This document shows, piece by piece, positions 1 through 64,000 of a stretch of 64,000 bases of DNA; the stretch's first letter is position 1; each line of letters begins with the position of its first letter. The stretch is from assembly GCF_001011155.1 (NCBI RefSeq), contig NZ_CP011479.1, forward strand, positions 266,501 to 330,500. The letters are read 5' to 3'. The stretch is from Hoeflea sp. IMCC20628. Its GTDB lineage: Bacteria; Pseudomonadota; Alphaproteobacteria; Rhizobiales; Rhizobiaceae. The notes under the pieces were generated by a model. It was given only the letters and a program-made list of their open reading frames with translations, ran no database searches and had not been told where the DNA came from. Made by a program: the position numbers and the translations under genes.

Positions 1-1011
1 CCAGCCTTCCTTCTCGGCGACCAGTGCCAGATACTCTTTCGACGTTGCCCATTCGACGAATTTCTTCGCGGACTCTGCCTTTTGAGTGCCGGCAGGGATG
101 CCAAGCGACCATGCCCAGAGCCAGTTGCCGCGCTTGCCCAGACCATTGTCCGGTGCCAGGGCGAAGCCGACCTTGTCGGCAACCTGGGAGTCTGTCGGAT
201 TGGTGACAAAGGATGCCGCCACGGTGGCGTCGATCCACATGCCGCACTTGCCGGTCTGGAACAGGGAAAGGTTCTCGTTGAAGCCGTTGTTGGCCGCACC
301 GGGAGGTCCTGATTCATTCATCATCTCGATGTAGAATGTCAGGGCTTCCTTCCACTCAGGGCTGTCGAACTGGGCGTTCCAGTCCATGTCAAACCACTTG
401 GCGCCGAATGAATTGGCGGTGGCGGTCAGAAACGCCATGTTCTCGCCCCAGCCGGCCTTGCCGCGCAGGCAGATGCCGTAAATGCCGGCATCCTTGTCGG
501 TCATGGCAGCTGCAGCTTCACGGATGAACGTCCAGGTGGGTGCATCCGGCATTTCCATGCCGGCTTTTTCCATCAGGTCGCTGCGGTACATCACCATCGA
601 TGATTCACCGTAGAACGGCGCCGCATAAAGCTCACCGTCGACCGTCAGTCCGCCGCGGATGGCGGGCAGAAGATCGTCAATATCATAGGCTGCAGGCAGA
701 TCGTTGAGTGAAACGAGCCAGCCCTGCTTGCCCCAGATAGGCACTTCATAGGTGCCGATGGTCATTACGTCATATTGGCCGCCCTTGGTGGCGATGTCGG
801 TGGTGACGCGCTGACGCAGGATGTTTTCTTCCAGCGTTACCCATTCCAGTTCGATGTCCGGGTTTTTTGCCGTGAAATCGTCGGATAGTTTCTGCATCCG
901 GATCATATCGCCATTGTTGACCATGGCGATCGTCAGCCTCTCAGCAAGCGCAGCCGTGCTAAGCATCGACAACGCCGACGCGCACAAAAGCGCGTTTGCA
1001 AATCTTTTCAT
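1..1011 (-). CDS. Polyol/sugar ABC transporter substrate-binding protein (partial, C-terminus outside window)
   Basis: This is a periplasmic solute-binding protein of the family that delivers sorbitol, mannitol or related polyols to an ABC importer (SmoE/MtlE-like). The reading frame is open from the ATG at 1011 to the window edge, about 337 residues, so the C-terminal part and the permease and ATPase genes lie outside. Residues 1-23 form a Sec signal peptide ending in AALA. The mature part has the family's look, with repeated W/Y-rich ligand-binding segments (GKAGWGENMAF, a WFDMDWN segment, LFQTGKCGMW). It follows a HAD phosphatase and a SorC-type regulator on the same strand, an arrangement known from alphaproteobacterial polyol operons. 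The exact substrate cannot be told from sequence. Confidence 0.88.
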   Translation of the reverse strand, partial: MKRFANALLCASALSMLSTAALAERLTIAMVNNGDMIRMQKLSDDFTAKNPDIELEWVTLEENILRQRVTTDIATKGGQYDVMTIGTYEVPIWGKQGWLVSLNDLPAAYDIDDLLPAIRGGLTVDGELYAAPFYGESSMVMYRSDLMEKAGMEMPDAPTWTFIREAAAAMTDKDAGIYGICLRGKAGWGENMAFLTATANSFGAKWFDMDWNAQFDSPEWKEALTFYIEMMNESGPPGAANNGFNENLSLFQTGKCGMWIDATVAASFVTNPTDSQVADKVGFALAPDNGLGKRGNWLWAWSLGIPAGTQKAESAKKFVEWATSKEYLALVAEKEGW

Positions 1012-1053
1012 GAATTCCTCCCAAAGCCCGACATGGGCAAATGCCAATTAGAC

Positions 1054-1069
1054 GGGCAAATATTCGCCC
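1054..1069. promoter_or_regulatory. Inverted repeat upstream of the substrate-binding gene (possible operator)
   Basis: GGGCAAATATTCGCCC is a dyad with four-base outer arms and an AT-rich centre, 43-58 bases upstream of the substrate-binding gene start. A second GGGCAAAT copy lies at 1035-1042, so the element is partly duplicated. The position fits an operator for the SorC-type regulator encoded next door, but the binding protein is inferred. Confidence 0.35.
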
Positions 1070-1172
1070 AACTACAGATTCGAGTCAAGGCAGATTCTAT
1101 GCTGCACCTGCACAAAGACCGGCCACATTTGAGAATAATTATATATTTTCAGTAGTTTGTATGAACAATATT

Positions 1173-1191
1173 TTGCTCAATGATTGAGCAA
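1173..1191. promoter_or_regulatory. Perfect 19-bp palindrome with outer arms at the 3' end of the SorC-type regulator gene
   Basis: TTGCTCAATGATTGAGCAA is a perfect dyad around G1182. Outer arms GAACAAT (1163-1169) and ATTGTTC (1191-1197) extend it. It overlaps the last codons and stop of the regulator gene and lies about 165 bases upstream of the substrate-binding gene. It may be the regulator's operator, or a weak terminator or processing hairpin, since the minus-strand transcript would read AATATTG after the stem. The sequence does not decide between these. Confidence 0.45.
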
Positions 1192-2133
1192 TTGTTCTGC
1201 TGTAGCTTCGTCCGTGATCAATCCATTGATCAGATTTCCCCGCATTGCTGCGAGAATTGCCTCGGACTTGATTGTCCCCACGGCAATGGCAATGACCGGC
1301 TTTGACGGCGAAATCTGCAGCACGGCGCTGGCCACCCGGTCATTGGTCAGACCGTCGATCAGCTTGCCGTTGCGGTCGAACACCCAGGATGTGATCTCTC
1401 CGATGCCGCCGGCCTTGCGCATGGCGCGCATCTCTTCGCGGCTGACAAACCCGTCTATGAGCAACGGCGCATTGTCGCCAATATTGCCGATTCCGACAAA
1501 GGTGATGTCGGCCTGCCGGGCCAGTTCGAGAATGTTGTGAACAGCCTCCTGCTGTTGCAGCAGCTGCTTTTCCTCCATGGAACGGGCGAACACCGGCAAC
1601 GGCATCGGGTAATGCCGGGCGTTGACCCGGTCGGCCATGCGGATAACCACGTTGTAAGGCGTAGCGGCTCCATCCGACATCATGTTGCCGAGCAACGAGA
1701 CAATCCGGTGTTGCGGGCAATCCATCTTGGGCAATTGCTCGACACAGGCCCGCAGCGCGCGGCCCGTGCCCAGGGCAATGATTTTCGGGTGATCCGATTT
1801 GAGGATGCGCTCGATTTCGCTGGCGGCCAGTTGGGCCACTCCGGTCAGTGCCGCCGGCGCATCAGGATCGGTCGGCGCCACCTCGCAGGTGATCAGGCCG
1901 AATTTTTTGGTCAGGCGGTGAGCCAGTTCCATGCAGTTGGCAATCGGATGGTCAAGCCTGACCTTGACCAGCTTTTCACTGACGGCAAGTGACACCAGTC
2001 GCTGGGCAGATTGCCGCGAGACGCCGAGTTTGCGGGCTATCTCGTCCTGGGTGTTACCGGCCACATAATAGAGCCAACCGGCGCGGGCAGCGTCGTCGAG
2101 ACGGCTGGTTTCGTGATCGCCCGCAATGCTCAT
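1177..2133 (-). CDS. SorC/DeoR-type sugar-binding transcriptional regulator
   Basis: This 318-residue regulator has an N-terminal helix-turn-helix (about residues 20-60, with TQDEIARKLGVSRQSAQRL) followed by a SorC-type sugar-binding domain related to sugar-phosphate isomerases. Family members bind DNA as tetramers and release it when a phosphorylated sugar binds. I chose the ATG at 2133 because it overlaps the stop of the upstream HAD gene as ATGA, which indicates translational coupling. A start at 2196 is open but would overlap that gene by 67 bases. Its place between a sugar phosphatase and a polyol-binding protein suggests it controls this uptake operon. Candidate operators are the dyads at 1054 and 1173. 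Confidence 0.88.
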   Translation of the reverse strand: MSIAGDHETSRLDDAARAGWLYYVAGNTQDEIARKLGVSRQSAQRLVSLAVSEKLVKVRLDHPIANCMELAHRLTKKFGLITCEVAPTDPDAPAALTGVAQLAASEIERILKSDHPKIIALGTGRALRACVEQLPKMDCPQHRIVSLLGNMMSDGAATPYNVVIRMADRVNARHYPMPLPVFARSMEEKQLLQQQEAVHNILELARQADITFVGIGNIGDNAPLLIDGFVSREEMRAMRKAGGIGEITSWVFDRNGKLIDGLTNDRVASAVLQISPSKPVIAIAVGTIKSEAILAAMRGNLINGLITDEATAEQLLNH

Positions 2134-2852
2134 GTGTCCATCCATCCGTTCGTCTGCCGATTGGCTTGAGGCACCATTTCCAAGAAATGCTCCCATTTGT
2201 CAAAGCAATGTACGGTGCCGTTCAGCGTCAGCGTCTCTTCGTCAATCCCGCGAAGATGGCTGCCGCCGGTAAAGCGCAGCACCTCCATGCCGGCATTTTG
2301 CGCCGCCTGAATGCCGGGAAGCGAATCTTCGATCACCAGGCATTTGGCTGGATCGGTGTTCATGCGCTCGGCGGCATGCAGAAACAGATCGGGCGCAGGC
2401 TTGCCGCGGGCAACTTCAGATGCTGTGAAAATCCGTGCATCGAAAAACCCGGCTAGTCCGGTCAGTTCGAGCGACCGCAGCGCGCGCTTGGGGGTGCTGC
2501 TGGTGGCCACGCAGGTTCTGGTGGTCAACTGCCCAAGCAGGGCCTTGATGCCGAGGGTCGGAACCAGCTCCTGCTGGAAGCGGGCCAGAAGTTCGGTGCG
2601 GTATTTCTCCTCGAAATCGGTTCCCGGCAGATAGCCATGGGAATTGCGGATTTCGGCTGCAACCTTGGCCCAGCTGCGGCCGAGAAAATGGGTTTGCACA
2701 TGGGCGGTGTCGACCTTCACCCCGACGCTTGCCAGAGCGTCGATAAGCACGCGGGCGCTGATCACCTCACTGTCAATGAGGACGCCATCGCAGTCAAAGA
2801 TGATCAGTTCGGGATCGGGTGAAATCAGCGTCAGGCCTCGATTGAATTCCAA
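2130..2852 (-). CDS. HAD-superfamily sugar phosphatase / beta-phosphoglucomutase-like hydrolase
   Basis: This 240-residue HAD hydrolase shows motif I FDCDGVLIDSE near residues 19-29, motif II in the TSSTPKRA segment, the conserved lysine region ARGKPAPDLF and motif IV VIEDSLPGI. The helical cap follows motif I, as in beta-phosphoglucomutase and 2-deoxyglucose-6-phosphatase relatives. It probably dephosphorylates or isomerises a hexose or polyol phosphate, and polyol operons in alphaproteobacteria often carry such a gene. The only available in-frame start before motif I is TTG at 2852; an in-frame stop lies ten codons upstream and no ATG exists, so translation may be weak. The stop overlaps the start of the SorC-type regulator. 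Confidence 0.85.
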   Translation of the reverse strand: MEFNRGLTLISPDPELIIFDCDGVLIDSEVISARVLIDALASVGVKVDTAHVQTHFLGRSWAKVAAEIRNSHGYLPGTDFEEKYRTELLARFQQELVPTLGIKALLGQLTTRTCVATSSTPKRALRSLELTGLAGFFDARIFTASEVARGKPAPDLFLHAAERMNTDPAKCLVIEDSLPGIQAAQNAGMEVLRFTGGSHLRGIDEETLTLNGTVHCFDKWEHFLEMVPQANRQTNGWMDT

Positions 2853-3041
2853 GCCGAACCCGATAGCACAGGCGGCGCTTCAAGGGCAGTGCGATGTGCG
2901 TGATAGCTTCACACGAACGTGCAGAGTTTTTTATCCTTACCGGCTGGTTCACGGTCATAACAGGTAACTTTTGATCTGGAACGTGAATGAGTGTCATAGT
3001 ACAGGTCCGCTTCTTTCAATTACGCAAGTCCGGATGCCGTC

Positions 3042-4103
3042 TTGAAACGTTCAGTCATTGCCTGCACCGCAGCGCTCGCCCTTCTCACCGGTGTTCCCGC
3101 GTATAGCGAGACGCCTTTGGCTGTCGAAATTGTCGTCGCCACGATGAGCGTCGAACAACAGACATTCTCCCTGACCGGCGAAATCCGACCGAGGGAATCG
3201 CTGATGGCGGCGTTTCCCATTGGTGGCCGCGTGACAGAGGTTTTGGCCGATCTTGGCGCCAAGGTGGAGAGCAACGCGCCGCTTGCGCGACTTGATTCGA
3301 TCCAGCAGGAGTTGGCGCTGAGAACTGCGGAGGCCGGATTGAGAACGGCCCAGGCTGACCACCTGCAAGCAATCGAAGATCTGCGTCGCGCCGAGGCGCT
3401 TTTGGCCAGCGGGGCAACGACGCGTGCAACGCGGGATGCAACCGATGACGCGCTGCGGGCTGCTGAAGGTGCGCTCGAGCTGGCAGAAGCTGATTGGGAT
3501 CGCGCCACCAAAGCCCTTGCTGACACTGTGCTGCGCGCACCATCCGCTTCCACGGTGATCAGTCGAATGATCGAGCCGGGTCAGATCATCGGCGCTGCGC
3601 AAACTGCAATGGAGCTGGCACTGGACAAGGGATTTGAAGCGGTTTTCGAAGTGCCGGAGGCCATGTTGATCGGCGAGGCCCCGAGCTCCGGTATAGTGCT
3701 GTCGCGATTTTCCAAGCCCGAGGAAGGGTTTGGGGGCAGACTGACCGAGGTTTCTCCGCTGATTGATCCCAAGACCGGTACCGTTGCTGCGAAAGTAGAG
3801 GTGCTTGACCCGCCTGTTGGACTAGGCTTCGGCGAACCGGTGCGAGGAACAGCGTCGCGGCCGGCGGAAGCTCAGGTGAGCCTGCCCTATACATCAATGA
3901 GCGCCACGGCAGATGGACCTGCAGTCTGGCGTGTTGATCAGGAGACCATGCATGTCGTTCTCCAACCCGTCGAGATAGATCGTTATGAAACCGGCCGGTT
4001 CCTGCTCAGCGGTGGCGTGGAGGAAGGCGATTGGATCGTCACCAAAGGCGCCCAACTGCTTTATCCCGGACGCTTGGTTCGCCGCGTGGGAGAAGACCAA
4101 TGA
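3042..4103 (+). CDS. RND efflux periplasmic adaptor subunit (first of two)
   Basis: This 353-residue membrane fusion protein begins with a signal peptide (residues 1-21). It continues with a barrel-sandwich (biotinyl-lipoyl-like) half-motif around IGGRVTEVLADLGAKV, an alpha-helical hairpin rich in Ala, Glu and Arg (about residues 90-165), and the second half-motif near VLRAPSASTVISRMIEPG. It should link an inner-membrane RND pump to an outer-membrane channel. The stop overlaps the start of a second adaptor as ATGA, so the three genes to 8229 form one coupled operon. Two adaptors encoded in tandem may form a mixed hexamer. The substrate is unknown. Confidence 0.9.
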   Translation: MKRSVIACTAALALLTGVPAYSETPLAVEIVVATMSVEQQTFSLTGEIRPRESLMAAFPIGGRVTEVLADLGAKVESNAPLARLDSIQQELALRTAEAGLRTAQADHLQAIEDLRRAEALLASGATTRATRDATDDALRAAEGALELAEADWDRATKALADTVLRAPSASTVISRMIEPGQIIGAAQTAMELALDKGFEAVFEVPEAMLIGEAPSSGIVLSRFSKPEEGFGGRLTEVSPLIDPKTGTVAAKVEVLDPPVGLGFGEPVRGTASRPAEAQVSLPYTSMSATADGPAVWRVDQETMHVVLQPVEIDRYETGRFLLSGGVEEGDWIVTKGAQLLYPGRLVRRVGEDQ

Positions 4104-5143
4104 GATTTGCGGTTTTGCTGTCAGCCCTCTCCCTTTGCCTGGCAATGCCTGCAAAAGCCGATGAGCCGGTTCGCCCGGTGGTTTCGATGCTGGTCGATCC
4201 GCAAGCCGGAATTTCGCTCAGTTACACCGGAATAGTCGCCGCCCGCATTGAAACCGCGCTCGGCTTTCCCATGATTGGCACCATCGCCGCCCGTCCGGTC
4301 GACACCGGCGATCTGGTCAAGAAGGGGGATGTTCTTGCACGCCTCGATACCGAGGATTTGAATGCGGATTTGCGCACTGCTGATGCCGGGGTCACGGTCT
4401 CCAAGGCACAGTTGCGATCGGCAACGGATGCGCGCGAGCGGGCAAAGACCCTGGCAGAGCGGGGCGTTGGCAGCGCGACACGGCTCGAAGATGCAGAACG
4501 GGCGCTGGTTTCGGCACAGGCGCAACTGGAGCAGGCCCAGGCTTCGTATGCGCGCGCCGCTGATATCCTTGATCTGGCGACGCTGACCGCCCCCTATGAT
4601 GGGGTTGTTGTCGAGACCTTCGCAGAGCCTGGCGCAACCTTGTCCGCCGGACAAGCGGTCCTCAAGCTATCGGCCATCGGCGAGCGGGAAATCGTGATTG
4701 ATGTGTCGGAGGCAGAGGCGGCCCTGCGCGCACCGGGTGACCGGTTTGCAGCCAGCTTGATTGCAAGTGAAGCAATCACGACCGGCGCAGTACTGGCCCG
4801 TATTGATCCGGTGGCCGAGCGCGCCACCCGGACCTACCGGCTTCATCTGACGTTGGAAAACGCACCTGCGGAATTCAGGCTTGGCTCGCTGGTGCGGGTT
4901 TTGCCCGCCGGTGGCAAGGATACGGATATTGTCCTGCCTGTATCGGCGGTGCTTGATCCACCCGCAGTCTGGGTCGTCGACAGGAGTACCAACCAGGTCA
5001 CTTTGAAGCAGATCAGTATTACCAGCGTCGCCGGTGATTTCGCCATCATCAGCTCAGGACTTGCTGCTGGTGACGAGGTAATCGTCAAAGGCATCCATTC
5101 ATTGCAAGAAGGGCAGGCCGTTGGCCCGCGTGTGTCGGAATGA
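4100..5143 (+). CDS. RND efflux periplasmic adaptor subunit (second of two)
   Basis: This is a 347-residue membrane fusion protein with signal peptide 1-20, lipoyl-type segments (GTIAARPVDTGDLVKKGDVL and LTAPYDGVVVETFAEPG), a coiled-coil hairpin between them and a C-terminal beta-barrel and membrane-proximal domain. I placed the start at the ATG at 4100, which overlaps the previous stop. A longer open frame from 4031 would lie inside the upstream gene. Its own stop overlaps the pump start as ATGA. It resembles the first adaptor in plan but is clearly diverged in sequence, so the two are probably not interchangeable copies. Confidence 0.9.
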   Translation: MRFAVLLSALSLCLAMPAKADEPVRPVVSMLVDPQAGISLSYTGIVAARIETALGFPMIGTIAARPVDTGDLVKKGDVLARLDTEDLNADLRTADAGVTVSKAQLRSATDARERAKTLAERGVGSATRLEDAERALVSAQAQLEQAQASYARAADILDLATLTAPYDGVVVETFAEPGATLSAGQAVLKLSAIGEREIVIDVSEAEAALRAPGDRFAASLIASEAITTGAVLARIDPVAERATRTYRLHLTLENAPAEFRLGSLVRVLPAGGKDTDIVLPVSAVLDPPAVWVVDRSTNQVTLKQISITSVAGDFAIISSGLAAGDEVIVKGIHSLQEGQAVGPRVSE

Positions 5144-8100
5144 AAACTTTCAATCTCTCCGACTGGGCTCTGAAGCATCGTTCGCTTGTCTGGTTTCTGA
5201 TGATCGTGTCGCTGGTTGCGGGGATCCTTTCCTACATGTCCATCGGGCGTGAAGAAGATCCGAATTTTGCGATCAAGACGATGATCATCTCGGCGGCGCT
5301 GCCGGGCGCTGATACGCGCGAAACGCTGACGCAGGTCACGGACAGGATCGAGAAAAAGCTCGAGGATCTTGGTGAGCTGGATTTCACCCGTTCGGTCACC
5401 CGTCCTGGCGAAAGCATCGTCTTCGTCGAGCTATTACCGACGACACGCGCCAAGAATCTGCCGGAAATCTGGCAGCGAGTCCGCAACATGATGTCCGATA
5501 TCCGGGGGGAGTTTCCGGCCGAGTTCGCCGGCTTCAAATTCAATGACAGTTTTGGCGATGTTTACGGAAATCTGTACGCGTTCACGTCTGATGGTTTCTC
5601 GCCGCGCGAGGTGCGCGATTATGCCGAATCCGTTCGCCGTTCCGCGCAAGGATTTCCGGATGCAGGCAAGGTGGAACTCTTCGGCACGCGCGACGAGGTG
5701 ATCTATCTGGAATTTTCGACAGAGCGTCTGGCTGCCATGGGGTTGAACCAGGCTGCGGTACAGGCGACGCTGGCGGCTCAGAACGCGATCATTCCTTCAG
5801 GTGTGATCGATACCGGTCCGGAACGTGTTCTGGTGCGGATCGGAGGCCAGTTCTCCGGTGCCGAAAGTCTTGAAGATATCAACCTGCGGGTCGGTGACCG
5901 GTTTTTCCGGCTGACCGATGTTGCCGATATTCGCCGATCCTATGAGGATCCGGCATCGGCTTTGTTCCGCTACAACGGCCAGGAAGCCGTAGGCCTGGCG
6001 GTCGGAATGCGGCAGGGTGCCAATATCGTCGATTTTGGCGAAGAGCTGAGCGCGGTGATCGAGAAAGCCCAGGCCGGCCTGCCAATCGGTGTCGATGTTC
6101 ATCAGGTGGCCGACCAACCCCATGTGGTGGAGGAAGCGGTCGGACATTTTCTGCAGGCACTGGTCGAAGCGGTGTTGATCGTGCTGGCAGTGAGTTTCAT
6201 TTCGCTCGGCATGCGGGCCGGGCTGGTTGTCGCCCTGACAATCCCGCTGGTGCTGGCGATCACCTTCGTGGTGATGAACTATACCGGGTTTACACTGCAG
6301 CGCATTTCGCTTGGCGCACTGATCATCGCGCTCGGCCTTCTCGTCGATGACGCGATGATCGCAATCGAGACCATGATTTCACGGCTTGAGCGGGGCGAAT
6401 CCCTGACAAAATCCGCCTCCTACGCCTGGACGTCCATTGCCTTCCCGATGCTTTCGGGAACGCTGGTGACCGTGGCTGGATTCATTCCCATCGGCCTCAA
6501 CACGTCGGCTGCGGGCGAATTCACTTTCTCGCTGTTTGTGGTGATTGCGGTTTCGCTGACGGTCTCGTGGATTGTTGCCGTGCTTTTTGCGCCGCTGCTG
6601 GGCGTGACATTCCTGCCGGCCAAATTGAAACACCACAGTGGCAAGCCGGGCCGGGTACGCAAGACATTCCATACGCTGCTCAAGGCCAGCATGAACCACC
6701 GCTGGATCACCATCGGGTTGACGCTGGCCGTCTTCGCCTTTTCGGTCTTCAGCATGCGTTTCGTCGAGCAGCAGTTTTTCCCCAGTTCTGACCGTCCGGA
6801 ACTCATCCTCGATTTCACGTTGCCGCAAAACGCCTCTATTTCGCAGACATCTGCGGAAATGGCGCGGATGGAAAGCCGGCTGGAGGGCAATGAAAACGTC
6901 CTGTTCTGGTCGACCTATGTCGGACAGGGGGCGCCGCGTTTCCTTCTCGCTTATGACGTCACAACTCCGGCTCCGAATATCGGCCAGATCGTGATTCAGA
7001 CCCCGTCGGTGGAGGCACGTGACGCGCTCAGGGCCGAACTCAACGCGACCGCCGCAACCGATTTTCCCGGCGTTGATATCTTCGTCAAGCTGCTTGAAAT
7101 AGGGCCTCCTGTCGGCCGGCCGGTGCAATATCGCATTTCGGGACCCGGTATCGAAACTCTGCGCGATTATGCCCGCGACCTGACAGCAGTTGTTGCTTCC
7201 GATGAGCGGCTCGAGGGGGTTGTCATGGACTGGAACGAGCCTGCCCGAGTGGTTCGGGTGGACATTCTGCAGGACAAGGCCCGGCAACTCGGGATTACGC
7301 AGCGCGATATCGCCTCCGCACTGAACGCGATCTACGATGGCGCTTCGGTAACCCAGCTTCGCGACGCGGCTTATCTGGTGGACATCGTCGCGCGTGGAGA
7401 TGCGCCTTCTCGCCAGTCGGTGGAGGCATTGGCTGCACTTCAGCTCTCCGGTTCAGGTTCTGCCATCATACCGCTGCGCACGGTGGCGCGGTTCAGTTAC
7501 GAGACCGAGCAACCGGTGATCCATCAGCGCGGCAGAAAACCGACCATCTCCGTCAAGGCTGCAATTTCCACCACAGACCAGCCGGCGACGATTGTGACGG
7601 CTTTGAAAGATCAGATCGAGGCGTTCAACGGGAGCCTTCCGGCGGGCTACCATGTCGAAGTTGGCGGCTCGGTGGCTGAAAGCGCAAAGAGCCAGGCGCC
7701 GATTGCAGCTGTCGTTCCGCTGATGATCCTGATCATGCTGACGCTGATCATGATCCAGGTCCAGAGCTTCAGACTGGCCTTTGTCGTCATATGTGTCGCG
7801 CCTCTCGGGCTTATTGGCGTCGTCGCGGCGTTGGTTCCTTCCGGAGCACCGCTTGGGTTTGTCGCGATCCTGGGTGTTTTGGCGCTGATTGGCATTCTGA
7901 TCCGCAATTCAATCATCCTGATTGACGAGATCGAGGTTTTGCGTGGCAAAGGACAATCCGCATGGGATGCCGTGTTCAATGCGTCGGATGCCAGATCACG
8001 CCCCATCCTGTTGACCGCGGCGGCGGCCAGTCTGGCGCTGATCCCGATCTCCAGGCAGATTTTCTGGGGTCCGATGGCTTATGCGATGATGGGCGGAATC

Positions 8101-8229
8101 ATTGCCGGCACGGTGATCACGCTGTTCTTCGCGCCGGCGCTGTATCTGGCTGTCTTCCGGGTCAAGCGGGAAGACGATGCTGCCGAAGCATCGAACGCAG
8201 GTTCCATTGAGGGCGCTGGTGCCGGGTAA
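5140..8229 (+). CDS. RND-family efflux transporter permease (AcrB/HAE1-like)
   Basis: This 1029-residue inner-membrane pump has the usual RND plan of 12 membrane helices with two large periplasmic loops (after TM1 and TM7). TM4 carries GLLVDDAMIAIET, containing the adjacent acidic pair that relays protons. The protein would use the proton gradient to export hydrophobic or amphipathic compounds from the periplasm. It is coupled to two adaptor genes upstream, and no TolC-like outer-membrane factor follows, so an unlinked channel must be used. It converges with the gene at 8249 with a gap of 19 bases. The substrate cannot be inferred. Confidence 0.93.
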   Translation: MKTFNLSDWALKHRSLVWFLMIVSLVAGILSYMSIGREEDPNFAIKTMIISAALPGADTRETLTQVTDRIEKKLEDLGELDFTRSVTRPGESIVFVELLPTTRAKNLPEIWQRVRNMMSDIRGEFPAEFAGFKFNDSFGDVYGNLYAFTSDGFSPREVRDYAESVRRSAQGFPDAGKVELFGTRDEVIYLEFSTERLAAMGLNQAAVQATLAAQNAIIPSGVIDTGPERVLVRIGGQFSGAESLEDINLRVGDRFFRLTDVADIRRSYEDPASALFRYNGQEAVGLAVGMRQGANIVDFGEELSAVIEKAQAGLPIGVDVHQVADQPHVVEEAVGHFLQALVEAVLIVLAVSFISLGMRAGLVVALTIPLVLAITFVVMNYTGFTLQRISLGALIIALGLLVDDAMIAIETMISRLERGESLTKSASYAWTSIAFPMLSGTLVTVAGFIPIGLNTSAAGEFTFSLFVVIAVSLTVSWIVAVLFAPLLGVTFLPAKLKHHSGKPGRVRKTFHTLLKASMNHRWITIGLTLAVFAFSVFSMRFVEQQFFPSSDRPELILDFTLPQNASISQTSAEMARMESRLEGNENVLFWSTYVGQGAPRFLLAYDVTTPAPNIGQIVIQTPSVEARDALRAELNATAATDFPGVDIFVKLLEIGPPVGRPVQYRISGPGIETLRDYARDLTAVVASDERLEGVVMDWNEPARVVRVDILQDKARQLGITQRDIASALNAIYDGASVTQLRDAAYLVDIVARGDAPSRQSVEALAALQLSGSGSAIIPLRTVARFSYETEQPVIHQRGRKPTISVKAAISTTDQPATIVTALKDQIEAFNGSLPAGYHVEVGGSVAESAKSQAPIAAVVPLMILIMLTLIMIQVQSFRLAFVVICVAPLGLIGVVAALVPSGAPLGFVAILGVLALIGILIRNSIILIDEIEVLRGKGQSAWDAVFNASDARSRPILLTAAAASLALIPISRQIFWGPMAYAMMGGIIAGTVITLFFAPALYLAVFRVKREDDAAEASNAGSIEGAGAG

Positions 8230-8248
8230 GCGATTGATGGTTCGACCG

Positions 8249-9424
8249 TCAGGCAGGTTGTCCGATGACGGCCCCGGAGTTCCGGTGTTTCTCAAGTCCC
8301 TCGGTAAATTCCCCGATCAGGGATCTGACAACCTCTTTCTGGGCTTCCTTGGTGCTGGCACCGCCAGCAATTGCTGTCGCGTGTACTGAGCGTTGCCTGT
8401 CGGCGCTGGTGCCTCTATCGATTATGCTCCGTGTTGACTGAACCTCGCTCCAGCATCCCAGAGCTTCGGCATCTTCACGGACCATGTCGATGATCTCTTC
8501 GAGCAGTTCGGTGAAGGCAACGACTTCGCCCCTGGCGAAATCGATCATGCCGTTTTTCACGCCATAGCGCTGGGCTCGCCAGCGGTTCTCGCCGACAAGA
8601 AACCGGTCATAGATGCGCCAGCGCTGGTTGCTGGTGCGCAGCCGCCACAGCATATGCATGATCGACTGGGTCAGTGCGACGATGGCCAGTGCATCGTCCA
8701 GTCGCGGCGAGACATCGCAAATGCGGGACTCCAGGGTCGGAAATCGCCCGGAGGGGCGCAAGTCCCACCAGATTTTGGTGCTGTCCTCAATCAGACCGCT
8801 GTCGATGATGATCTGCACAGAGCGCTCATATTCAGACCAGGATGAAAACCGCGGCGGCAAGCCGGTTCTGGGCATATTGTCAAACACCGTCAGCCTGTAG
8901 GCATTGAGCCCGGTGTCGTCACCTTTCCAATAGGGCGACGAGGTCGACAGAGCCAGAAGATGCGGCAGGAAGTAGGGAAACTGGGCCATCAGGTCGATGC
9001 GGGTTTCGTCATCGTCGATGCCGACATGTACATGCATGCCGCAGATCAGCATGCGGCGGGCGACACCGCCAAGATCACGCTCGAGTTCCCGGTATCTCGG
9101 TTTGTCGGTGAAGTGCTGTTTATGCCAATCGGCAAAGGGATGGCAGGACACCGCAAGTGGCGCCAGACAATGCTTGCCGGCGACAGAGGCGATTACGGAG
9201 CGCAGGCGAGCCAGATCGGCACCAGCTTCGGATACAGTCCTGCAGACGCCGGTGCCGACTTCGATCTGGCATTGCAGGAACTCGGGACTGACCTGATCTC
9301 CAAGCTCTGCGGCGCATTCGGTCATCAAGGCGTCGGATGCTGCCGCAAGATCGAGGCTTTCGCAATCAACAAGCAGATACTCTTCTTCTACACCAAGGGT
9401 GAAGCTGGGCACACGGTAGCTCAT
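8249..9424 (-). CDS. YbdK-type carboxylate-amine ligase (GCS2 family)
   Basis: This 391-residue protein belongs to the GCS2 family of glutamate-cysteine ligase-like enzymes. It shows the N-terminal [12 protein letters not shown] signature, the [12 protein letters not shown] segment and [19 protein letters not shown], all parts of the ATP-grasp-like glutamine-synthetase fold. E. coli YbdK has weak glutamate-cysteine ligase activity, and the physiological substrate of most members is unknown. I chose ATG 9424 (MSYRVPSF) because family homology begins there; a start at 9451 is possible. It stands alone, converging with the RND operon. Confidence 0.85.
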
Positions 9425-9738
9425 GGGAAGATTTGACCTTGAAAATGGCAAAAGCGCAAGCCGGGTTGAAATCGGGATTGGCTTTGAAACACCGCAACTG
9501 GTCGAAGGTTCCGTCCGATTTCGGCTCTACAACAAGTCCTTTGGCGTATCGCCGCGAAAGAACGCGTCAAGATTGTCGAGCGCGCGAAACCCCGTGGCAT
9601 CGCCGGTTCGCACTGTCGCATTGCCAATATGGGGGCAGCATTTGAAGTCTTGTTGGACGAGTATCTTCGATGAATGTTCTTCAAACCAATGAGAAAAAGC
9701 GTTTCAGGGGCTGATTAAAGCCTGGGTTCGAACAGATA
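9425..9738. other. Non-coding stretch between the ligase and the antiporter
   Basis: About 310 bases separate two minus-strand genes. Open frames on both strands (for example 9423-9692 plus and 9421-9684 minus) have no recognisable domain and poor coding character. I see no strong hairpin. The region probably holds the promoter of the ligase gene and the 3' end of the ligase-side transcript boundary. Confidence 0.4.
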
Positions 9739-10905
9739 TCAGTCCGTGCTGGTGCGGCGAATGGCTATCTGGGTCAAGAATGGTCCGACGATTTCAAAGG
9801 CGATGGTGCTGGCAACAGCGACGGCGAGCAGATCCTCTCCCATTTCGGGAAACCGTTCACTGGCGACCAGCGCCATGCCGATGGCGACGCCGGCCTGGGG
9901 CATCAGGCCGAGGCCGGTCATGCGGCTCTCGGCATCCGGCAGGCCTGCCAGCTTGCCTCCCAGCCATCCGCCGATCAGGCGGGCGAGAGCGCGCAGGAAG
10001 AAATAGGCAACACAGATATATCCTACTTCTGCGAGGTTGCCTGTCTTCAGGGAAGCGCCGGCCATGACGAAGAACAGCAGCATGAACGGCCATTCGATCC
10101 GTTCAATCTCATGAAACGGGCGATCATGATGGCGGGCGAAATTGATCACTGTTGCGCCGCATACCATCCCGGTGAGCAGGAAGGAAAAGCCGAAATGCAG
10201 TGCCAGTCCGGAGCACAGGAAAACCAGGCCGAGGGCTTCGATCAATGTCGGCTCGCCCGGCTTGATCCGCCCGGTCAGAAAGGCCGCAGGCAGACCGATG
10301 GCGAGCCCGAGCACAATGGCGCCGCCGACCTCGCGAGCACCATGTACCAGCGCGATCGCGGCATCCTGGTCGGTCATGATGCCGGCGAATGTCAAAGCCA
10401 TTGAAAACACCAACAGGCCCCAGGCGTCATCAATGGCGACGATGCCGAGAAGATTGGTGACAAACCTCCCCTTGGCATGGCCCTGATTGACCACATCGCG
10501 CGTGGCGGCGGGATCTGTGGCAGCGGAAAGCCCGCCCAGCAGCACCGCAATCCCGATAGGCAGGCCAATCAGCCAGAGGCCGGTCGCCACCACGGCGACG
10601 GAGACGGCGACCAGCGTCAGCGATATGATCATGATCTCGCGCCCATGGGACTTCAGGGTTTCCGGGTTCAAGGTGCCGCCCAGCAGAAAGGCAACCATGG
10701 TCAAGGCGGTGGGCGCATAAAATTCGTTGGAACCGGTAAAACTGAGCGGCAGCCAATCGAGCACTGGCGGACCAATGATTGCTCCTAAAAGGATAAGCAG
10801 CGTAACCCGGGGGACATGGACAATCCGGCCGACCTTGTCGAGCAGAAGTCCGGCCAGAAACAGAATGCCGATTGCGACAAGAACTTCAGAATTATCCACC
10901 AGCAA
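9739..10905 (-). CDS. Cation:proton antiporter (CPA superfamily)
   Basis: This 388-residue integral membrane protein has about 12 hydrophobic segments. It carries the antiporter signatures GGLSAATDPAATRDVV (ion-binding Asp in the discontinuous helix) and IVAIDDAWGLLVFSMAL with the Asp-Asp pair. These place it in the CPA Na+(K+)/H+ exchanger group. It lacks a C-terminal TrkA-N or cytosolic domain and is therefore a short, transporter-only form. A sodium exchanger beside an Nqr cluster could help keep the sodium gradient, but this is inference. No operon partner is evident. Confidence 0.88.
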   Translation of the reverse strand: MLVDNSEVLVAIGILFLAGLLLDKVGRIVHVPRVTLLILLGAIIGPPVLDWLPLSFTGSNEFYAPTALTMVAFLLGGTLNPETLKSHGREIMIISLTLVAVSVAVVATGLWLIGLPIGIAVLLGGLSAATDPAATRDVVNQGHAKGRFVTNLLGIVAIDDAWGLLVFSMALTFAGIMTDQDAAIALVHGAREVGGAIVLGLAIGLPAAFLTGRIKPGEPTLIEALGLVFLCSGLALHFGFSFLLTGMVCGATVINFARHHDRPFHEIERIEWPFMLLFFVMAGASLKTGNLAEVGYICVAYFFLRALARLIGGWLGGKLAGLPDAESRMTGLGLMPQAGVAIGMALVASERFPEMGEDLLAVAVASTIAFEIVGPFLTQIAIRRTSTD

Positions 10906-10947
10906 TTGTCCAGCTCAAGAATGTTTGTGAAAACAGGTGTTTACTAA

Positions 10948-10977
10948 AACGGCCCGGAAACAAGTTCCCGGGCCGTT
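10948..10977 (-). terminator. Intrinsic terminator of the pentaheme cytochrome gene
   Basis: A perfect 10-bp stem (AACGGCCCGG / CCGGGCCGTT) with a 10-base loop lies 22 bases past the stop of the minus-strand cytochrome gene. In the minus direction it is followed by a short T-run (TTTTAGT), as expected for a rho-independent terminator. Confidence 0.85.
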
Positions 10978-10999
10978 GATTGTCATATTGTCAGCACGA

Positions 11000-12085
11000 T
11001 CAAGGACGCGACATGCCTGTCATGTCGATTGTGGCCTTGGACGACAAGTCCTCGAGGCTGTCATAGGCCAGCTGAATGGCATAGCGCGGATTGTGCGCAT
11101 AGGCGCCGGGGTCCTTGGCCAGGAACTGGTAGTTGTAGGCGGCGCGCAGCAGGCGCGGCGTCCAGCTCTGGTAGCGGTTGGGATACTTGGCTTCGTCAGC
11201 GTCGGATGCGCCATTCCCGTTCAGATCATTGAAGAAATAGGGGTAGGCGTGGGAATCATAGACCACCGGCGCACCGGTCACATCTGCGGCGTAGAGAAGA
11301 ATGGCTTCGCCAAGCTTCTCGTGCAGGGTGCTGATTTCGGCGCGGATACCCTCTTTGACGTCACCGTCGCCATCAATATCTGCCGGAGTGATGCGGATGT
11401 CGCGCACGGTTTCCGCACCCTTGTGGCAGGCGACGCATTGATCAATGGCCACAACCTTGGTGGTGTGTGGATCGTGGCATGTGGTGCAGGTGTTGAAGTC
11501 AGGCACATGGACAAACCGGTCGGCGTAGGTTTTTCCCTCATACTGGTAACCGCCACGCACAGAGCCACCCATCAGGGTCGCCGCTGCCGCACGGTAGTGC
11601 ACGTTGAGAAATCCCAGATCGCCATTGACTGTATCATCCTCGCCGCCGGCGATTGCCGCGTTGACGCTGTCACTTGATTCCCGGCCCTGATGGCAGACCA
11701 TGCAGATCGCGGCAGAGCTGGTCTCTGTCGCCACTTCACCGGACGGTAAGGTGATCTGTTCAAGATCGGTCGCGGCCTGATTGTGACAGGTGACACAATC
11801 GATGGGCGATTCAATTGGTGCTGGCCCGTCGACCTTGCCTGCCATTGTGCCGTCAGCGCCGAGAAAATCCATCAGTCCGGGGCCGGAATGGCACGTGGCG
11901 CAACTTTCCGGCACGGCGCCCTCCTCGTTCCAGTGCACAAAGGATTCAGACTTTTTATCCGCGTGCGGTGAGGTGATCCATGCTTCGACAATCGAACTGA
12001 TCGGAGGGGCTTCCTGCGCTTGAGCTGTTGGAACAGCAAAAAAAGCAAGGGCGATGAGGGATGGCAATAAACGAGAATGCGACAA
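11000..12085 (-). CDS. Periplasmic pentaheme c-type cytochrome
   Basis: This 361-residue exported protein has a signal peptide (residues 1-23) and five CXXCH haem-binding motifs at about residues 62-66 (CATCH), 97-101 (CVTCH), 128-132 (CMVCH), 200-204 (CTTCH) and 217-221 (CVACH). Many free histidines (for example H51, H163, H193, H207) could serve as distal ligands. Two Asp/Asn-Gly loops (DIDGDGDVKEG and DLNGNGASDADE) resemble EF-hand calcium sites. It is transcribed away from nqrA and shares a 195-base promoter region with an FNR-like box. It is probably a periplasmic electron carrier used when oxygen is low. The partner and terminal acceptor are unknown; I do not recognise a named family beyond multihaem cytochrome c. 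Confidence 0.85.
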   Translation of the reverse strand: MSHSRLLPSLIALAFFAVPTAQAQEAPPISSIVEAWITSPHADKKSESFVHWNEEGAVPESCATCHSGPGLMDFLGADGTMAGKVDGPAPIESPIDCVTCHNQAATDLEQITLPSGEVATETSSAAICMVCHQGRESSDSVNAAIAGGEDDTVNGDLGFLNVHYRAAAATLMGGSVRGGYQYEGKTYADRFVHVPDFNTCTTCHDPHTTKVVAIDQCVACHKGAETVRDIRITPADIDGDGDVKEGIRAEISTLHEKLGEAILLYAADVTGAPVVYDSHAYPYFFNDLNGNGASDADEAKYPNRYQSWTPRLLRAAYNYQFLAKDPGAYAHNPRYAIQLAYDSLEDLSSKATIDMTGMSRP

Positions 12086-12180
12086 GGTGGACCTCCAGCG
12101 GTTCAGTCAGATTGCGTGTATCCGGCACTTCTGGATGCTTCTGTAATCAGGACACTATGACGCACCGTCGCATCTTCGCA

Positions 12181-12194
12181 TTGATATAGCTCAA
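12181..12194. promoter_or_regulatory. FNR/FixK-type box between the pentaheme cytochrome and nqrA
   Basis: TTGATATAGCTCAA matches the FNR consensus TTGAT-N4-ATCAA at 9 of 10 positions. Its centre (12187.5) lies 41-42 bases from plausible start points in both directions. On the plus strand TTAGTT (12216-12221) could be the -10 for nqrA; on the minus strand CATAGT (12159-12154) could be the -10 for the cytochrome. This spacing is that of class II FNR activation for both genes. Confidence 0.65.
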
Positions 12195-12280
12195 GGCCTG
12201 ACCAGAAAAATCTTGTTAGTTTTTGCGTTGTGGGGTCTCGGCGTGTCGTTTGATGCATTGGTCAATTTCGAAGAAATAGG

Positions 12281-13555
12281 GTGGTGTTCGCAGTGTTGCC
12301 TGGTTTCCGTACCGACCAAACCGAGCCGCCGCAGCAGGTGATCCGTGACGGGCCGCCGGTTGAGCGGGTCGCCTTGCTGGGCGCCGATTGGCCGGGCCTT
12401 CGACCGAAGCTGCTTTGTGCGCAAGGCGACCGGGTCACCCTCGGCCAGCCGGTCTTTCATGATCGCGCTCACCCTGACATTGTTATTGTCGCTCCCGTTT
12501 CCGGGGTGGTCGACTCGATCACACTTGGTCCGAGGCGGAGTCTGTCGGCCTTGGTGATCCACGCGGAGCTTGGTTCGACTGATCCTGAGCCAGTGACCGT
12601 CGCTGCCTCGACCGCAGCGGACCTGCGTACATCGCTTCTTGCACATGGTCTTTGGCCGAGTTTTCTGACGCGGCCGTTCGGTCGCATCCCTGCGCCTGAT
12701 GCGACGCCGGATGCAATCTTTGTCACGGCTACCGCAGAGAACCTGCAGGCTCCTGATCCAAGAGTGGTGCTTGATGGCCGAAACGACGTGTTTCGGACCG
12801 GGCTGAAGGCTTTGGCGTTGCTGACTGCAGGGCCGGTTCATGTCTGCCAGAATAGTGGCGCCGACATTGCAGCCGGTCTCGGCGAGCGTATTCGCGGATC
12901 GTTTTTTCCGGCAGGGCAAGCGTCAGGCCTGGTCGGCAGCCATATTCACCGATTGCATCCTGTTGGTGCCCATCGGATGGTTTGGAGCATAAGCTATCAG
13001 GATGTCGCGGCCATCGGCAGCTTGATTGAAACCGGCGTCCCTGATTTCGGCCGAATCGTCTCGCTGAGCGGTCCGCGCGTCAAACATCCGTGCCTGATCC
13101 GTACCATCATCGGCGCAAGCCTGCAGGAACTGATCCGCGATGATACCTTGCCGGGGCCGGATGGTTCGGCAGTCAACGTGTTCTCCGGTTCGGCGCTGAC
13201 CGGCCGGCCTGCGGCTTGGCTAGGCCGCTACCACCAGCAAGTTACCTTGCTCAGTGACGAGCCCGAGCGCAAGGCTAAATCCGGCCCGGCTTGGCTTGCG
13301 CGGTTTCGGAAACCGGCCTCGCGCCCGGGTCCGATTGTTCCGACAGCGGCGCTCGAAAACATGCTTGGCTTTGATATTCCTGCGGTGCCGTTCCTGCGCG
13401 CTTTGAGCGTTGGCGATGCGGAGGCCGCCAGCCGTCTGGGCTGTCTGGAAATGGTGGAGGAAGATCTGGCCGCGATTTCGCTTGTTTGCACCAGCGGCGC
13501 CGATTATGGCCGAATGCTCCGTCATGTGCTTGATGAACTGGCGGAGGACGCATGA
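12281..13555 (+). CDS. nqrA: Na+-translocating NADH:quinone reductase subunit A
   Basis: This is the peripheral, cytoplasmic subunit of the six-subunit sodium-pumping NADH:quinone reductase. The 424 residues align by eye with known NqrA along the length: PVERVALLGADWPGLRP near the start, LWPSFLTRPFGRIPAPDA, the central GSHIHRLHPVGAHRMVWSIS, LIRTIIGASL, WLGRYHQQVTLL and the C-terminal ALSVGDAEAASRLGCLEMVEEDLA. The start is uncertain: GTG at 12281 follows AATAGG closely, and GTG codons at 12284 and 12293 are alternatives. The stop overlaps nqrB as ATGA. It is the first gene of the nqrABCDEF-apbE-nqrM operon. Confidence 0.9.
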   Translation: MVFAVLPGFRTDQTEPPQQVIRDGPPVERVALLGADWPGLRPKLLCAQGDRVTLGQPVFHDRAHPDIVIVAPVSGVVDSITLGPRRSLSALVIHAELGSTDPEPVTVAASTAADLRTSLLAHGLWPSFLTRPFGRIPAPDATPDAIFVTATAENLQAPDPRVVLDGRNDVFRTGLKALALLTAGPVHVCQNSGADIAAGLGERIRGSFFPAGQASGLVGSHIHRLHPVGAHRMVWSISYQDVAAIGSLIETGVPDFGRIVSLSGPRVKHPCLIRTIIGASLQELIRDDTLPGPDGSAVNVFSGSALTGRPAAWLGRYHQQVTLLSDEPERKAKSGPAWLARFRKPASRPGPIVPTAALENMLGFDIPAVPFLRALSVGDAEAASRLGCLEMVEEDLAAISLVCTSGADYGRMLRHVLDELAEDA

Positions 13556-14370
13556 CCGATTGGCTGCTTGATCCGCACCGCATGCGCCAGCATGCAGGGT
13601 GGACGCCGGCGCGGGTGACGCTCGTGCAAATGCTGGCGCTGGCTGCGCCAATTGCCGTCAAGCTGGTGGAACAAGGAACAGCAATGGCAGCGGTGCTGGT
13701 GACAGCCCTGGTGACCAGTCTTGTCTGGGACTTGGCGTTTGCCTTGATCCGCGGTCGGACACCCAGCTGGCATTCGCTGAGCACGGCGTTGATCATCACC
13801 GTGCTGATCCCCTCGACACTGCCGCTGTGGCAGGTGGCCATGGCGGCAAGTTTTGGCATGGTATTTGGCGAGCTGGTGTTCGGTGGCCGCGGCTATGGCA
13901 TCGTGCCGGCGGCAGCCGCGGCGGCGGGCTTCCTTGTGTTTTCATTTTCCGGCGCCGAGCTTTCCAGCAGCAACCAGGCCATGGCGCTGGCGACGCTGCC
14001 TGGCGCGGTCTTGTTGCTCGCCGGTGGCCTTGTTTCGTGGCGAGTTCTGGTCCCGGTTGTTGCCGTATTGGCCGTGGCCGGGTTTGCGCAGGGCGACATC
14101 AGTGGATTTTTCGAGACCTTGATCGCGGTGGCGTTTGGTATGGTGTTTCTGATTGGTGATCCGGTTGCCGCGGCATCGACAAACCTGGGTCGCTGGGTTT
14201 ACGGCGCGCTGGCCGGCTTGCTGATTGTGGTGTTTGACACCTTGGCCGGACCGGCTGTGGCGCCGGCGGCGATTGTCTTCGCCTCACTGCTGGCCAGCCT
14301 GTTTGCACCGCTGATCGATTACGCCGCAGTTGCGGTGATCCTCCGGCGGCGGAGGCAAGCGCATGGCTAA
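13552..14370 (+). CDS. nqrB: Short NqrB-like subunit lacking the covalent-FMN segment
   Basis: The gene position and several blocks identify this as NqrB: IPSTLPLWQVAMAASFGMVF with ELVFGG (about 87-112), SWRVL (162-166) and the C-terminal GDPVAAASTNLGRWVYG with SLFAPLIDY. It is 272 residues, against about 410 for typical NqrB. The N-terminal extension before the first helices is missing. Between the SFSGAE and SWRVL blocks only about 25 residues remain where Vibrio NqrB has about 80 and carries the SGAT motif whose Thr is esterified to FMN. No S/T-G-A-T motif occurs here. It is an intact frame between coupled neighbours, not a broken gene. RnfD relatives also normally keep the flavin Thr, so the loss is notable. 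Confidence 0.8.
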   Translation: MTDWLLDPHRMRQHAGWTPARVTLVQMLALAAPIAVKLVEQGTAMAAVLVTALVTSLVWDLAFALIRGRTPSWHSLSTALIITVLIPSTLPLWQVAMAASFGMVFGELVFGGRGYGIVPAAAAAAGFLVFSFSGAELSSSNQAMALATLPGAVLLLAGGLVSWRVLVPVVAVLAVAGFAQGDISGFFETLIAVAFGMVFLIGDPVAAASTNLGRWVYGALAGLLIVVFDTLAGPAVAPAAIVFASLLASLFAPLIDYAAVAVILRRRRQAHG

Positions 14371-15163
14371 ACCGTTTGCACCCATTCGCAACTTCTTTGC
14401 TCGGTCCAATGATGATCTGGTCAAGATCATCGGCATGGCGGTGCTGGTTGCGCTGGTCTCGTCCGCCGCCGTGTCTGTCACCTCTGTCATGCTCAAGCCC
14501 TATCAGGACGCCAACCGCGCCGCCGAACAGCAGGCCCGGATGGACAAGATGCTCGACACCTTGCCGGGCATGCGCGACCTGATGATGGAAACCGGAGTCG
14601 ATACGCTGGAAACCCGGCTGGTCAATCTTGATGATGGCAGTTTTGCTGATAGTGCAGATGCCGCCAGTTTCGATCTCGATGCGGCGATTCAGGACCCCGA
14701 GGCGAGCGTTGCACTCGACGCGGGTGTTGATATTGCCGCGATCAAGCGGCGCGCCAATCAATCGCCCGTCTATCTCCTGCAAAAGGACGGCGATCTCAAG
14801 CTGATCGTGCTGCCGGTCTACGGAGCAGGCTATCAATCGACCCTTCGCGCCGCGCTGGCGATCGAAGCGGATCTGGTGACGATTGCGGCGTTAGCGATTA
14901 TCGAGCAGGGCGATACGCCCGGCTTTGGCGCGCGCATTGAAGACCCGGAATGGCTGGCGCAGTGGCCCGGCAAGAAGATCGCCGATGAAACCGGCACCAT
15001 CCGCATCGAACTGGTGCGCGGTGAGGCCTCGACGCCCTACGAGGTCGATGGCATTTCCGGCGCCACCTATACCAGCAACGGGGTCACCAATCTTTTGCAT
15101 TTCTGGCTGGGAGACATGGGGTTTGGCCCGTTTCTGACCCGGCTCAGGCAGGAAGGGCTCTAG
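14363..15163 (+). CDS. nqrC: Na+-translocating NADH:quinone reductase subunit C
   Basis: NqrC is a single-helix subunit with a periplasmic FMN domain. The 266 residues contain a membrane helix (about 21-44), an aligned domain with VLPVYGAGYQSTLRAALAIE and the flavinylation motif SGATYTS at 232-238, in which T235 should carry FMN attached by ApbE. EQGDTPGFGARIEDPEW is also typical. It overlaps nqrB by 8 bases. In the usual electron path FMN on NqrC passes electrons to FMN on NqrB, which is absent in this operon. Confidence 0.92.
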   Translation: MAKPFAPIRNFFARSNDDLVKIIGMAVLVALVSSAAVSVTSVMLKPYQDANRAAEQQARMDKMLDTLPGMRDLMMETGVDTLETRLVNLDDGSFADSADAASFDLDAAIQDPEASVALDAGVDIAAIKRRANQSPVYLLQKDGDLKLIVLPVYGAGYQSTLRAALAIEADLVTIAALAIIEQGDTPGFGARIEDPEWLAQWPGKKIADETGTIRIELVRGEASTPYEVDGISGATYTSNGVTNLLHFWLGDMGFGPFLTRLRQEGL

Positions 15164-15164
15164 G

Positions 15165-15818
15165 ATGTCGCTCAAACACCATCTCACCGCCCCGCTGATC
15201 GGCAACAACCCGATCACCCTGCAGATCTTGGGCATCTGTTCAGCCCTGGCGGTGACGACCACCTTGTCGACCGCGGTGACAATGTCGGTGGCATTGACGG
15301 TGGTGCTGATGCTGTCGAACGGGACGATCAGCCTGATACGGCATCACATTCCGCCGTCGATGCGGCTGATCATCCAGATCACCATCGTGGCCTCGATTGT
15401 CATCGTCATTGATCAGTTCATGCAGGCGTTCATGTACGAAATGAGCAAGAAGCTGTCGATTTTCGTCGGTCTGATCGTCACCAATTGCCTGGTGCTTGGC
15501 CGGGCCGAAGCCTTCGCCATGCGAAACCCGGTGTTCCCGAGTGTGCTGGACGGGCTTGGTAACGGGCTGGGCTACAGCCTGATTCTGCTGATCGTCGGCG
15601 CGCTGCGCGAATTTCTGGGAACCGGTTCGCTGATGGGTGTTGCGATGGTCACCACAGTGGCGGATGGCGGCTGGTTTCAGCCGCTCGGCCTGATGCAACT
15701 GGCGCCAAGCGCCTTCTTTATCCTCGGACTGCTGGTCTGGCTGGTGCGGGTGCTGCGTCCCGAACAGGGGGAACAGCCTGAATTCCGGTTGCAAGCACCG
15801 GAGGATGGCCGGTCATGA
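15165..15818 (+). CDS. nqrD: Na+-translocating NADH:quinone reductase subunit D
   Basis: This 217-residue membrane protein has about six helices. It forms, with NqrE, the intramembrane pair that holds an iron-sulfur centre. Both ligand cysteines are present: C25 in [10 protein letters not shown] and C108 in [18 protein letters not shown]. The start ATG follows the nqrC stop by one base, and the stop overlaps nqrE as ATGA. Length and hydrophobic pattern fit the family. Confidence 0.93.
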
Positions 15819-16414
15819 TCGAACTGCTGATTAAATCCATTTTTCAGGAAAATCTGGCGCTCTCCTTCTTCCTTGGCATGTGCACCTTTCTGGCTGTGTC
15901 CAAACGGGTCGACACCGCGCTCGGTCTCGGGCTGGCGGTCATCGTGGTGCAGGCGATCACGGTTCCGGTCAATTATCTGATCTTCAATCTGCTGCTGCTC
16001 GAAGGCGCTTGGGCCTGGGCCGGATTGCCGGACGTGGATCTGACCTTCCTCAAGCTCGTCAGTTTCATCGGCGTGATTGCGGCCATGGTGCAGATCCTCG
16101 AAATGATCCTCGACCGCTTCGCGCCGCGGCTCTACCGGGCCCTCGGAATCTTCCTGCCGCTGATCACTGTCAATTGCGCCATTCTCGGCGGCAGCCTGTT
16201 CATGGTCGAGCGGCAGTATGATTTTGCAGAGTCGGTCACTTACGGGATCGGCAGCGGTGTCGGCTGGGCGCTGGCGATTGTCACCTTCGCCGCCATTCGC
16301 GAACGGCTGAAATACAGCGACATGCCCAAAGGGGTCGAGGGGCTCGCCAGCGCCTTTATCGTCACCGGGCTGATGTCACTCGGGTTCTCGGCCTTCTCCC
16401 TGGTGACGCCATGA
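15815..16414 (+). CDS. nqrE: Na+-translocating NADH:quinone reductase subunit E
   Basis: This 199-residue, six-helix partner of NqrD has the conserved cysteines C23 ([15 protein letters not shown]) and C121 ([15 protein letters not shown]) that ligate the intramembrane iron-sulfur cluster. [20 protein letters not shown] near the C-terminus is also typical. It is coupled by ATGA overlaps to nqrD upstream and nqrF downstream, so subunits are probably made together. Confidence 0.94.
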
Positions 16415-17631
16415 CCGAGATTGTTCTGGGCATTGGTCTGCTGACTGCGATCGTCCTTGTGCTGGCGATCACGGTGATGGGGGCGCGGTCGATCCTGTCG
16501 CCGTCGCGGCCTGCATCCTTGACCGTCAACGGGTCGAGCAAATTCGACACCCGCACCGGGGTCAAGCTGCTGGCTGCCCTGAATGACAACGGCATTCTGG
16601 TGCCGTCGGCCTGTGCCGGTGCTGGTACCTGCGGATTGTGCCGGGTCAAGATCCTCAAGGGTGGCGCAGCGCCCTTGCCGACGGAAGCTGCGCGGCTGAC
16701 CAAGGCTGACCTGCGGGATCAGGTTCATCTCGCCTGTCAGGTGGTTTTGCGCGGCGACATGGAAGTCGAGGTCGACAATGACCTGATGTCGGCGGAAAAT
16801 TTCACCTGCACGGTCGAAAGCGTGAGAGCGCTGACACCGCTGATCCGCGAGATCGTGTTGCACCAGCCCGATGGCATGAAAGCCGCTATCGAAGCCGGGT
16901 CCTTCGTGCAGATCACTGCACCAGCTTTTAAGCTTGGCTTCGCCGATATCGAGGTTCCGCAAGAACATGCGGCTGTCTGGCAGAATTTGCTGAGGCTTGA
17001 GGTGTCATCGGCCGATCCGGTGACGCGGGCCTATTCCGTATCCAACCGGCCTGAAGACACAGACGCGGGGCGTATCGTACTCAATATCCGGCTGGCGCTG
17101 CCGCCGCCGTCGGTGCCCGAAGCGATGCCGGGGGTAGTCTCGTCCTGGCTGTTTTCACTGAAGCCCGGCGATCAGGTCGATACATCCGGACCGTTCGGCA
17201 GTTTTCGCGCTCAGCCCGGTGAGGCCGAGATGGTGTTCATTGGCGGCGGCGTCGGCATGGCGCCGCTGCGGGCTATCATTTTCGATCAACTCGAGCGGTT
17301 GGGCTCCAAACGCCGTATCAGCTATTGGTATGGCGCGCGCAACAAGTCGGATCTGCCCTATCAGGACGAGTTCGCTGCCCTGGCGGCCAGGCATCCGAAT
17401 TTTGACTGGACCGTGGCCCTGTCGGATCCGCGTCCCGAAGATGATTGGCAGGGTGCCACCGGGTTTGTGCATATGGTGGCCTGGGAGAATTACTTGCGGG
17501 ATCACCCGGCGCCGGAGGCTTGCGAGTATTATCTCTGCGGTCCGCCGATGATGATCCGCGCTGTGTCGGCGATGCTGGACGATGCCGGCGTCGATAAATC
17601 CCATATCTTCTCAGATGATTTCGGAGTCTGA
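16411..17631 (+). CDS. nqrF: Na+-translocating NADH:quinone reductase subunit F (NADH-oxidising)
   Basis: NqrF takes electrons from NADH. The 406 residues contain an N-terminal membrane helix (4-24), a plant-type ferredoxin domain with ligands C68, C74, C77 and C109, a flavin-binding block with RAYSVSN and an NADH-binding block with [25 protein letters not shown] and the terminal DDFGV match ferredoxin reductase-type NqrF. All redox centres appear intact. The stop is three bases before apbE. Confidence 0.95.
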
Positions 17632-17634
17632 TCC

Positions 17635-18600
17635 ATGAAGATGACGCGACGCAATTTTCTCGTCACAACCGCAGGCGCAATGGCCTGGGGCATGCGCCCG
17701 GCGATGGCTGGCACCATTGGCATCGGTGGACCGGCGTTTGGCAGCACTTGGCGTGCGGCTTTGCCGGACGCAGACAAGTCCGGTGCGGTGCGCAAGCTGG
17801 TGACTTCAGTTGTCGCTGAAATCAATCAGGCGATGTCGCCATATCTCGCCAAATCGGAACTCTCCCAGTTCAACCGCACCGATACACTGGATTGGCAAAA
17901 CTGTTCCGCGCCGCTTGCCACTGTCGCAGACCATGCGCTGGAGATGTCAAAATTCACGCAAGGCGCCTTCGATCCGACTATTGGTCCGTTGGTCAATCGT
18001 TTCGGTTTCGGGCCTATCCACGGAGGACGGGCGCGTCCGCAAGATCTGTCGGTCTCAGCCGAGGCCTTGCGCAAGGCGGCGCCGGGTCTGACGCTTGATC
18101 TCTGCGGCATTGCCAAGGGCTACGCGCTGGACCGGATTATTGACAGCCTGCCATCTGTCGGCGTGGACACCGCTTTGTTCGAGCTTGGTGGCGAGGTGCG
18201 CACGCTGGGGCGTCATCCGGACGCAAGGCCGTGGCAGGTCGGCATCGAGCGGCCGGACGCAGCGCCGGGCCTCATGGCGCATATTGTTGCTCCCGGTCCG
18301 ATGGCGCTGGCAACGTCGGGAACCGGATGGCAAAACGTCAGGCTGGAGCAGGGCGGCATCAGCCATCTGATTGACCCGCGCACCAGCCGACCGGTTGATG
18401 CCATGCCGGCGTCGGTGTCTGTTCTGGCAGACACCGCGATGCGCGCCGACGGTCTGGCCACGGCACTGATGGTGATGGGAATGGAGCGGGGTGCGGCCTT
18501 TGCCGAGACCCATTTGATTCCAGCGCTGTTTGTGCGGCTCGACAATGGCGGCAGCCATGAGATCATGACTGGCGGTTTCGAAGACTACGTCAGCGCATAG
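17635..18600 (+). CDS. apbE: FAD:protein FMN transferase (ApbE)
   Basis: ApbE transfers FMN from FAD to the threonine of S/T-G-A-T motifs in the periplasm. This 321-residue protein has a twin-arginine signal (TRRNFLVTTAGAMAWG), followed by FGSTW, the DPTIGPLVNRFGFG block, LTLDLCGIAKGYALDRI, ATSGTGW and LIDPRTSRPV, and the metal-binding ADTAMRADGLATALMVMG. In this operon its obvious substrate is NqrC T235; NqrB has no matching motif. The gene lies just after nqrF and before nqrM. Confidence 0.93.
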   Translation: MKMTRRNFLVTTAGAMAWGMRPAMAGTIGIGGPAFGSTWRAALPDADKSGAVRKLVTSVVAEINQAMSPYLAKSELSQFNRTDTLDWQNCSAPLATVADHALEMSKFTQGAFDPTIGPLVNRFGFGPIHGGRARPQDLSVSAEALRKAAPGLTLDLCGIAKGYALDRIIDSLPSVGVDTALFELGGEVRTLGRHPDARPWQVGIERPDAAPGLMAHIVAPGPMALATSGTGWQNVRLEQGGISHLIDPRTSRPVDAMPASVSVLADTAMRADGLATALMVMGMERGAAFAETHLIPALFVRLDNGGSHEIMTGGFEDYVSA

Positions 18601-18612
18601 GAGGAACAGACG

Positions 18613-18774
18613 ATGGAGACATTTCTGCTCGCATTTGGACTGGTGCTTCTGTCCGTGCTCGGATTGGCGCTCGGAGTGATTTTCGGACGGGCGCCGCTGA
18701 AGGGCTCCTGTGGCGGACTGGCCTGTGCCACCGGATTGTCCTGCAGCGGTTGCCGCAAGGGCGGCAAACCATGA
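18613..18774 (+). CDS. nqrM: Nqr assembly factor NqrM (ApbE-associated small Cys-rich protein)
   Basis: This 53-residue protein has one membrane helix (3-24) followed by GRAPLKGSCGGLAC and a tail with five cysteines in total (C33, C38, C44, C47 among them). NqrM is needed for maturation of the Nqr complex, probably by delivering iron to the NqrD/E cluster. A strong ribosome site (AGGAGGA) precedes the ATG at 18613. The stop overlaps the CBS gene as ATGA. It is too short for many gene finders. Confidence 0.9.
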   Translation: METFLLAFGLVLLSVLGLALGVIFGRAPLKGSCGGLACATGLSCSGCRKGGKP

Positions 18775-19169
18775 GCACGCGCCCGCAAATAAAGACCTAT
18801 ATGAGCCGTGAACTGGTTACGCTGACGCCCGATATGGAAATAAACCGGGCGATGAACCTTCTCATCGACAATCACATTTCCGGGGCGCCGGTGCTCAATG
18901 AGTCCGGAAATCTGGTGGGAATGCTGTCGCAGAAAGACTGCCTCAAGGCAGCACTGCATGCGAGCTATTACAGGGAATGGGGCGATACCGTCGCCAAATA
19001 CATGTCCGGTAACGTCCAGACGCTTGATGCAGACCTCGATCTCGTCGAAGCGGCGGAAGCCTTTCTGGCAAGTTCTTTCCGGCGCTTTCCGGTGATGTCG
19101 GAAGGCCGCCTGGTCGGCCAGATCAGCCGCTCGGATCTGCTCAAGGCTTTGGCCGGCAACTGGCAATAA
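18771..19169 (+). CDS. Tandem CBS-domain protein at the end of the nqr operon
   Basis: This 132-residue soluble protein consists almost only of a CBS pair: first domain about 8-62 (KTYMSRELVTLTPDMEINRA, with ISGAPVLNESGNLVGMLSQKD) and second domain about 72-128 (VAKYMSGNVQTLDADLDLVE, with FPVMSEGRLVGQISRSDLL). CBS pairs commonly sense adenine nucleotides or NAD(P). ATG 18771 overlaps the nqrM stop, so it is translated with the Nqr genes; this suggests a link between energy charge and Nqr, but no mechanism is shown. Its stop abuts the convergent ackA stop. Confidence 0.88.
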   Translation: MSTRPQIKTYMSRELVTLTPDMEINRAMNLLIDNHISGAPVLNESGNLVGMLSQKDCLKAALHASYYREWGDTVAKYMSGNVQTLDADLDLVEAAEAFLASSFRRFPVMSEGRLVGQISRSDLLKALAGNWQ

Positions 19170-20330
19170 TCAGTCGATCAGGCAGGCAACGGCGCGAGCG
19201 ATGACACCTTCCTCGTCGGCCTCGACGATATAGGCATGCCGGGCACTGTCAGCCGTCGTCAGCCGTTCGGCGCCGGCCGCATTGGCGTCGGCATCAAGCC
19301 TGAATCCGAGCCATTCCAGCTTTTGCATGGCCATGCTTCTGATTGGCGCTGCATTTTCGCCGACACCGCCGGAAAAGACCAGCGCATCGACGCCGCCAAG
19401 GCTCGCAGCCGCCGCGCCGATTTCCTGCACCAGCCGGTCGACATACATGTCGATGGCAAAGGCGGCATCGGGCTCATTGCTGGCCAGCAGCGTGCGCATG
19501 TCGCCCGACAGGCCGGAGACGCCTGACAGGCCGCTCTGGTGATAGAGCAGCTTGTTCACGGCGGCGATGTCGCCGCCATGGCGTTCCACCAGCCAGAGCA
19601 CGGCGCCGGGATCGAGCCGTCCCGGACGTTGTCCCATCATCAGCCCGTCGAGCGGGGTGTAGCCCATCGATGTCCAGCTACTCTTTCCGTCCGTGAGGCC
19701 GCAGACCGAGCAGCCATTGCCGAGATGGCAGGCAATCACCCGGCTGCCGGAAACGCCCAAGGCCGGCAACCGGGCCGCGATATGTTCATAGGAAATGCCA
19801 TGAAAGCCGTAGCGGATAAGCCCTTCGCGCGCATAGCTGCGGGGCAGGGGCATCTCGCGCCGCACGGTTGGAACGCCGGCATGAAAGGCAGTGTCGAAAC
19901 AGGCGATTTGGGCAACACCGGGCAAGGCCAGCGTGGCAGCGTCTATCCCTGCCAGATTGTGCGGCTGATGGCCGGGCGCCAAGGGAGTCAGTTCGGCGAT
20001 ACCGGCGCGGATTTCCGGATCTATTCTGACCGGAGCGTTGAACCTCTCGCCGCCATGGACAATGCGATGGCCGACGCCGGAAATTGTTCCCGCGCGGGGC
20101 AGAATGATGTCATGGATCAGTCGCGGCAGTACGTCGGCATGGGTCTGATCGGAATCGCCAAACTCCTGTACGTCTCCTGCGGATGTTTTCAATCTCGGGT
20201 TCTGGCCGTGTCCGATGGCTTCAACCAGTCCGGAGAAGCTGCGCTCGAACTCTGGAGTAAACAACGCGAACTTGATCGAGGATGAGCCGCAATTGAGCGC
20301 CAACAGGCTTTCATGGGAACCGTGGCTCAT
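19170..20330 (-). CDS. ackA: Acetate kinase
   Basis: Acetate kinase converts acetyl phosphate and ADP to acetate and ATP. The 386 residues carry the ASKHA signatures LALNCGSSSIKFALF near the start, GVGHRIVHGGERF, CFDTAFH, GYTPLDGLMMGQRPGRLDPG and FSGGVGENAAPIRSM. I chose ATG 20330 because AAGGAC lies about eight bases upstream and homology begins there; a longer frame from 20441 has no family content. No phosphotransacetylase follows, so the acetyl phosphate source must be elsewhere. A perfect FNR/FixK box lies 332 bases upstream of the start, which is compatible with a low-oxygen role. Confidence 0.93.
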   Translation of the reverse strand: MSHGSHESLLALNCGSSSIKFALFTPEFERSFSGLVEAIGHGQNPRLKTSAGDVQEFGDSDQTHADVLPRLIHDIILPRAGTISGVGHRIVHGGERFNAPVRIDPEIRAGIAELTPLAPGHQPHNLAGIDAATLALPGVAQIACFDTAFHAGVPTVRREMPLPRSYAREGLIRYGFHGISYEHIAARLPALGVSGSRVIACHLGNGCSVCGLTDGKSSWTSMGYTPLDGLMMGQRPGRLDPGAVLWLVERHGGDIAAVNKLLYHQSGLSGVSGLSGDMRTLLASNEPDAAFAIDMYVDRLVQEIGAAAASLGGVDALVFSGGVGENAAPIRSMAMQKLEWLGFRLDADANAAGAERLTTADSARHAYIVEADEEGVIARAVACLID

Positions 20331-20754
20331 CTTGGTTGTGTCCTTTCCGTGCTGCGTGTCCGTATATACGCCAAAAGCAGTGGCCTTAACTGTAGATCCG
20401 TTGTGCCGGATTGGAAGAATTGTGCAACCCAAATCCGGCACTGGACTGGTCTAAACCGCGCAATTGGCGTGATTGGGTGGTCAGCCGGGATGGTCGCAAT
20501 CGGAATGGCGCGGTGAACGGAACTGGCCGGCAATGCCTGCGGTTCCTTTCCAAGAGCGGTCGCTGATTTTGTAGCTGTGGCTCAAGCGAAAGCCTTTCTC
20601 AACCCAAAAGTATTGTGGTGAAGCGCACCACATGGGCCACCTGTCCCTAAACATATAAACATTGATATGAATCAATGTGGAATCTTGGGCTGATCCCTAG
20701 TCTCTCCTAGATAACAGGGAGCGGTAAAGGCGCATATGCCTGCACCGGTGGAGC
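20331..20754. other. 424-bp intergenic region with an FNR box, otherwise non-coding
   Basis: This stretch separates divergent ackA and a membrane-protein gene. Apart from the FNR-type palindrome at 20660-20677 and an AT-rich ACATATAAAC just before it, I see no credible gene. Short open frames here (20313-20516 plus, 20481-20675 minus) have no domain and lack ribosome sites. The long gap on the ackA side could hold a leader transcript. Confidence 0.5.
20660..20677. promoter_or_regulatory. Perfect FNR/FixK box (18-bp palindrome)
   Basis: CATTGATATGAATCAATG contains TTGAT-N4-ATCAA exactly (20662-20675) and is palindromic over 18 bases. It sits between ackA and the gene at 20755. No clear -10 is found at the class II distance on either strand; TATATG at 20658-20653 on the minus strand is so close that binding might instead repress. 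Confidence 0.75.
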
Positions 20755-21447
20755 ATGATCAGTCTGACACTGGACAAGGCAAGGATTTCGCGGGCAACGC
20801 TTTTGCGTCTGATTTCTGCGGTGGGGAGTGCCGCTGTTTTCGGGATGCTTACGGCTTCCCTGACGCCAGCAGCTTATTGGCCGTCGGCCTTTGCGCTCGC
20901 ATTCATCTATGGCTTCTTTTTTGTCGGCGGCACCGGTTACAGGATTCTCATCGCCGTGGCGTTTCAGGACACCTCGCGCAAGGCATCTGCATCCTGGTCA
21001 GGAGCGACAACAGCCACGGCGCTCGCCGCGCTGACGGCAAGTCTGCTTATCGCTCAGCAAGAATCTGCCTTGCTCGTGATTGCAGCCTATGCCGCGGCGA
21101 TCAACTTTGCCTATATCCCGGTCAAATTTGCATGCCTTGAAGCTGGCTGTTGTCAGGCACAGCGTCGCGATCCGTTTCTGATCCGCGGTCATGATCTGCG
21201 CCGTGTTGAAATTGCCGCAAGCGTCGCGGTGTTGAGCGTGGCTTTGACAATGATCTGGATCGGCGCATTTGACGTGGCCGCGATCCTTGGTGTGGGCGGT
21301 CATCTGGCGATCCGGCTTTTGTCTCGCTGGTCGCGCAACCGGTTGCCGGGCTCCGGACTTGAGGATGAAATCAAAGGGCAGGAACTGTTGCCGCTGGCGC
21401 TGTTGCTAGCCGTGGCGATCTGGATGACCGCGGTGCTGCAGTCCTGA
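20755..21447 (+). CDS. Polytopic membrane protein with Lgt-like Cys motif, function unknown
   Basis: This 230-residue protein has about seven hydrophobic helices. I do not recognise a family with certainty. Between two helices it has FACLEAGCCQAQRRD, which resembles the GCFxxGCCxGxPT-type motif of prolipoprotein diacylglyceryl transferase-like membrane proteins; that likeness is short and may be accidental. The ATG at 20755 follows GGTGGAG at a good distance. An FNR box lies about 86 bases upstream, and a DUF1513 lipoprotein gene follows on the same strand after about 150 bases. This suggests an anaerobically controlled membrane function. Confidence 0.6.
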   Translation: MISLTLDKARISRATLLRLISAVGSAAVFGMLTASLTPAAYWPSAFALAFIYGFFFVGGTGYRILIAVAFQDTSRKASASWSGATTATALAALTASLLIAQQESALLVIAAYAAAINFAYIPVKFACLEAGCCQAQRRDPFLIRGHDLRRVEIAASVAVLSVALTMIWIGAFDVAAILGVGGHLAIRLLSRWSRNRLPGSGLEDEIKGQELLPLALLLAVAIWMTAVLQS

Positions 21448-21602
21448 TGAACTTCCGTTTTCTGAACGATCTCAAACAAGGAGTCTGTGGTGGAAGCCAA
21501 ATCTGAATCTGGAACAGAAACTGGTGATCGTTCGCGGCTCGGCCTTTTGGTGATCCGGCTTGTTGGTAACGGGGATTGCAGCGGAGGTTCGCATTGATTG
21601 CC

Positions 21603-22928
21603 ATGGCTCTTACACGAAGAAATCTCCTCACCAGCGCTGCAGGCGCACTGATAGCAGCGCCATTGGCTGGGTGCGTAACTCAGGAAGGGCCCGAACAGGC
21701 CTTCGCGCCTCAATCCATCACGCCGATCAAGCCGTTGAGCAAATCCTCGGTCTATGTCCCCGGCTACATGCCTAATGCGGCGCAAGTCAACGGTCGGCCG
21801 GTGAAGGAAGATAGCTACTTCGCCCGAAACATCTCTGACCCGGCGCGGCCGTTCCGGCTGCTGACCCGGATCGGGATGGACGGCGAGGCAAGGCAGGCGT
21901 TGCTGCCCGCCTATGCGCATGATGTGGAAATCTCGCCTGACAGCTCCGTCGGGGTGATGTGCGGTTTCGAGGCCACTGACCAGGTGGCGTTCGATCCTGA
22001 TACGCTTGATCTCGTTGCTGTCGCTCCGTCTTTTGACAAGGGCTGGAGAGGTGGCGGGCATGCCGCTTATCTCGGTAACGGTAAAACCGTTCTGATGTCA
22101 GAGCGCGCGCCGAAGCAGAGCCTGCGCGACGGCAAGATCGAAGCGCATTATGGCCGCATCACAATCCGGGATGTCGATACGCTGAAAATTCGCGGCAGTT
22201 ACTCGACCCACGGGATCGACCCGCACGATATCCGGCTGATCGAAAATGACCGCTATCTGGTTGTTGCCAATTACGGCTCGCTGCGGAATGCAAGCACCGG
22301 CAAGATGGAGGTTCCGCGCCACGTGCATGAAGCCTGCGTCACCATTATCGATGTCGACAGCGGCAAACTGCTCGACAAGCGGGTCACCAACCGTCGGGAC
22401 AGTGAACTGAGACATCTGGCAGCGGGCGCGCTTGACCGGATATTTGCGATCCAGGCGCGGTTGGGGAGTGAGGCGGACCTCGCCCGCGATTTAGGTCATG
22501 AACGCGAAGCTTATGGTGAGGACATCACCTCGGAGCCGGGTATTGCCTATCGGGCCGCTGCGACCCTGAAAATGGCCAAGGGAAAAGCGCCGCGCCAGAT
22601 GGGGGGGCGCCGTGACACCGCCGAGATGCGTCATGGCCTGTCGATCCGCTACGATGCAAAGCACGATCAGGCAATTGCCAGCTATCCGAGCGCGCATCGA
22701 TTGATCATATTCGATGGCGCTTCGGGTGCTGTGCTGCAGTCTTTCGACACGCACAAGATGGGGTTGCGGTTTCCCTGCGGCATTACCCTACTGCCCGATG
22801 GCGTACATTATGCGGTGACAGGCTATTGGGAAAACCTGTTTGTCTTCGAGCGCGGTAGCCACAGGCTCAACCGGGAAGCCTGTCTCTATCCGACATTCTT
22901 CGGACATAGCCATATTACAGCCGCCTGA
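21603..22928 (+). CDS. DUF1513 Tat-exported lipoprotein, predicted beta-propeller
   Basis: The 441-residue protein starts with a combined twin-arginine and lipoprotein signal: TRRNLLTSAAG and the lipobox LAGC near residue 21. The mature part resembles DUF1513 proteins, with YAHDVEISPDSS, the repeat-like GGGHAAYL, HGIDPHDIRLIENDRYLVVANYG and HVHEACVTIIDVDSG, consistent with a propeller of WD-like blades. The function is unknown; some relatives sit in periplasmic iron-uptake operons. The start is uncertain: TTG 21594 is better spaced from GCGGAGG, whereas ATG 21603 is the first Met, and TTG 21576 is also open. Confidence 0.75.
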   Translation: MALTRRNLLTSAAGALIAAPLAGCVTQEGPEQAFAPQSITPIKPLSKSSVYVPGYMPNAAQVNGRPVKEDSYFARNISDPARPFRLLTRIGMDGEARQALLPAYAHDVEISPDSSVGVMCGFEATDQVAFDPDTLDLVAVAPSFDKGWRGGGHAAYLGNGKTVLMSERAPKQSLRDGKIEAHYGRITIRDVDTLKIRGSYSTHGIDPHDIRLIENDRYLVVANYGSLRNASTGKMEVPRHVHEACVTIIDVDSGKLLDKRVTNRRDSELRHLAAGALDRIFAIQARLGSEADLARDLGHEREAYGEDITSEPGIAYRAAATLKMAKGKAPRQMGGRRDTAEMRHGLSIRYDAKHDQAIASYPSAHRLIIFDGASGAVLQSFDTHKMGLRFPCGITLLPDGVHYAVTGYWENLFVFERGSHRLNREACLYPTFFGHSHITAA

Positions 22929-23090
22929 GTTCAATCCATCAATCGAACGATGCTCTCGCTTGGTCCTCCTGTCATGCCGTTGTGCACAGCTCCTGCAACG
23001 GCCATTGCCAAGGACGTGCGCGCGTTTTATCATTTGGTCAAAAATAAAGTCGGGATCAGTTCAAATCATTGTTCAACAGGAGCGTCAGCC

Positions 23091-24128
23091 ATGACAAAAA
23101 TTACATCTTCAGCCCGCCTCAATCTTTTAAACCGGCGACAGGTGCTTGCCGGAACGGCTGCCGGAGCCGCCGCATTGGCGATGCCCGGTTTTCTCACCAA
23201 GGCCCGCGCCGAAGGGAAGCTGAAAGTGGCGGCGATCTACACCGTGCCGGTTGAGCAGCAATGGGTAAGCCGCATCCACAAGGCGGCGAATGCTGCGGTT
23301 GAGCGTGGCGATATCGAATATGTGTTTTCGGAAAACACTTCCAACAATGATTACGAGCGCGTCATGCGCGAATATTCCGAAGCCGGTCATGACCTGATCA
23401 TCGGTGAAGTCTTCGGTGTTGAGGATGCAGCGCGGCAAGTGGCTGCGGATTATCCGGACACCGCCTACCTGATGGGGTCGAGCTTCCTGCCCAAGGATGA
23501 CAATCCGAACTTCGCGGTGTTTGACAACTACATTCAGGATGCGTCCTATCTCTCCGGCATCATCGCCGGCGCCATGACCAAGTCGAAGAACATCGGCATG
23601 GTTGGCGGTTTCCCGATTCCGGAAGTCAACCGGCTGATGCATGCCTTCATGGCCGGCGTCAAGGAAACCGCCCCCGAGGCCAAGTTCCAGGTGGCGTTCA
23701 TCGGCTCGTGGTTCGATCCGCCGAAGGCCAAGGAAACCGCTTTCGCGCAAATCGATGGCGGCGCCGACATTTTATATGCGGAACGGTTTGGCGTCTCCGA
23801 TGCGGCCAAGGAAAAGGGCGTGCTGGCGATCGGTAACGTGATCGATACCCAATCCGACTACCCCGACACCGTGGTTGCATCGGCGCTGTGGCATTTCGAG
23901 CCGACGCTCGATCACGCCATCGAGATGGTCAAGGCAGGCACATTCAAGGCCGACAATTACGGGCTCTATTCCTACATGAAGGACGGCGGAAATTCGCTGG
24001 CTCCGCTTGGCACTTTCGAGGGCAAGGTTCCCGAAGAGGCGATGAAGCTGGTGATGGAGCGGGAAGCCGCAATCAAGGCCGGCGATTTTGTGGTTGAGGT
24101 CAACGACGAAGAACCCAAGTCCAACTGA
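23091..24128 (+). CDS. BMP-family ABC transporter substrate-binding protein
   Basis: This 345-residue periplasmic protein belongs to the basic membrane protein (PnrA-like) family, which binds nucleosides or purine-type compounds. A signal sequence (RRQVLAGTAAGAAALAMPGF, Tat-like) is followed by KVAAIYTVPVEQQWV, the region EYVFSENTSNNDYERVM and GMVGGFPIPEVNRLMHAFMAG. ATG 23091 has CAGGAG just upstream; the frame is open further back but without family content. A 7-bp stem (22976-22982 with 22996-23002) lies in the leader region and has no T-run. It is the first gene of an importer operon that ends with a deaminase, so a nucleobase-like ligand is likely. Confidence 0.9.
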   Translation: MTKITSSARLNLLNRRQVLAGTAAGAAALAMPGFLTKARAEGKLKVAAIYTVPVEQQWVSRIHKAANAAVERGDIEYVFSENTSNNDYERVMREYSEAGHDLIIGEVFGVEDAARQVAADYPDTAYLMGSSFLPKDDNPNFAVFDNYIQDASYLSGIIAGAMTKSKNIGMVGGFPIPEVNRLMHAFMAGVKETAPEAKFQVAFIGSWFDPPKAKETAFAQIDGGADILYAERFGVSDAAKEKGVLAIGNVIDTQSDYPDTVVASALWHFEPTLDHAIEMVKAGTFKADNYGLYSYMKDGGNSLAPLGTFEGKVPEEAMKLVMEREAAIKAGDFVVEVNDEEPKSN

Positions 24129-25678
24129 TGAACCCGAGCAAACGCCCGGAGGCGGAGACTGTTCTCCGCCTCACGGGCATCACCAAACGCTTTGGCGCGT
24201 TGATCGCCAATGACGCCATCTCGCTGTCGCTGAAACGCGGCGAGGTCGTGGCCCTGCTTGGCGAAAACGGTGCCGGCAAGACCACGCTGATGAACATCCT
24301 GTTCGGCCACTACACCGCCGATGAGGGCACTATCGAAGTCTTCGGCAAGGCGCTGCCGTCTGGGGACCCACATGCCGCGTTGGCCGCGGGCATCGGTATG
24401 GTGCATCAGCATTTCACCCTTGCCGACCAGATGACGGTGCTGGAAAATATCGTGCTCGGAACGCAGCCGTTATGGTCGTTCAATCTCGGCAAGGCCCGCG
24501 CGCGGGCGAAGATCCGGACGCTGGCTGCTGATTATGGTCTCGAGGTCGATCCGGACCGGATGATCACAGAGCTTTCGGTGGGTGAGCGGCAGCGGGTCGA
24601 GATCCTCAAGGCGCTATATCGCGAGGCGCGAATTCTCATTCTTGATGAACCGACGGCGGTGCTGACCCCGATGGAAACCGAAGCGCTGTTTGCCACGCTG
24701 AAGAAGCTGGTGGCGGCTGGTCTGTCGGTGATTTTCATCTCGCACAAACTCGGCGAAGTGCAGTCGGTCTCTGATCGCGTGGTTGTGCTGCGTGGCGGCA
24801 AGCTTGCTGGAGAACGCAAGACATCCGACGCGACGCGGCGTGAACTGGCTGAACTCATGGTCGGCGGACAATTGCCGGTCAACGAGATTGGGCCATCGAC
24901 GCCCGGCGTCTGTCTTTTCGAGCTTAACGGCGTTTCGACCCGGGCGTTGGGCGGCGCTGCGCTCAAGCAGATCTCGATGCAATTGCGTGGTGGCGAGATC
25001 ACCGGTCTTGCCGGGATCTCCGGCAATGGTCAGGCCGCACTTGCGGCGCTGATTGCCGGCACACTGGAAGCCCGCGACGGCGATATCATCATCCACGGAG
25101 AAAAAGCCACCCAGTGGTCGCCGCGCGCAGCTCTCGACCGCGGACTTGGCCGTATTCCCGAAGACCGTCATGCCACCGGCATGATTGGCGACATGAGCGT
25201 CGCCGAGAACGTGATTTCGGAAGCCTATCGCAGCCCACGTTTCTCCCGGTTCGGATTTCTCGACTGGAAGGCGGCAGCGAGTTTCGCGAACGACATCATC
25301 ACCGCCTATGACGTCAAATGTCCGTCGCCTGACGCGCGGGTGCGGCTGCTGTCGGGCGGCAATATGCAAAAGCTCATTTTAGGCCGGGCACTCGATGGTG
25401 ATCCGGACATCATCCTTGCCAGTCAGCCAACCCGCGGCCTTGATGTCGGAGCCGTTGCCTATGTGCATGCACGGCTGATCGAGGCTCGTGACCGCGGCGC
25501 GGCGGTGCTCTTGATCTCCGAGGACCTCGACGAAATTCAGACCTTGTCGGACCGGATACTGGTCATTCATCGCGGACAACTGTCCAAACCCTCCTTGCGC
25601 GGGAAGCTCAGTGTCATGGAACTGGGGGAATTGATGGCGGGTCATGGTCTTGACGAGGGGGCTCACCATGCGGCTTGA
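24128..25678 (+). CDS. ABC transporter ATP-binding protein, nucleoside/BMP type (tandem ATPase)
   Basis: This 516-residue protein contains two fused ABC domains. The first has Walker A GENGAGKTT, signature LSVGERQRVEI and Walker B ILILDEPTAV. The second has a degenerate Walker A (GISGNGQAALAA), signature LLSGGNMQKLIL and ASQPTRGLDVG. This is the plan of the ribose and nucleoside (YufO/NupO-like) importers. Its ATG overlaps the stop of the binding-protein gene by one base, and its own 3' end overlaps the permease gene. Confidence 0.93.
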   Translation: MNPSKRPEAETVLRLTGITKRFGALIANDAISLSLKRGEVVALLGENGAGKTTLMNILFGHYTADEGTIEVFGKALPSGDPHAALAAGIGMVHQHFTLADQMTVLENIVLGTQPLWSFNLGKARARAKIRTLAADYGLEVDPDRMITELSVGERQRVEILKALYREARILILDEPTAVLTPMETEALFATLKKLVAAGLSVIFISHKLGEVQSVSDRVVVLRGGKLAGERKTSDATRRELAELMVGGQLPVNEIGPSTPGVCLFELNGVSTRALGGAALKQISMQLRGGEITGLAGISGNGQAALAALIAGTLEARDGDIIIHGEKATQWSPRAALDRGLGRIPEDRHATGMIGDMSVAENVISEAYRSPRFSRFGFLDWKAAASFANDIITAYDVKCPSPDARVRLLSGGNMQKLILGRALDGDPDIILASQPTRGLDVGAVAYVHARLIEARDRGAAVLLISEDLDEIQTLSDRILVIHRGQLSKPSLRGKLSVMELGELMAGHGLDEGAHHAA

Positions 25679-26717
25679 GCCGAGATCTTCATCTTCGCTT
25701 GCCGCCACCATCCTGTGGCCGGCGGGTGCGATTCTGGCGACCGTGCTGTTCTCCTCGGTTCTGGTGATGATCGCCGGCGCGTCGCCGCTCACAGTGTTCT
25801 GGCTGGTGTTCAAGGGCGCTGCCGGATCGCAATTCGCGCTGCTGGAAACCCTGACCCGGGCGACGCCGCTGATCTTTACCGGCCTCGCCGTGGCCGTGGC
25901 CTTCCGGGCGCGGCTCTGGAACATCGGGGCGGAGGCGCAGCTTTATCTCGGTGCGGTGATGACCGTCGTGCTCGGCACCGGTGCGGTGACAATTCCCTCG
26001 GCGGGGCTGATTCCGCTGATCATGCTGGCGGTCATGCTCACTGGCGCGTTGACCCTGCTGGGACCGGCGCTTCTCAAGACCCGCTTCGGCGTTGACGAGG
26101 TGGTGACCACCCTGCTTTTGAATTTTATCGTCCTGTTGTTTGTGTCGATGCTGCTTGAGGGACCACTCAAAGATCCTACGGGTCTCGGTTGGCCGCAGTC
26201 GAAGCGGGTGATCGCCGAGGCGCAATTGCCGCGGCTGATCAAGGGCAAGCGGCTGCATTACGGTTTCATCCTGGCCATTGTCTCGGCCATCGTGGTCTGG
26301 GTGATCATCAAGAAAACCACGCTGGGCTACGAGATGCGCGCGGTCGGGCACAATGCCGAAGCCGCGCGATTTGCAGGCATTCCGGTCAACCGGGTGATTG
26401 CCAAGACAGCGTTGCTGTCGGGCGGGCTGGCAGCGTTGGCGGGCTTTTCCGAAGTGGCCGGGCTGAAGGGCAATCTGACGCTCGATCTGTCGCCGGGCTA
26501 TGGCTACACCGGTATTGTTGTGGCGATGTTGGCGATGCTCAATCCGCTCGGGGTGATCGCCGCGGCGATCTTCGTCGCAGGCATCTTTGTCGGAGCTGAC
26601 GCGATGAGCCGCAGCGCCAATGTTCCGAGCTACATCGCCCAGGTCATGGTGGCGACCTCGCTTTTGACGATGGTCGCGGCCATCATGCTGATGCGCTACC
26701 GCGTGCGCTGGAGATGA
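25668..26717 (+). CDS. ABC transporter permease (first of two), nucleoside/BMP type
   Basis: This 349-residue permease has 8-10 membrane helices and the branched-chain/ribose permease signature FRARLWNIGAEAQLYLGAV, plus GYEMRAVGHNAEAARFAGIPVNR and SPGYGYTGIVVAMLAMLNPLG. It pairs with the permease at 26719 to form the channel. I chose ATG 25668 (MRLEPRSS), which overlaps the ATPase gene by 11 bases; ATG 25644 would extend it by 8 residues. Confidence 0.9.
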   Translation: MRLEPRSSSSLAATILWPAGAILATVLFSSVLVMIAGASPLTVFWLVFKGAAGSQFALLETLTRATPLIFTGLAVAVAFRARLWNIGAEAQLYLGAVMTVVLGTGAVTIPSAGLIPLIMLAVMLTGALTLLGPALLKTRFGVDEVVTTLLLNFIVLLFVSMLLEGPLKDPTGLGWPQSKRVIAEAQLPRLIKGKRLHYGFILAIVSAIVVWVIIKKTTLGYEMRAVGHNAEAARFAGIPVNRVIAKTALLSGGLAALAGFSEVAGLKGNLTLDLSPGYGYTGIVVAMLAMLNPLGVIAAAIFVAGIFVGADAMSRSANVPSYIAQVMVATSLLTMVAAIMLMRYRVRWR

Positions 26718-26718
26718 C

Positions 26719-27663
26719 ATGAGCGAAGCTTTCGAGATTCTGTTCACCGCCAGTTTTTGGGTCGCCGCCATCCGGATTGCTTCACCGCTGATCTTTGCCA
26801 CCATGGGCGAGTTGATCTGCGAGCGCGCCGGGGTGCTCAATCTTGGCATCGAGGGGATCATGGTGGCCGGCGCGTTTTCCGGCTGGTTCACCGTCTACAT
26901 GGGCGGGGATCTGTGGACCGGCGTGCTGGTCGCGGCGCTGACGGGGGCAATGTTCGGGCTGCTGCACGGCTTTCTGACCGTTCCGCTCGGTTTGTCGCAG
27001 CATGTCACCGGCATCGGCATCACCCTGCTGGCGTCGAGTCTGACCTACTTCACCTACCGGATCCTGTTGCCCGAAGTGACGTCACCGCCGAAGATCGAAC
27101 CGTTCCAGCCTTTCGCGGTGCCGGTGCTGTCGGACATTCCGGTGCTTGGCCCCGCTTTGTTCAACCAGACGCCGCTGACCTATCTGGCCTATCTCAGCGT
27201 TGCAGTTGTTGCCTTCGTGTTGTACCGGACCCCGGTCGGCGTTGCGGTGCGGGCGGTTGGCGAAAATCCGTCGGCGGTCGAGGCGCAAGGCATATCCGTG
27301 ACTGCGGTTCGGATCGGCGCTGTGATGGCGGGTTCTGCTTTGATGGCAATCGGCGGTGCGTTTCTGACCATGTCGGCGTTCAATTCGTTCTTCTTCGAAA
27401 TGATCAACGGACGCGGCTGGATCGCCATCGCGCTGGTGGTGTTCGGATCCTGGCGGCCCGGCAAAGCACTGATCGGGGCGATATTGTTCGCAGCCTTTGA
27501 TGCCTATCAGGTCCGGCTGCAACAAATCACCGGCGGCGTAATTCCCTACCAGATTTTCCTGATGATGCCCTATGTGTTGTCGATCGTTGCGCTGGTCGTC
27601 GTGGCCCGCCGTGCGACCTATCCCAAGGCGCTTATGATTCCCTATCAGAAAGGCGAGAGATGA
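26719..27663 (+). CDS. ABC transporter permease (second of two), nucleoside/BMP type
   Basis: The second permease is 314 residues. It shows the same superfamily features, with GELICERAGVLNLGIEGIMVAGAF near the start (cited in part) and VAVRAVGENPSAVEAQGISVTAVR. Helix content is about eight. It starts one base after the stop of its partner, and its stop overlaps the amidohydrolase start by four bases. The tight coupling ties the deaminase to the transport function. Confidence 0.9.
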   Translation: MSEAFEILFTASFWVAAIRIASPLIFATMGELICERAGVLNLGIEGIMVAGAFSGWFTVYMGGDLWTGVLVAALTGAMFGLLHGFLTVPLGLSQHVTGIGITLLASSLTYFTYRILLPEVTSPPKIEPFQPFAVPVLSDIPVLGPALFNQTPLTYLAYLSVAVVAFVLYRTPVGVAVRAVGENPSAVEAQGISVTAVRIGAVMAGSALMAIGGAFLTMSAFNSFFFEMINGRGWIAIALVVFGSWRPGKALIGAILFAAFDAYQVRLQQITGGVIPYQIFLMMPYVLSIVALVVVARRATYPKALMIPYQKGER

Positions 27664-28946
27664 GTTTTGACACTTTGCTGAAAGGCGGGGTTCTGCCTGA
27701 CGGAACCACTGCTGACATCGCCATCAAGGACGGGCGCATCGCTGCGATTGCCCCCGGGATCGAAGCCGAGGCGGGCGAGATAACCGACATCTCCGGCCAT
27801 CTGGTGTCGCCGCCCTTCGTCGATCCGCATTTTCACATGGATGCAACGCTGTCCTACGGTCTTCCCCGGATCAACGCATCGGGAACGCTGCTGGAAGGCA
27901 TCGGCCTGTGGGGCGAGCTCAAGCCGCTTCTGACCCACGAAGCGGTGAAAAAGCGGGCGCTTGCCTATTGTGACTGGGCTGCCTCGATGGGGCTGCTTGC
28001 TATCCGCACCCATGTTGACGTCTGCGACGACCGTTTGCTCGCCGTCGAGGCGCTACTGGAAGTCAAACAGGAGATTTCACACTATATCGACCTGCAACTG
28101 GTGGCGTTTCCGCAGGACGGACTCTATCGCTCGCCTACCGCGCGACAAAACACTATCCGGGCGCTGGATCTCGGGGTCGATGTGGTCGGCGGTATCCCGC
28201 ATTTCGAACGTACCATGGTCGATGGCCGAGCGTCCGTTACCGAGCTTTGCGAGATCGCGGCGAAACGCGGACTGATGGTCGACATGCATTGTGACGAAAC
28301 TGATGATCCGCTGTCGCGGCATATCGAGCAACTGGCCTACGAGACCCAACGGCTCGGGCTTCAGGGTAGGGTGGCGGGCTCGCATCTGACCTCGATGCAT
28401 TCGATGGACAATTACTATGTGTCCAAACTGCTGCCGCTGATTGCGGAAGCGGAAGTGGCGGCTATCCCCAATCCGCTGATCAACATCACTTTGCAGGGCC
28501 GTCATGACACCTATCCGAAGCGCCGTGGTATGACCCGGGTGCCGGAAATGCTGGCGCATGGCATACGGGTTGGATTCGGCCAGGATTGCGTGCTCGATCC
28601 CTGGTATTCGCTGGGCACCGCCGACATGCTTGACGTGGCCTTCATGGGGCTACACGTCGCGCAGATGACAAGTCCTGCCGACATGCGCCGCTGTTACGAC
28701 ATGGTCACCACCCAAAGTGCAGCGATCATGGGGCTGACGGATTATGGACTGGAAGTCGGCAAGCGTGCCGATCTGGTCGTTCTGGATGCCGGAAATCCGA
28801 TTGAGGCGATTCGGCTTCGGGCGACCCGGCTCCTGGTGATGGCCAGAGGGAAGGTGATCGCCCGCCGTGATCGCTCCCCGATGAAACTGCACATTCCCGG
28901 ACGCGAAGGCGATATTGATCGCCGTTTTCGGGTTCCGAAGTCATGA
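27660..28946 (+). CDS. Cytosine-deaminase-like amidohydrolase (CodA relative, altered specificity likely)
   Basis: This 428-residue amidohydrolase matches E. coli CodA closely in motif order. The metal ligands H57, H59 (HFHMDATLSYG), H209 and D308, the catalytic E212 and H241, and the pyrimidine-binding Gln in AFPQDG are all present. In the GHDDVFDPW block of CodA this protein reads GQDCVLDPW: His becomes Q307, and the Asp equivalent to CodA D314 becomes C309. In CodA, D314 lies next to the base and its replacement changes substrate preference. The substrate may therefore be a modified pyrimidine, isocytosine-like compound or other cyclic amidine. It shares the importer operon, so the substrate is probably the transported compound. 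Confidence 0.85.
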   Translation: MSFDTLLKGGVLPDGTTADIAIKDGRIAAIAPGIEAEAGEITDISGHLVSPPFVDPHFHMDATLSYGLPRINASGTLLEGIGLWGELKPLLTHEAVKKRALAYCDWAASMGLLAIRTHVDVCDDRLLAVEALLEVKQEISHYIDLQLVAFPQDGLYRSPTARQNTIRALDLGVDVVGGIPHFERTMVDGRASVTELCEIAAKRGLMVDMHCDETDDPLSRHIEQLAYETQRLGLQGRVAGSHLTSMHSMDNYYVSKLLPLIAEAEVAAIPNPLINITLQGRHDTYPKRRGMTRVPEMLAHGIRVGFGQDCVLDPWYSLGTADMLDVAFMGLHVAQMTSPADMRRCYDMVTTQSAAIMGLTDYGLEVGKRADLVVLDAGNPIEAIRLRATRLLVMARGKVIARRDRSPMKLHIPGREGDIDRRFRVPKS

Positions 28947-29046
28947 TAGCTTACAGCGCACGGTTCCCTGATAGCTGATTTAACATTTGTGAAAGAGCGT
29001 GGGGCTTACACTGCGGGAAGGAGTCTCGCGTAAAGGTACCCCTCGT

Positions 29047-29697
29047 ATGGCCGCGGCAATGAGCCGAATTTTTCAGGCGTTTCGAATCTCGCGAAAGCTG
29101 GCATTGCTTTCAGGGGGATTTCTGCTCGTGCTGGGCGCTTCGGGTACCGCCGCACTGGTCTTTGTCCCGGCGAGCATGATGCCGGGTTATGGGGATGAGG
29201 TCGGAGGTCATTGCAAGACGGTCTACCAGTCCCAATTCCACCGCGGCAAAGAAAAGCGGTTGATCGCCGTTATTGCGACCGACGATCTCGAGCCCTTGGC
29301 ACGGGTCAAGACCGGCGTGCGGATCGCCCGCCATCTGGCTGAAACACTGCACCCCGATCTTGTCATCGTCCAGGTCGCGGATCATCGGGGACCGACGGCG
29401 CGGTCGGAGCTTCGAGGTCAGGCAATTGGTGTAGAGATTGTCCACGCGCCAAATCCCGGCAAGTCATTGGCCGTCACCAAGCCCTGGGAAGCGCGCTATG
29501 TCGATGCCTTGCCGACCTCGTCGGGATTGTATTTCGGAAGCCGTGTCGACTTGCGGCTCACCGAGCTTGAAACCATCAACCATGAGATCGAACTGGTTGA
29601 GGGCTGTGACGGCGACGTGGTCGACGAAGATCCCAAAACCGTTGCTGATGCTGGACATGAAGAGGCCGCCAAGCCTGCTGACTCTGGCGGCCACTAG
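29047..29697 (+). CDS. Conserved-looking hypothetical protein with one membrane helix
   Basis: I do not recognise a family. The likely start is ATG 29047, though ATG 29059 and GTG 28999 also fit. An N-terminal helix (about residues 16-40, LALLSGGFLLVLGASGTAALVF) could be an uncleaved anchor or a signal. The rest is soluble, with alternating strands and helices (LIAVIATDDLEPLARVKTGV) and an acidic C-terminal tail (about residues 190-216). It stands alone and converges with lysS. The upstream region from 28947 to 29046 shows no strong promoter or operator. Confidence 0.5.
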   Translation: MAAAMSRIFQAFRISRKLALLSGGFLLVLGASGTAALVFVPASMMPGYGDEVGGHCKTVYQSQFHRGKEKRLIAVIATDDLEPLARVKTGVRIARHLAETLHPDLVIVQVADHRGPTARSELRGQAIGVEIVHAPNPGKSLAVTKPWEARYVDALPTSSGLYFGSRVDLRLTELETINHEIELVEGCDGDVVDEDPKTVADAGHEEAAKPADSGGH

Positions 29698-29714
29698 AAC
29701 CCTATAGCTTCAGC

Positions 29715-31211
29715 CTATTCGCTGCGGGCCTTGCGGGCCGGGAACAGGATCACGTCGCGGATCGACGGTGCATTGGTCAATAGCATGATCAGACGGTCGA
29801 CACCGATCCCAAGTCCGCCGGCGGGCGGCATGCCCTGGTCGATGGCATCGAGAAACTCTTCATCCAGTTGCTTTTCGTTCTCTCCGCGCGCATGCGCCTG
29901 CTCCAGCTGCTCGACCATGCGCTTGCGCTGCTCTTCAGGGTCATTGAGCTCGGAAAATGCGTTGCCCAGTTCCCAGGCATTGCAATAGGTCTCGAAGCGC
30001 TCGACCAGACGCGGTTCGCCCGGCACTTCCTTGGCAAAGGGCGAAATGTCCTTGGGGAAATGCGTCACATGCGCCGGCTGGATCAGGGTGGATTCGACCT
30101 TTTCCTCGAAGATGAAGGCCAGGCATTCGCCCCAGGTCCAGTCGTCCTCGATTTCGAAACCGGCAGCCTTGGCAGCGGCACGGGCCTCTTCGTCGGTGGC
30201 AATCGCGCGGAAATCGATGCCGGTGGCATCTTTCACCGCATCTGGCATGGCAACCCGCTTGAACGGGCCCTTGAAAGACATCTCGGTCTCGCCATACATG
30301 AATTCGGTTTTGCCGTGGATCGACAGGGCCAGGCTCTCGAACAACCTCTCGACGAGGCCCATGATGTCCTCGTAATCGGCATAGGCCCAATAGCATTCCA
30401 GCATGGTGAATTCGGGGTTGTGCCGGGTCGACACGCCTTCATTGCGGAAGTTGCGATTGACCTCGAAGACCTTGTCGGTCAGCCCGGAGACCAGCGCCCG
30501 CTTGAGATACAATTCCGGCGCGATGCGCAGATACATATCGAGCTTGAGGGTGTTGTGGTGGGTCTTGAACGGCTCGGCCGTGGCGCCGCCATAGACCGAA
30601 TGCAGCATCGGGGTTTCGATTTCCATAAAACTCTCGTCTTCCATGAACCGGCGGATGCCGGAGACGATCTTCGAGCGCTGCTGGAAGCGAAGTTTCGAAT
30701 CCTCATTGGTCATGATGTCGAGATGACGCTTGCGATAGCGCAGCTCGATATCCGAGAGCCCGTGCCATTTTTCCGGCATCGGCAGCAATGCCTTGGTCAG
30801 CATGGTGATCTCATGGGCGTTGATGGTCAGCTCGCCGCGCTTGGTTCGCCGCACTTCGCCGGTGACGCCGATGATGTCGCCAATGTCGATCAGCGGCAGA
30901 AGCGCGCGGACCTCTTCCGGTGTGGTGTCCTTGTGGCTGAAGATCTGAACCTTGCCCGAGGCATCATGGATATCCATGAACATGCCGGAATTGCGCGAGG
31001 AATAGACCCGGCCGGCCACGGTGATGATGTCGCCGGTCAATGTGTCGGCTTCAATATCGGCGTATTTTTCCGCCAGTTCGGCATTGGTCATGGTCCGGTG
31101 GAAATGCGCCGGATAAACCTCGCCAACCGTCTCGCGCAGAATGGCGAGCTTTTGCGCCCGCACTTCGGTGACATCGGAAGAAAGGCCGGGTTCAGTCGTC
31201 TTGTCGGTCAT
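29715..31211 (-). CDS. lysS: Lysyl-tRNA synthetase, class II
   Basis: This class II synthetase (498 residues) charges tRNA-Lys. It has an N-terminal OB-fold anticodon domain (ITVAGRVYSSRNSGMFMDIH), motif 1 (IRRFMEDESFMEIETPML), motif 2 (FRNEGVSTRHNPEFTMLECY) and motif 3 (GLGIGVDRLIMLL near the C-terminus). Many alphaproteobacteria use the unrelated class I LysK, so a class II enzyme here is of mild interest. Start ATG 31211 lies five bases after the gltX stop, so the two synthetases are probably cotranscribed. Confidence 0.96.
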   Translation of the reverse strand: MTDKTTEPGLSSDVTEVRAQKLAILRETVGEVYPAHFHRTMTNAELAEKYADIEADTLTGDIITVAGRVYSSRNSGMFMDIHDASGKVQIFSHKDTTPEEVRALLPLIDIGDIIGVTGEVRRTKRGELTINAHEITMLTKALLPMPEKWHGLSDIELRYRKRHLDIMTNEDSKLRFQQRSKIVSGIRRFMEDESFMEIETPMLHSVYGGATAEPFKTHHNTLKLDMYLRIAPELYLKRALVSGLTDKVFEVNRNFRNEGVSTRHNPEFTMLECYWAYADYEDIMGLVERLFESLALSIHGKTEFMYGETEMSFKGPFKRVAMPDAVKDATGIDFRAIATDEEARAAAKAAGFEIEDDWTWGECLAFIFEEKVESTLIQPAHVTHFPKDISPFAKEVPGEPRLVERFETYCNAWELGNAFSELNDPEEQRKRMVEQLEQAHARGENEKQLDEEFLDAIDQGMPPAGGLGIGVDRLIMLLTNAPSIRDVILFPARKARSE

Positions 31212-31216
31212 TGAAA

Positions 31217-32689
31217 TTATCCGTTGTTTGCTTTTGCCGCTTCCACACCCGCCTTGACGGCGGTTTCGGCCTGTTTGAGGCGCTGGCGGACGACGGAACG
31301 GCCCAAAATGGCCATGGAATCAAAGAGCGGCAAGGACCGCGAGGAGCCGGAAACGGCGATGAACAGCGGCGCCAGCAAATTGCGCAGCTTGATTTCGCTG
31401 CGCTCGGAGATGGCGCGCAGTTCTGCCTCGATAGTTTCGGCGTTCCACTCGAAGATCTTTTCGAGATCGGGCTGAACCGTCTGCAGGGTCACCAGAACGT
31501 CTTCGAGCGTGACCTTCTTGATCCGGGAAAAATCATCCGCCCTCAGTCCCAGGTCGCCCTTGAGCAGAAAGCCGGTGAGGTCAGGCAGGTCGGACAGTTT
31601 GGTGATGCGCGACTGCGCCAGCTTCATGCCTTCGCGGAAGCGGTCGTTTTCCTGGGCCCAGGCCATGACACGGGTCATGAATTCTTCCTCGGAAATGCTT
31701 TCGCGCAGCCAGCGGCCGTTGAGCCAGTCGAGTTTCTGCAGGTCGAAGATCGCGCCTGCCTTGGACAGGTTCTCAGGATCAAAATGGGAAACCAGCTGAT
31801 CCATGGTCAAAAGTTCATCGCCCTCGCCGATCTGGATGAAGAACAGGCCGAGGAAGTTCATCAGCGCTTCGGGCAGATAACCCAGCGCGCCGTAATAGGA
31901 AATCGATGTCGGGTTCTTGCGTTTCGACAGTTTTGATTTGTCGGCATTGCGCATCAGCGACAGGTGCATGAACACCGGCGGCTCAAGGCCGAGATATTGA
32001 TAGAGCAGAATGTGCTTCGGAACCGAGGACAACCATTCCTCGCCACGAGCCACATGGGTGATCTTCATCAGGTGGTCATCGACCACATTGGCCATGTGAT
32101 AGGTCGGCATGCCGTCGGCCTTGAGCAGAACCTGCATGTCGACGGCGTCCCAGGGAATCTCGACTTCGCCATAGACGCCGTCCACGAACTTGCAGGCGCC
32201 TTCGGTGGGGATCTTCATCCGCACGACTGATGGCTCACCGGCAGCCATGCGGGCGGTGACTTCTTCCGCCTTAAGTGTCAGGCAGCGGCCGTCGTATTTT
32301 GGAGGCTTGCCGGCAGCGCGCTGTTCTGCGCGCATTTCAGTGAGCCGCTCCGGGGTGCAGAAGCAGCGGAAGCCGTGGCCGTTCTCGACGATCTGTTCGA
32401 CATAGGGAAGGTAGGTGTCCTTGCGCTCGCTCTGCCGGTAAGGGCCATAGGGGCCGCCGACATCGGGGCCTTCCGACCAAGACAGGCCGCACCATTTCAG
32501 TGCGTCGAGGACTTTCTGTTCAAACTCGGGCGTTGAGCGCGCAGCATCGGTGTCTTCGATGCGCAGAATGAACTCGCCGCCGTGTTTCTTGGCCAACAGG
32601 TAATTGAACAGGGCGATATAGGCGGTTCCGACATGCGGTTCGCCCGTCGGAGACGGTGCAATCCGCACCCGCATTGCAGTGTTGGCCAT
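31217..32689 (-). CDS. gltX: Glutamyl-tRNA synthetase
   Basis: This class I synthetase (490 residues) has the HIGH-like PSPTGEPHVGTAYIALFNYL and the KMSKS-like DKSKLSKRKNP. The Rossmann core is followed by a helical anticodon-binding region. Alphaproteobacteria often carry two GltX paralogues, one of which charges tRNA-Gln for the amidotransferase route; the sequence does not tell me which this is. It is the promoter-proximal gene of the gltX-lysS pair. Confidence 0.95.
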   Translation of the reverse strand: MANTAMRVRIAPSPTGEPHVGTAYIALFNYLLAKKHGGEFILRIEDTDAARSTPEFEQKVLDALKWCGLSWSEGPDVGGPYGPYRQSERKDTYLPYVEQIVENGHGFRCFCTPERLTEMRAEQRAAGKPPKYDGRCLTLKAEEVTARMAAGEPSVVRMKIPTEGACKFVDGVYGEVEIPWDAVDMQVLLKADGMPTYHMANVVDDHLMKITHVARGEEWLSSVPKHILLYQYLGLEPPVFMHLSLMRNADKSKLSKRKNPTSISYYGALGYLPEALMNFLGLFFIQIGEGDELLTMDQLVSHFDPENLSKAGAIFDLQKLDWLNGRWLRESISEEEFMTRVMAWAQENDRFREGMKLAQSRITKLSDLPDLTGFLLKGDLGLRADDFSRIKKVTLEDVLVTLQTVQPDLEKIFEWNAETIEAELRAISERSEIKLRNLLAPLFIAVSGSSRSLPLFDSMAILGRSVVRQRLKQAETAVKAGVEAAKANNG

Positions 32690-32961
32690 GAGTCTTCGTC
32701 CGCTTCCAGGTCCGATTGAATGGTGCGCGCGGCGGCTGATGCCGGCTGCGATCGTTCACCGGATACGCTGCGGCCAAGCGAGGCGCGGCGGAGACCGGCA
32801 AGCGCTGCCTTAGGCCATATTGCGCCGGTTGCGTCAAGTATGAGCAGGGACGGTGCGGACCGGATTGAGAGCTTTGGAGAACTGCGGAGCGCTTTGTGGT
32901 TGTTTGAAATTTCTGATTTACGTACCTCAAATATTGGTCTAGAAGGCCGTCAGGAGGACGG

Positions 32962-33984
32962 ATGCGACCAACAGTGCACGATATTGCGGCTGAAGCCGGG
33001 GTCAGTCTGGCGACCGTTGACCGCGTGCTCAATGGCCGTCCGGGTGTGCGGAAACCGACCGTCGACAAGGTGGAGGCGGCTGTCAGCCGGCTTGGCTATG
33101 TGCGCGATGTCACGGCAGCCAACCTAGCCAGAAAGCGGGTCTATCCGCTGGTTTTCATCGTGCCGGGCGGGCCCAACAGCTTCCTGCAGAATCTCACCGC
33201 CGAAATCACCGCAGCCGCGCAACGCTCGTCGGTCGAGCGCACCTCGATCCGGATCGAGACCGTGCCGCCGTTTGATCCCGGCGCCATTGTCAGCGTGCTG
33301 GGTGCGATCGATCCCAAAACGGTCAGCGGCGTTGGCCTAGTTGCCACCGACACCGCCGATGTGACGGACGCAGTCAACAGGCTGGTCGAGCAGGGCGTTC
33401 CAGTGGTGACGCTTGTCTCCGATCTGCCCGGCTCGCAGCGCATCCATTATTGCGGCATCGACAACATTGCGGCTGGCCGGACGGCCGCCAGCCTAATCGG
33501 GCGGTTTTGCTCCGGACGGCCCGGCAAGGTGCTGGTCGTCGCCGGTTCGATGAAGCTATCCGACCATGCTGAGCGGGCATCGGGTTTTGCCGCAGTGCTG
33601 GACGCCGAATTTCCGGATCTCGACATCATCGGACCGGTGGAAACCAATGATAATGCCGATACCGTTAGGCATAGCGTCGAGGCGGCGCTTGAGAGGGAAC
33701 CGGAAATTGTCGCCATCTACAATCTCGGCGCCGGCAATCGCGGACTGATCGAGGCGCTGGCCAGGCACAAGCGTAAGCTGTCTGCTGTTGTCGCCCATGA
33801 GGTGACGCAGCATTCGCGCCAGGCGCTGGCAGATGGGGTGTTTGATGCCGTCATCAATCAGGATTGCGGGCACGAGGTGCGCAGCGCGATCCGCGTGCTC
33901 AAGGCGCGGGCGGACGGGCTGGACCCGCTGACGGCGCAGGAGCGCATCCGCATCGATGTTTTTCTCAGAGACAATTTGCCATGA
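32962..33984 (+). CDS. LacI-family transcriptional regulator
   Basis: This 340-residue repressor has the LacI helix-turn-helix at residues 1-50 (VHDIAAEAGVSLATVDRVLNG, cited in part) and a periplasmic-binding-protein-like effector domain with VFIVPGGPNSFLQNLTAEI and GRPGKVLVVAGSMKLSDHAERASGF. It directly precedes xylB and xylA, so xylose or a related pentose is the likely effector. It is close to the RbsR/CcpA-like subgroup by eye. An in-frame ATG at 32962 follows AGGAGGA. I could not identify its operator. Confidence 0.9.
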   Translation: MRPTVHDIAAEAGVSLATVDRVLNGRPGVRKPTVDKVEAAVSRLGYVRDVTAANLARKRVYPLVFIVPGGPNSFLQNLTAEITAAAQRSSVERTSIRIETVPPFDPGAIVSVLGAIDPKTVSGVGLVATDTADVTDAVNRLVEQGVPVVTLVSDLPGSQRIHYCGIDNIAAGRTAASLIGRFCSGRPGKVLVVAGSMKLSDHAERASGFAAVLDAEFPDLDIIGPVETNDNADTVRHSVEAALEREPEIVAIYNLGAGNRGLIEALARHKRKLSAVVAHEVTQHSRQALADGVFDAVINQDCGHEVRSAIRVLKARADGLDPLTAQERIRIDVFLRDNLP

Positions 33985-34032
33985 ACCCTGATGTCACCAC
34001 CACCCTGTTTCCCAATGAAAGGACGTTCCGCC

Positions 34033-35487
34033 ATGTATCTCGGACTTGATCTCGGAACATCTTCGCTGAAAGCGCTGTTGATCGATGCCGATCAGCGCAT
34101 TCTCGGATCGGCCAGCGCGCCACTGACCGTTGAACGGCCGCATCCCGGTTGGTCAGAGCAGGATCCCGACAGCTGGATCACGGCGACGAAGGCGGCCTTG
34201 GCGAAACTTGCGAAAACCCATGCGGCGGAGCTTGCCAAGGTGCGCGGCATCGGCCTGTCGGGGCATATGCATGGCGCAACGACCATCGACAAGGACGGCA
34301 AGGTGATCCGTCCCTGCATCCTGTGGAACGACACGCGCAGTTATGAAGAAGCTGCAGCACTCGATGCCGATCCGCAATTCCGCCGGCTGACCGGCAATAT
34401 CGTGTTTCCGGGCTTCACGGCGCCGAAACTGAAATGGATGGCGGCGAACGAACCCGAAGCCTTTGCGCGCGTCGCCAAGGTGCTTTTGCCGAAGGACTAT
34501 CTGCGGCTGTGGCTGAGCGGCGAGAGCATTTCCGAAATGTCGGATTCGGCGGGCACTTCCTGGCTTGATGTCGGCAAGCGCGCCTGGGACGATGGTCTGC
34601 TTGCGGCCACCGGGCTTGATCGCAGTCAGATGCCGTCGCTGGTCGAAGGCACCGAGCGGGCCGGCGCCCTGCGCGCCGAAGCAGCTTTGGAGCTTGGATT
34701 GCCGGCTGGCATTCCGATTGCCGGCGGGGCGGGCGACAATGCGGCGTCGGCCTGCGGCATGGGTACGGTGGCCAACGGCCAGGCATTTGCCTCGCTGGGC
34801 ACGTCCGGGGTTCTGTTTGCCGCGAACAACCGTTATCTGCCCAATCCCGACAGCGCCGTGCATGCATTCTGCCATGCGCTGCCGGGGACCTGGCACCAGA
34901 TGGGGGTGATCCTGTCGGCAACGGATTCGCTGAACTGGCTGTCGGGCATCACCTCCACCGACCCGTCGGCACTCACAGCCGAGCTTGGCGACAGTCTTGT
35001 GGCGCCCGGATCGGTGTTGTTTTTGCCGTATCTGTCGGGGGAACGCACACCGCACAATGACGCCACCATTCGCGGTGCTTTCGCCGGTCTGGGTCATGAA
35101 TCCGACCGCACCGCCATGACTCGCGCCGTGGTCGAGGGCGTAGCCTTTGCCTTCCGCGACAGCCTCGCGGCCCTTGCCCAGGCAGGCACATCGCTGTCGC
35201 GGGTGACCGCGATTGGCGGCGGGTCGCGGTCAGGCTACTGGACCCAAGCACTTGCCACCGTTTTGGGAATGCCTGTCGATATTCCCGAGGGCGGAGATTT
35301 CGGCGCGGCCTTCGGTGCTGCGCGGCTTGGCCTGATCGCCGCGGAAGCTGCCGATCCCTTCGCGATCTGCACGCCACCGGCTACCGCCAAAACCATTCAC
35401 CCCAAACGCGATCTCGCTGCCGGTTTCGACGAAGCCTATCAGCGCTATCGCGCGCTTTATCCCGCAATCAAAGGAGCCATGTCATGA
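34033..35487 (+). CDS. xylB: Xylulokinase
   Basis: XylB phosphorylates D-xylulose. The 484-residue FGGY-family kinase begins with [16 protein letters not shown] and has [36 protein letters not shown] and [19 protein letters not shown] chose ATG 34033 because AAAGGA lies just upstream and the ATP-binding signature begins immediately; a frame from 33991 adds 14 residues without family content. The stop overlaps the xylA start as ATGA. Confidence 0.95.
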
Positions 35488-36794
35488 GTACTGGATTTTT
35501 CGGCGACATCACGTCCATCCCGTTTGAAGGGCCTGACAGCACAAACCCGCTTGCCTTCCGGCATTACAATCCCGATGAAATCGTCATGGGCAAACGCATG
35601 GAAGACCATTTGCGCTTTGCGGTGGCCTATTGGCATTCCTTTACCTGGCCCGGCGGCGACCCGTTTGGCGGCCAGACCTTTGAACGGCCATGGTTCGGCG
35701 ATTCGATGGATCAGGCGCGGCTGAAGGCCGACGTCGCCTTCGAGATGTTCGCGCTGCTCAAGAATCCCTATTTCTGCTTCCATGATCTCGATGTGCGGCC
35801 CGAGGGCGATACATTTGCCGAAAGCCGACGCAACCTCGAATCCATCGCCGACTATTTCGAAGGCAAGATGGCCGAGACCGGCACCAAGCTGTTGTGGGGC
35901 ACCTCCAATCTGTTCTCGCACCGGCGCTTCATGTCGGGTGCGTCGACCAATCCCGACCCGGATGTGTTTGCCTATTCGGCCGCGACCGTGAAAGCCTGCA
36001 TGGACGTGACCAAGCGGCTCAACGGCGAAAACTATGTGCTGTGGGGCGGCCGCGAAGGCTACGAGACGCTGCTCAACACCGATATGGGCCGCGAGCTTGA
36101 CCAGATGGGCCGCTTCCTCAATCTGGTGGTCGAATACAAGCACAAAATCGGCTTCACCGGCACCATCCTGATCGAGCCGAAGCCGCAGGAACCGACCAAG
36201 CATCAATATGATTATGACGTTGCCACAGTTTACGGCTTCCTCAAGCGCTATGGCCTCGAAAACGAAGTCCGGGTCAATATCGAGCAGGGTCACGCCATTC
36301 TCGCCGGCCACTCGTTCGAGCATGAACTGGCCACCGCGCGGGCGCTTGGCATTTTCGGCTCGATCGACATGAACCGCAACGATTACCAGTCGGGCTGGGA
36401 CACTGACCAGTTCCCCAACAATGTGCCGGAAATGGCGCTGGCCTATTACGAAGTTCTGCAGGCCGGCGGCTTCACCACCGGCGGCACCAACTTCGATGCC
36501 AAGCTGCGCCGCCAGTCTATTGACCCGGAAGATCTGCTGGCCGCCCATGTCGGCGGGATGGATTGTTGCGCCCGCGGTCTGAAGGCGGCGGCGAAGATGG
36601 TCGAGGACAAGGCGCTGTCGTCCTTTGTCGACGCCCGCTATGCCGGTTGGGATGGTGCACAGGCCAAGGCGATGCTGGATGGATCGATGTCGCTCGACCA
36701 GATTGCTGCGCGGGTGGAAGCGGAAAACATTGACCCGCAGCCGAGATCCGGCAAGCAGGAATGGCTGGAAAATGTCGTCAATCGCTATGTCTGA
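35484..36794 (+). CDS. xylA: Xylose isomerase
   Basis: XylA interconverts D-xylose and D-xylulose. The 436 residues fit class II isomerases, with the catalytic and metal motifs [35 protein letters not shown] and [20 protein letters not shown]. The enzyme forms a tetramer that uses Mg, Mn or Co. The gene is coupled to xylB upstream and ends before a strong hairpin. The upstream LacI regulator probably controls this pair. Confidence 0.97.
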
Positions 36795-36807
36795 ATGATC
36801 TTATAGA

Positions 36808-36845
36808 GGGCTGCGGCGGTTCTAATTTGCGGGCCGCCGCAGCCC
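36808..36845 (+). terminator. Strong hairpin after xylA (probable terminator)
   Basis: A perfect 12-bp GC-rich stem (GGGCTGCGGCGG / CCGCCGCAGCCC) with a 14-base loop starts 14 bases after the xylA stop. Only AATTTAC follows, so the T-run is poor; it may act as a terminator or as an RNA-stabilising hairpin. Confidence 0.6.
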
Positions 36846-36932
36846 AATTTACTTCCGGCAATTGCGCCGCGATGCACTCTGGCGTAAATCAACGGCTTCA
36901 CCCGATAAAGAATGTCCGAAGGAAGCCTCGCC

Positions 36933-37730
36933 ATGCAATTTGCCCGCCTGAACGGTGTCGTCCTCCATCATCAGGTGATCGGTGCGGCACCTGATCGCCC
37001 GACCATCGTCTTTTCCAATTCTCTCGGCACGGATTACCGTATCTGGCGCGATGTGATTGTCCGCATGGTCGGCGATTACAGCATCATCGCCTATGACAAG
37101 CGCGGGCATGGCTTGTCGGAAGCGGGTGATGGCCCGATCACCATGGACGATCACATCGATGACCTGATCGCGCTGATCGAACATTTCGAAGCCAAGGATG
37201 TCATTTTGTGCGGCCTGTCGGTCGGCGGAATGATCGCGCAAGGGCTTGCTGCCAAGCGGCCGGATCTGGTCCGGGCGCTGATCCTGTGTGACACCGGTCA
37301 CAAGATCGGCACGCCGGATATGTGGAACGCGCGGATTTCCGCAATCACCGAGCAAGGTATTGCCTCGATCTCCGATGCGATACTCGAACGCTGGTTCACC
37401 ACGGAGTATCGCAGCGCCGACAATGCCGAATTCAGCGGTTACCGGATGATGCTGGAACGCACCCCGGTGGAAGGCTATGTCGGCACCTGTGCGGCGATCC
37501 GCGACAGTGATTTCACACAGTCGAGTTCCGAACTGAGCCTGCCGGTGATTTGCGTGGTTGGAACAGATGATGGTTCCACTCCGCCGGCGCTGGTCGGTGA
37601 ACTGGCACGGCTCATTCCCGGTGCGATGTATCAGGAGATTCCTGGAGCCGCGCATCTGCCGTGCATTGAGAAGCCGGTGGAACTGAGCGAGACCATCAAG
37701 GCCTTCATCGAGCGGCTTCCGGCAGCCTGA
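36933..37730 (+). CDS. Alpha/beta hydrolase, 3-oxoadipate enol-lactonase-like
   Basis: This 265-residue alpha/beta hydrolase resembles PcaD, which opens the 3-oxoadipate enol-lactone ring in aromatic-acid catabolism. It shows the oxyanion-side region FSNSLGTDYRIW, the nucleophile elbow GLSVGGMIAQ, and the catalytic Asp and His (VGTDDGSTPP and PGAAHLPCIEKP). No other pca genes are nearby, so an enol-lactonase role is not certain; a different ester or lactone substrate is possible. Start ATG 36933 has GAAGG about 8 bases upstream; ATG 36912 is also open. Confidence 0.75.
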   Translation: MQFARLNGVVLHHQVIGAAPDRPTIVFSNSLGTDYRIWRDVIVRMVGDYSIIAYDKRGHGLSEAGDGPITMDDHIDDLIALIEHFEAKDVILCGLSVGGMIAQGLAAKRPDLVRALILCDTGHKIGTPDMWNARISAITEQGIASISDAILERWFTTEYRSADNAEFSGYRMMLERTPVEGYVGTCAAIRDSDFTQSSSELSLPVICVVGTDDGSTPPALVGELARLIPGAMYQEIPGAAHLPCIEKPVELSETIKAFIERLPAA

Positions 37731-37769
37731 CGTTTCTCTCTCGCGACACCAACCCTCATCGGACTTGCC

Positions 37770-39131
37770 ATGACACGTGAATCTTTGCCTCAGGCTCTGG
37801 CCGGGCGGTTTTCCGCCGATTTTCTGTTCGGCGTGGCGACGGCGTCCTATCAGATCGAGGGCGCGGTTGAGGCCGATGGCCGCAAGCCGTCGATCTGGGA
37901 CGCGTTTTCGCACATGCCGGGCCGGGTCAAGGGTGGCGACACCGGCGATGTTGCCTGCGATCACTACAACCGGCTTGAAGTTGATCTCGATCTGATGGCG
38001 GAGCTGGGTGCAAAGGCCTATCGCTTTTCGCTGGCCTGGCCGCGGCTGCTGCCCGATGGCGCCGGGGCGATCAATGAACCCGGTTTCGAGTTCTATGATC
38101 GCCTGCTTGATGGCCTCAAGTCCCGCGGCATTAAGGCATTCGCAACGCTGTATCACTGGGACTTGCCACTGGCGCTGATGGGCCGCGGCGGCTGGACAGA
38201 CCGCGACACCGCCGAGGTTTTTGCGGATTATGCGCGAATCGTCACCCGGCGTCTGGGCGACCGGCTGGACACGATCACCACCTTCAACGAGCCATGGTGC
38301 TCGGTCTATCTGGGGCATCTGATGGGCGTTCACGCGCCGGGAGAGAGGTCAATCGAAGCGGCAATGGCGGCGCTTCATGTCACCAATCTGGCGCATGGCC
38401 TTGGCGTACAGGCAATCCGGGCCGAACGGGCAGAGCTTCCGGTCGGCATCGTGCTCAATGTGATGAGTATCATGGCCGCAAGCGACAGCGATGCCGACCA
38501 GAAGGCAGCGGAGCGGGCCAATGATTTCCACAATGGGGTGTTCTTCGGACCGCTGTTTGAAGGGGCTTATCCGCAATCTGTGCTTGATGGTTGCCCTGAC
38601 CTGGTTTGCCTCATCAAGGACGGCGATCTCGACACAATCCGGCAGCCGCTCGATTTCTGGGGACTGAATTACTACACGCCGATGCGGGTGCGCGATGACG
38701 CAGAGTCAGAGTTTCCGCACATAGCTGGGGCGCCGGCGGTGAGGCCCGAGAAAACCGACATCGGTTGGGAAATCGAGCCGCAGGGTCTCTCTAATGTCGT
38801 CAGATATCTCTATGGCCGTTACACGCTGCCGGAGTTCTACATCACCGAGAACGGCGCTGCCGACAACACCGGGGTGGAAAACGGCGCGGTCAGCGACACG
38901 ATGCGGCTCGATTATATTTCGACCCATCTTGCTGTCGTTGCCGATCTGATCGGCGAGAACTATCCATTGAAAGGCTATTTCGGCTGGAGCCTGATGGACA
39001 ATTTCGAATGGGCTGAAGGCTACTCGATGCGTTTTGGACTGGTGCATGTCGACTACTCGACGCAGACACGTACCATCAAGCAGTCTGGCTATTGGTACCG
39101 GGATCTGATCGCGACGCACAGCGGTAGCTGA
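37770..39131 (+). CDS. GH1-family beta-glucosidase
   Basis: This 453-residue glycoside hydrolase family 1 enzyme has the acid/base region TFNEPWCSVYLGH, the nucleophile segment YITENGAADN and the C-terminal GWSLMDNFEWAEGYSMRFG. These are retaining beta-glycosidases acting on glucosides, galactosides or related sugars. No signal peptide is visible, so it is cytoplasmic and needs imported oligosaccharide. Its place beside xylAB suggests plant-derived sugar use. Confidence 0.94.
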   Translation: MTRESLPQALAGRFSADFLFGVATASYQIEGAVEADGRKPSIWDAFSHMPGRVKGGDTGDVACDHYNRLEVDLDLMAELGAKAYRFSLAWPRLLPDGAGAINEPGFEFYDRLLDGLKSRGIKAFATLYHWDLPLALMGRGGWTDRDTAEVFADYARIVTRRLGDRLDTITTFNEPWCSVYLGHLMGVHAPGERSIEAAMAALHVTNLAHGLGVQAIRAERAELPVGIVLNVMSIMAASDSDADQKAAERANDFHNGVFFGPLFEGAYPQSVLDGCPDLVCLIKDGDLDTIRQPLDFWGLNYYTPMRVRDDAESEFPHIAGAPAVRPEKTDIGWEIEPQGLSNVVRYLYGRYTLPEFYITENGAADNTGVENGAVSDTMRLDYISTHLAVVADLIGENYPLKGYFGWSLMDNFEWAEGYSMRFGLVHVDYSTQTRTIKQSGYWYRDLIATHSGS

Positions 39132-39214
39132 TGGAGTGATTTTACGGCTGATGGGGGCGGAACCAGCATCGCAGCATGGCGTTATCGGGCTGACATTCAG
39201 CCGGAGTCGTTGTC

Positions 39215-39925
39215 ATGGATCAAGCCGTCATCCCCTTTGATTGGGCGCGCATGCTGTTGGGCGATGCGCCGCCGTCGTTTCTCTTCGAAATCCTGTTCCG
39301 TACCGTCGTCATTTACATCTACACCTTTGGCCTGATCCGATGGATCGGTGGCCGCAGCATTTCGCAATTGTCGCTGGTCGAGTTCTTGCTGGTGATTGCG
39401 CTCGGGTCAGCGGTCGGAGACACGCTGTTTTATCCTGATGTGCCGCTCCTTCATGCGATGCTGGTCATCACCGTCATTGTGCTGATCAATAAGGGACTGG
39501 ATTTCCTGATCCTGCGGTCCGACACCGCGCAAAAGGTGATTGACGGAAAGCCTGACTGGATTCTGCAGGACGGGCGGCTCAACACCGAGCAATCGTCAGA
39601 CCGGGGCATGGGCAAGGCCGAGGTGCTGGCGATGCTCAGGCTTGAAGGTATCCGCAATCTCGGCGAGGTCGAGAACGCCTTTCTTGAAGCCAGCGGCAGC
39701 CTCAGCGTGTTCCGCACCAGCAAGCCGATCGCTGGAATGCCGATCGTGCCGCCGCATGAGATATGTCCTCTGCCACGCGTCGACCCGACGTCCCAGGACG
39801 GTGGTTCCGGCAGCCTGTGCTGCATGGACTGCGCGTTGCTTCGAACCGGCAGTGAAATCTCCTGCCAGAACTGTGGCGGCGAGGATTGGACACCCGCAAC
39901 AATAGCTGATGCCAAATCGTCGTGA
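39215..39925 (+). CDS. DUF421 (YetF-like) membrane protein with a Cys-rich C-terminal tail
   Basis: This 236-residue protein has an N-terminal membrane part with about three helices (residues 20-110) followed by the DUF421 soluble domain (AQKVIDGKPDWILQDGRL and MGKAEVLAMLRLEGIRNLGE). The function of the family is unknown. The last 40 residues contain LCCMDCALLRTGSEISCQNC, five cysteines arranged like a small zinc ribbon, which I do not associate with the usual DUF421 form. The gene converges with the epimerase at 39938. Confidence 0.8.
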   Translation: MDQAVIPFDWARMLLGDAPPSFLFEILFRTVVIYIYTFGLIRWIGGRSISQLSLVEFLLVIALGSAVGDTLFYPDVPLLHAMLVITVIVLINKGLDFLILRSDTAQKVIDGKPDWILQDGRLNTEQSSDRGMGKAEVLAMLRLEGIRNLGEVENAFLEASGSLSVFRTSKPIAGMPIVPPHEICPLPRVDPTSQDGGSGSLCCMDCALLRTGSEISCQNCGGEDWTPATIADAKSS

Positions 39926-39937
39926 TGCTGTTGCCGG

Positions 39938-40942
39938 TCAGCGCACCACGAAGCCGTGGGCGAAGGGATCTTCCTCGTCATCGATGGTGATGGTGTTGAG
40001 CCCGGTTTCCACGGCCCATCCGGCGATGGAGGGGATGATGGCGGGTGTGCCGGCAACATCGACTGCGGCCTCGACACGGCCGTGAAACAACGAGCCGATG
40101 ATGCTTTCATGGACGAAATCATCGCCTGGCTTGAGCTTGCCCTGAGCCGCCCACTGCGCCATCCGTGCCGAAGTGCCGGTGCCGCAAGGCGAGCGGTCGA
40201 TGGCCTTGTCGCCATAGAAGACGGCGTTGCGGGCATGGGCTTCGGCTCGGGTTGGCGCGCCGGTCCAGAGAATATGGCTCAGTCCGCGGATATCGGGATG
40301 CTCGGGATGGATGAACTCATTCTCATCATTGATGTTCTGCCTCAGCGCCGGGCTCATGCGGACCAGATCGGCGGCGGAGAAGTTGGCGATGTCGGAAAAA
40401 TTCTCCTGCGCATCGACGATGGCGTAGAAATTGCCGCCATAGGCAACGTCGACGGTGATATCGCCCAATCCTTCGCAATAGGTCTTGATGTTGCTTGAAT
40501 GTAGAAAGGCAGGAACATTGGTCAGCCGGACTTCGGTGACTTTGCGGCCTTTCATCTGATAACGGGCGATGATGCGGCCGGCTGGTGTGTCGATGGCCAC
40601 AACGCCGGGCTCGCGCGGGCTGACCAGTCCGTTCTCGATCGCCATGGTCACCGTACCGATGGTACCGTGGCCACACATCGGCAAGCATCCCGAGGTCTCG
40701 ATGAACAGGAAGGCGATGTCGCAATCATCCCGTGTCGACGGATAAAGGATTGTGCCGGACATCATGTCGTGGCCGCGTGGCTCGAACATCAGTCCGGTGC
40801 GGATCCAGTCATAGTCTCTGAGAAAATGCGCCCGGCGTTCGAGCATGGTGGCACCGTCCAACTGCGGACCACCGCCGGTGACGACACGCACAGGGTTGCC
40901 GCAGGTATGGCCGTCGATGCAGAAGAAACGGTTGCGCGCCAT
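39938..40942 (-). CDS. 4-hydroxyproline 2-epimerase (proline racemase family)
   Basis: This 334-residue enzyme belongs to the proline racemase family. Both active-site cysteines are present, C90 in GCLPMCGHGTIG and a second in DRSPCGTGTSARMA, which marks epimerases rather than the Thr-containing dehydratases. It should convert trans-4-hydroxy-L-proline to cis-4-hydroxy-D-proline. ATG 40942 (MARNRFFCID) has CCGGAG upstream; a frame from 41023 would overlap the oxidase gene. It follows a D-amino-acid oxidase-type gene, matching the next catabolic step. Confidence 0.92.
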   Translation of the reverse strand: MARNRFFCIDGHTCGNPVRVVTGGGPQLDGATMLERRAHFLRDYDWIRTGLMFEPRGHDMMSGTILYPSTRDDCDIAFLFIETSGCLPMCGHGTIGTVTMAIENGLVSPREPGVVAIDTPAGRIIARYQMKGRKVTEVRLTNVPAFLHSSNIKTYCEGLGDITVDVAYGGNFYAIVDAQENFSDIANFSAADLVRMSPALRQNINDENEFIHPEHPDIRGLSHILWTGAPTRAEAHARNAVFYGDKAIDRSPCGTGTSARMAQWAAQGKLKPGDDFVHESIIGSLFHGRVEAAVDVAGTPAIIPSIAGWAVETGLNTITIDDEEDPFAHGFVVR

Positions 40943-40964
40943 GGCGTGTTCTCCGGAAAGATTG

Positions 40965-42215
40965 TCAGAAACGGTCGGGCCGGCAGGCGGAAATGTCAAT
41001 AGAGGGGAGCTTGCCATCAACAAGATCGGCGATCAGCCGTCCCATGGCTGCGGATTGCGTCAATCCGAGATGGCCATTGCCGAAGGCGAGCAGCACGGAT
41101 GGATCTTCAGGAAGCGCGCCGATCACCGGCAGACTGTCGGGCAGCGAGGGCCGGAACCCCATCCATTCGACTCCACCCGTGGTTTTCAGTCCCGGCAGAA
41201 AACCGGCAGCCTTGTCGAGCATGGCTTTGCAGCGCGCATAATTGGGCGGCAGGTTGAGCCCGCCGAGTTCCACGGCACCGCCAACCCGCACGCCGGTCTC
41301 CAGCGGCGTCATGACGAATCCATGATTGCTGAAGATCAACTGACGCTTGAGATCGAATGCGCCCGGCGGCAGGGTCGTGTTGTAACCGCGCTCTGTGTCG
41401 AGCGGAATGCGCAGCTTGGTCACCTTGTTGATCAGCCGTGTAGACCATGATCCGGCGCAGACGACGATCCGGTCCGCCGCGCGCGTGGTTCCATCGGCCA
41501 GCCGGACGGATGGGCCGGTTTCGGAGTGCTCCAGCCCCGATACTTCTGCCTTTTCGAAAACGGCGCCGCAGCTTTCGGCATGGGCCCAGAGCGCCTGCGC
41601 AAAGCGCTGCGGTTCAGAGACGGTCTTCCAGCCGGGCACGAAGGTGCCGGCGACAAAGCGTGGTGACAGGCCGGGCTGCAGTTCGGCCAGTCGGGCACCG
41701 CGGACATGCTCGAATGCAATGCCTGCCTGTTCCCGCTGCTGCCAGCCATCAGAATGGGATTTGAATTCCGCTTCGCTTTCATAAAGTTCCAGCGAGCCGT
41801 CATGCCGTATTCGGCCAGCCATGCCGGCGCGGTCGACCAGCGCCATCATTTCGGATTCGGCCAGTTGCATCAGTGCGGTCTGCATCGCAATCGAGACCTG
41901 CTGGCGCGCGGGCAGGCTGGCTTTCCAGAATTGCCACAGCCACGGCGCCAGCCGTGGCAGATAGGATGGCCGGATCGACAGCGGACCAAGCGGATCAAGC
42001 AGCCATTTCGGCGCCTTGAGCAGGATTTTCGGCGATGCCAGTGGCATGATGTCGGAGAACGCAAGCGCCGCCGCATTGCCCTTGCTGGTTTCCTCGGCAA
42101 TGCCGGATCGGTCGATCACGGTGACGGCGTAGCCCTGTTCGGACAACAGGGCGGCCGTGGCGATGCCGACAATGCCTGCGCCGACGATGACAATCCCGTT
42201 TGCTGAGCTGTTCAT
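40965..42215 (-). CDS. FAD-dependent D-amino acid oxidase/dehydrogenase (D-hydroxyproline type)
   Basis: This 416-residue flavoprotein of the DAO/DadA family begins with the dinucleotide-binding [20 protein letters not shown]. It contains [11 protein letters not shown] and the C-terminal [21 protein letters not shown]. With the epimerase downstream, oxidation of cis-4-hydroxy-D-proline to pyrroline-4-hydroxy-2-carboxylate is the likely reaction, as in Pseudomonas LhpB-type systems. Downstream dehydratase and dehydrogenase genes of that pathway are absent from the window. The start ATG overlaps the trhO stop as ATGA. Confidence 0.88.
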
Positions 42216-43153
42216 GCCTCGTCTCCGCTGGCCCGCGCCTTCTCCATGCCGGCCAGCATCTGCCGCTGGCGCATGCGGAAGCGTTCACGATCGTCCTCGC
42301 TGCGGCTGTCGTAGCACTGCGGGCAGGAGACGCCGTCCTCATAGAGCGGAGACGCTTGTGCCTCCGGCGAGATCGGGTTGCGGCAGGCGCGGCAGAGAAT
42401 TTCGTCGCTTTCGCGCAGTCCGTGAGTGACGGCAACACGTTCATCAAAGACAAAGCAGGAGCCCTGCCACAGGCTGTCTTCTTCCGGCACCTGCTCGAGA
42501 TATTTCAAAATGCCGCCCTTGAGATGGTAAACATTCTCATAGCCCTTGGCGCGCATGAAGGCTGTTGCCTTCTCGCAGCGGATGCCGCCCGTGCAAAACA
42601 TCGCGACAGGCTTGCTTTTGTCTTCCAGACCGGCGTTTTCCACCCAGCCCGGAAATTCTCGGAAGGTGTGGGTTTCAGGATTGATCGCGCCTTTAAAGGT
42701 GCCGATGCCGACTTCGTAATCATTGCGGGTGTCGATGACGATGGTGTCGGGATCGGAAATCAGCGCGTTCCAGTCCTTCGGGTCAACATAGGCGCCGACG
42801 TCCTCGAGCGGATCGATGTCGGGCACGCCCATGGTGACGATCTCGTTCTTCAGGCGGACCTTCATGCGCCGGAACGGCATTTTGTGGGCGCTGCTTTCCT
42901 TGTGCTCCAGTGTCTCGAGACCGGGAATCTGGCGCAGATGCGCCAGCACGGCGTCGATTGCCGTGCGCGAACCGGCGATGGTGCCGTTGATGCCTTCCTG
43001 CGCCAGCAGCAAGGTGCCTCTTACGTCCATGTCACGGCACAGCTCCGCCAAGGGCGGTTGCAGTGCCTCGTGGCCGGCAAGCCGGGCGAAATGGTAGAGC
43101 GCAGCAACCACGACCGGCTGGTTGGGAGCAGGGGATATTTGACGTGTCTTCAT
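42212..43153 (-). CDS. trhO: Rhodanese-family tRNA uridine 34 hydroxylase (TrhO/YceA)
   Basis: TrhO (E. coli YceA) installs 5-hydroxyuridine in tRNA anticodons using oxygen. The 313 residues have an N-terminal acylphosphatase-like region ([17 protein letters not shown]), then the rhodanese domain with the catalytic [16 protein letters not shown] loop, and a C-terminal Cys-containing tail (CRACRNP and CPQCYD). ATG 43153 is the first start before the homology ([10 protein letters not shown]). The frame is open back to 43714 but this part lies antisense to the aldolase gene. It is coupled to the hydroxyproline genes by an overlapping start. Confidence 0.9.
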
Positions 43154-43390
43154 GCTTGCGGGAATAGCGCGTCCACGGGTTTCAGGCAATCGGGCAGTGC
43201 GTCTCACCTTACTTGTTTGATGCTGCGTGCCAACGGATGGTTTTTGACTGATAACGGGCATGCATTGCTTCAATCGTTGCCGCGCTGTTTGCGCGTTTGA
43301 CTGAGCGGGCGGCGCTCTCGCAGCATGGACAAGCATACGACGAAGGGCTATTCCGTTCACTTCAATTGATGACGTAGAAGGACCAGCGCC

Positions 43391-44035
43391 ATGGCTGACA
43401 AGACCCAAGCCCTCATTTCCATTTTGAAATTGCAGCCTGTGGTGCCAGTGCTTGTCATCAAGGATCTCGCCCATGCGGTGCCACTGGCGCGTGCACTGGT
43501 GGCGGGTGGTCTCAAAGCGATCGAGATAACGCTGAGAACGCCGGTGGCGCTGCGCGCCATTCGAGCCGTTGCCGATGAGGTCGAAGGCGCGGTGCCGGGC
43601 GCCGGTACAGTGCTCAATGCGGCCCAGTATCATCAGGCAGTTGAAGCCGGGTCGCAGTTCATTGTTTCGCCGGGAACGACGCAGGAACTGCTTGATGTGG
43701 CCCGCAAGTCGCATGTGCCATTGCTGCCAGGTGCTGCAACGGCCAGCGAAGTGATGGCGCTGCGGGAAGAAGGCTATGGGGTTCTCAAGTTCTTCCCCGC
43801 TGAACAGGCGGGCGGTGCGGCCTATCTCAAATCGCTGTCGTCGCCGCTGGCCGGCACCCTGTTCTGCCCCACCGGCGGGATCACCCCGAACAATGCCCGC
43901 GATTACCTGTCCCTGCCCAATGTCGTGTGCGTTGGCGGATCCTGGGTTGCCCCGGCTGCACTGGTCGAAGACGGCGATTGGGAAGGCATCACGCGGCTGG
44001 CTAGGGAAGCCTGCCAGCTGTCAGTCCAGGGATAA
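43391..44035 (+). CDS. eda: 2-keto-3-deoxy-6-phosphogluconate (KDPG/KHG) aldolase
   Basis: This 214-residue aldolase makes pyruvate and glyceraldehyde 3-phosphate in the Entner-Doudoroff pathway. It shows [50 protein letters not shown], the Schiff-base lysine in [15 protein letters not shown] and [20 protein letters not shown] aldolase activity (glyoxylate plus pyruvate) is the second possible role, which would fit hydroxyproline breakdown encoded on the opposite strand. It is monocistronic, with about 160 bases to the next gene. Confidence 0.94.
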
Positions 44036-44197
44036 TTTCAGCAAGCTGCTGTGTCCGCGACTGGATCGCTCTGCCTGGCTGACCCGTTGGATCCGTGTAA
44101 TTTGGTGTCGCGGTTTGAAAGCCGATCTGGCTCTTCCTATGTGATATTGAGCGGCTGGACAGGCCTGCCGCGTTCCGGAAGACAAGGACCAATTGCC

Positions 44198-44896
44198 ATG
44201 TTTGATGCCAAAGCCCTGCTTGACCAGTTTCTCGGCTCCAATATTCCCGGCACTGAAGGGACCGTGCGTGACAAGGCCAGTCAGGCGACTGAGCTTGCCA
44301 AGAACAACCCGCTTGCCACGGGCGCCATCGCCGCAGTGTTTCTTGGAACCGGTGCCGGGCGTGCCCTGGGCGGATCGGCGTTGCGGCTTGGCGGCATGGC
44401 TGCAATCGCGGGACTTGGCTATCAGGCGTGGAAGAACTATCAGGCCGGCAATGCCCCGCAGGGCGGTGAAGCTGCGGCCGAACCGGAATTGCTGCCGCCT
44501 CCTTCAGATTCCGAGTTTTCGGTTGAGCCGGCTGCAGTCGAGAACGATTTTGCACTTTCGCTGGTCCGGGTGATGATTGCGGCAGCGCGCGCCGACGGTC
44601 ATATCGATGACGCCGAGCGGGCGCGTATTCATGACAAGCTGGCCTTGTCCGGCCTTGGCCAGGACGCGATGAGTTTCCTTGACGAGGAATTGTCCCGGCC
44701 CGTCGATATGGACAGCATAGTCGGTGCGGCGACGAATGAAGCCCAGAAGGTCGAGATGTACACCGCGGCGCGCCTTGCCATCGAACCTGACAGCCGAGCG
44801 GAACGCGGTTTCCTCGATCTGCTGGCCGGCAGGCTGGGGCTTGCCGATGCTCTGGTTGATCACATTGAGGCAACGGTGTCCGCAGCCAAGGTCTGA
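44198..44896 (+). CDS. DUF533-family (YebE-like) membrane-associated protein
   Basis: This 232-residue protein has an N-terminal glycine-rich hydrophobic stretch (about residues 40-75, TGAIAAVFLGTGAGRALGGS) and a C-terminal helical TerB-like domain (ALSLVRVMIAAARADGHIDD). TerB/DUF533 domains occur in envelope-stress and tellurite-related proteins; the function is not established. ATG 44198 has ACAAGGA upstream. A longer frame from 44051 has no family content. It stands alone before dctB. Confidence 0.8.
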   Translation: MFDAKALLDQFLGSNIPGTEGTVRDKASQATELAKNNPLATGAIAAVFLGTGAGRALGGSALRLGGMAAIAGLGYQAWKNYQAGNAPQGGEAAAEPELLPPPSDSEFSVEPAAVENDFALSLVRVMIAAARADGHIDDAERARIHDKLALSGLGQDAMSFLDEELSRPVDMDSIVGAATNEAQKVEMYTAARLAIEPDSRAERGFLDLLAGRLGLADALVDHIEATVSAAKV

Positions 44897-45002
44897 TTGT
44901 TGCCAGCCGGCAGCACTGCATGGTTTGTTCCTTGCCGTGTTGAACGGTGCATTGAGCAAGCGTCACGCTTGCCCGCCTCACCAAAGCGGCTAATGTCGAG
45001 CG

Positions 45003-46799
45003 ATGCAATCACGCGTCGCCATCGAGAAGCAATTTCGGTTTATCCGCACCGGTCTGTTCGTCGGCTGGGCGATTCTGTCGGCGATCATTGTTGCCTGGTC
45101 TGTCCGCTCGTCGATGGAACGGGCGCATTCGGACGTGATGCAAAAGGCCGGTGAAACCCTGGCTGTTCAAACAGAAATCCTGTCCGGTGTGCTAGACAAA
45201 TATCGCTTGATGCCGCCGTTGTTGTCGCGACAGTCTTCCATCCGCACACTTTTCGTTCGCGATGCCGGGGGCAATGCTCAAACCATCGATGCGCGCCGCA
45301 CGGCCGAGGAGATTGCAGGCATGTCGGCGGCCCGGGATGTCGCGTTCTTTTTTCCAGATGGTGAATTGCTGGCCAATGCGCGTGGGTCATCTGCCAAAAG
45401 CGCGGTGGCCCGGCCGGATTTGATTGAGGTGGCCCGGCAAGGGCAACTTGGGCGCGCGGCGCTGTCTTATGGCGGGGATGACAGGACCTACGCCTTTTCG
45501 TCCGGGGTGCGCCGGGATGGAAAATTTGTCGGCGTCGTCATTGTTTATGTGGATTTTTACCGTGTCGAAGCGGCATGGGCGCTGTCGGCACGACGCATCT
45601 TCGTCACGGACAAGGCTGGTACCGTGTTTCTCGCCAATGAGCCGGACTGGCGGCTCAAAGCGCTGTCGGATTTGCGCGAGATCGGTCAACCAGCCCGCTA
45701 TCTGATTGAGGGCGGGTTTGAAGAGCGGTTGGATCTGATGCATCGATTGCCGCTGCTCGAGTGGGACCTGCACGTTCTGGCTGACCCGTCTCCGGTGGAA
45801 ACGGCCCGGATCACTGCAGCCTCAATAGCTACACTGGCTTGCCTGCTCGCAGGCATGATCGTTCTGGTTCTGCTGCGTCGCAACGAGGTCGCAATCCTGC
45901 GGACGCGAACTGACCGGGCGACGGCACTTCGTCTCGAGCGGGTGGTGCGTGACAGGACCCGGGCGCTTTCTGTCACCAACCGGTCGCTCAGCCACGAGGT
46001 CGAGGTTCGCCGTGAGGCGGAGCACCGCTTGCGCAAGACGCAGGATGAATTGGTGCAGACCGCCAAGCTTGCCGCACTTGGGCAAATGTCGGCGGCTCTC
46101 AGCCATGAATACAACCAGCCGCTGGCAGCGATCCGAACCTATGCGGACAATGCCCTGCGGTTTCTTGAGCGCGGTGCGACATCGGAAGTTTCCGGGAACC
46201 TGTCGCGTATCAACGGGCTGGTGGAGCGGATGGCGGAATTGTCGCGAACCTTGTTGGCGTTCTCACGCAAACCTGGAGCGACTGTCGGACCGGTGCCACT
46301 TGGCACGATCATTGACGAGGCGCTTCTGCTGGCCCGGCCCCGGGCAAGGGCAGCGGGTATAACCAATATTCATGTGGGGCCAGCAGTGACGGATCTGTAT
46401 GTACAGGGCGGCCGGATCAGGCTTGGGCAGGTGTTCGTCAATCTGGTCAACAATGCCATCGATGCGTTGGCTGGTACGGTTGATGCCAGCGTCGAGATCG
46501 ACGCCAGACGAGAAGGTGACCGGGTTGTCGTGACCGTGACGGATAACGGTCCGGGGATCGAGCCGGAAGAGCTGCCGAAGGTGTTCGACCCTTTCTTCAC
46601 CACCAAGGGGATCGGTGAGGGGATCGGCATTGGTCTCTCGATTGTTGACAACATAATCCGTGATTTCGGCGGGACGATTGTGGCAAGCAATCGGCCTGAA
46701 GGCGGAGCTTGCTTTACCGTTAATCTTTGCGCCGCGAGCGCGTCACATGATACTCCGGACGCTAACAGAGATACGGTCCATACAGCGCAAAGTGTTTGA
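45003..46799 (+). CDS. dctB: C4-dicarboxylate sensor histidine kinase DctB
   Basis: DctB senses C4-dicarboxylates in the periplasm and phosphorylates DctD. The 598 residues have two membrane helices (about 16-36 and 273-295) enclosing a periplasmic Cache-like domain, then a coiled coil. The H-box is LSHEYNQPLAAIRTYADNAL, the N-box FVNLVNNAIDAL, and the ATPase glycine boxes VTDNGPGIEPEEL and GEGIGIGLSIVDN. The Asn-Gln-Pro after the H-box glutamate is typical of DctB. The DctD gene follows after about 22 bases, and the two regulate the TRAP operon downstream. Confidence 0.93.
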   Translation: MQSRVAIEKQFRFIRTGLFVGWAILSAIIVAWSVRSSMERAHSDVMQKAGETLAVQTEILSGVLDKYRLMPPLLSRQSSIRTLFVRDAGGNAQTIDARRTAEEIAGMSAARDVAFFFPDGELLANARGSSAKSAVARPDLIEVARQGQLGRAALSYGGDDRTYAFSSGVRRDGKFVGVVIVYVDFYRVEAAWALSARRIFVTDKAGTVFLANEPDWRLKALSDLREIGQPARYLIEGGFEERLDLMHRLPLLEWDLHVLADPSPVETARITAASIATLACLLAGMIVLVLLRRNEVAILRTRTDRATALRLERVVRDRTRALSVTNRSLSHEVEVRREAEHRLRKTQDELVQTAKLAALGQMSAALSHEYNQPLAAIRTYADNALRFLERGATSEVSGNLSRINGLVERMAELSRTLLAFSRKPGATVGPVPLGTIIDEALLLARPRARAAGITNIHVGPAVTDLYVQGGRIRLGQVFVNLVNNAIDALAGTVDASVEIDARREGDRVVVTVTDNGPGIEPEELPKVFDPFFTTKGIGEGIGIGLSIVDNIIRDFGGTIVASNRPEGGACFTVNLCAASASHDTPDANRDTVHTAQSV

Positions 46800-46821
46800 C
46801 ACTGGACAAGCTGGAGCCCGC

Positions 46822-48234
46822 ATGGTTCTCACACACTCCGCAAGCGCTCTGGGGAGGAGCCCGGCATTGGAAGACAGTTCCGTTTTGAGAGACAAGGATC
46901 GTGTCGTTCATCTGATCGATGATGATTCGGATCTTCGCCACGCTCTTACGCAATCGCTGGAACTTGAAGGGTTGAGTGTGGTTGCCCACGCTGACGCGGG
47001 AGAGGTATGTGATCTGCCGCTGCGCACGCTCTATGGTGTCATCGTTTCGGATATCCGCATGCCCGGCACAGATGGATTTACGCTGATGCGTCAGGTGCTG
47101 GCGATCGATCCGACGATGCCGGTGGTGCTGATCACGGGGCATGGTGATGTCCAGATGGCAGTCGAAGCGATGCGCGCCGGCGCCTATGATTTCATCGAAA
47201 AACCGTTTGCCGCCAACCGGCTGTTTTCGGTGGTCGAGAGGGCGATCGAGAAGCGCCGGTTGGTGCTGGAGAACCGCTCTTTGCGGAGTGCGCTTGAGGG
47301 CGGAGACGACCTGTCATCGCGTCTGGTCGGGCGAAATCCGGCAATTCAACATTTACGGGCACAGATTTCCGCTGTCGCCGAGACAGACGCGGATGTCCTG
47401 ATCACCGGTGAAACCGGCACGGGCAAGGAGGTGATTGCGCGCGCGCTTCATGATTTCGGACCACGGCGCAAAGGCAATTTTGTTGCCATCAATTGCGCCG
47501 CGCTGCCAGCGGATATTTTTGAATCCGAACTGTTCGGCCATGAAGCAGGGGCTTTCACCGGCGCGCAAAAACTGCGGATCGGAAAACTCGAGCATGCCAA
47601 TGGCGGCACGGTGTTTCTCGACGAGATCGAATCGATGCCGATTGAGCTTCAGGCAAAGCTGTTGCGGGCCATTGAAGGCCGGATGATCGAGCGGCTGGGA
47701 TCAAACCGGCAAGTCTCTCTTGATGTACGGTTTGTGGCGGCGACAAAGGCGGATCTTGCCAATAATCCCGCATTCAGGACGGATCTTTATTACCGGCTCA
47801 ACGTGATCACACTGGAAATTCCGGCGCTCAGGGCGCGCAAGGATGACATTCCGCTGCTGTTCTTTCACATGGCGCGCGAGGCGCGGGCGCGCTACCGCCG
47901 CGAAATTCCGGACCTCACACCGCCGATAGAGGCTGGCCTTCTGGCGCATGACTGGCCCGGCAATGTGCGGGAATTGCGCAATGTCGCCGACCGGTTCGTC
48001 TTGGGCATGTGGTCCGGATTTGGCGGAGGTTCCGGCCCGGCGCTGGAACCTGGATCGGGGAGCCTTTCCGATCAGACCGATGCATTTGAACGGGCGGTGA
48101 TCGTGGCGGAAATCGCCCGCAACAATGGCGCACTCAAGCCGACCTATGAGGGCCTGGGTATCTCGCGCAAAGGCCTTTACGAGAAGATGCGGCGGCTCAA
48201 CATCACCGCCGATGCCGGCGGAGATGGGTCATAG
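46822..48234 (+). CDS. dctD: Sigma-54-dependent response regulator DctD
   Basis: This 470-residue NtrC-family activator has a receiver domain (acidic HLIDDDSD and the phosphoacceptor in VIVSDIRMPGTDG), the AAA+ domain (Walker A TGETGTGKEV, sigma-54 contact loop GAFTGA, Walker B GTVFLDEIESM, WPGNVRELRN) and a Fis-type helix-turn-helix at the C-terminus (PTYEGLGISRKGLYEKMRRL). ATG 46822 is preceded by CTGGAG; a frame from 46660 would overlap dctB. It should act on the operator-promoter region at 48250-48384. Confidence 0.94.
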   Translation: MVLTHSASALGRSPALEDSSVLRDKDRVVHLIDDDSDLRHALTQSLELEGLSVVAHADAGEVCDLPLRTLYGVIVSDIRMPGTDGFTLMRQVLAIDPTMPVVLITGHGDVQMAVEAMRAGAYDFIEKPFAANRLFSVVERAIEKRRLVLENRSLRSALEGGDDLSSRLVGRNPAIQHLRAQISAVAETDADVLITGETGTGKEVIARALHDFGPRRKGNFVAINCAALPADIFESELFGHEAGAFTGAQKLRIGKLEHANGGTVFLDEIESMPIELQAKLLRAIEGRMIERLGSNRQVSLDVRFVAATKADLANNPAFRTDLYYRLNVITLEIPALRARKDDIPLLFFHMAREARARYRREIPDLTPPIEAGLLAHDWPGNVRELRNVADRFVLGMWSGFGGGSGPALEPGSGSLSDQTDAFERAVIVAEIARNNGALKPTYEGLGISRKGLYEKMRRLNITADAGGDGS

Positions 48235-48249
48235 ACAACCCGCCGGATT

Positions 48250-48281
48250 TGCTGGATGGGTCGTTTTGTACCCATTGAGCA
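48250..48281. promoter_or_regulatory. Probable DctD upstream activator site (dyad)
   Basis: The dyad TGCT-N2-ATGGGT-N8-ACCCAT-N2-AGCA is symmetric across 32 bases and lies about 105 bases upstream of the sigma-54 promoter, the usual place for an enhancer site. A weaker second dyad, CCCGCATATGTGGG, lies at 48314-48327. A terminator role for the first is less likely, since no T-run follows. DctD binding is inferred from context. Confidence 0.6.
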
Positions 48282-48368
48282 GCGTGCTGGCGTTTGTGCT
48301 TGCTGTTTTCGTGCCCGCATATGTGGGTTTTGGGCCCTTTTGACCGTATTTGCCGGTCTCGTCCGAAG

Positions 48369-48384
48369 TGGCACAGGGATTGCT
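48369..48384 (+). promoter_or_regulatory. Sigma-54 (-24/-12) promoter of dctPQM
   Basis: TGGCACAGGGATTGCT fits the consensus TGGCAC-N5-TTGCW at every position. Transcription should start near 48396, leaving a leader of about 126 bases before dctP. It lies directly downstream of dctBD and of the enhancer-like dyad. Confidence 0.93.
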
Positions 48385-48522
48385 AACCTGTTAAGCTGAA
48401 TGCGATGGACGGGAGGACATCGCCGGGAGGACGCTGGGTTACGGACCCGGCCATTCTGGTTTTCCCCCACCTTCGCTTCGCTTGATACGTTCCGGGCATT
48501 TTGCCCCAGTGGAGGATATTTC

Positions 48523-49527
48523 ATGAAAAAGCTTCTTCTCGGCGCCGTTTCCGCCGCCGCACTCCTGATCACCGCCAACACAGCATCCGCCAATTGCGAT
48601 GATGGCGAAATGGTCATCAAGTTCAGCCACGTCGTGGCCGCAACCGGTCACCCGAAGGGCGATGCAGCCACAATGCTGGCCGAACGCGTCAACACGGAAA
48701 TGAACGGCAAGGCCTGCATGGAAGTGTTCGCCAACTCGACCCTGTTTGACGACGACAAGGTCCTTGAAGCCTTGCTTCTGGGCGACGTCCAGCTTGCAGC
48801 ACCTTCGCTTTCGAAGTTCGAAGCCTATACGCTGAAGTACCGCCTGTTTGACCTGCCGTTCCTGTTCTCGAGCCTCAAGGCCGTTGACACATTCGTGCAG
48901 TCTGACTCGGGCAAGGGCCTGCTGACGGTAATGGAAGACGTCGGCTACACCGGTCTTGGTTACTGGTCGTCGGGCCTCAAGCAGTTCTCGGCCAACAAGC
49001 CGCTGCTGACACCGTCTGACGCCGATGGCCTGAAATTCCGCGTCCAGACCTCCGACGTCGCCGTGGCGATGATCGAAGCCATGGGCGGTTCGGCCCAGAA
49101 ACTCGCCTTCAAGGAAGTTTATGGCGCCCTGCAGACCGGCGTTGTCGACGGACAGGAAAACTCCTGGTCGAACATCTACACCCAGAAGTTCTTCGAAGTG
49201 CAGGACGGCGTGACTGAAACCAACCACCAGCTTCTGGCCTATCTGCTGGTGACATCGACGGAATGGCTCAACAGCCTGGACGCCGATTTCCGTGACCAGT
49301 TCGTCAAGATCGCGGACGAAGTGACGATCGAAGCCAATGCCGCGGTCGCCGCGACGGAAGCTGCGAACCGGCAGAACATTCTCGATGCCGGCGGTACCAT
49401 CCGCGAGCTCGACGCCGAGCAACGCAAGGCCTGGATCGATGCAATGAAGCCGGTCTGGACCAAGTTTGAAGGCGACATCGGCACCGATCTGATCGAAGCT
49501 GCCGTATCTTCAAACGACGCCAGCTAA
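48523..49527 (+). CDS. dctP: TRAP transporter C4-dicarboxylate-binding protein DctP
   Basis: This 334-residue periplasmic protein has signal peptide 1-23 (ending NTASA) and the TRAP DctP features: IKFSHVVAATGHPKGDAATMLAE near the N-terminus (cited in part), ALLLGDVQLAAPS, LKFRVQTSDVAVAMIEAMGG with the carboxylate-binding Arg, and VVDGQENSWSNIYTQKF. GGAGG precedes ATG 48523 by 7 bases. Succinate, fumarate or malate is the likely ligand given DctBD control. Confidence 0.93.
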   Translation: MKKLLLGAVSAAALLITANTASANCDDGEMVIKFSHVVAATGHPKGDAATMLAERVNTEMNGKACMEVFANSTLFDDDKVLEALLLGDVQLAAPSLSKFEAYTLKYRLFDLPFLFSSLKAVDTFVQSDSGKGLLTVMEDVGYTGLGYWSSGLKQFSANKPLLTPSDADGLKFRVQTSDVAVAMIEAMGGSAQKLAFKEVYGALQTGVVDGQENSWSNIYTQKFFEVQDGVTETNHQLLAYLLVTSTEWLNSLDADFRDQFVKIADEVTIEANAAVAATEAANRQNILDAGGTIRELDAEQRKAWIDAMKPVWTKFEGDIGTDLIEAAVSSNDAS

Positions 49528-49614
49528 ACTGGTTCTGATTGAAAAGCGGGTCCGGGGGCGTTCTCCCGGATCCGGTGACGCATATGCCAGCGGGCAGGCA
49601 GTCGGGGGGACGCC

Positions 49615-50295
49615 ATGATTACGTTTTTGCCTTATCTCATCATGAGCTTGGTGATTCTGGTGTTCTTTCTTGCGGAGCGCCGCAATCCGGAATCGGTCAC
49701 GCGTTTCGAGGAGAATGTGCTCGCGGTCATTCTGGCGCTGATCACCATTGTATCCTTCACCCAGGTTGTTGCCCGATACGGTTTCAACAGCGGCTGGACC
49801 GGCGCTCTCGAATTTACCCGGATCCTGTTTGCCTGGATGATCCTGTTCGGCATGAGCTATGGCCTTAAACAGGGCATGCATCTGGGTGTTGACGCGCTTC
49901 TGCGGTTGTTTCCCAAGCCGGTGTTCCGGTTCTTCGCGATTTTCGGCGCGGTCTGCGCCTTTCTTTATGCAGCCATCCTGATTGAATCCTCGTGGCTCGG
50001 GATCCTTGGCGCGGACACACGCGGCGGGGCGATGGTGTACTGGTCGAAGATGTACCAGATCGGCATTGGCCTTGATGATCTGCGCTATCCGGAATGGATG
50101 CAGGACACATTCGGCTTGAAAGAGCGGGTGCAGCGCTGGATCGCCTATCTCATTCTACCCATTGGACTGGGCCTGTTCGGTTTCCGTGCGTTGCAAGGCG
50201 TTGTGGCGATCTGGCGCGGTGACCGTGAACTGATCATTGCCGGACATGAGGCAGAAGACCTCGTTGCCGAAAACCGCAACGTGTTGAAGGACTGA
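49615..50295 (+). CDS. dctQ: TRAP transporter small permease DctQ
   Basis: The 226-residue small membrane subunit has four helices. It contains TRFEENVLAVILALITIVSF and ALEFTRILFAWMILFGMSYG, which are typical of DctQ. It bridges the binding protein and DctM. At 226 residues, with about 40 residues of loop between helices 3 and 4 (GILGADTRGGAMVYWSK on), it is longer than the common 160-180. The gene lies between dctP and dctM and has a GGGGGGA ribosome site. Confidence 0.9.
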   Translation: MITFLPYLIMSLVILVFFLAERRNPESVTRFEENVLAVILALITIVSFTQVVARYGFNSGWTGALEFTRILFAWMILFGMSYGLKQGMHLGVDALLRLFPKPVFRFFAIFGAVCAFLYAAILIESSWLGILGADTRGGAMVYWSKMYQIGIGLDDLRYPEWMQDTFGLKERVQRWIAYLILPIGLGLFGFRALQGVVAIWRGDRELIIAGHEAEDLVAENRNVLKD

Positions 50296-50301
50296 TCTGC
50301 C

Positions 50302-51918
50302 ATGGAAACCACAATCCTGTTTATCCTTGTTCTCGGCCTGTTGTTTGTCGGTGTACCGGTTGCGGTCTCGCTGGGGCTGTCGTCGATCATTCTGATCGCC
50401 TTTTTCTCCACAGATTCAATGTCGTCGGTGGCTATCCAGCTGTTCACGGCTTCGCAGAACTACACTTTGCTGGCCATTCCGTTCTTCGTGCTGGCATCGG
50501 CCTTCATGTCGACCGGCGGTGTGGCCAAACGGATCATTCGCTTCGCCATCGCAACGGTGGGCCATTTCCGCGGCGGCCTTGCCATGGCCAGCGTGTTGGC
50601 CTGCATGCTGTTTGCCGCGCTGTCGGGATCGTCGCCCGCCACGGTGGTCGCAATCGGCACCATTGCCATCGCCGGGATGCGTCAGGTTGGCTATTCGAAG
50701 GAATTCGCAGCAGGCATTATCGCTAATGCCGGGACGCTCGGAATCCTCATTCCGCCGTCGATCGTCATGGTGGTCTATGCGGCGGCAACAGATGTATCGG
50801 TCGGCCGGATGTTCCTGGCCGGTGTGATCCCGGGTATCGTCGCAGGTCTCATGTTGATGCTGGCAATTTACATCGTGGCGCGCATCAAGGGGCTTCCGTC
50901 GGAACCTTGGCGTGGATTTGGCGAGATCGTCGCTGGCGGCAAGGAAGCCGGATGGGGCCTGTTCCTGATCATCATCATCATCGGCGGCATTTATGGCGGG
51001 GTCTTCACTCCGACCGAGGCTGCGGCCGTGGCGGCGGTCTATTCGTTCTTCATCGCCATCTTCATCTATCGTGACATGGGGCCGATGGCCGGCACGCCTT
51101 GGGTCAGTGATACCGATTCAAAGCCTGCCCGGGCCGGCTTTTCCGGTGTCGTCTATGCCCTGGCGTTCTACTTCGTCTGGATGATCCTGTCGTTCTTTGC
51201 CACCAATGATTCCGAAACCATCACTTTTGCCGGCCGCTCCAATCTTGGGCTGCTGATCTCATTCATCATCCTGGTGGCCTACACCACCTGGCGTGGCGAC
51301 AAGGGACTTATGGGCGTGCCGTCGGCGCTGATTGCGGGTTTTCCCGTGTGGGGACGCAATCTCAAGCTGATGGGCCGCAATGCCGGCAGGGCGTTCTTCA
51401 ATGAAGACACCCGCAAGGTGATGGTGGATGCCTCAAAAACCACCATCATGCTGATGTTCATCATCGTCAACGCGCTGCTGTTTGCGCATGTGCTCACCTC
51501 CGAGCGGATTCCTGATGCCATCACCGAACTGATGCTGGGCTACGGTTTCACCTGGTTCACCTTCCTGATCGCGGTCAACATCCTGTTGCTGATCGGCGGT
51601 CAGTTCATGGAGCCCTCAGGGCTGCTTCTGATCGTGGCGCCGGTGGTGTTCCCGATTGCCATGGAGTTGGGTGTCGATCCTGTCCATCTCGGCATCATCA
51701 TGGTGGTCAATATGGAGATCGGCATGATCACGCCGCCGATCGGGCTCAATCTGTTCGTCACTTCTGGCATTACCGGCATGAGCCTGGTGCAGGTGGTGCG
51801 CGCGGCGATGCCGTTCGTGGCCGTGCTGTTCGTATTCCTGATCATTGTCACCTATGTGCCGGCATTGTCGACATGGCTGCCCTACAGTCTGATGGGACCG
51901 GAAATCGTTACCAGATAG
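50302..51918 (+). CDS. dctM: TRAP transporter large permease DctM
   Basis: This large subunit performs sodium-coupled transport. The 538 residues, with about 12-14 helices, show PFFVLASAFMSTGGVAKRI, ALSGSSPATVVAIGTIAIAGM, LIPPSIVMVVYA and IGMITPPIGLNLFV. An insert around residues 255-375 makes it longer than the usual 425-440; that stretch adds a membrane segment and a loop. A clean terminator follows at 51962. Confidence 0.93.
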   Translation: METTILFILVLGLLFVGVPVAVSLGLSSIILIAFFSTDSMSSVAIQLFTASQNYTLLAIPFFVLASAFMSTGGVAKRIIRFAIATVGHFRGGLAMASVLACMLFAALSGSSPATVVAIGTIAIAGMRQVGYSKEFAAGIIANAGTLGILIPPSIVMVVYAAATDVSVGRMFLAGVIPGIVAGLMLMLAIYIVARIKGLPSEPWRGFGEIVAGGKEAGWGLFLIIIIIGGIYGGVFTPTEAAAVAAVYSFFIAIFIYRDMGPMAGTPWVSDTDSKPARAGFSGVVYALAFYFVWMILSFFATNDSETITFAGRSNLGLLISFIILVAYTTWRGDKGLMGVPSALIAGFPVWGRNLKLMGRNAGRAFFNEDTRKVMVDASKTTIMLMFIIVNALLFAHVLTSERIPDAITELMLGYGFTWFTFLIAVNILLLIGGQFMEPSGLLLIVAPVVFPIAMELGVDPVHLGIIMVVNMEIGMITPPIGLNLFVTSGITGMSLVQVVRAAMPFVAVLFVFLIIVTYVPALSTWLPYSLMGPEIVTR

Positions 51919-51961
51919 GTATTGGGTGCCTCAGACCAAAAATAACCCAAATTCAAATTGG

Positions 51962-51989
51962 CGGGGCGCGCAAGCGCCCCGTTTTTTTT
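51962..51989 (+). terminator. Rho-independent terminator after dctM
   Basis: An 8-bp GC stem (CGGGGCGC / GCGCCCCG) with a GCAA tetraloop is followed directly by eight T residues. It ends the dctPQM transcript. Confidence 0.95.
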
Positions 51990-52169
51990 GTGCTTCTTCG
52001 ATGCTTCGAGCAGATTTTCCGGCCAGGCCCGAACGGCTGGTTCTGATTTGCGATTTCGAACGTTCTCAAACGCGCTTTCGGGCGCGACACCTGGAGAAGC
52101 TCTGCCAGATGCGCTCATCGGCGGCTGTCGTGCCGCAGTCCAATCGAGCAAGCATCAAAGGAATTCATC

Positions 52170-52727
52170 ATGCCGATGAAAAAGAAATCAGTCATCTACA
52201 CTTACGCACTCCTCGCTGCCGCCACCGTTCTTGGTGCCCCCATTGTGACGAATGCGCAAAGCGAAGCCGGACAAGCCCTCGGATCCGCAGTTCGGACGCC
52301 GCAGGGGCAGGAGATTCCCGCAGGTGCCCTCGGGGTCGTCATCGTTGAAGACGCTCGCGAAGCCTCACTGCTGCAATTGCGCGGCATAGCCGGCAGCGGG
52401 ATCGCCCTGCTTCGAAATTCTGACGGCGCTGATTGTCTGAGTGTCCCGCTACGGTTTGTTGCCGGAGATTTTGGCGGCGACAGCATCGCTGCCACGCGGG
52501 CAAAGACCATACGCCTGAACCTGAATGACGCCGGGCTGGTTCAGGCTCTGATCGCTGGTCAGGATATTGTCAGCGACCAGTACCGAGTCGGGACCACTCA
52601 GGATGACCAGATCTCCATCCAGCAAGGCCTGACAGAAGAGCACGGCTTTGTCCTCAATCCGGGAAAGTCGATGTTGGCGGATATTTTTGGCGCCGACGTC
52701 GGTCATGTCGCGTGTCCGACGTTCTAG
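52170..52727 (+). CDS. Secreted hypothetical protein
   Basis: This is a 185-residue protein with a signal peptide (about 1-30, KKKSVIYTYALLAAATVLGA with cleavage near TNAQ). The mature part has short repeat-like strands and only two cysteines (DCLSVPL and the terminal VACPTF), which may pair. I do not recognise a family. ATG 52170 has AAAGGA upstream, with a second ATG six bases later. The 3' end overlaps the convergent AraC-type gene by four bases, which may mean the two are related in function. Confidence 0.65.
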   Translation: MPMKKKSVIYTYALLAAATVLGAPIVTNAQSEAGQALGSAVRTPQGQEIPAGALGVVIVEDAREASLLQLRGIAGSGIALLRNSDGADCLSVPLRFVAGDFGGDSIAATRAKTIRLNLNDAGLVQALIAGQDIVSDQYRVGTTQDDQISIQQGLTEEHGFVLNPGKSMLADIFGADVGHVACPTF

Positions 52728-53755
52728 ATGGTCGGCTTGCGGGCGCGATATTGCGACGGAGTTACGCCGGTGACGCGGCGAAACTCGCCATTGAAGCTGG
52801 ATTTGCTGACAAAGCCTGCCTCCAGCATGATTTCGGTGACAGGAAGGTCGGTTTCGCGCAGCAGCTTTTGCGCGTGGCGGATGCGAAAGCCGTTCATATA
52901 GCGAGAGAAATTGTCTCCGGTGCATCGGTTGACGGCATTTGAAACAAGACGCGCCGGAACGCCCAGCCGGCGGGCTGCGCGGACCAGCGTCAGATTGTTG
53001 TCGGAGAACAGCCGGGTCTCGTTCATCATTGCGTCCAGGGCAGCAAGCAGCCGTCGGTCATCTTCGGATGGCGCCGGCTGCCTCTGCGTTTGGGCAGGGC
53101 CGGTAATCGGAGTGCGCAACACTTGCGGTGCCACGATCAGGGCGACTGCAAAACAGAATGCTGCCAAAATACCTGCGGCTCCAGAGAGCAATTGCATTGC
53201 TTCGCCGTCGCCAGCGAAGAGGCTGGCAGCCACAATCGAAACGTCCGCCACAACCATCAGGCTCAATAGCGCGATCGTTGCGTACAAGGCCGAACGCGTG
53301 ACCGGCATTGCCTGTGCCGCGACGTGGACGAATTCATCGGAATCCTTGCTCAAGAAGGCAGAGATGCGGACCAGATAGACAATGTTGAAGCCGAGAACGA
53401 AAACGTCGGCGGAGACTGGAACCGGTCCAAGAATCGCAAGTTGCGCAAGTACGACGACGCCGGCATTGATTGCCAGTGGTCTCTTCCATGATTGATCGCG
53501 GTCTTGTGTCAGGGCGAGAAACCCCAGATAGGCGGATGGCCCCAGCATCAGCGCGATCAACGGTTGTAGTTGAGCGGCCCAAATCATCGAGAACGACAAT
53601 CGCAATCCGAGCAGCATGCCGATGGTGGCGAGGGACATCAGAAACACGCAGAAGGATGCCCGAACATATGCAGGCATTCTGCGGTTCATCAACAAGGCAA
53701 CGGCGGCGATTATAGCTAAAGCGCTGACCATCCATGGAAGGGGGAGATTGACCAT
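52724..53755 (-). CDS. Membrane-anchored AraC-family regulator (seven helices plus HTH), copy 1
   Basis: This 343-residue regulator has about seven membrane helices in residues 5-225 and an AraC-type DNA-binding domain at about 245-343 (LVRAARRLGVPARLVSNAVN, then VTEIMLEAGFVSKSSFNGEFRRVTGVTPSQYR, cited in two parts). The membrane part may sense a ligand or membrane state while the DNA-binding part stays in the cytoplasm. The start MVNLPLP at 53755 is chosen because the homology begins there; the frame runs back to 53866. It has the same plan as the gene at 60331, with low sequence identity. Confidence 0.85.
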   Translation of the reverse strand: MVNLPLPWMVSALAIIAAVALLMNRRMPAYVRASFCVFLMSLATIGMLLGLRLSFSMIWAAQLQPLIALMLGPSAYLGFLALTQDRDQSWKRPLAINAGVVVLAQLAILGPVPVSADVFVLGFNIVYLVRISAFLSKDSDEFVHVAAQAMPVTRSALYATIALLSLMVVADVSIVAASLFAGDGEAMQLLSGAAGILAAFCFAVALIVAPQVLRTPITGPAQTQRQPAPSEDDRRLLAALDAMMNETRLFSDNNLTLVRAARRLGVPARLVSNAVNRCTGDNFSRYMNGFRIRHAQKLLRETDLPVTEIMLEAGFVSKSSFNGEFRRVTGVTPSQYRARKPTI

Positions 53756-54065
53756 TTTGGATGTCTGTCGCCTTTTGTCTGAACCGCCCCGCGCTTGCTT
53801 TCTGTCCGAAGCGTTGAAAGATACTTCCTGTCTATACCGGAGCTGGCAATGAAACAACGTTCCCAAAACCTGCCCCGCTCCTGCGGTTTCTAGTGGGATT
53901 TTGACCGAAAAATATGGTTGTTTACGTGATTGATGTCGAAATTACTGGTTTAAAATTGGCGGTCTATGGGCGGTTCTGGTGGCGTTACTACCGTCCAAAA
54001 CCGAGAATGAGGGGCAACAACCGGTCATTTCGCGTTAAGGTCTTGTTAAGATTTTGGGCGCAGCC
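53756..54065. other. Non-coding upstream region of the AraC gene
   Basis: About 310 bases are without a credible gene. The plus-strand frame 53914-54246 has no domain and reads into the small RNA, so I leave it out. The region should hold the promoter of the AraC-type gene and, near 54042, the -35 of the small RNA. Confidence 0.45.
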
Positions 54066-54072
54066 TGATTAT
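54043..54072 (+). promoter_or_regulatory. Candidate promoter of the small RNA
   Basis: TTGTTA and TGATTAT are separated by 17 bases, a plausible -35/-10 pair, with transcription expected near 54078. This is a weak, by-eye call. Its position just ahead of the two-hairpin element at 54077 supports it. Confidence 0.35.
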
Positions 54073-54076
54073 CAGA

Positions 54077-54137
54077 CATGCCTCTTACCTCCTCCCAAGA
54101 ACGGCATGACGGATGAGGGCGGCGAAAGCCGCCCTTT
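54077..54137 (+). ncRNA. Small RNA with CCUCCUCCC anti-Shine-Dalgarno loop (cuckoo/CcsR- or alpha-r14-like)
   Basis: Two hairpins stand one after the other. The first pairs CATGCC (54077-54082) with GGCATG (54103-54108), plus TCTT with AAGA inside, leaving CCTCCTCCC (54088-54096) exposed in the loop. The second is AGGGCGGC-GAAA-GCCGCCCT (54116-54135) followed by TT, a terminator-like stem. An apical CCUCCUCCC loop followed by a terminator is the mark of the cuckoo/CcsR and alpha-r14 (NfeR) small RNA groups in alphaproteobacteria, which pair with ribosome sites of target mRNAs. Those groups often sit near DUF1127 genes; none is nearby here. The true 5' end is unknown. Confidence 0.68.
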
Positions 54138-54155
54138 AACTTGTCCGGTATCTGT

Positions 54156-55334
54156 TCAGGGCTTGCGGCTTTCCAGAAATTTCCCGACGCGTGAAATCGC
54201 AGCTTCGATGTTGTCATCGGAATTGGCGCAGGAGACGCGAATATAGCCTTCACCGAGAACACCGAAGTCCGGACCGCCGATCAGGGCGACGCCTGCTTCT
54301 TCGAGTAGTGCGCTGGCAAGCGGCTTGGCTTTCCATCCGGTAGCGGAGATGTTCGGGAAGGCATAGAACGCCCCCTTTGGCAGGACGCAGGACACGCCCG
54401 GCAGGGCATTGAGCAGGTCGGTCACCAGCCGCCGCCGGCGGTCGAAAGCCGTAAGCATCTCGGCAACGGCGTCCTGAGGGCCATCAATGGCGGCTATGCC
54501 GGCAAATTGCGACGGTGCGTTGACGCAAGACCAGCAATTGACCGCGAGCTTGCGGACATAGCCGATCAGACTGTCGGGCCAGATCGACCAGCCCATGCGC
54601 CAGCCGGTCATCGCCCAGGTCTTGGACCAGCCATTGAGCACGATCAGCCGGTCGCGGATTTCGGGATAGCTCAGCAGCGAGGTGTGGCTTGCGCCGTCAT
54701 AGGTCATCACGTCGTAGATTTCGTCGGACATGATGACGACCTGCGGATGCGCGGCCAGACCGGCAACCAGCTTGTCGATTTCGGCTTTCGGGGTGACGCC
54801 GCCGGTCGGGTTGGCCGGCGAATTGAGGATCAGCAGCCGGGTTTGCGGCGTTATCAGGGCCAGCGTTTCCTCGGCTGAAAAGGCAAAGCCGTTCTCCTCG
54901 CGCATCGGCACAGGAACCGGTCGCGCACCAACATGCTCGATCATCGAGCGGTAAATCGGGAACCCGGGATCGGGATAGAGAATGTCGACGCCCGGCTCGC
55001 CCAGCATGCGGATGGCGGCGTACATGGTTGGCTTGCCGCCGGGCATGATCATCACCGAGTCTGGCGAGATCTCGACACCGGTCATCGCCAGCGTCCTGCG
55101 GCATACGGCCTCACGGGTCTGCAGCAACCCGTTGGCGGGCGTGTAGCCGTGATGTCCATCGCGCAATGCCTTGACCGCCGCTTCGACGATATGGGCCGGG
55201 GTTTTGAAGTCCGGCTGGCCGATGCCCAGATTGAGGATGTCACGCCCCTGATTGGCGAGGTCGGTGGCGCGGGCGAGCACGGCGAAGGCATTTTCCTCGC
55301 CGATGCGATCGAAAGCGGCGACTGGCTTTATCAT
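54156..55334 (-). CDS. Pyridoxal-phosphate aminotransferase, class I/II (aspartate aminotransferase-like)
   Basis: This 392-residue fold-type I aminotransferase has the PLP-binding region NGWSKTWAMTGWRMGW (Schiff-base Lys), the substrate-side NSPANPTGGV and SDEIYDVMTYDG, and IRVSCANSDDNIE with the carboxylate-binding Arg. It resembles the bacterial 1-gamma aspartate/aromatic aminotransferases. ATG 55334 follows AGGAAA; the frame extends to 55379. Neighbours do not reveal its substrate. Its 3' end faces the small RNA terminator stem. Confidence 0.9.
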   Translation of the reverse strand: MIKPVAAFDRIGEENAFAVLARATDLANQGRDILNLGIGQPDFKTPAHIVEAAVKALRDGHHGYTPANGLLQTREAVCRRTLAMTGVEISPDSVMIMPGGKPTMYAAIRMLGEPGVDILYPDPGFPIYRSMIEHVGARPVPVPMREENGFAFSAEETLALITPQTRLLILNSPANPTGGVTPKAEIDKLVAGLAAHPQVVIMSDEIYDVMTYDGASHTSLLSYPEIRDRLIVLNGWSKTWAMTGWRMGWSIWPDSLIGYVRKLAVNCWSCVNAPSQFAGIAAIDGPQDAVAEMLTAFDRRRRLVTDLLNALPGVSCVLPKGAFYAFPNISATGWKAKPLASALLEEAGVALIGGPDFGVLGEGYIRVSCANSDDNIEAAISRVGKFLESRKP

Positions 55335-55417
55335 TACGCATTTTCCTGTTTGGATGGTTGTGTTGTGATGGAGAGTCATGTCCTATCCCGACGCGAAATT
55401 CAATTCAGGCGACCTCA

Positions 55418-56095
55418 ATGCACGACTTGACCAACTGGCAACCCCGTCCGGCTCCCGAAGGTTTTTCGGTGACCGGGCGCTATGTGATGATCGAACCGTA
55501 TGATCGTGATGTTCACGAAACGGCGCTCTGGGACGCGCTGGGTGGCACCGGTGTCAATGATTTGATCCGGTATTTTCCAAACGGACCTTTCGACACGGCC
55601 GGCCAACTGGCTGATTTTCTGTCGGGCACAGTCAAGGCGGGAGTGGTGGTCAATATTTTCCGCAGCCGCCGGACGGGAGATATCGTTGGCATGGCGTCAC
55701 TGATGCGTCCCGATCCGGCCAATGGTGTTGTCGAGGTCGGCGCTGTTGCCCATGGCGCTGCGATGGCGCGCACACCGATGTCGACCGAGGCGCATTACCT
55801 GATGGCCCGGCACGTGTTTGAGGATCTCGATTACCGACGCTATGAATGGAAGTGCCACAACGAGAATGCCGCTTCCAAGATCACGGCGATCCGCCTCGGC
55901 TTCCAGTTCGAAGGCGTGTTCCGCCAGCACATTGTTTCCAAAGGCGGCAATCGCGACACCGCCTGGTTCTCCATGATTGATGGCGAGTGGCCGGATCTCA
56001 AGGCTGCTTTTGAAGCATGGCTCGACCCGTCGAATTTTGATGCGGATAGCCGCCAGAAGCGACGGCTGGAGGACATCAGACAGGCTGGCCGATGA
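55418..56095 (+). CDS. GNAT N-acetyltransferase (RimJ/RimL-like)
   Basis: This is a 225-residue GNAT protein with the acetyl-CoA-binding face near GDIVGMASLMRPDPANGVVEVG and a C-terminal NENAASKITAIRLGFQFEGVFRQH, as in the ribosomal-protein acetyltransferase and related antibiotic-acetylating families. The target is unknown. Start ATG 55418 begins the homology; a frame from 55358 adds 20 residues. The next GNAT gene overlaps its stop. Confidence 0.85.
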   Translation: MHDLTNWQPRPAPEGFSVTGRYVMIEPYDRDVHETALWDALGGTGVNDLIRYFPNGPFDTAGQLADFLSGTVKAGVVVNIFRSRRTGDIVGMASLMRPDPANGVVEVGAVAHGAAMARTPMSTEAHYLMARHVFEDLDYRRYEWKCHNENAASKITAIRLGFQFEGVFRQHIVSKGGNRDTAWFSMIDGEWPDLKAAFEAWLDPSNFDADSRQKRRLEDIRQAGR

Positions 56096-56571
56096 TGGCT
56101 TTGCGTCTCGCCGCAGCCAACGAACGGGCGCGGGTCGAGGCATTCCAGCGCGCGGCCTATGCGCGCACCGAAGCTGCTGTCGGCGCGCGGGCCATACCGC
56201 TCGAGTGGGATTACTCCGCCGTAATGAAGGAGTGTGAAGTCTGGTTGGACGAGCACGAGGGCGCGCTCATCGGCGTCCTGATCCTGCGTCTATTGGCGGA
56301 CCGGCTATTCCTTGAATCCATAGGCACGGCGCCGCGGGCCGCGGGAACGGGCCGGGGCCGCTTGCTGCTTGAAGCGACATTCGAGCGGGCGCGGGAGCTT
56401 GGGCTGGATCGCGTCGATCTGATCACCAACAGCCTCAATCCTGCCTTGGTGTGGTACAAGAGGCGAGGCTTCACGGTCGATCATGAGGATATTGCGCCCG
56501 ACCGGGTTGTGATACATATGTCCGCTGTTGTCCCTGACGCTGGATCCGGCATGCGGGACACACACGGATGA
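56092..56571 (+). CDS. GNAT N-acetyltransferase
   Basis: This 159-residue GNAT protein carries the acetyl-CoA pyrophosphate loop in GTGRGRLLLEATFERARELGL (cited in part) and the C-terminal SLNPALVWYKRRGFTVDHED. It follows an unrelated-looking GNAT gene, overlapping its stop (ATGATG start), so both may be expressed together. The substrate is unknown; small-molecule and peptide acetylation are both possible. Confidence 0.85.
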   Translation: MMALRLAAANERARVEAFQRAAYARTEAAVGARAIPLEWDYSAVMKECEVWLDEHEGALIGVLILRLLADRLFLESIGTAPRAAGTGRGRLLLEATFERARELGLDRVDLITNSLNPALVWYKRRGFTVDHEDIAPDRVVIHMSAVVPDAGSGMRDTHG

Positions 56572-56659
56572 TAGCGACGTTCAGAGGCAAAGCTGCCCTT
56601 GTCGCTGTGATCAATCAATGTTCAAGCGACGTGATCGTCACCAGACAAGGAATCGGTTC

Positions 56660-56884
56660 ATGAGCAAACCTGCAACATCAGGCCGGTCTTCTGCGATCGC
56701 CGCAGCCATCATATTGGGCGGCACCGGGCTGGTTTTTTACTACATGCCGGCGATGATGATGTCCCTGTCGAAGATCTCGCCCTGGCTGTCCTATGCCTTG
56801 GCGATCAGCTTCGTGCTGGCATTCTTTGCCGTGTTCTGGCTGCGCGGCAAGCGGCAGCAAAAGCGCGATAATCGTCCGGAGTAG
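56660..56884 (+). CDS. Small membrane protein, two predicted helices
   Basis: A 74-residue protein with helices at about 11-31 (AIAAAIILGGTGLVFYYMPA) and 40-62 (SYALAISFVLAFFAVFWLRG), and a basic tail (KRQQKRDNR). I do not recognise a family. ATG 56660 has ACAAGGA seven bases upstream. An earlier frame start at 56528 lacks a good ribosome site. It converges with the metal-transport gene at 56891. Confidence 0.65.
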   Translation: MSKPATSGRSSAIAAAIILGGTGLVFYYMPAMMMSLSKISPWLSYALAISFVLAFFAVFWLRGKRQQKRDNRPE

Positions 56885-56890
56885 AAAAGT

Positions 56891-57937
56891 TCACGTCTGC
56901 AGCGACGCGGCCAGCAGCAGCAATCCGAGTGCAAACACCATCGCCGCTCCAGCAATTTCGATGAAGGTGCCGACGTGGCCGCCCATTGTGGCGCCAGCCA
57001 GACGCACGGCGGCACCCTTGGCCATGACAGCAAGTGTCGCCAAGGCCGACACGGTGATCGCGGTGCCGATCGCCATGGCGAAAGCCGAGACGATGCCTGC
57101 CAGCCAGAGCCCGTTGAGCATCGAGAATGTCAGCACGATCAGCGCGCCAGAACAGGGTCTCAGTCCCACCGCCACTACAGCGGCCCAGGCCTCGCGCAGG
57201 CTGAAATCCTTGCCTGAGAGCAGGCCCGGATCAGGCAAGTGGGCGTGACCGCATGTCGAGCAGACTTCGCCTTCTGCATGGGTGTGATGGTCATGGCTAT
57301 GATCATGCGCATGGTGTTTGTGTGCATGGTGGTGATCATGGTCTTGACCGGAATGCAGGTGTTGGGGCGCCGCGGCAGGAACCAGGGCCGGTCGATCGTG
57401 GCGCAGTGAGAGCAGTTTGCGGCTCAGCAGCCAGAGTCCGAAAGCCGCGATCAGCGCATAGCTGGCCACTTCCATGAAGTGTGTTGCCTGCGTCATCGAA
57501 ACCGACAGGCCGCGCAGCAGGTAGTAGGCGACGCCTACCACCGTGATCGCTGTCAGCGCCTGCAGCAAGGATGAGAGCAGCGCCAGCAATACACCGCGCC
57601 TGAGCGCCACTTCATTGGCGATCATGTAGGACGAAATCACCGCCTTGCCGTGACCCGGCCCGGCGGCGTGAAACACGCCATAGAGGAATGACAGGCTGAC
57701 CAGTCCCCACATTTGCCACGGATCGGTGCGCATGGCCTTCAGGGATCCGGTCAGTGAACGGTAGAAGGCCTGTTGCTGCTGGTTGATCCAGTTGAGGAAC
57801 GAACCGCCAAATCCGGAGGGGGCAAAAGAGGGTTCCGCGGTGCCGATGCCGAGCGAGGACTGGGCGTGGGCGGCAGTTGCAAGCACCACCAGGGCAATGG
57901 ATGTCGTCAGAATCAAACGCATGGAACCGGGCTTCAT
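56891..57937 (-). CDS. NicO-family metal (Ni/Co or Zn) transport permease with His-rich loop
   Basis: This 348-residue membrane protein has about seven helices and the NicO/RcnA-type segments FHAAGPGHGKAVISSYM and GLRPCSGALIVLTFSML. Between them lies a histidine-rich cytoplasmic loop with more than ten His residues and CSTCGHAH, which would bind metal. The partner DUF1007 protein upstream (57934-58593) makes a pair like the zinc-related ZevA/ZevB system of Haemophilus. Start ATG 57937 overlaps the partner's stop as ATGA. Confidence 0.88.
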   Translation of the reverse strand: MKPGSMRLILTTSIALVVLATAAHAQSSLGIGTAEPSFAPSGFGGSFLNWINQQQQAFYRSLTGSLKAMRTDPWQMWGLVSLSFLYGVFHAAGPGHGKAVISSYMIANEVALRRGVLLALLSSLLQALTAITVVGVAYYLLRGLSVSMTQATHFMEVASYALIAAFGLWLLSRKLLSLRHDRPALVPAAAPQHLHSGQDHDHHHAHKHHAHDHSHDHHTHAEGEVCSTCGHAHLPDPGLLSGKDFSLREAWAAVVAVGLRPCSGALIVLTFSMLNGLWLAGIVSAFAMAIGTAITVSALATLAVMAKGAAVRLAGATMGGHVGTFIEIAGAAMVFALGLLLLAASLQT

Positions 57938-58593
57938 TTGCAATCGAGCTCCAGCCGCGTCGCCAACAGCTTTGAAAGGTCATTGTTGGTTGTTGTGTCA
58001 AAAAACGCTTCGGTCAGGGAGTCCTGATTCTGAGCGATGATCTCGTCGGGATCGGGCCGGACAACGCTGCGGGTACAGTGGGACGCAGAGGCTCCGGTGA
58101 CCATCATGTCTTCATCATTGAGGAAATCGAGCGCCGCATACATTGTCGGATCAAACACAGCGACATGGATGTTGCCTGACAGCTGCAGCTCGGTCTTGGG
58201 GATGACCGCGAAGAACATCAGCAATTGGCCGTCCTGATAATCGACCTTGATTGCTTCCGGGAGCGCAATTTCCACATCCGCGCCGTTGACGGTGACAGTG
58301 GTGTAATAGTCGAATTCCGCCAGCGACTGGGTGACCATGTCGCTGATTTTGGCGAGCTCTCCGGCGTCGAGTTCAAGGTTTGAGTCTTCGTCGAAATCCA
58401 GAATGACGCTGGATGAGAAGACTTCATCAAATCGCCAGACATTCCGCAGTTCCGTCACGCGTCCATCGGCGGAAGTCTCAATCTCCAGACGCGCTTCGGC
58501 AAAAACATGCGGATGCGCCAAGGCGGGAGCCGGGGCGAGCAAGGCTGCAAGCACCGCGGTGGCCGGCAATTTCTGCATCAAAAGCATGGTCAT
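57934..58593 (-). CDS. DUF1007-family secreted protein (metal-transport partner)
   Basis: This 219-residue protein has a signal peptide followed directly by HPHVF, the usual mature N-terminus of DUF1007, and continues with RLEIETSADGRVTELRNVWR and FDEDSNLELDAGELAKISDM. In Haemophilus the DUF1007 protein ZevA helps supply zinc through its NicO-type partner. Start ATG 58593 places a proper signal peptide in front; the frame runs to 58680. It is coupled to the NicO gene downstream by an ATGA overlap. Confidence 0.87.
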   Translation of the reverse strand: MTMLLMQKLPATAVLAALLAPAPALAHPHVFAEARLEIETSADGRVTELRNVWRFDEVFSSSVILDFDEDSNLELDAGELAKISDMVTQSLAEFDYYTTVTVNGADVEIALPEAIKVDYQDGQLLMFFAVIPKTELQLSGNIHVAVFDPTMYAALDFLNDEDMMVTGASASHCTRSVVRPDPDEIIAQNQDSLTEAFFDTTTNNDLSKLLATRLELDCK

Positions 58594-58686
58594 GGGTCGC
58601 CTAACTGTCTGTGCCGCTTCGAAGGGTCTAGTGACATCGAATATAGACGAAATTCCGGCACGCAGCAGACCTTGCGACAATTGGAA

Positions 58687-59580
58687 TCACTGGTTGGTCT
58701 TGAACCACTGGTTCAGGAAATCAACAAAGGCGCGAACCTTGGCCGGGAGATAGCGACGGTGCGGGTAAATCGCATAGATCCCGCGGTCGTTGGAAAGGTA
58801 GTCTTCAAGGATCGGTACCAGCGTGCCAACTGGCTGACGTTCCTTGAAAATGAAGTCAGGCAAAATCGCCACACCCAGTCCGGCCTCGGCTGCGCGCATC
58901 GCCGTCAACGGGCTGTTGACCTCCAGACGGCCATGGACGGTGACGGAGAAAGAGGAGCCGTCCTTGTTCTCGAAGCGCCAATTGTTCAGCGTCCGGCCAT
59001 TCGTGTCGACGATGCAAGGGACGCCGGCAAGCTGGGACGGATGAGTGATCGGGCCATGCTTTTCCAGAAATTCAGGCGATGCGCAGGCAATCAGGGCAAA
59101 GGATGACAGCTTGCGGGCGATGAGACCCGAATCCTCAAGCTTGGTGATGCGGATGGCCACGTCATAGCCTTCCTCGACCAGGTCGACGAAGCGGTCGTCG
59201 GAGATGATTTCCAAGGTGACATCCGGATGGGCGGCAGCAAATTCAATCAGCGACCGACCGATAGCTGCGTCGGCGAAAGTTCGTGGTGCGGACACCCTTA
59301 TGCGGCCCTTGAGATCTGTCGAACCCTCTCGCACCAGATCGGCGAGGTTGTCAATTTCCTTGAGAATGTCCGACGCGGTGCGGAAATAGATGTGTCCGGC
59401 CTCAGTCAGTGAAAACTGCCTGGTGGTGCGGTTGAGCAGCAAGGCACCCAGATCGTCCTCCAGTTCCCGGACATATTTCGACAAAAGCGCCTTGGAGCGG
59501 CCAACCTTGCGGGCGGCGGCGGAAAAACCTTCGGCCTCGACCACGTCGATAAAAGCGCGAATCCGGGTCAATGTATCCAT
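58687..59580 (-). CDS. LysR-family transcriptional regulator
   Basis: This is a 297-residue LysR regulator with a winged helix at about 1-60 (IRAFIDVVEAEGFSAAARKVGRSK, cited in part) and a substrate-binding domain from about 90. It belongs to the subgroup with IDVVEAEGFSAAARK that often controls oxidoreductase or efflux genes. It is transcribed in the same direction as the DUF1007/NicO pair, 93 bases upstream of it, so it could regulate that pair or an unlinked target; nothing shows which. Confidence 0.92.
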   Translation of the reverse strand: MDTLTRIRAFIDVVEAEGFSAAARKVGRSKALLSKYVRELEDDLGALLLNRTTRQFSLTEAGHIYFRTASDILKEIDNLADLVREGSTDLKGRIRVSAPRTFADAAIGRSLIEFAAAHPDVTLEIISDDRFVDLVEEGYDVAIRITKLEDSGLIARKLSSFALIACASPEFLEKHGPITHPSQLAGVPCIVDTNGRTLNNWRFENKDGSSFSVTVHGRLEVNSPLTAMRAAEAGLGVAILPDFIFKERQPVGTLVPILEDYLSNDRGIYAIYPHRRYLPAKVRAFVDFLNQWFKTNQ

Positions 59581-59785
59581 ATTGGGCAGGTCCTCGGGGT
59601 TTGCGCCCGGCCAGGGCAGACGCTGTCATTGTCATCACAAATTGAACAGTTACCCGATATTCGTTCAGAGAATGAGTTTTTCAAGGCGCGATGGAAAAAC
59701 TTCTGAATGCGACGGACGAAGAACCATGAATTAACTGTCTGAATTGGCACGTGCAGATGGATGCCTGTCGCCCTGATACGGCAAA

Positions 59786-59811
59786 GCGCCGGGCGGAGGG
59801 GCACCCGGCGC
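59786..59811. terminator. Hairpin 3' of the small secreted protein gene
   Basis: An 8-bp stem (GCGCCGGG / CCCGGCGC) with a 10-base loop lies 24 bases past the minus-strand stop at 59836. The plus side has ATTTTTG, while the minus side has only TTT. It probably ends transcription from the small gene, or from both directions. Confidence 0.6.
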
Positions 59812-59835
59812 ATTTTTGTAGCAAATTCTTTGTTG

Positions 59836-60075
59836 TCAGAATACCACGCCAGAACCGAAACTGACGGGCGCATCCGGATACTTGTTGGCAGGCGCATCTT
59901 CACTGCGGCCGATTGTCGATGTTGTGGTGCAATCGACACCAGCCTTGGCAATCTCGGCTGCAGTCTGATCGCAAATCCGAGTTTGGGTTTCAGCTGTTTC
60001 GGCAAATGCTGAAGTGGTTGCAAATGGCATGATTGCGGCGAGTGAAATGGCTGCGGCTGCGATGATCTTGGTCAT
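59836..60075 (-). CDS. Small secreted protein of unknown function
   Basis: A 79-residue exported protein with signal peptide 1-25 (AAAAISLAAIMPFATTSAFA). The mature 54 residues contain two cysteines (RICDQTAAEIAKAGVDC) that may form a disulfide, and a Gly/Pro-rich tail. I do not recognise the family. It is divergent from the AraC-type gene at 60331, separated by 255 bases. GGGAG precedes its ATG. Confidence 0.7.
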   Translation of the reverse strand: MTKIIAAAAISLAAIMPFATTSAFAETAETQTRICDQTAAEIAKAGVDCTTTSTIGRSEDAPANKYPDAPVSFGSGVVF

Positions 60076-60330
60076 GGTGGTCTCCCTTGAGAGCGTTTGA
60101 GTTATGACAGGCGGTTTCCGAAGAGATCGAAGAACTGCTGCGGAACCGGCGATGAACCCAAACTGGTGATTTGGTCGCCGACATGCCGCGCGACTTTGAA
60201 ATCCGAATTGGAAGTTTCATTTTTGAGGCGACAATTCCGGAATCGATTGGACTGTTTGGCCCATCGTCCCTATCTCGAAGCCATGCTGACGCGCGCCAGT
60301 TCCGGTGATGCGCAACTCGCGGACTCGAAC

Positions 60331-61398
60331 ATGTCAATCGAATTGACCCTGGCTGGCTTTATCGACCTCATCCTGCGCGGTGCGACGTTCGGGATCCTGT
60401 TGCTGGTCATTGCCCGATTTTTGCGCCGACCGGATTTCGGGCCGATGTGTTTTTCCGGCGTGCTCTTCGGCGTGACCGGGCTGGTGGAAATCATTCTCAA
60501 CGCACCGACGATCATTGAAATGCTGGCTCCATCCGCCGCGCTGATCCTGCTTTTCCAGCAGATGCATTTCATTGCCCTGTGGTGGTTCGTGCTGGCGCTG
60601 TTTGATGACCGGTTCCGTTGGAGTGCCGGTGTTTTCTGGCCGGTTGCGCTGGCGATTCCGCTCGTCTCCGGAGCAGCCTTTGCGCCGGAAGACTGGCTAT
60701 TGCCATTCACGATGGCGCTGGTGGTGATGAATGCAACGCTGTTCGGATTGATCATCTATCGGGCCATGCGCAACCGGGCCAGTGATCTGGTTGATGAACG
60801 GCGCAGTTTCAGCCTGGCACTGGCGTTCTCGGTTCCGCCTTTCACACTTCTGGTGTTCGTGACCAATCTGATCAGCATCGACGCACCGCTCTATGCTGGC
60901 ATTTGTCTTGTCTATTCGGCAGTCTATTTCAGCCTGGCACTGGGATTTTCCTATTGGCTGACAGCTTTGAAGGACGGGTTGTTCCAGCGCTCGGGCAACG
61001 GGTCGGTCGCAGCGGTCGCCCGCAGCGATCTGTCGGCAGCCGATCGGCTTGAGCTCGACCGGGTGGTCAAGGCCATGGATGGCGGGCTTTATCTCGAACC
61101 GGGCCTGACCATTGGCGGACTGGCCGATGTGCTGGCTGTGCCCGAACACCGGCTGCGGCGGCTGATCAATGGTGGCCTTGGCTACCGTAATTTCGCAGCC
61201 TTCGTGAATGACTACCGGATTCGCGAAGCCAAGCGCAGGCTGTCCGACCCGGAGATGGCGCGCGAGCAGATCATCCAGCACGCCTTCAGCCTAGGCTACG
61301 CGTCACTGGCTCCATTCAACCGGGCATTCAGGGAACGCGTCGGCGTCAGTCCGACCGAATACCGCGAAGGCGCCTTGACCGGCGTCATTACCCACTAG
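60331..61398 (+). CDS. Membrane-anchored AraC-family regulator (seven helices plus HTH), copy 2
   Basis: This 355-residue protein shares the plan of the gene at 52724: about seven membrane helices (residues 5-225) followed by an AraC-type domain (LADVLAVPEHRLRRLINGGLG and FSLGYASLAPFNRAFRERVGVSPTEYR, cited in parts). The start ATG 60331 (MSIELTLAGF) is most likely, with 60283 as alternative; the ribosome site is weak for both. It converges with the GMC oxidoreductase. The possible targets include the divergent small secreted protein. Confidence 0.83.
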   Translation: MSIELTLAGFIDLILRGATFGILLLVIARFLRRPDFGPMCFSGVLFGVTGLVEIILNAPTIIEMLAPSAALILLFQQMHFIALWWFVLALFDDRFRWSAGVFWPVALAIPLVSGAAFAPEDWLLPFTMALVVMNATLFGLIIYRAMRNRASDLVDERRSFSLALAFSVPPFTLLVFVTNLISIDAPLYAGICLVYSAVYFSLALGFSYWLTALKDGLFQRSGNGSVAAVARSDLSAADRLELDRVVKAMDGGLYLEPGLTIGGLADVLAVPEHRLRRLINGGLGYRNFAAFVNDYRIREAKRRLSDPEMAREQIIQHAFSLGYASLAPFNRAFRERVGVSPTEYREGALTGVITH

Positions 61399-61414
61399 GC
61401 AGTGTGGCTTTGCC

Positions 61415-63031
61415 TCATTTTACCGAAGCGGCAATGGCATCGACAGCCCGCAGTGACAGGGCGGCGATGGTCAAAGTCGGGTTGGCCGTGGCCGATGTCG
61501 GGAAGGTGCCCGATCCGAGCAGGAAAAGATTGCGGTGGTCGAAACTGCGCAGATCTGCGTCAACCACAGCGGATTTGGCATCCGAGCCCATTCTCACGGT
61601 GCCGATGATATGACCTGATCCCTGGATCACCGGCGAGTGCTGCACGTCGGTCGCGCCCAAGGCGGCGAACACCTCCTCGTGCGCAGCTTCGGCAGCGTCG
61701 AGGCCTTTGCGGGTGTAGTCATCGAAATCATAATGGATGCGGGGCAGCGGCACGCCATTGGCGTCGCGCTTTTCCGGATCGAGCGTCACGCGGTTTTCTG
61801 CGTCGGGTGATTGCTCGACCAGCGACGCAAGCCGGATCTGGCGGGACGTTGCATCCTTGATTGCCGCATCAAGCTCTTCGCCGCGCAGGCCATTGGCTGC
61901 CAGGTCCGCCGCCGTGGTTGTTGGTGCTCCGGTTGGCCAGCTGTGGCCATCATTGCCGATTTCAATGCGGAAGGCGCCGCGCTCCTTGCGGAAATCGCCG
62001 TCTCGCAGGTTTTCGATGCCGGAGGTGGCCAGCGGTCCGCGATAGGGCCAGACCGGCTCTGCGGCCATGGCCCAGCTGAGGCGGGACGGGTGGTCCATCA
62101 GGTTGCGCCCGACCTGGTCGGAGCTGTTGGCAACGCCGTTCGGCGCCTTTTCCTGGGCCGAATTGAGCAACAGGCGGGGCGTCTCGAGCGCGTGGGCTGC
62201 GACAATGACCACCTTGCCCGACGCCGTGCCGGTGGTCCCGTCGGCGCGGCGGAAATCGACGGAGGCTATCTGTCCGTCTTCGCCGACATTGAGTTTGGTG
62301 GCCGTGGTTTGCTCATGAACTTTCGCACCGGCCTGTTCTGCCAAGGCAACATGCACGGTGGCGTCATATTTGGCCTGGATCGGACAGACCGGTATGCAGG
62401 AATTGTTGCCGCAGCATTCCGGACGGTCCTGGCGATAGACGGAGTTGCGGCCCTGCGGGGTGGAGCGGACCTGATAGGCGGTGCCGTCCAGCGCCGAGGC
62501 GAAATGCTTGTCGAGATAGGTCATCGGAATCTGCGGCATCGGAAATTCGCCGGAGCGCGGCGAGCCGAGATCCTCGGCGGAGTCGCCGGCTACTCCGATC
62601 TCGTTTTCGGCCGCCATATAGAATGGCTCGAGATCGTCATAGCTTATCGGCCAGTCAACCCCATGGCCGTAAAGAGACTTCAGTTTGAAATCCGAAGGCA
62701 GGTTGCGCAGCGTGGTTCCGAGCCAGTGCCAAGTGGTACCGCCGACAACCTTGATATAGGTCGAGCGAAAAAGCTCAGGACCCATCTGCTGATAAAAATC
62801 CTCAGGCTTGTGGGTCAGGGGATGGGAAGCCGTCGGATCATTCGGATAGGCCGATTCCGGTACCTTGATCTTGGCGTTCCAGAATTTCTCGACTGCATCA
62901 TAACGGTCAATCCGCTTGCCGGATTCAAGAAAGGCGACGCTCAGTCCCTTGGCGGCGAGCTTGGCGCCGGCAATTGCGCCGGCCACGCCGGTGCCGATGA
63001 TGAGAATGTCTGCGGTGATGTTATTGGCCAT
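61415..63031 (-). CDS. GMC-family FAD dehydrogenase with 3Fe-4S motif (sugar/gluconate dehydrogenase large subunit)
   Basis: This 538-residue flavoprotein has the FAD-binding DILIIGTGVAGAIAGAKLAA and the C-terminal GMC block (GSGHIIGTVRMGSD, then TFPTSATANPTLTIAALSLRA in parts). Cysteines C206, C207, C212 and C216 (ECCGNNSCIPVCPIQA) match the 3Fe-4S ligand pattern of bacterial FAD-glucose dehydrogenase. It should oxidise a sugar or polyol in the periplasm and pass electrons on. The Tat-exported small subunit is encoded just upstream. No cytochrome subunit gene follows in the window. Confidence 0.88.
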   Translation of the reverse strand: MANNITADILIIGTGVAGAIAGAKLAAKGLSVAFLESGKRIDRYDAVEKFWNAKIKVPESAYPNDPTASHPLTHKPEDFYQQMGPELFRSTYIKVVGGTTWHWLGTTLRNLPSDFKLKSLYGHGVDWPISYDDLEPFYMAAENEIGVAGDSAEDLGSPRSGEFPMPQIPMTYLDKHFASALDGTAYQVRSTPQGRNSVYRQDRPECCGNNSCIPVCPIQAKYDATVHVALAEQAGAKVHEQTTATKLNVGEDGQIASVDFRRADGTTGTASGKVVIVAAHALETPRLLLNSAQEKAPNGVANSSDQVGRNLMDHPSRLSWAMAAEPVWPYRGPLATSGIENLRDGDFRKERGAFRIEIGNDGHSWPTGAPTTTAADLAANGLRGEELDAAIKDATSRQIRLASLVEQSPDAENRVTLDPEKRDANGVPLPRIHYDFDDYTRKGLDAAEAAHEEVFAALGATDVQHSPVIQGSGHIIGTVRMGSDAKSAVVDADLRSFDHRNLFLLGSGTFPTSATANPTLTIAALSLRAVDAIAASVK

Positions 63032-63075
63032 AATGCGGCTCCCGGAAAATCTTGAAATTCGGATGGTGAAAAGCG

Positions 63076-63519
63076 TCAGCTTTCAGGGGGATCTGCCCAG
63101 TAGCCGGTCGCTCCGCCGCAATAGCCCATGGGCTTGGTGTAACTCATCGCCGGCCACATCAGGGCTTCGGTGTAGGTGATCACCTCTTCGGCGTCGGGAT
63201 CGGGCGACACGCCGCTGTACCAGGACGCGACAACCTCGTTTCCCAGCTCCGGATTTGCCTCCCCATCTGCGAGAGCGGCAAGCTCGTCGCTCTTTCCGAT
63301 GGCCTTGAAAGCCTCAAACATCTTCATCGCATCGTCGGCGGAGAGATCGGAGTGACCGGTGAGCGTTTTGGACAGTTTCAGAAAGCCATCGGCGTCAATG
63401 GTCGCGGCAAAGGCCTTGCCCGGAAATTGAGCAAAGACGGAAACGGCCAGCGCCGATCCCCCTATCAAAATACTGCGCCGGGTGGCGTTCAGCGGGAGGT
63501 TGGACTTTGGCTGGGTCAT
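63076..63519 (-). CDS. Tat-exported small subunit of the GMC dehydrogenase (gluconate 2-dehydrogenase subunit 3-like)
   Basis: This 147-residue protein has a twin-arginine signal (NATRRSILIGGSALAVSVF) and a helical domain (LSKTLTGHSDLSADDAMKM through ALMWPAMSYTKPMGYCGGAT). Small subunits of FAD-dependent sugar dehydrogenases carry the Tat signal for the folded flavoprotein, which lacks its own. ATG 63519 has AAGGAG at 7 bases, so I prefer it to 63549. It precedes the large subunit by 44 bases. Confidence 0.87.
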   Translation of the reverse strand: MTQPKSNLPLNATRRSILIGGSALAVSVFAQFPGKAFAATIDADGFLKLSKTLTGHSDLSADDAMKMFEAFKAIGKSDELAALADGEANPELGNEVVASWYSGVSPDPDAEEVITYTEALMWPAMSYTKPMGYCGGATGYWADPPES

Positions 63520-63816
63520 GAAAATCTCCTTGCTGGTAATGATTTTCAACGCGGATTGCCCGAAATGGTTCCGTCTTTCGTCCTGTCAGGCAAACATCCC
63601 GGATCTAACGCTGACACCGATTGAATTGTGCCACAGATTGACAATCCTCATCGGCGTACCTATTTCACATCTCTCGGGTCTGGAGCCCCGGCCGTTCGCA
63701 GGCACTATGCCATGGTGAAGTCTCCAGCATTCAAGCAGTCACCTTTTTCGATGACATGCCAGATGGTGGAACGCGGACACCCCTTTGTTACGGTATGTCA
63801 TGACAGGAGAACTGCC

Positions 63817-64000
63817 ATGCGTGACAGCACGCCATTGCCAAACTTGAATACATTGAAAGATCAGGCACGCCGCCTGAGAACCCGCCTTGAAGCCAATGGT
63901 GATGCCATCGGCCATTCAAAAGCGCTGGAACTGATCGCTGCGCAGCACGGCTTCAACGACTGGAACACTTTGCACGCGGCCTTGGGTAATCGTCCCGGTC
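63817..64000 (+). CDS. Glyoxalase-superfamily-associated protein N-terminus (partial at window end)
   Basis: A frame from ATG 63817, with ACAGGAGA upstream, runs open to the window edge. It begins MRDSTPLPNLNTLKDQARRL and continues with ALELIAAQHGFNDWNTLHAA, the N-terminal segment of proteins annotated as glyoxalase superfamily or related small proteins, in which this short helical part precedes a glyoxalase-like domain. The remainder lies outside. A TGTCATGACA palindrome sits at 63796-63805 just before the ribosome site. Confidence 0.6.
   Translation, partial: MRDSTPLPNLNTLKDQARRLRTRLEANGDAIGHSKALELIAAQHGFNDWNTLHAALGNRPG

Follow-up and report, generated by a model that had tools for sequence, protein, structure and literature searches.

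We propose that the nqr operon in a 64,000-nucleotide stretch of the Hoeflea sp. IMCC20628 genome (the window; Table 1) codes for a six-subunit derivative of Na+-NQR, in which the electron path ends at the periplasmic FMN of NqrC and then continues to a periplasmic cytochrome, with Na+ probably being pumped at NqrD/E. Judging from sequence comparisons, we regard this as somewhat better than an even prospect. The bolder formulation, namely that it is a distinct respiratory enzyme, a Na+-NQR with the quinone branch deleted that acts as an NADH:periplasmic multiheme cytochrome oxidoreductase, exporting Na+ via NqrD/E and bearing no NqrB flavin, is more tentative and falls slightly short of even.

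Table 1. Features of the nqr locus, with positions counted from the first nucleotide of the window
Feature	Positions	Strand	Remark
Na+/H+ exchanger family protein	9739..10905	-	adjoins the cytochrome gene in Hoeflea
c-type pentaheme cytochrome with Sec-like signal	11000..12085	-	divergent from nqrA; proposed NqrC electron acceptor
FNR/FixK-like box TTGATATAGCTCAA	12181..12194	.	between the divergent cytochrome and nqrA genes
nqrA, 424 aa from putative GTG start	12281..13555	+	NqrB-contacting arm shortened
nqrB, short form, 272 aa	13552..14370	+	putative scaffold without FMN loop and N-terminal quinone helices
nqrB deletion junction, SGAT-FMN loop absent	13945..13971	+	residues 132-140, about V. 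cholerae 214-273
nqrC	14363..15163	+	covalent FMN motif DGISGATYTS present
nqrD	15165..15818	+	cluster cysteines and Na+-pair residues R67/E115 present
nqrE	15815..16414	+	cluster cysteines and E96 present
nqrF	16411..17631	+	FAD/NAD and 2Fe-2S domains
apbE, FAD:protein FMN transferase	17635..18600	+	
nqrM-like gene, 53 aa, Cys-rich	18613..18774	+	PF04400 at 21.1 bits, slightly below its cut-off of 22
CBS-domain protein, 133 aa when counted from the ATG at 18771	18771..19169	+	conserved with the operon

All six subunits, NqrA to NqrF, are encoded in this one operon. As the first-pass annotation had described, the nqrB gene is intact: its open reading frame is uninterrupted, its ATG overlaps the stop codon of nqrA (ATGA, 13552-13555) and nqrC begins at 14363, within its 3′ end. 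The PLWQ, FGG, SWR and DPV blocks that it had listed are likewise present, and a scan of all 272 residues returned no occurrence of [ST]GAT. PF03116 is the sole Pfam family matched by the protein, which has no fused NAD-binding domain; the profile aligns in two halves with its positions 133-170 missing. The score against the NCBIfam nqrB model is 109 bits (cut-off 349.9), NqrA too lies below its NCBI equivalog cut-offs, NqrC is above that of TIGR01938 only, and "Rnf subunit D" is the NCBI name for the short NqrB in three records. The predicted fold (mean pLDDT 80) finds its best matches in NqrB and RnfD structures, with query-normalised TM values of 0.71 with 7xk3_B and 0.79 with 9eri_D. The placement of the gap at the junction varies with the alignment used, two alignments differing in this respect. 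The short NqrBs of Hoeflea display SGAE-, SGAQ- or SGAG-like letters at the junction, which are perhaps a relic of SGAT.

The most mundane explanation of such a gene, a faulty assembly or another nqrB of full length in the genome, has a negligible probability. The 5.1-Mb, 99.99% complete genome yields no other PF03116 match at E<=0.001, which rules out a second, full-length copy, and the recurrence of the same deletion in all 43 loci that we collected rules out a faulty assembly. It is seen in 10 of the 18 genomes of the genus, and a full-length NqrB was detected in none of these 18, with G007 adding a single sub-cut-off match of 29 positions.

Close orthologues occur in Hoeflea sp. BRH_c9 (79%) and H. 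alexandrii DSM 16655 (68%). In the family search, 21/297 genomes had a match, comprising 15 short and 6 full-length NqrBs; the class search gave matches in 15/385 genomes (3 short, 8 full-length and 4 weak), with L168 (no NqrB by blast) and the weak matches G311, G285 and G064 left unclassified. The order search matched 43/297 genomes, from which 12 short NqrBs besides that of the window and two longer loci were examined, and the phylum search matched at least 214 of 398, from which four loci (three short, one longer) were taken. Further loci came from plasmids of Nitratireductor sp. OM-1, Shinella sp. HZN7 (L177) and Paracoccus aminophilus. Thus, the search for further short NqrBs that the first-pass annotation had called for brought the total to 43, including that of the window, and the CBS gene that it had remarked upon is conserved with the operon.

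In a tree of the joined NqrD, NqrE and NqrF sequences, from which L084, L178 and L192 are absent, the 40 short operons fall into a single clade (UFBoot 98), adjoined by two longer-NqrB operons, L160 and L196 (together UFBoot 100). The 371-residue NqrB of L160 retains SGAT and starts close to the HIRD block, and thus seems to be without the N-terminal helices. This combination suggests, from one or two sequences, that the quinone site was lost first and the FMN loop later.

We then compared the residues of the 43 short NqrBs (V. cholerae numbering; the near identical L146 and L147 are both in the set) with those of 45 longer proteins, one of which, L070 (312 aa), is possibly an RnfD. The FMN-bearing Thr236 is present in 45/45 longer proteins and in none of the 43 short ones, all of which lack the FMN loop. 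Also absent from every short NqrB are Arg209 (43/45 longer) and the quinone-contact Phe159 (37/45 longer; Ser in the window), and Thr345 is found in 3/43 (45/45 longer). Gly141 discriminates poorly, being Gly in 8/43 short proteins but in only 31/45 longer ones. The quinone site has been described as comprising two N-terminal amphipathic helices together with L138, G141, F159 and a backbone contact (PMC10643135; PMC12174285). The stretch preceding Trp59 in the window protein falls 84 residues short of the one preceding the matching Trp143 in V. cholerae NqrB, a loss that removes the quinone-site helices. Among the retained positions are D397 in 43/43 short NqrBs, D346 in 39/43, F342 in 32/43 and F338 in 21/43, the last including all 10 Hoeflea rows.

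The riboflavin site presents a more heterogeneous picture. Its side-chain contacts in NqrB are given as T162, N200, N203 and D346 (PMC9325719), which in the window read T/G/P/D, the two Asn being replaced by G116 and P119. Both Asn are universal in the longer proteins (45/45 each), and Asn200 persists in 18/43 and Asn203 in 14/43 short ones. As 10/43 retain the two together, we rejected loss of the riboflavin site as a general trait of short NqrBs; these ten proteins, the prevalence of D346 and the T162 and D346 of the window protein indicate that riboflavin may remain in some of them.

Several apparent exceptions to the absence of the FMN motif were examined. In L148 and L178, SGAT follows immediately on the DPV/DPA block (near V. 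cholerae 353), outside the loop, and was rejected as a displaced FMN motif; the SGAT of L192 was assigned to NqrC rather than NqrB since the draft is frame-broken there. The usual flavinylation motif has an Asp before it. L084 displays TGAS at its NqrB junction without this Asp, making a flavin-bearing Ser there possible but unlikely, and no short NqrB has a Thr in a [STAP]GA[ST] match at the junction. Conversely, L019 (TSAT), L060 (SGPT), L167 (TSAT) and L196 (AGAT) have no [ST]GAT, yet possess the loop and its Thr, so that scans for the motif only are misleading.

These features bear on the main rival reading, in which the complex has remained an NADH:quinone oxidoreductase: the mobile FMN of NqrC would pass electrons directly to a non-covalently bound NqrB flavin, from which they would reach quinone at an altered site, with the cytochrome being an unrelated neighbor or a side branch. 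We consider it unlikely, if the weightiest of the alternatives. It draws on the retention of D346 and, in the ten proteins noted above, of both riboflavin Asn, and on a published model of a two-subunit relative without a flavinylation site, which puts the covalent flavin of the partner near the non-covalent flavin site (PMC11334425). Hence, it is strongest for those ten and weakest for the window protein, which has neither of the Asn nor the quinone-site helices. Moreover, complex I (NuoH family) is encoded in the genome and already serves quinone, so that the cell need not rely on the nqr operon for another NADH:quinone route.

Unlike the NqrB flavin branch, the parts upstream of the NqrC FMN are intact. 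The FMN motif of NqrC that the first-pass annotation had seen in the window is found in 24/24 short operons (window included), with Thr as the flavin-bearing residue in 21 and Ser in 3. Its statement that NqrD, NqrE and NqrF keep their metal ligands also held: the Cys of NqrD/E align with the cluster ligands of V. cholerae, the four ferredoxin Cys of NqrF are conserved, and the cluster cysteines of all three subunits are present in 24/24 short operons. Equally invariant (24/24) are R67 and E115 of NqrD, which align with R67/E115 of RnfE, and E96 of NqrE, which aligns with E88 of RnfA; these Rnf residues are reported to have a role in Na+ binding (PMC11889175). ApbE and the NqrM-like protein make up the maturation set of the operon, and the nearby Na+/H+ exchanger is possibly part of a Na+ circuit. 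The nqrM gene, the losses of the quinone helices and of the riboflavin Asn, the shorter NqrA arm and the FNR-like box are additions to what had earlier been recorded for this DNA.

NqrA has changed alongside NqrB. In V. cholerae, its residues 330-379 intertwine with NqrB 34-53 (PMC9325719). The corresponding arm measures 43-58 residues in 22/22 aligned NqrAs from short operons, as against 76-78 in 12/13 NqrAs of longer-NqrB operons; the remaining one, that of L160, has 70. Thus, two touching parts, the arm and the NqrB N-terminus, have both been lost, which points to a co-evolved complex rather than random decay. That nqrB is a relic in a dead or dying complex is accordingly very improbable: NqrA and NqrB are indeed the least conserved of the six subunits in most Hoeflea comparisons, but the open frame and the operon have been retained over the 40 operons of one clade, D397 is universal, the ligands of NqrC to NqrF are invariant and NqrA has been shortened to match.

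As the ligands are intact and the pathway is known from V. cholerae, we infer that NADH would reduce the FAD and the 2Fe-2S cluster of NqrF, from which electrons would pass to the 2Fe-2S cluster between NqrD and NqrE and then to the covalent FMN of NqrC. With the FMN loop, the quinone helices and, in the window, the riboflavin Asn lost, the short NqrB is probably a flavin-poor scaffold. The FMN of NqrC would instead reduce a soluble periplasmic carrier, most often the adjacent pentaheme cytochrome, and Na+ would probably still be exported at NqrD/E, given that the Na+-pair residues are invariant. Such an enzyme would be an NADH:periplasmic cytochrome c oxidoreductase that pumps ions and provides an electron sink independent of quinone.

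The proposed acceptor emerges from the gene neighborhoods: a pentaheme cytochrome gene adjoins 31/42 short operons (L084, at a contig end, is excluded here and from the promoter counts) versus 0/17 longer-NqrB operons, a difference whose Fisher value of 8e-8 overstates the case, since related genomes do not count as independent and the neighbor comparison includes just 17 longer operons. In 28 of the 31 loci the gene is divergent, in L143 and L192 it lies upstream on the same strand, and in L186 downstream. The stretches around 67 further loci (L005-L071) contain no ORF with four or more CXXCH motifs. This linkage argues against quinone as the acceptor, whereas the 11/42 short operons without a pentaheme neighbor favor it; in the nine corresponding genomes that were searched, no pentaheme gene was found elsewhere either. 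L167, judged from its genome rather than from its upstream stretch, likewise has no such cytochrome; the genomes of L194-L196 fell outside the search. L142, which has no pentaheme gene, adjoins a small tetraheme cytochrome and a predicted reductase-like FAD_binding_2 flavoprotein with a twin-arginine-like start. Taken together, the single clade, the cytochrome linkage, the loss of the quinone and riboflavin sites in the window and the intact parts upstream of the NqrC FMN support one of the two options raised in the first-pass annotation, a distinct rewired complex perhaps feeding the pentaheme cytochrome; the other, a bypass of the NqrB flavin, is less favored, and is weakened least for the 10/43 proteins with both Asn.

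Across the 30/30 aligned cytochromes (L192 excluded), the five CXXCH motifs and five further His (H41, H163, H193, H207 and H331) are invariant. This pattern is consistent with five bis-His hemes, which would make the protein an electron carrier; a fold prediction made from three sequences reached a pLDDT of 37. The cytochrome is also present in 5/8 Hoeflea genomes free of NQR (seven loci), and hence is not an NQR-specific subunit. In 4/7 of these loci its gene is divergent from one for a transmembrane protein combining Ferric_reduct, FAD and NAD domains; the neighbors of the other three (L173-L175) lay outside the family scan, save for one nine-heme ORF in L174. Going by its domains, this ferric-reductase-type pairing is another kind of predicted NAD(P)H-to-outside conduit.

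The intergenic region offers a clue to regulation. The FNR/FixK consensus is TTGAT-N4-ATCAA. Allowing up to one mismatch, we found such a box upstream of 15/24 short operons (0.16 expected from shuffles; upstream stretches of 260-601 bases) and, in a second batch tested afterwards, of 11/18 (0.05 expected), figures that overstate its enrichment inasmuch as the shuffles preserve base composition only, related genomes are non-independent and stretch lengths differ between the batches. Overall, the box occurs in 26/42 short versus 3/77 longer operons (1/13, 1/61 and 1/3 in the three control sets); in L143, where the cytochrome gene comes before nqrA, the stretch examined is the one preceding the cytochrome gene. 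Its presence suggests that an FNR/FixK-type regulator probably switches the operon on when oxygen is low.

This box also bears on the direction of flow. Electrons could conceivably run in reverse, with a periplasmic donor reducing the pentaheme cytochrome and the Na+ gradient driving them via NqrC, NqrD/E and NqrF to NAD+. The anatomy of the complex is symmetric as to direction, related Rnf complexes are reported to run both ways (PMC12174285; PMC11889175), and a Na+/H+ exchanger is encoded nearby. Nevertheless, we deem such a reversal rather improbable: the boxes suggest an electron sink for low-oxygen conditions, the partner of the cytochrome in NQR-free Hoeflea is an NAD(P)H-oxidizing protein of the ferric-reductase type, L142 adjoins a tetraheme cytochrome and a reductase-like flavoprotein, and no donor enzyme was identified.

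Export of electrons to the periplasm, as preferred here, would have wider implications. According to Hau 2023, Na+ crosses in NqrB and its passage is opened on reduction of the NqrB FMN (PMC10643135); according to Kumar 2025, Na+ crosses in RnfA/E, with RnfD serving for electron transfer only (PMC11889175). The two models conflict on the crossing site. The short clade has no NqrB FMN but keeps the NqrD/E pair and the NqrB scaffold, such that Na+ transport by its members would test both directly. If our proposal is true, nature has performed a separation-of-function experiment on where Na+-NQR pumps, and NADH has a quinone-free, energy-conserving path to periplasmic acceptors. The current names, NqrB and the "RnfD" of the NCBI annotation, hide such complexes.

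In the open-access literature searched, we found no six-subunit NQR with a short NqrB or with the NqrB flavin branch removed. The system resembles the V. cholerae Na+-NQR in its six subunits and their order, the ligands of NqrF, NqrD/E and NqrC, the ApbE and NqrM genes, and D397 and D346 of NqrB, but departs from it in the short NqrB, which is without the Thr236-FMN loop, the quinone-site helices and (in the window) the riboflavin Asn, and in the shorter NqrA arm. Unlike Rnf (RnfABCDGE), it has no RnfB ferredoxin-type subunit or cofactor-bearing RnfC, and has NqrF and NqrA instead. A pump encoded with an outside-facing multiheme cytochrome c has precedents in the Rnf-MmcA pairing of Methanosarcina (PMC11024163) and the Rnf-DhcA pairing of Desulfovibrio (PMC4841214), which, unlike the present case, are ferredoxin-linked Rnf systems with heptaheme and decaheme cytochromes, respectively. 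Finally, as in the two-subunit Nqr/Rnf-like complexes for which an NAD(P)H-to-outside flow has been proposed, an NqrB/RnfD-type membrane domain without a flavinylation site is combined with a flavinylated NqrC/RnfG-type subunit (PMC11334425). Those complexes have only two apparent subunits, and their membrane domain is in fusion with one that binds NAD (PMC11334425), whereas all six NQR subunits remain in the window, so that here ion pumping could remain as well.

The pentaheme cytochrome, the proposed electron acceptor of NqrC, is also encoded in Hoeflea genomes free of NQR, where (L169-L172) its gene is divergent from one for an NAD(P)H transmembrane protein of the ferric-reductase type, as if the one conduit stood in for the other. 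At L174, another NQR-free Hoeflea locus, a pentaheme gene of a second type is accompanied by one for a nine-CXXCH cytochrome with Cytochrome_cB and MtrC/F-like domains.

The two deepest-branching operons with the short NqrB, lacking the SGAT loop and N-terminal quinone helices, are L140 and L153; nqrA was not seen within the locus stretch examined at either. Adjacent to this clade are placed the longer NqrBs of L160 and L196, of which the L160 protein retains SGAT with the N-terminal quinone helices seemingly absent, making it a possible intermediate. At L176, L177 and L178, NCBI annotation labels the short NqrB within the nqr operon 'RnfABCDGE type electron transport complex subunit D'. On the Paracoccus aminophilus plasmid pAMI8 (L178), a recombinase and a Tn3-family transposase lie 3′ of nqrC in place of nqrD-F, with cytochrome bd, a truncated hemoglobin and a universal stress protein close by.

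In the window, the NqrM-like gene falls below usual ORF length limits. Of the 9 other Hoeflea stretches compared, 7 also carry the acetate kinase gene.

Coordinates and setting of features flanking the NQR and cytochrome genes
Feature	Location	Setting
NqrM-like gene, 53 aa	window 18613-18774	between apbE and CBS gene
Acetate kinase gene	window 19170-20441	convergent with NQR cluster
Nine-CXXCH cytochrome	L174:7503-9389	adjoins second-type pentaheme gene
Tetraheme cytochrome c3-type protein and FAD_binding_2 flavoprotein	L142:5859-7764	adjoins short-NqrB operon

The L142 operon has redox neighbors of a different kind: the flavoprotein has a twin-arginine-like start, and together with the tetraheme protein it looks like a periplasmic reductase of the fumarate or methacrylate type.
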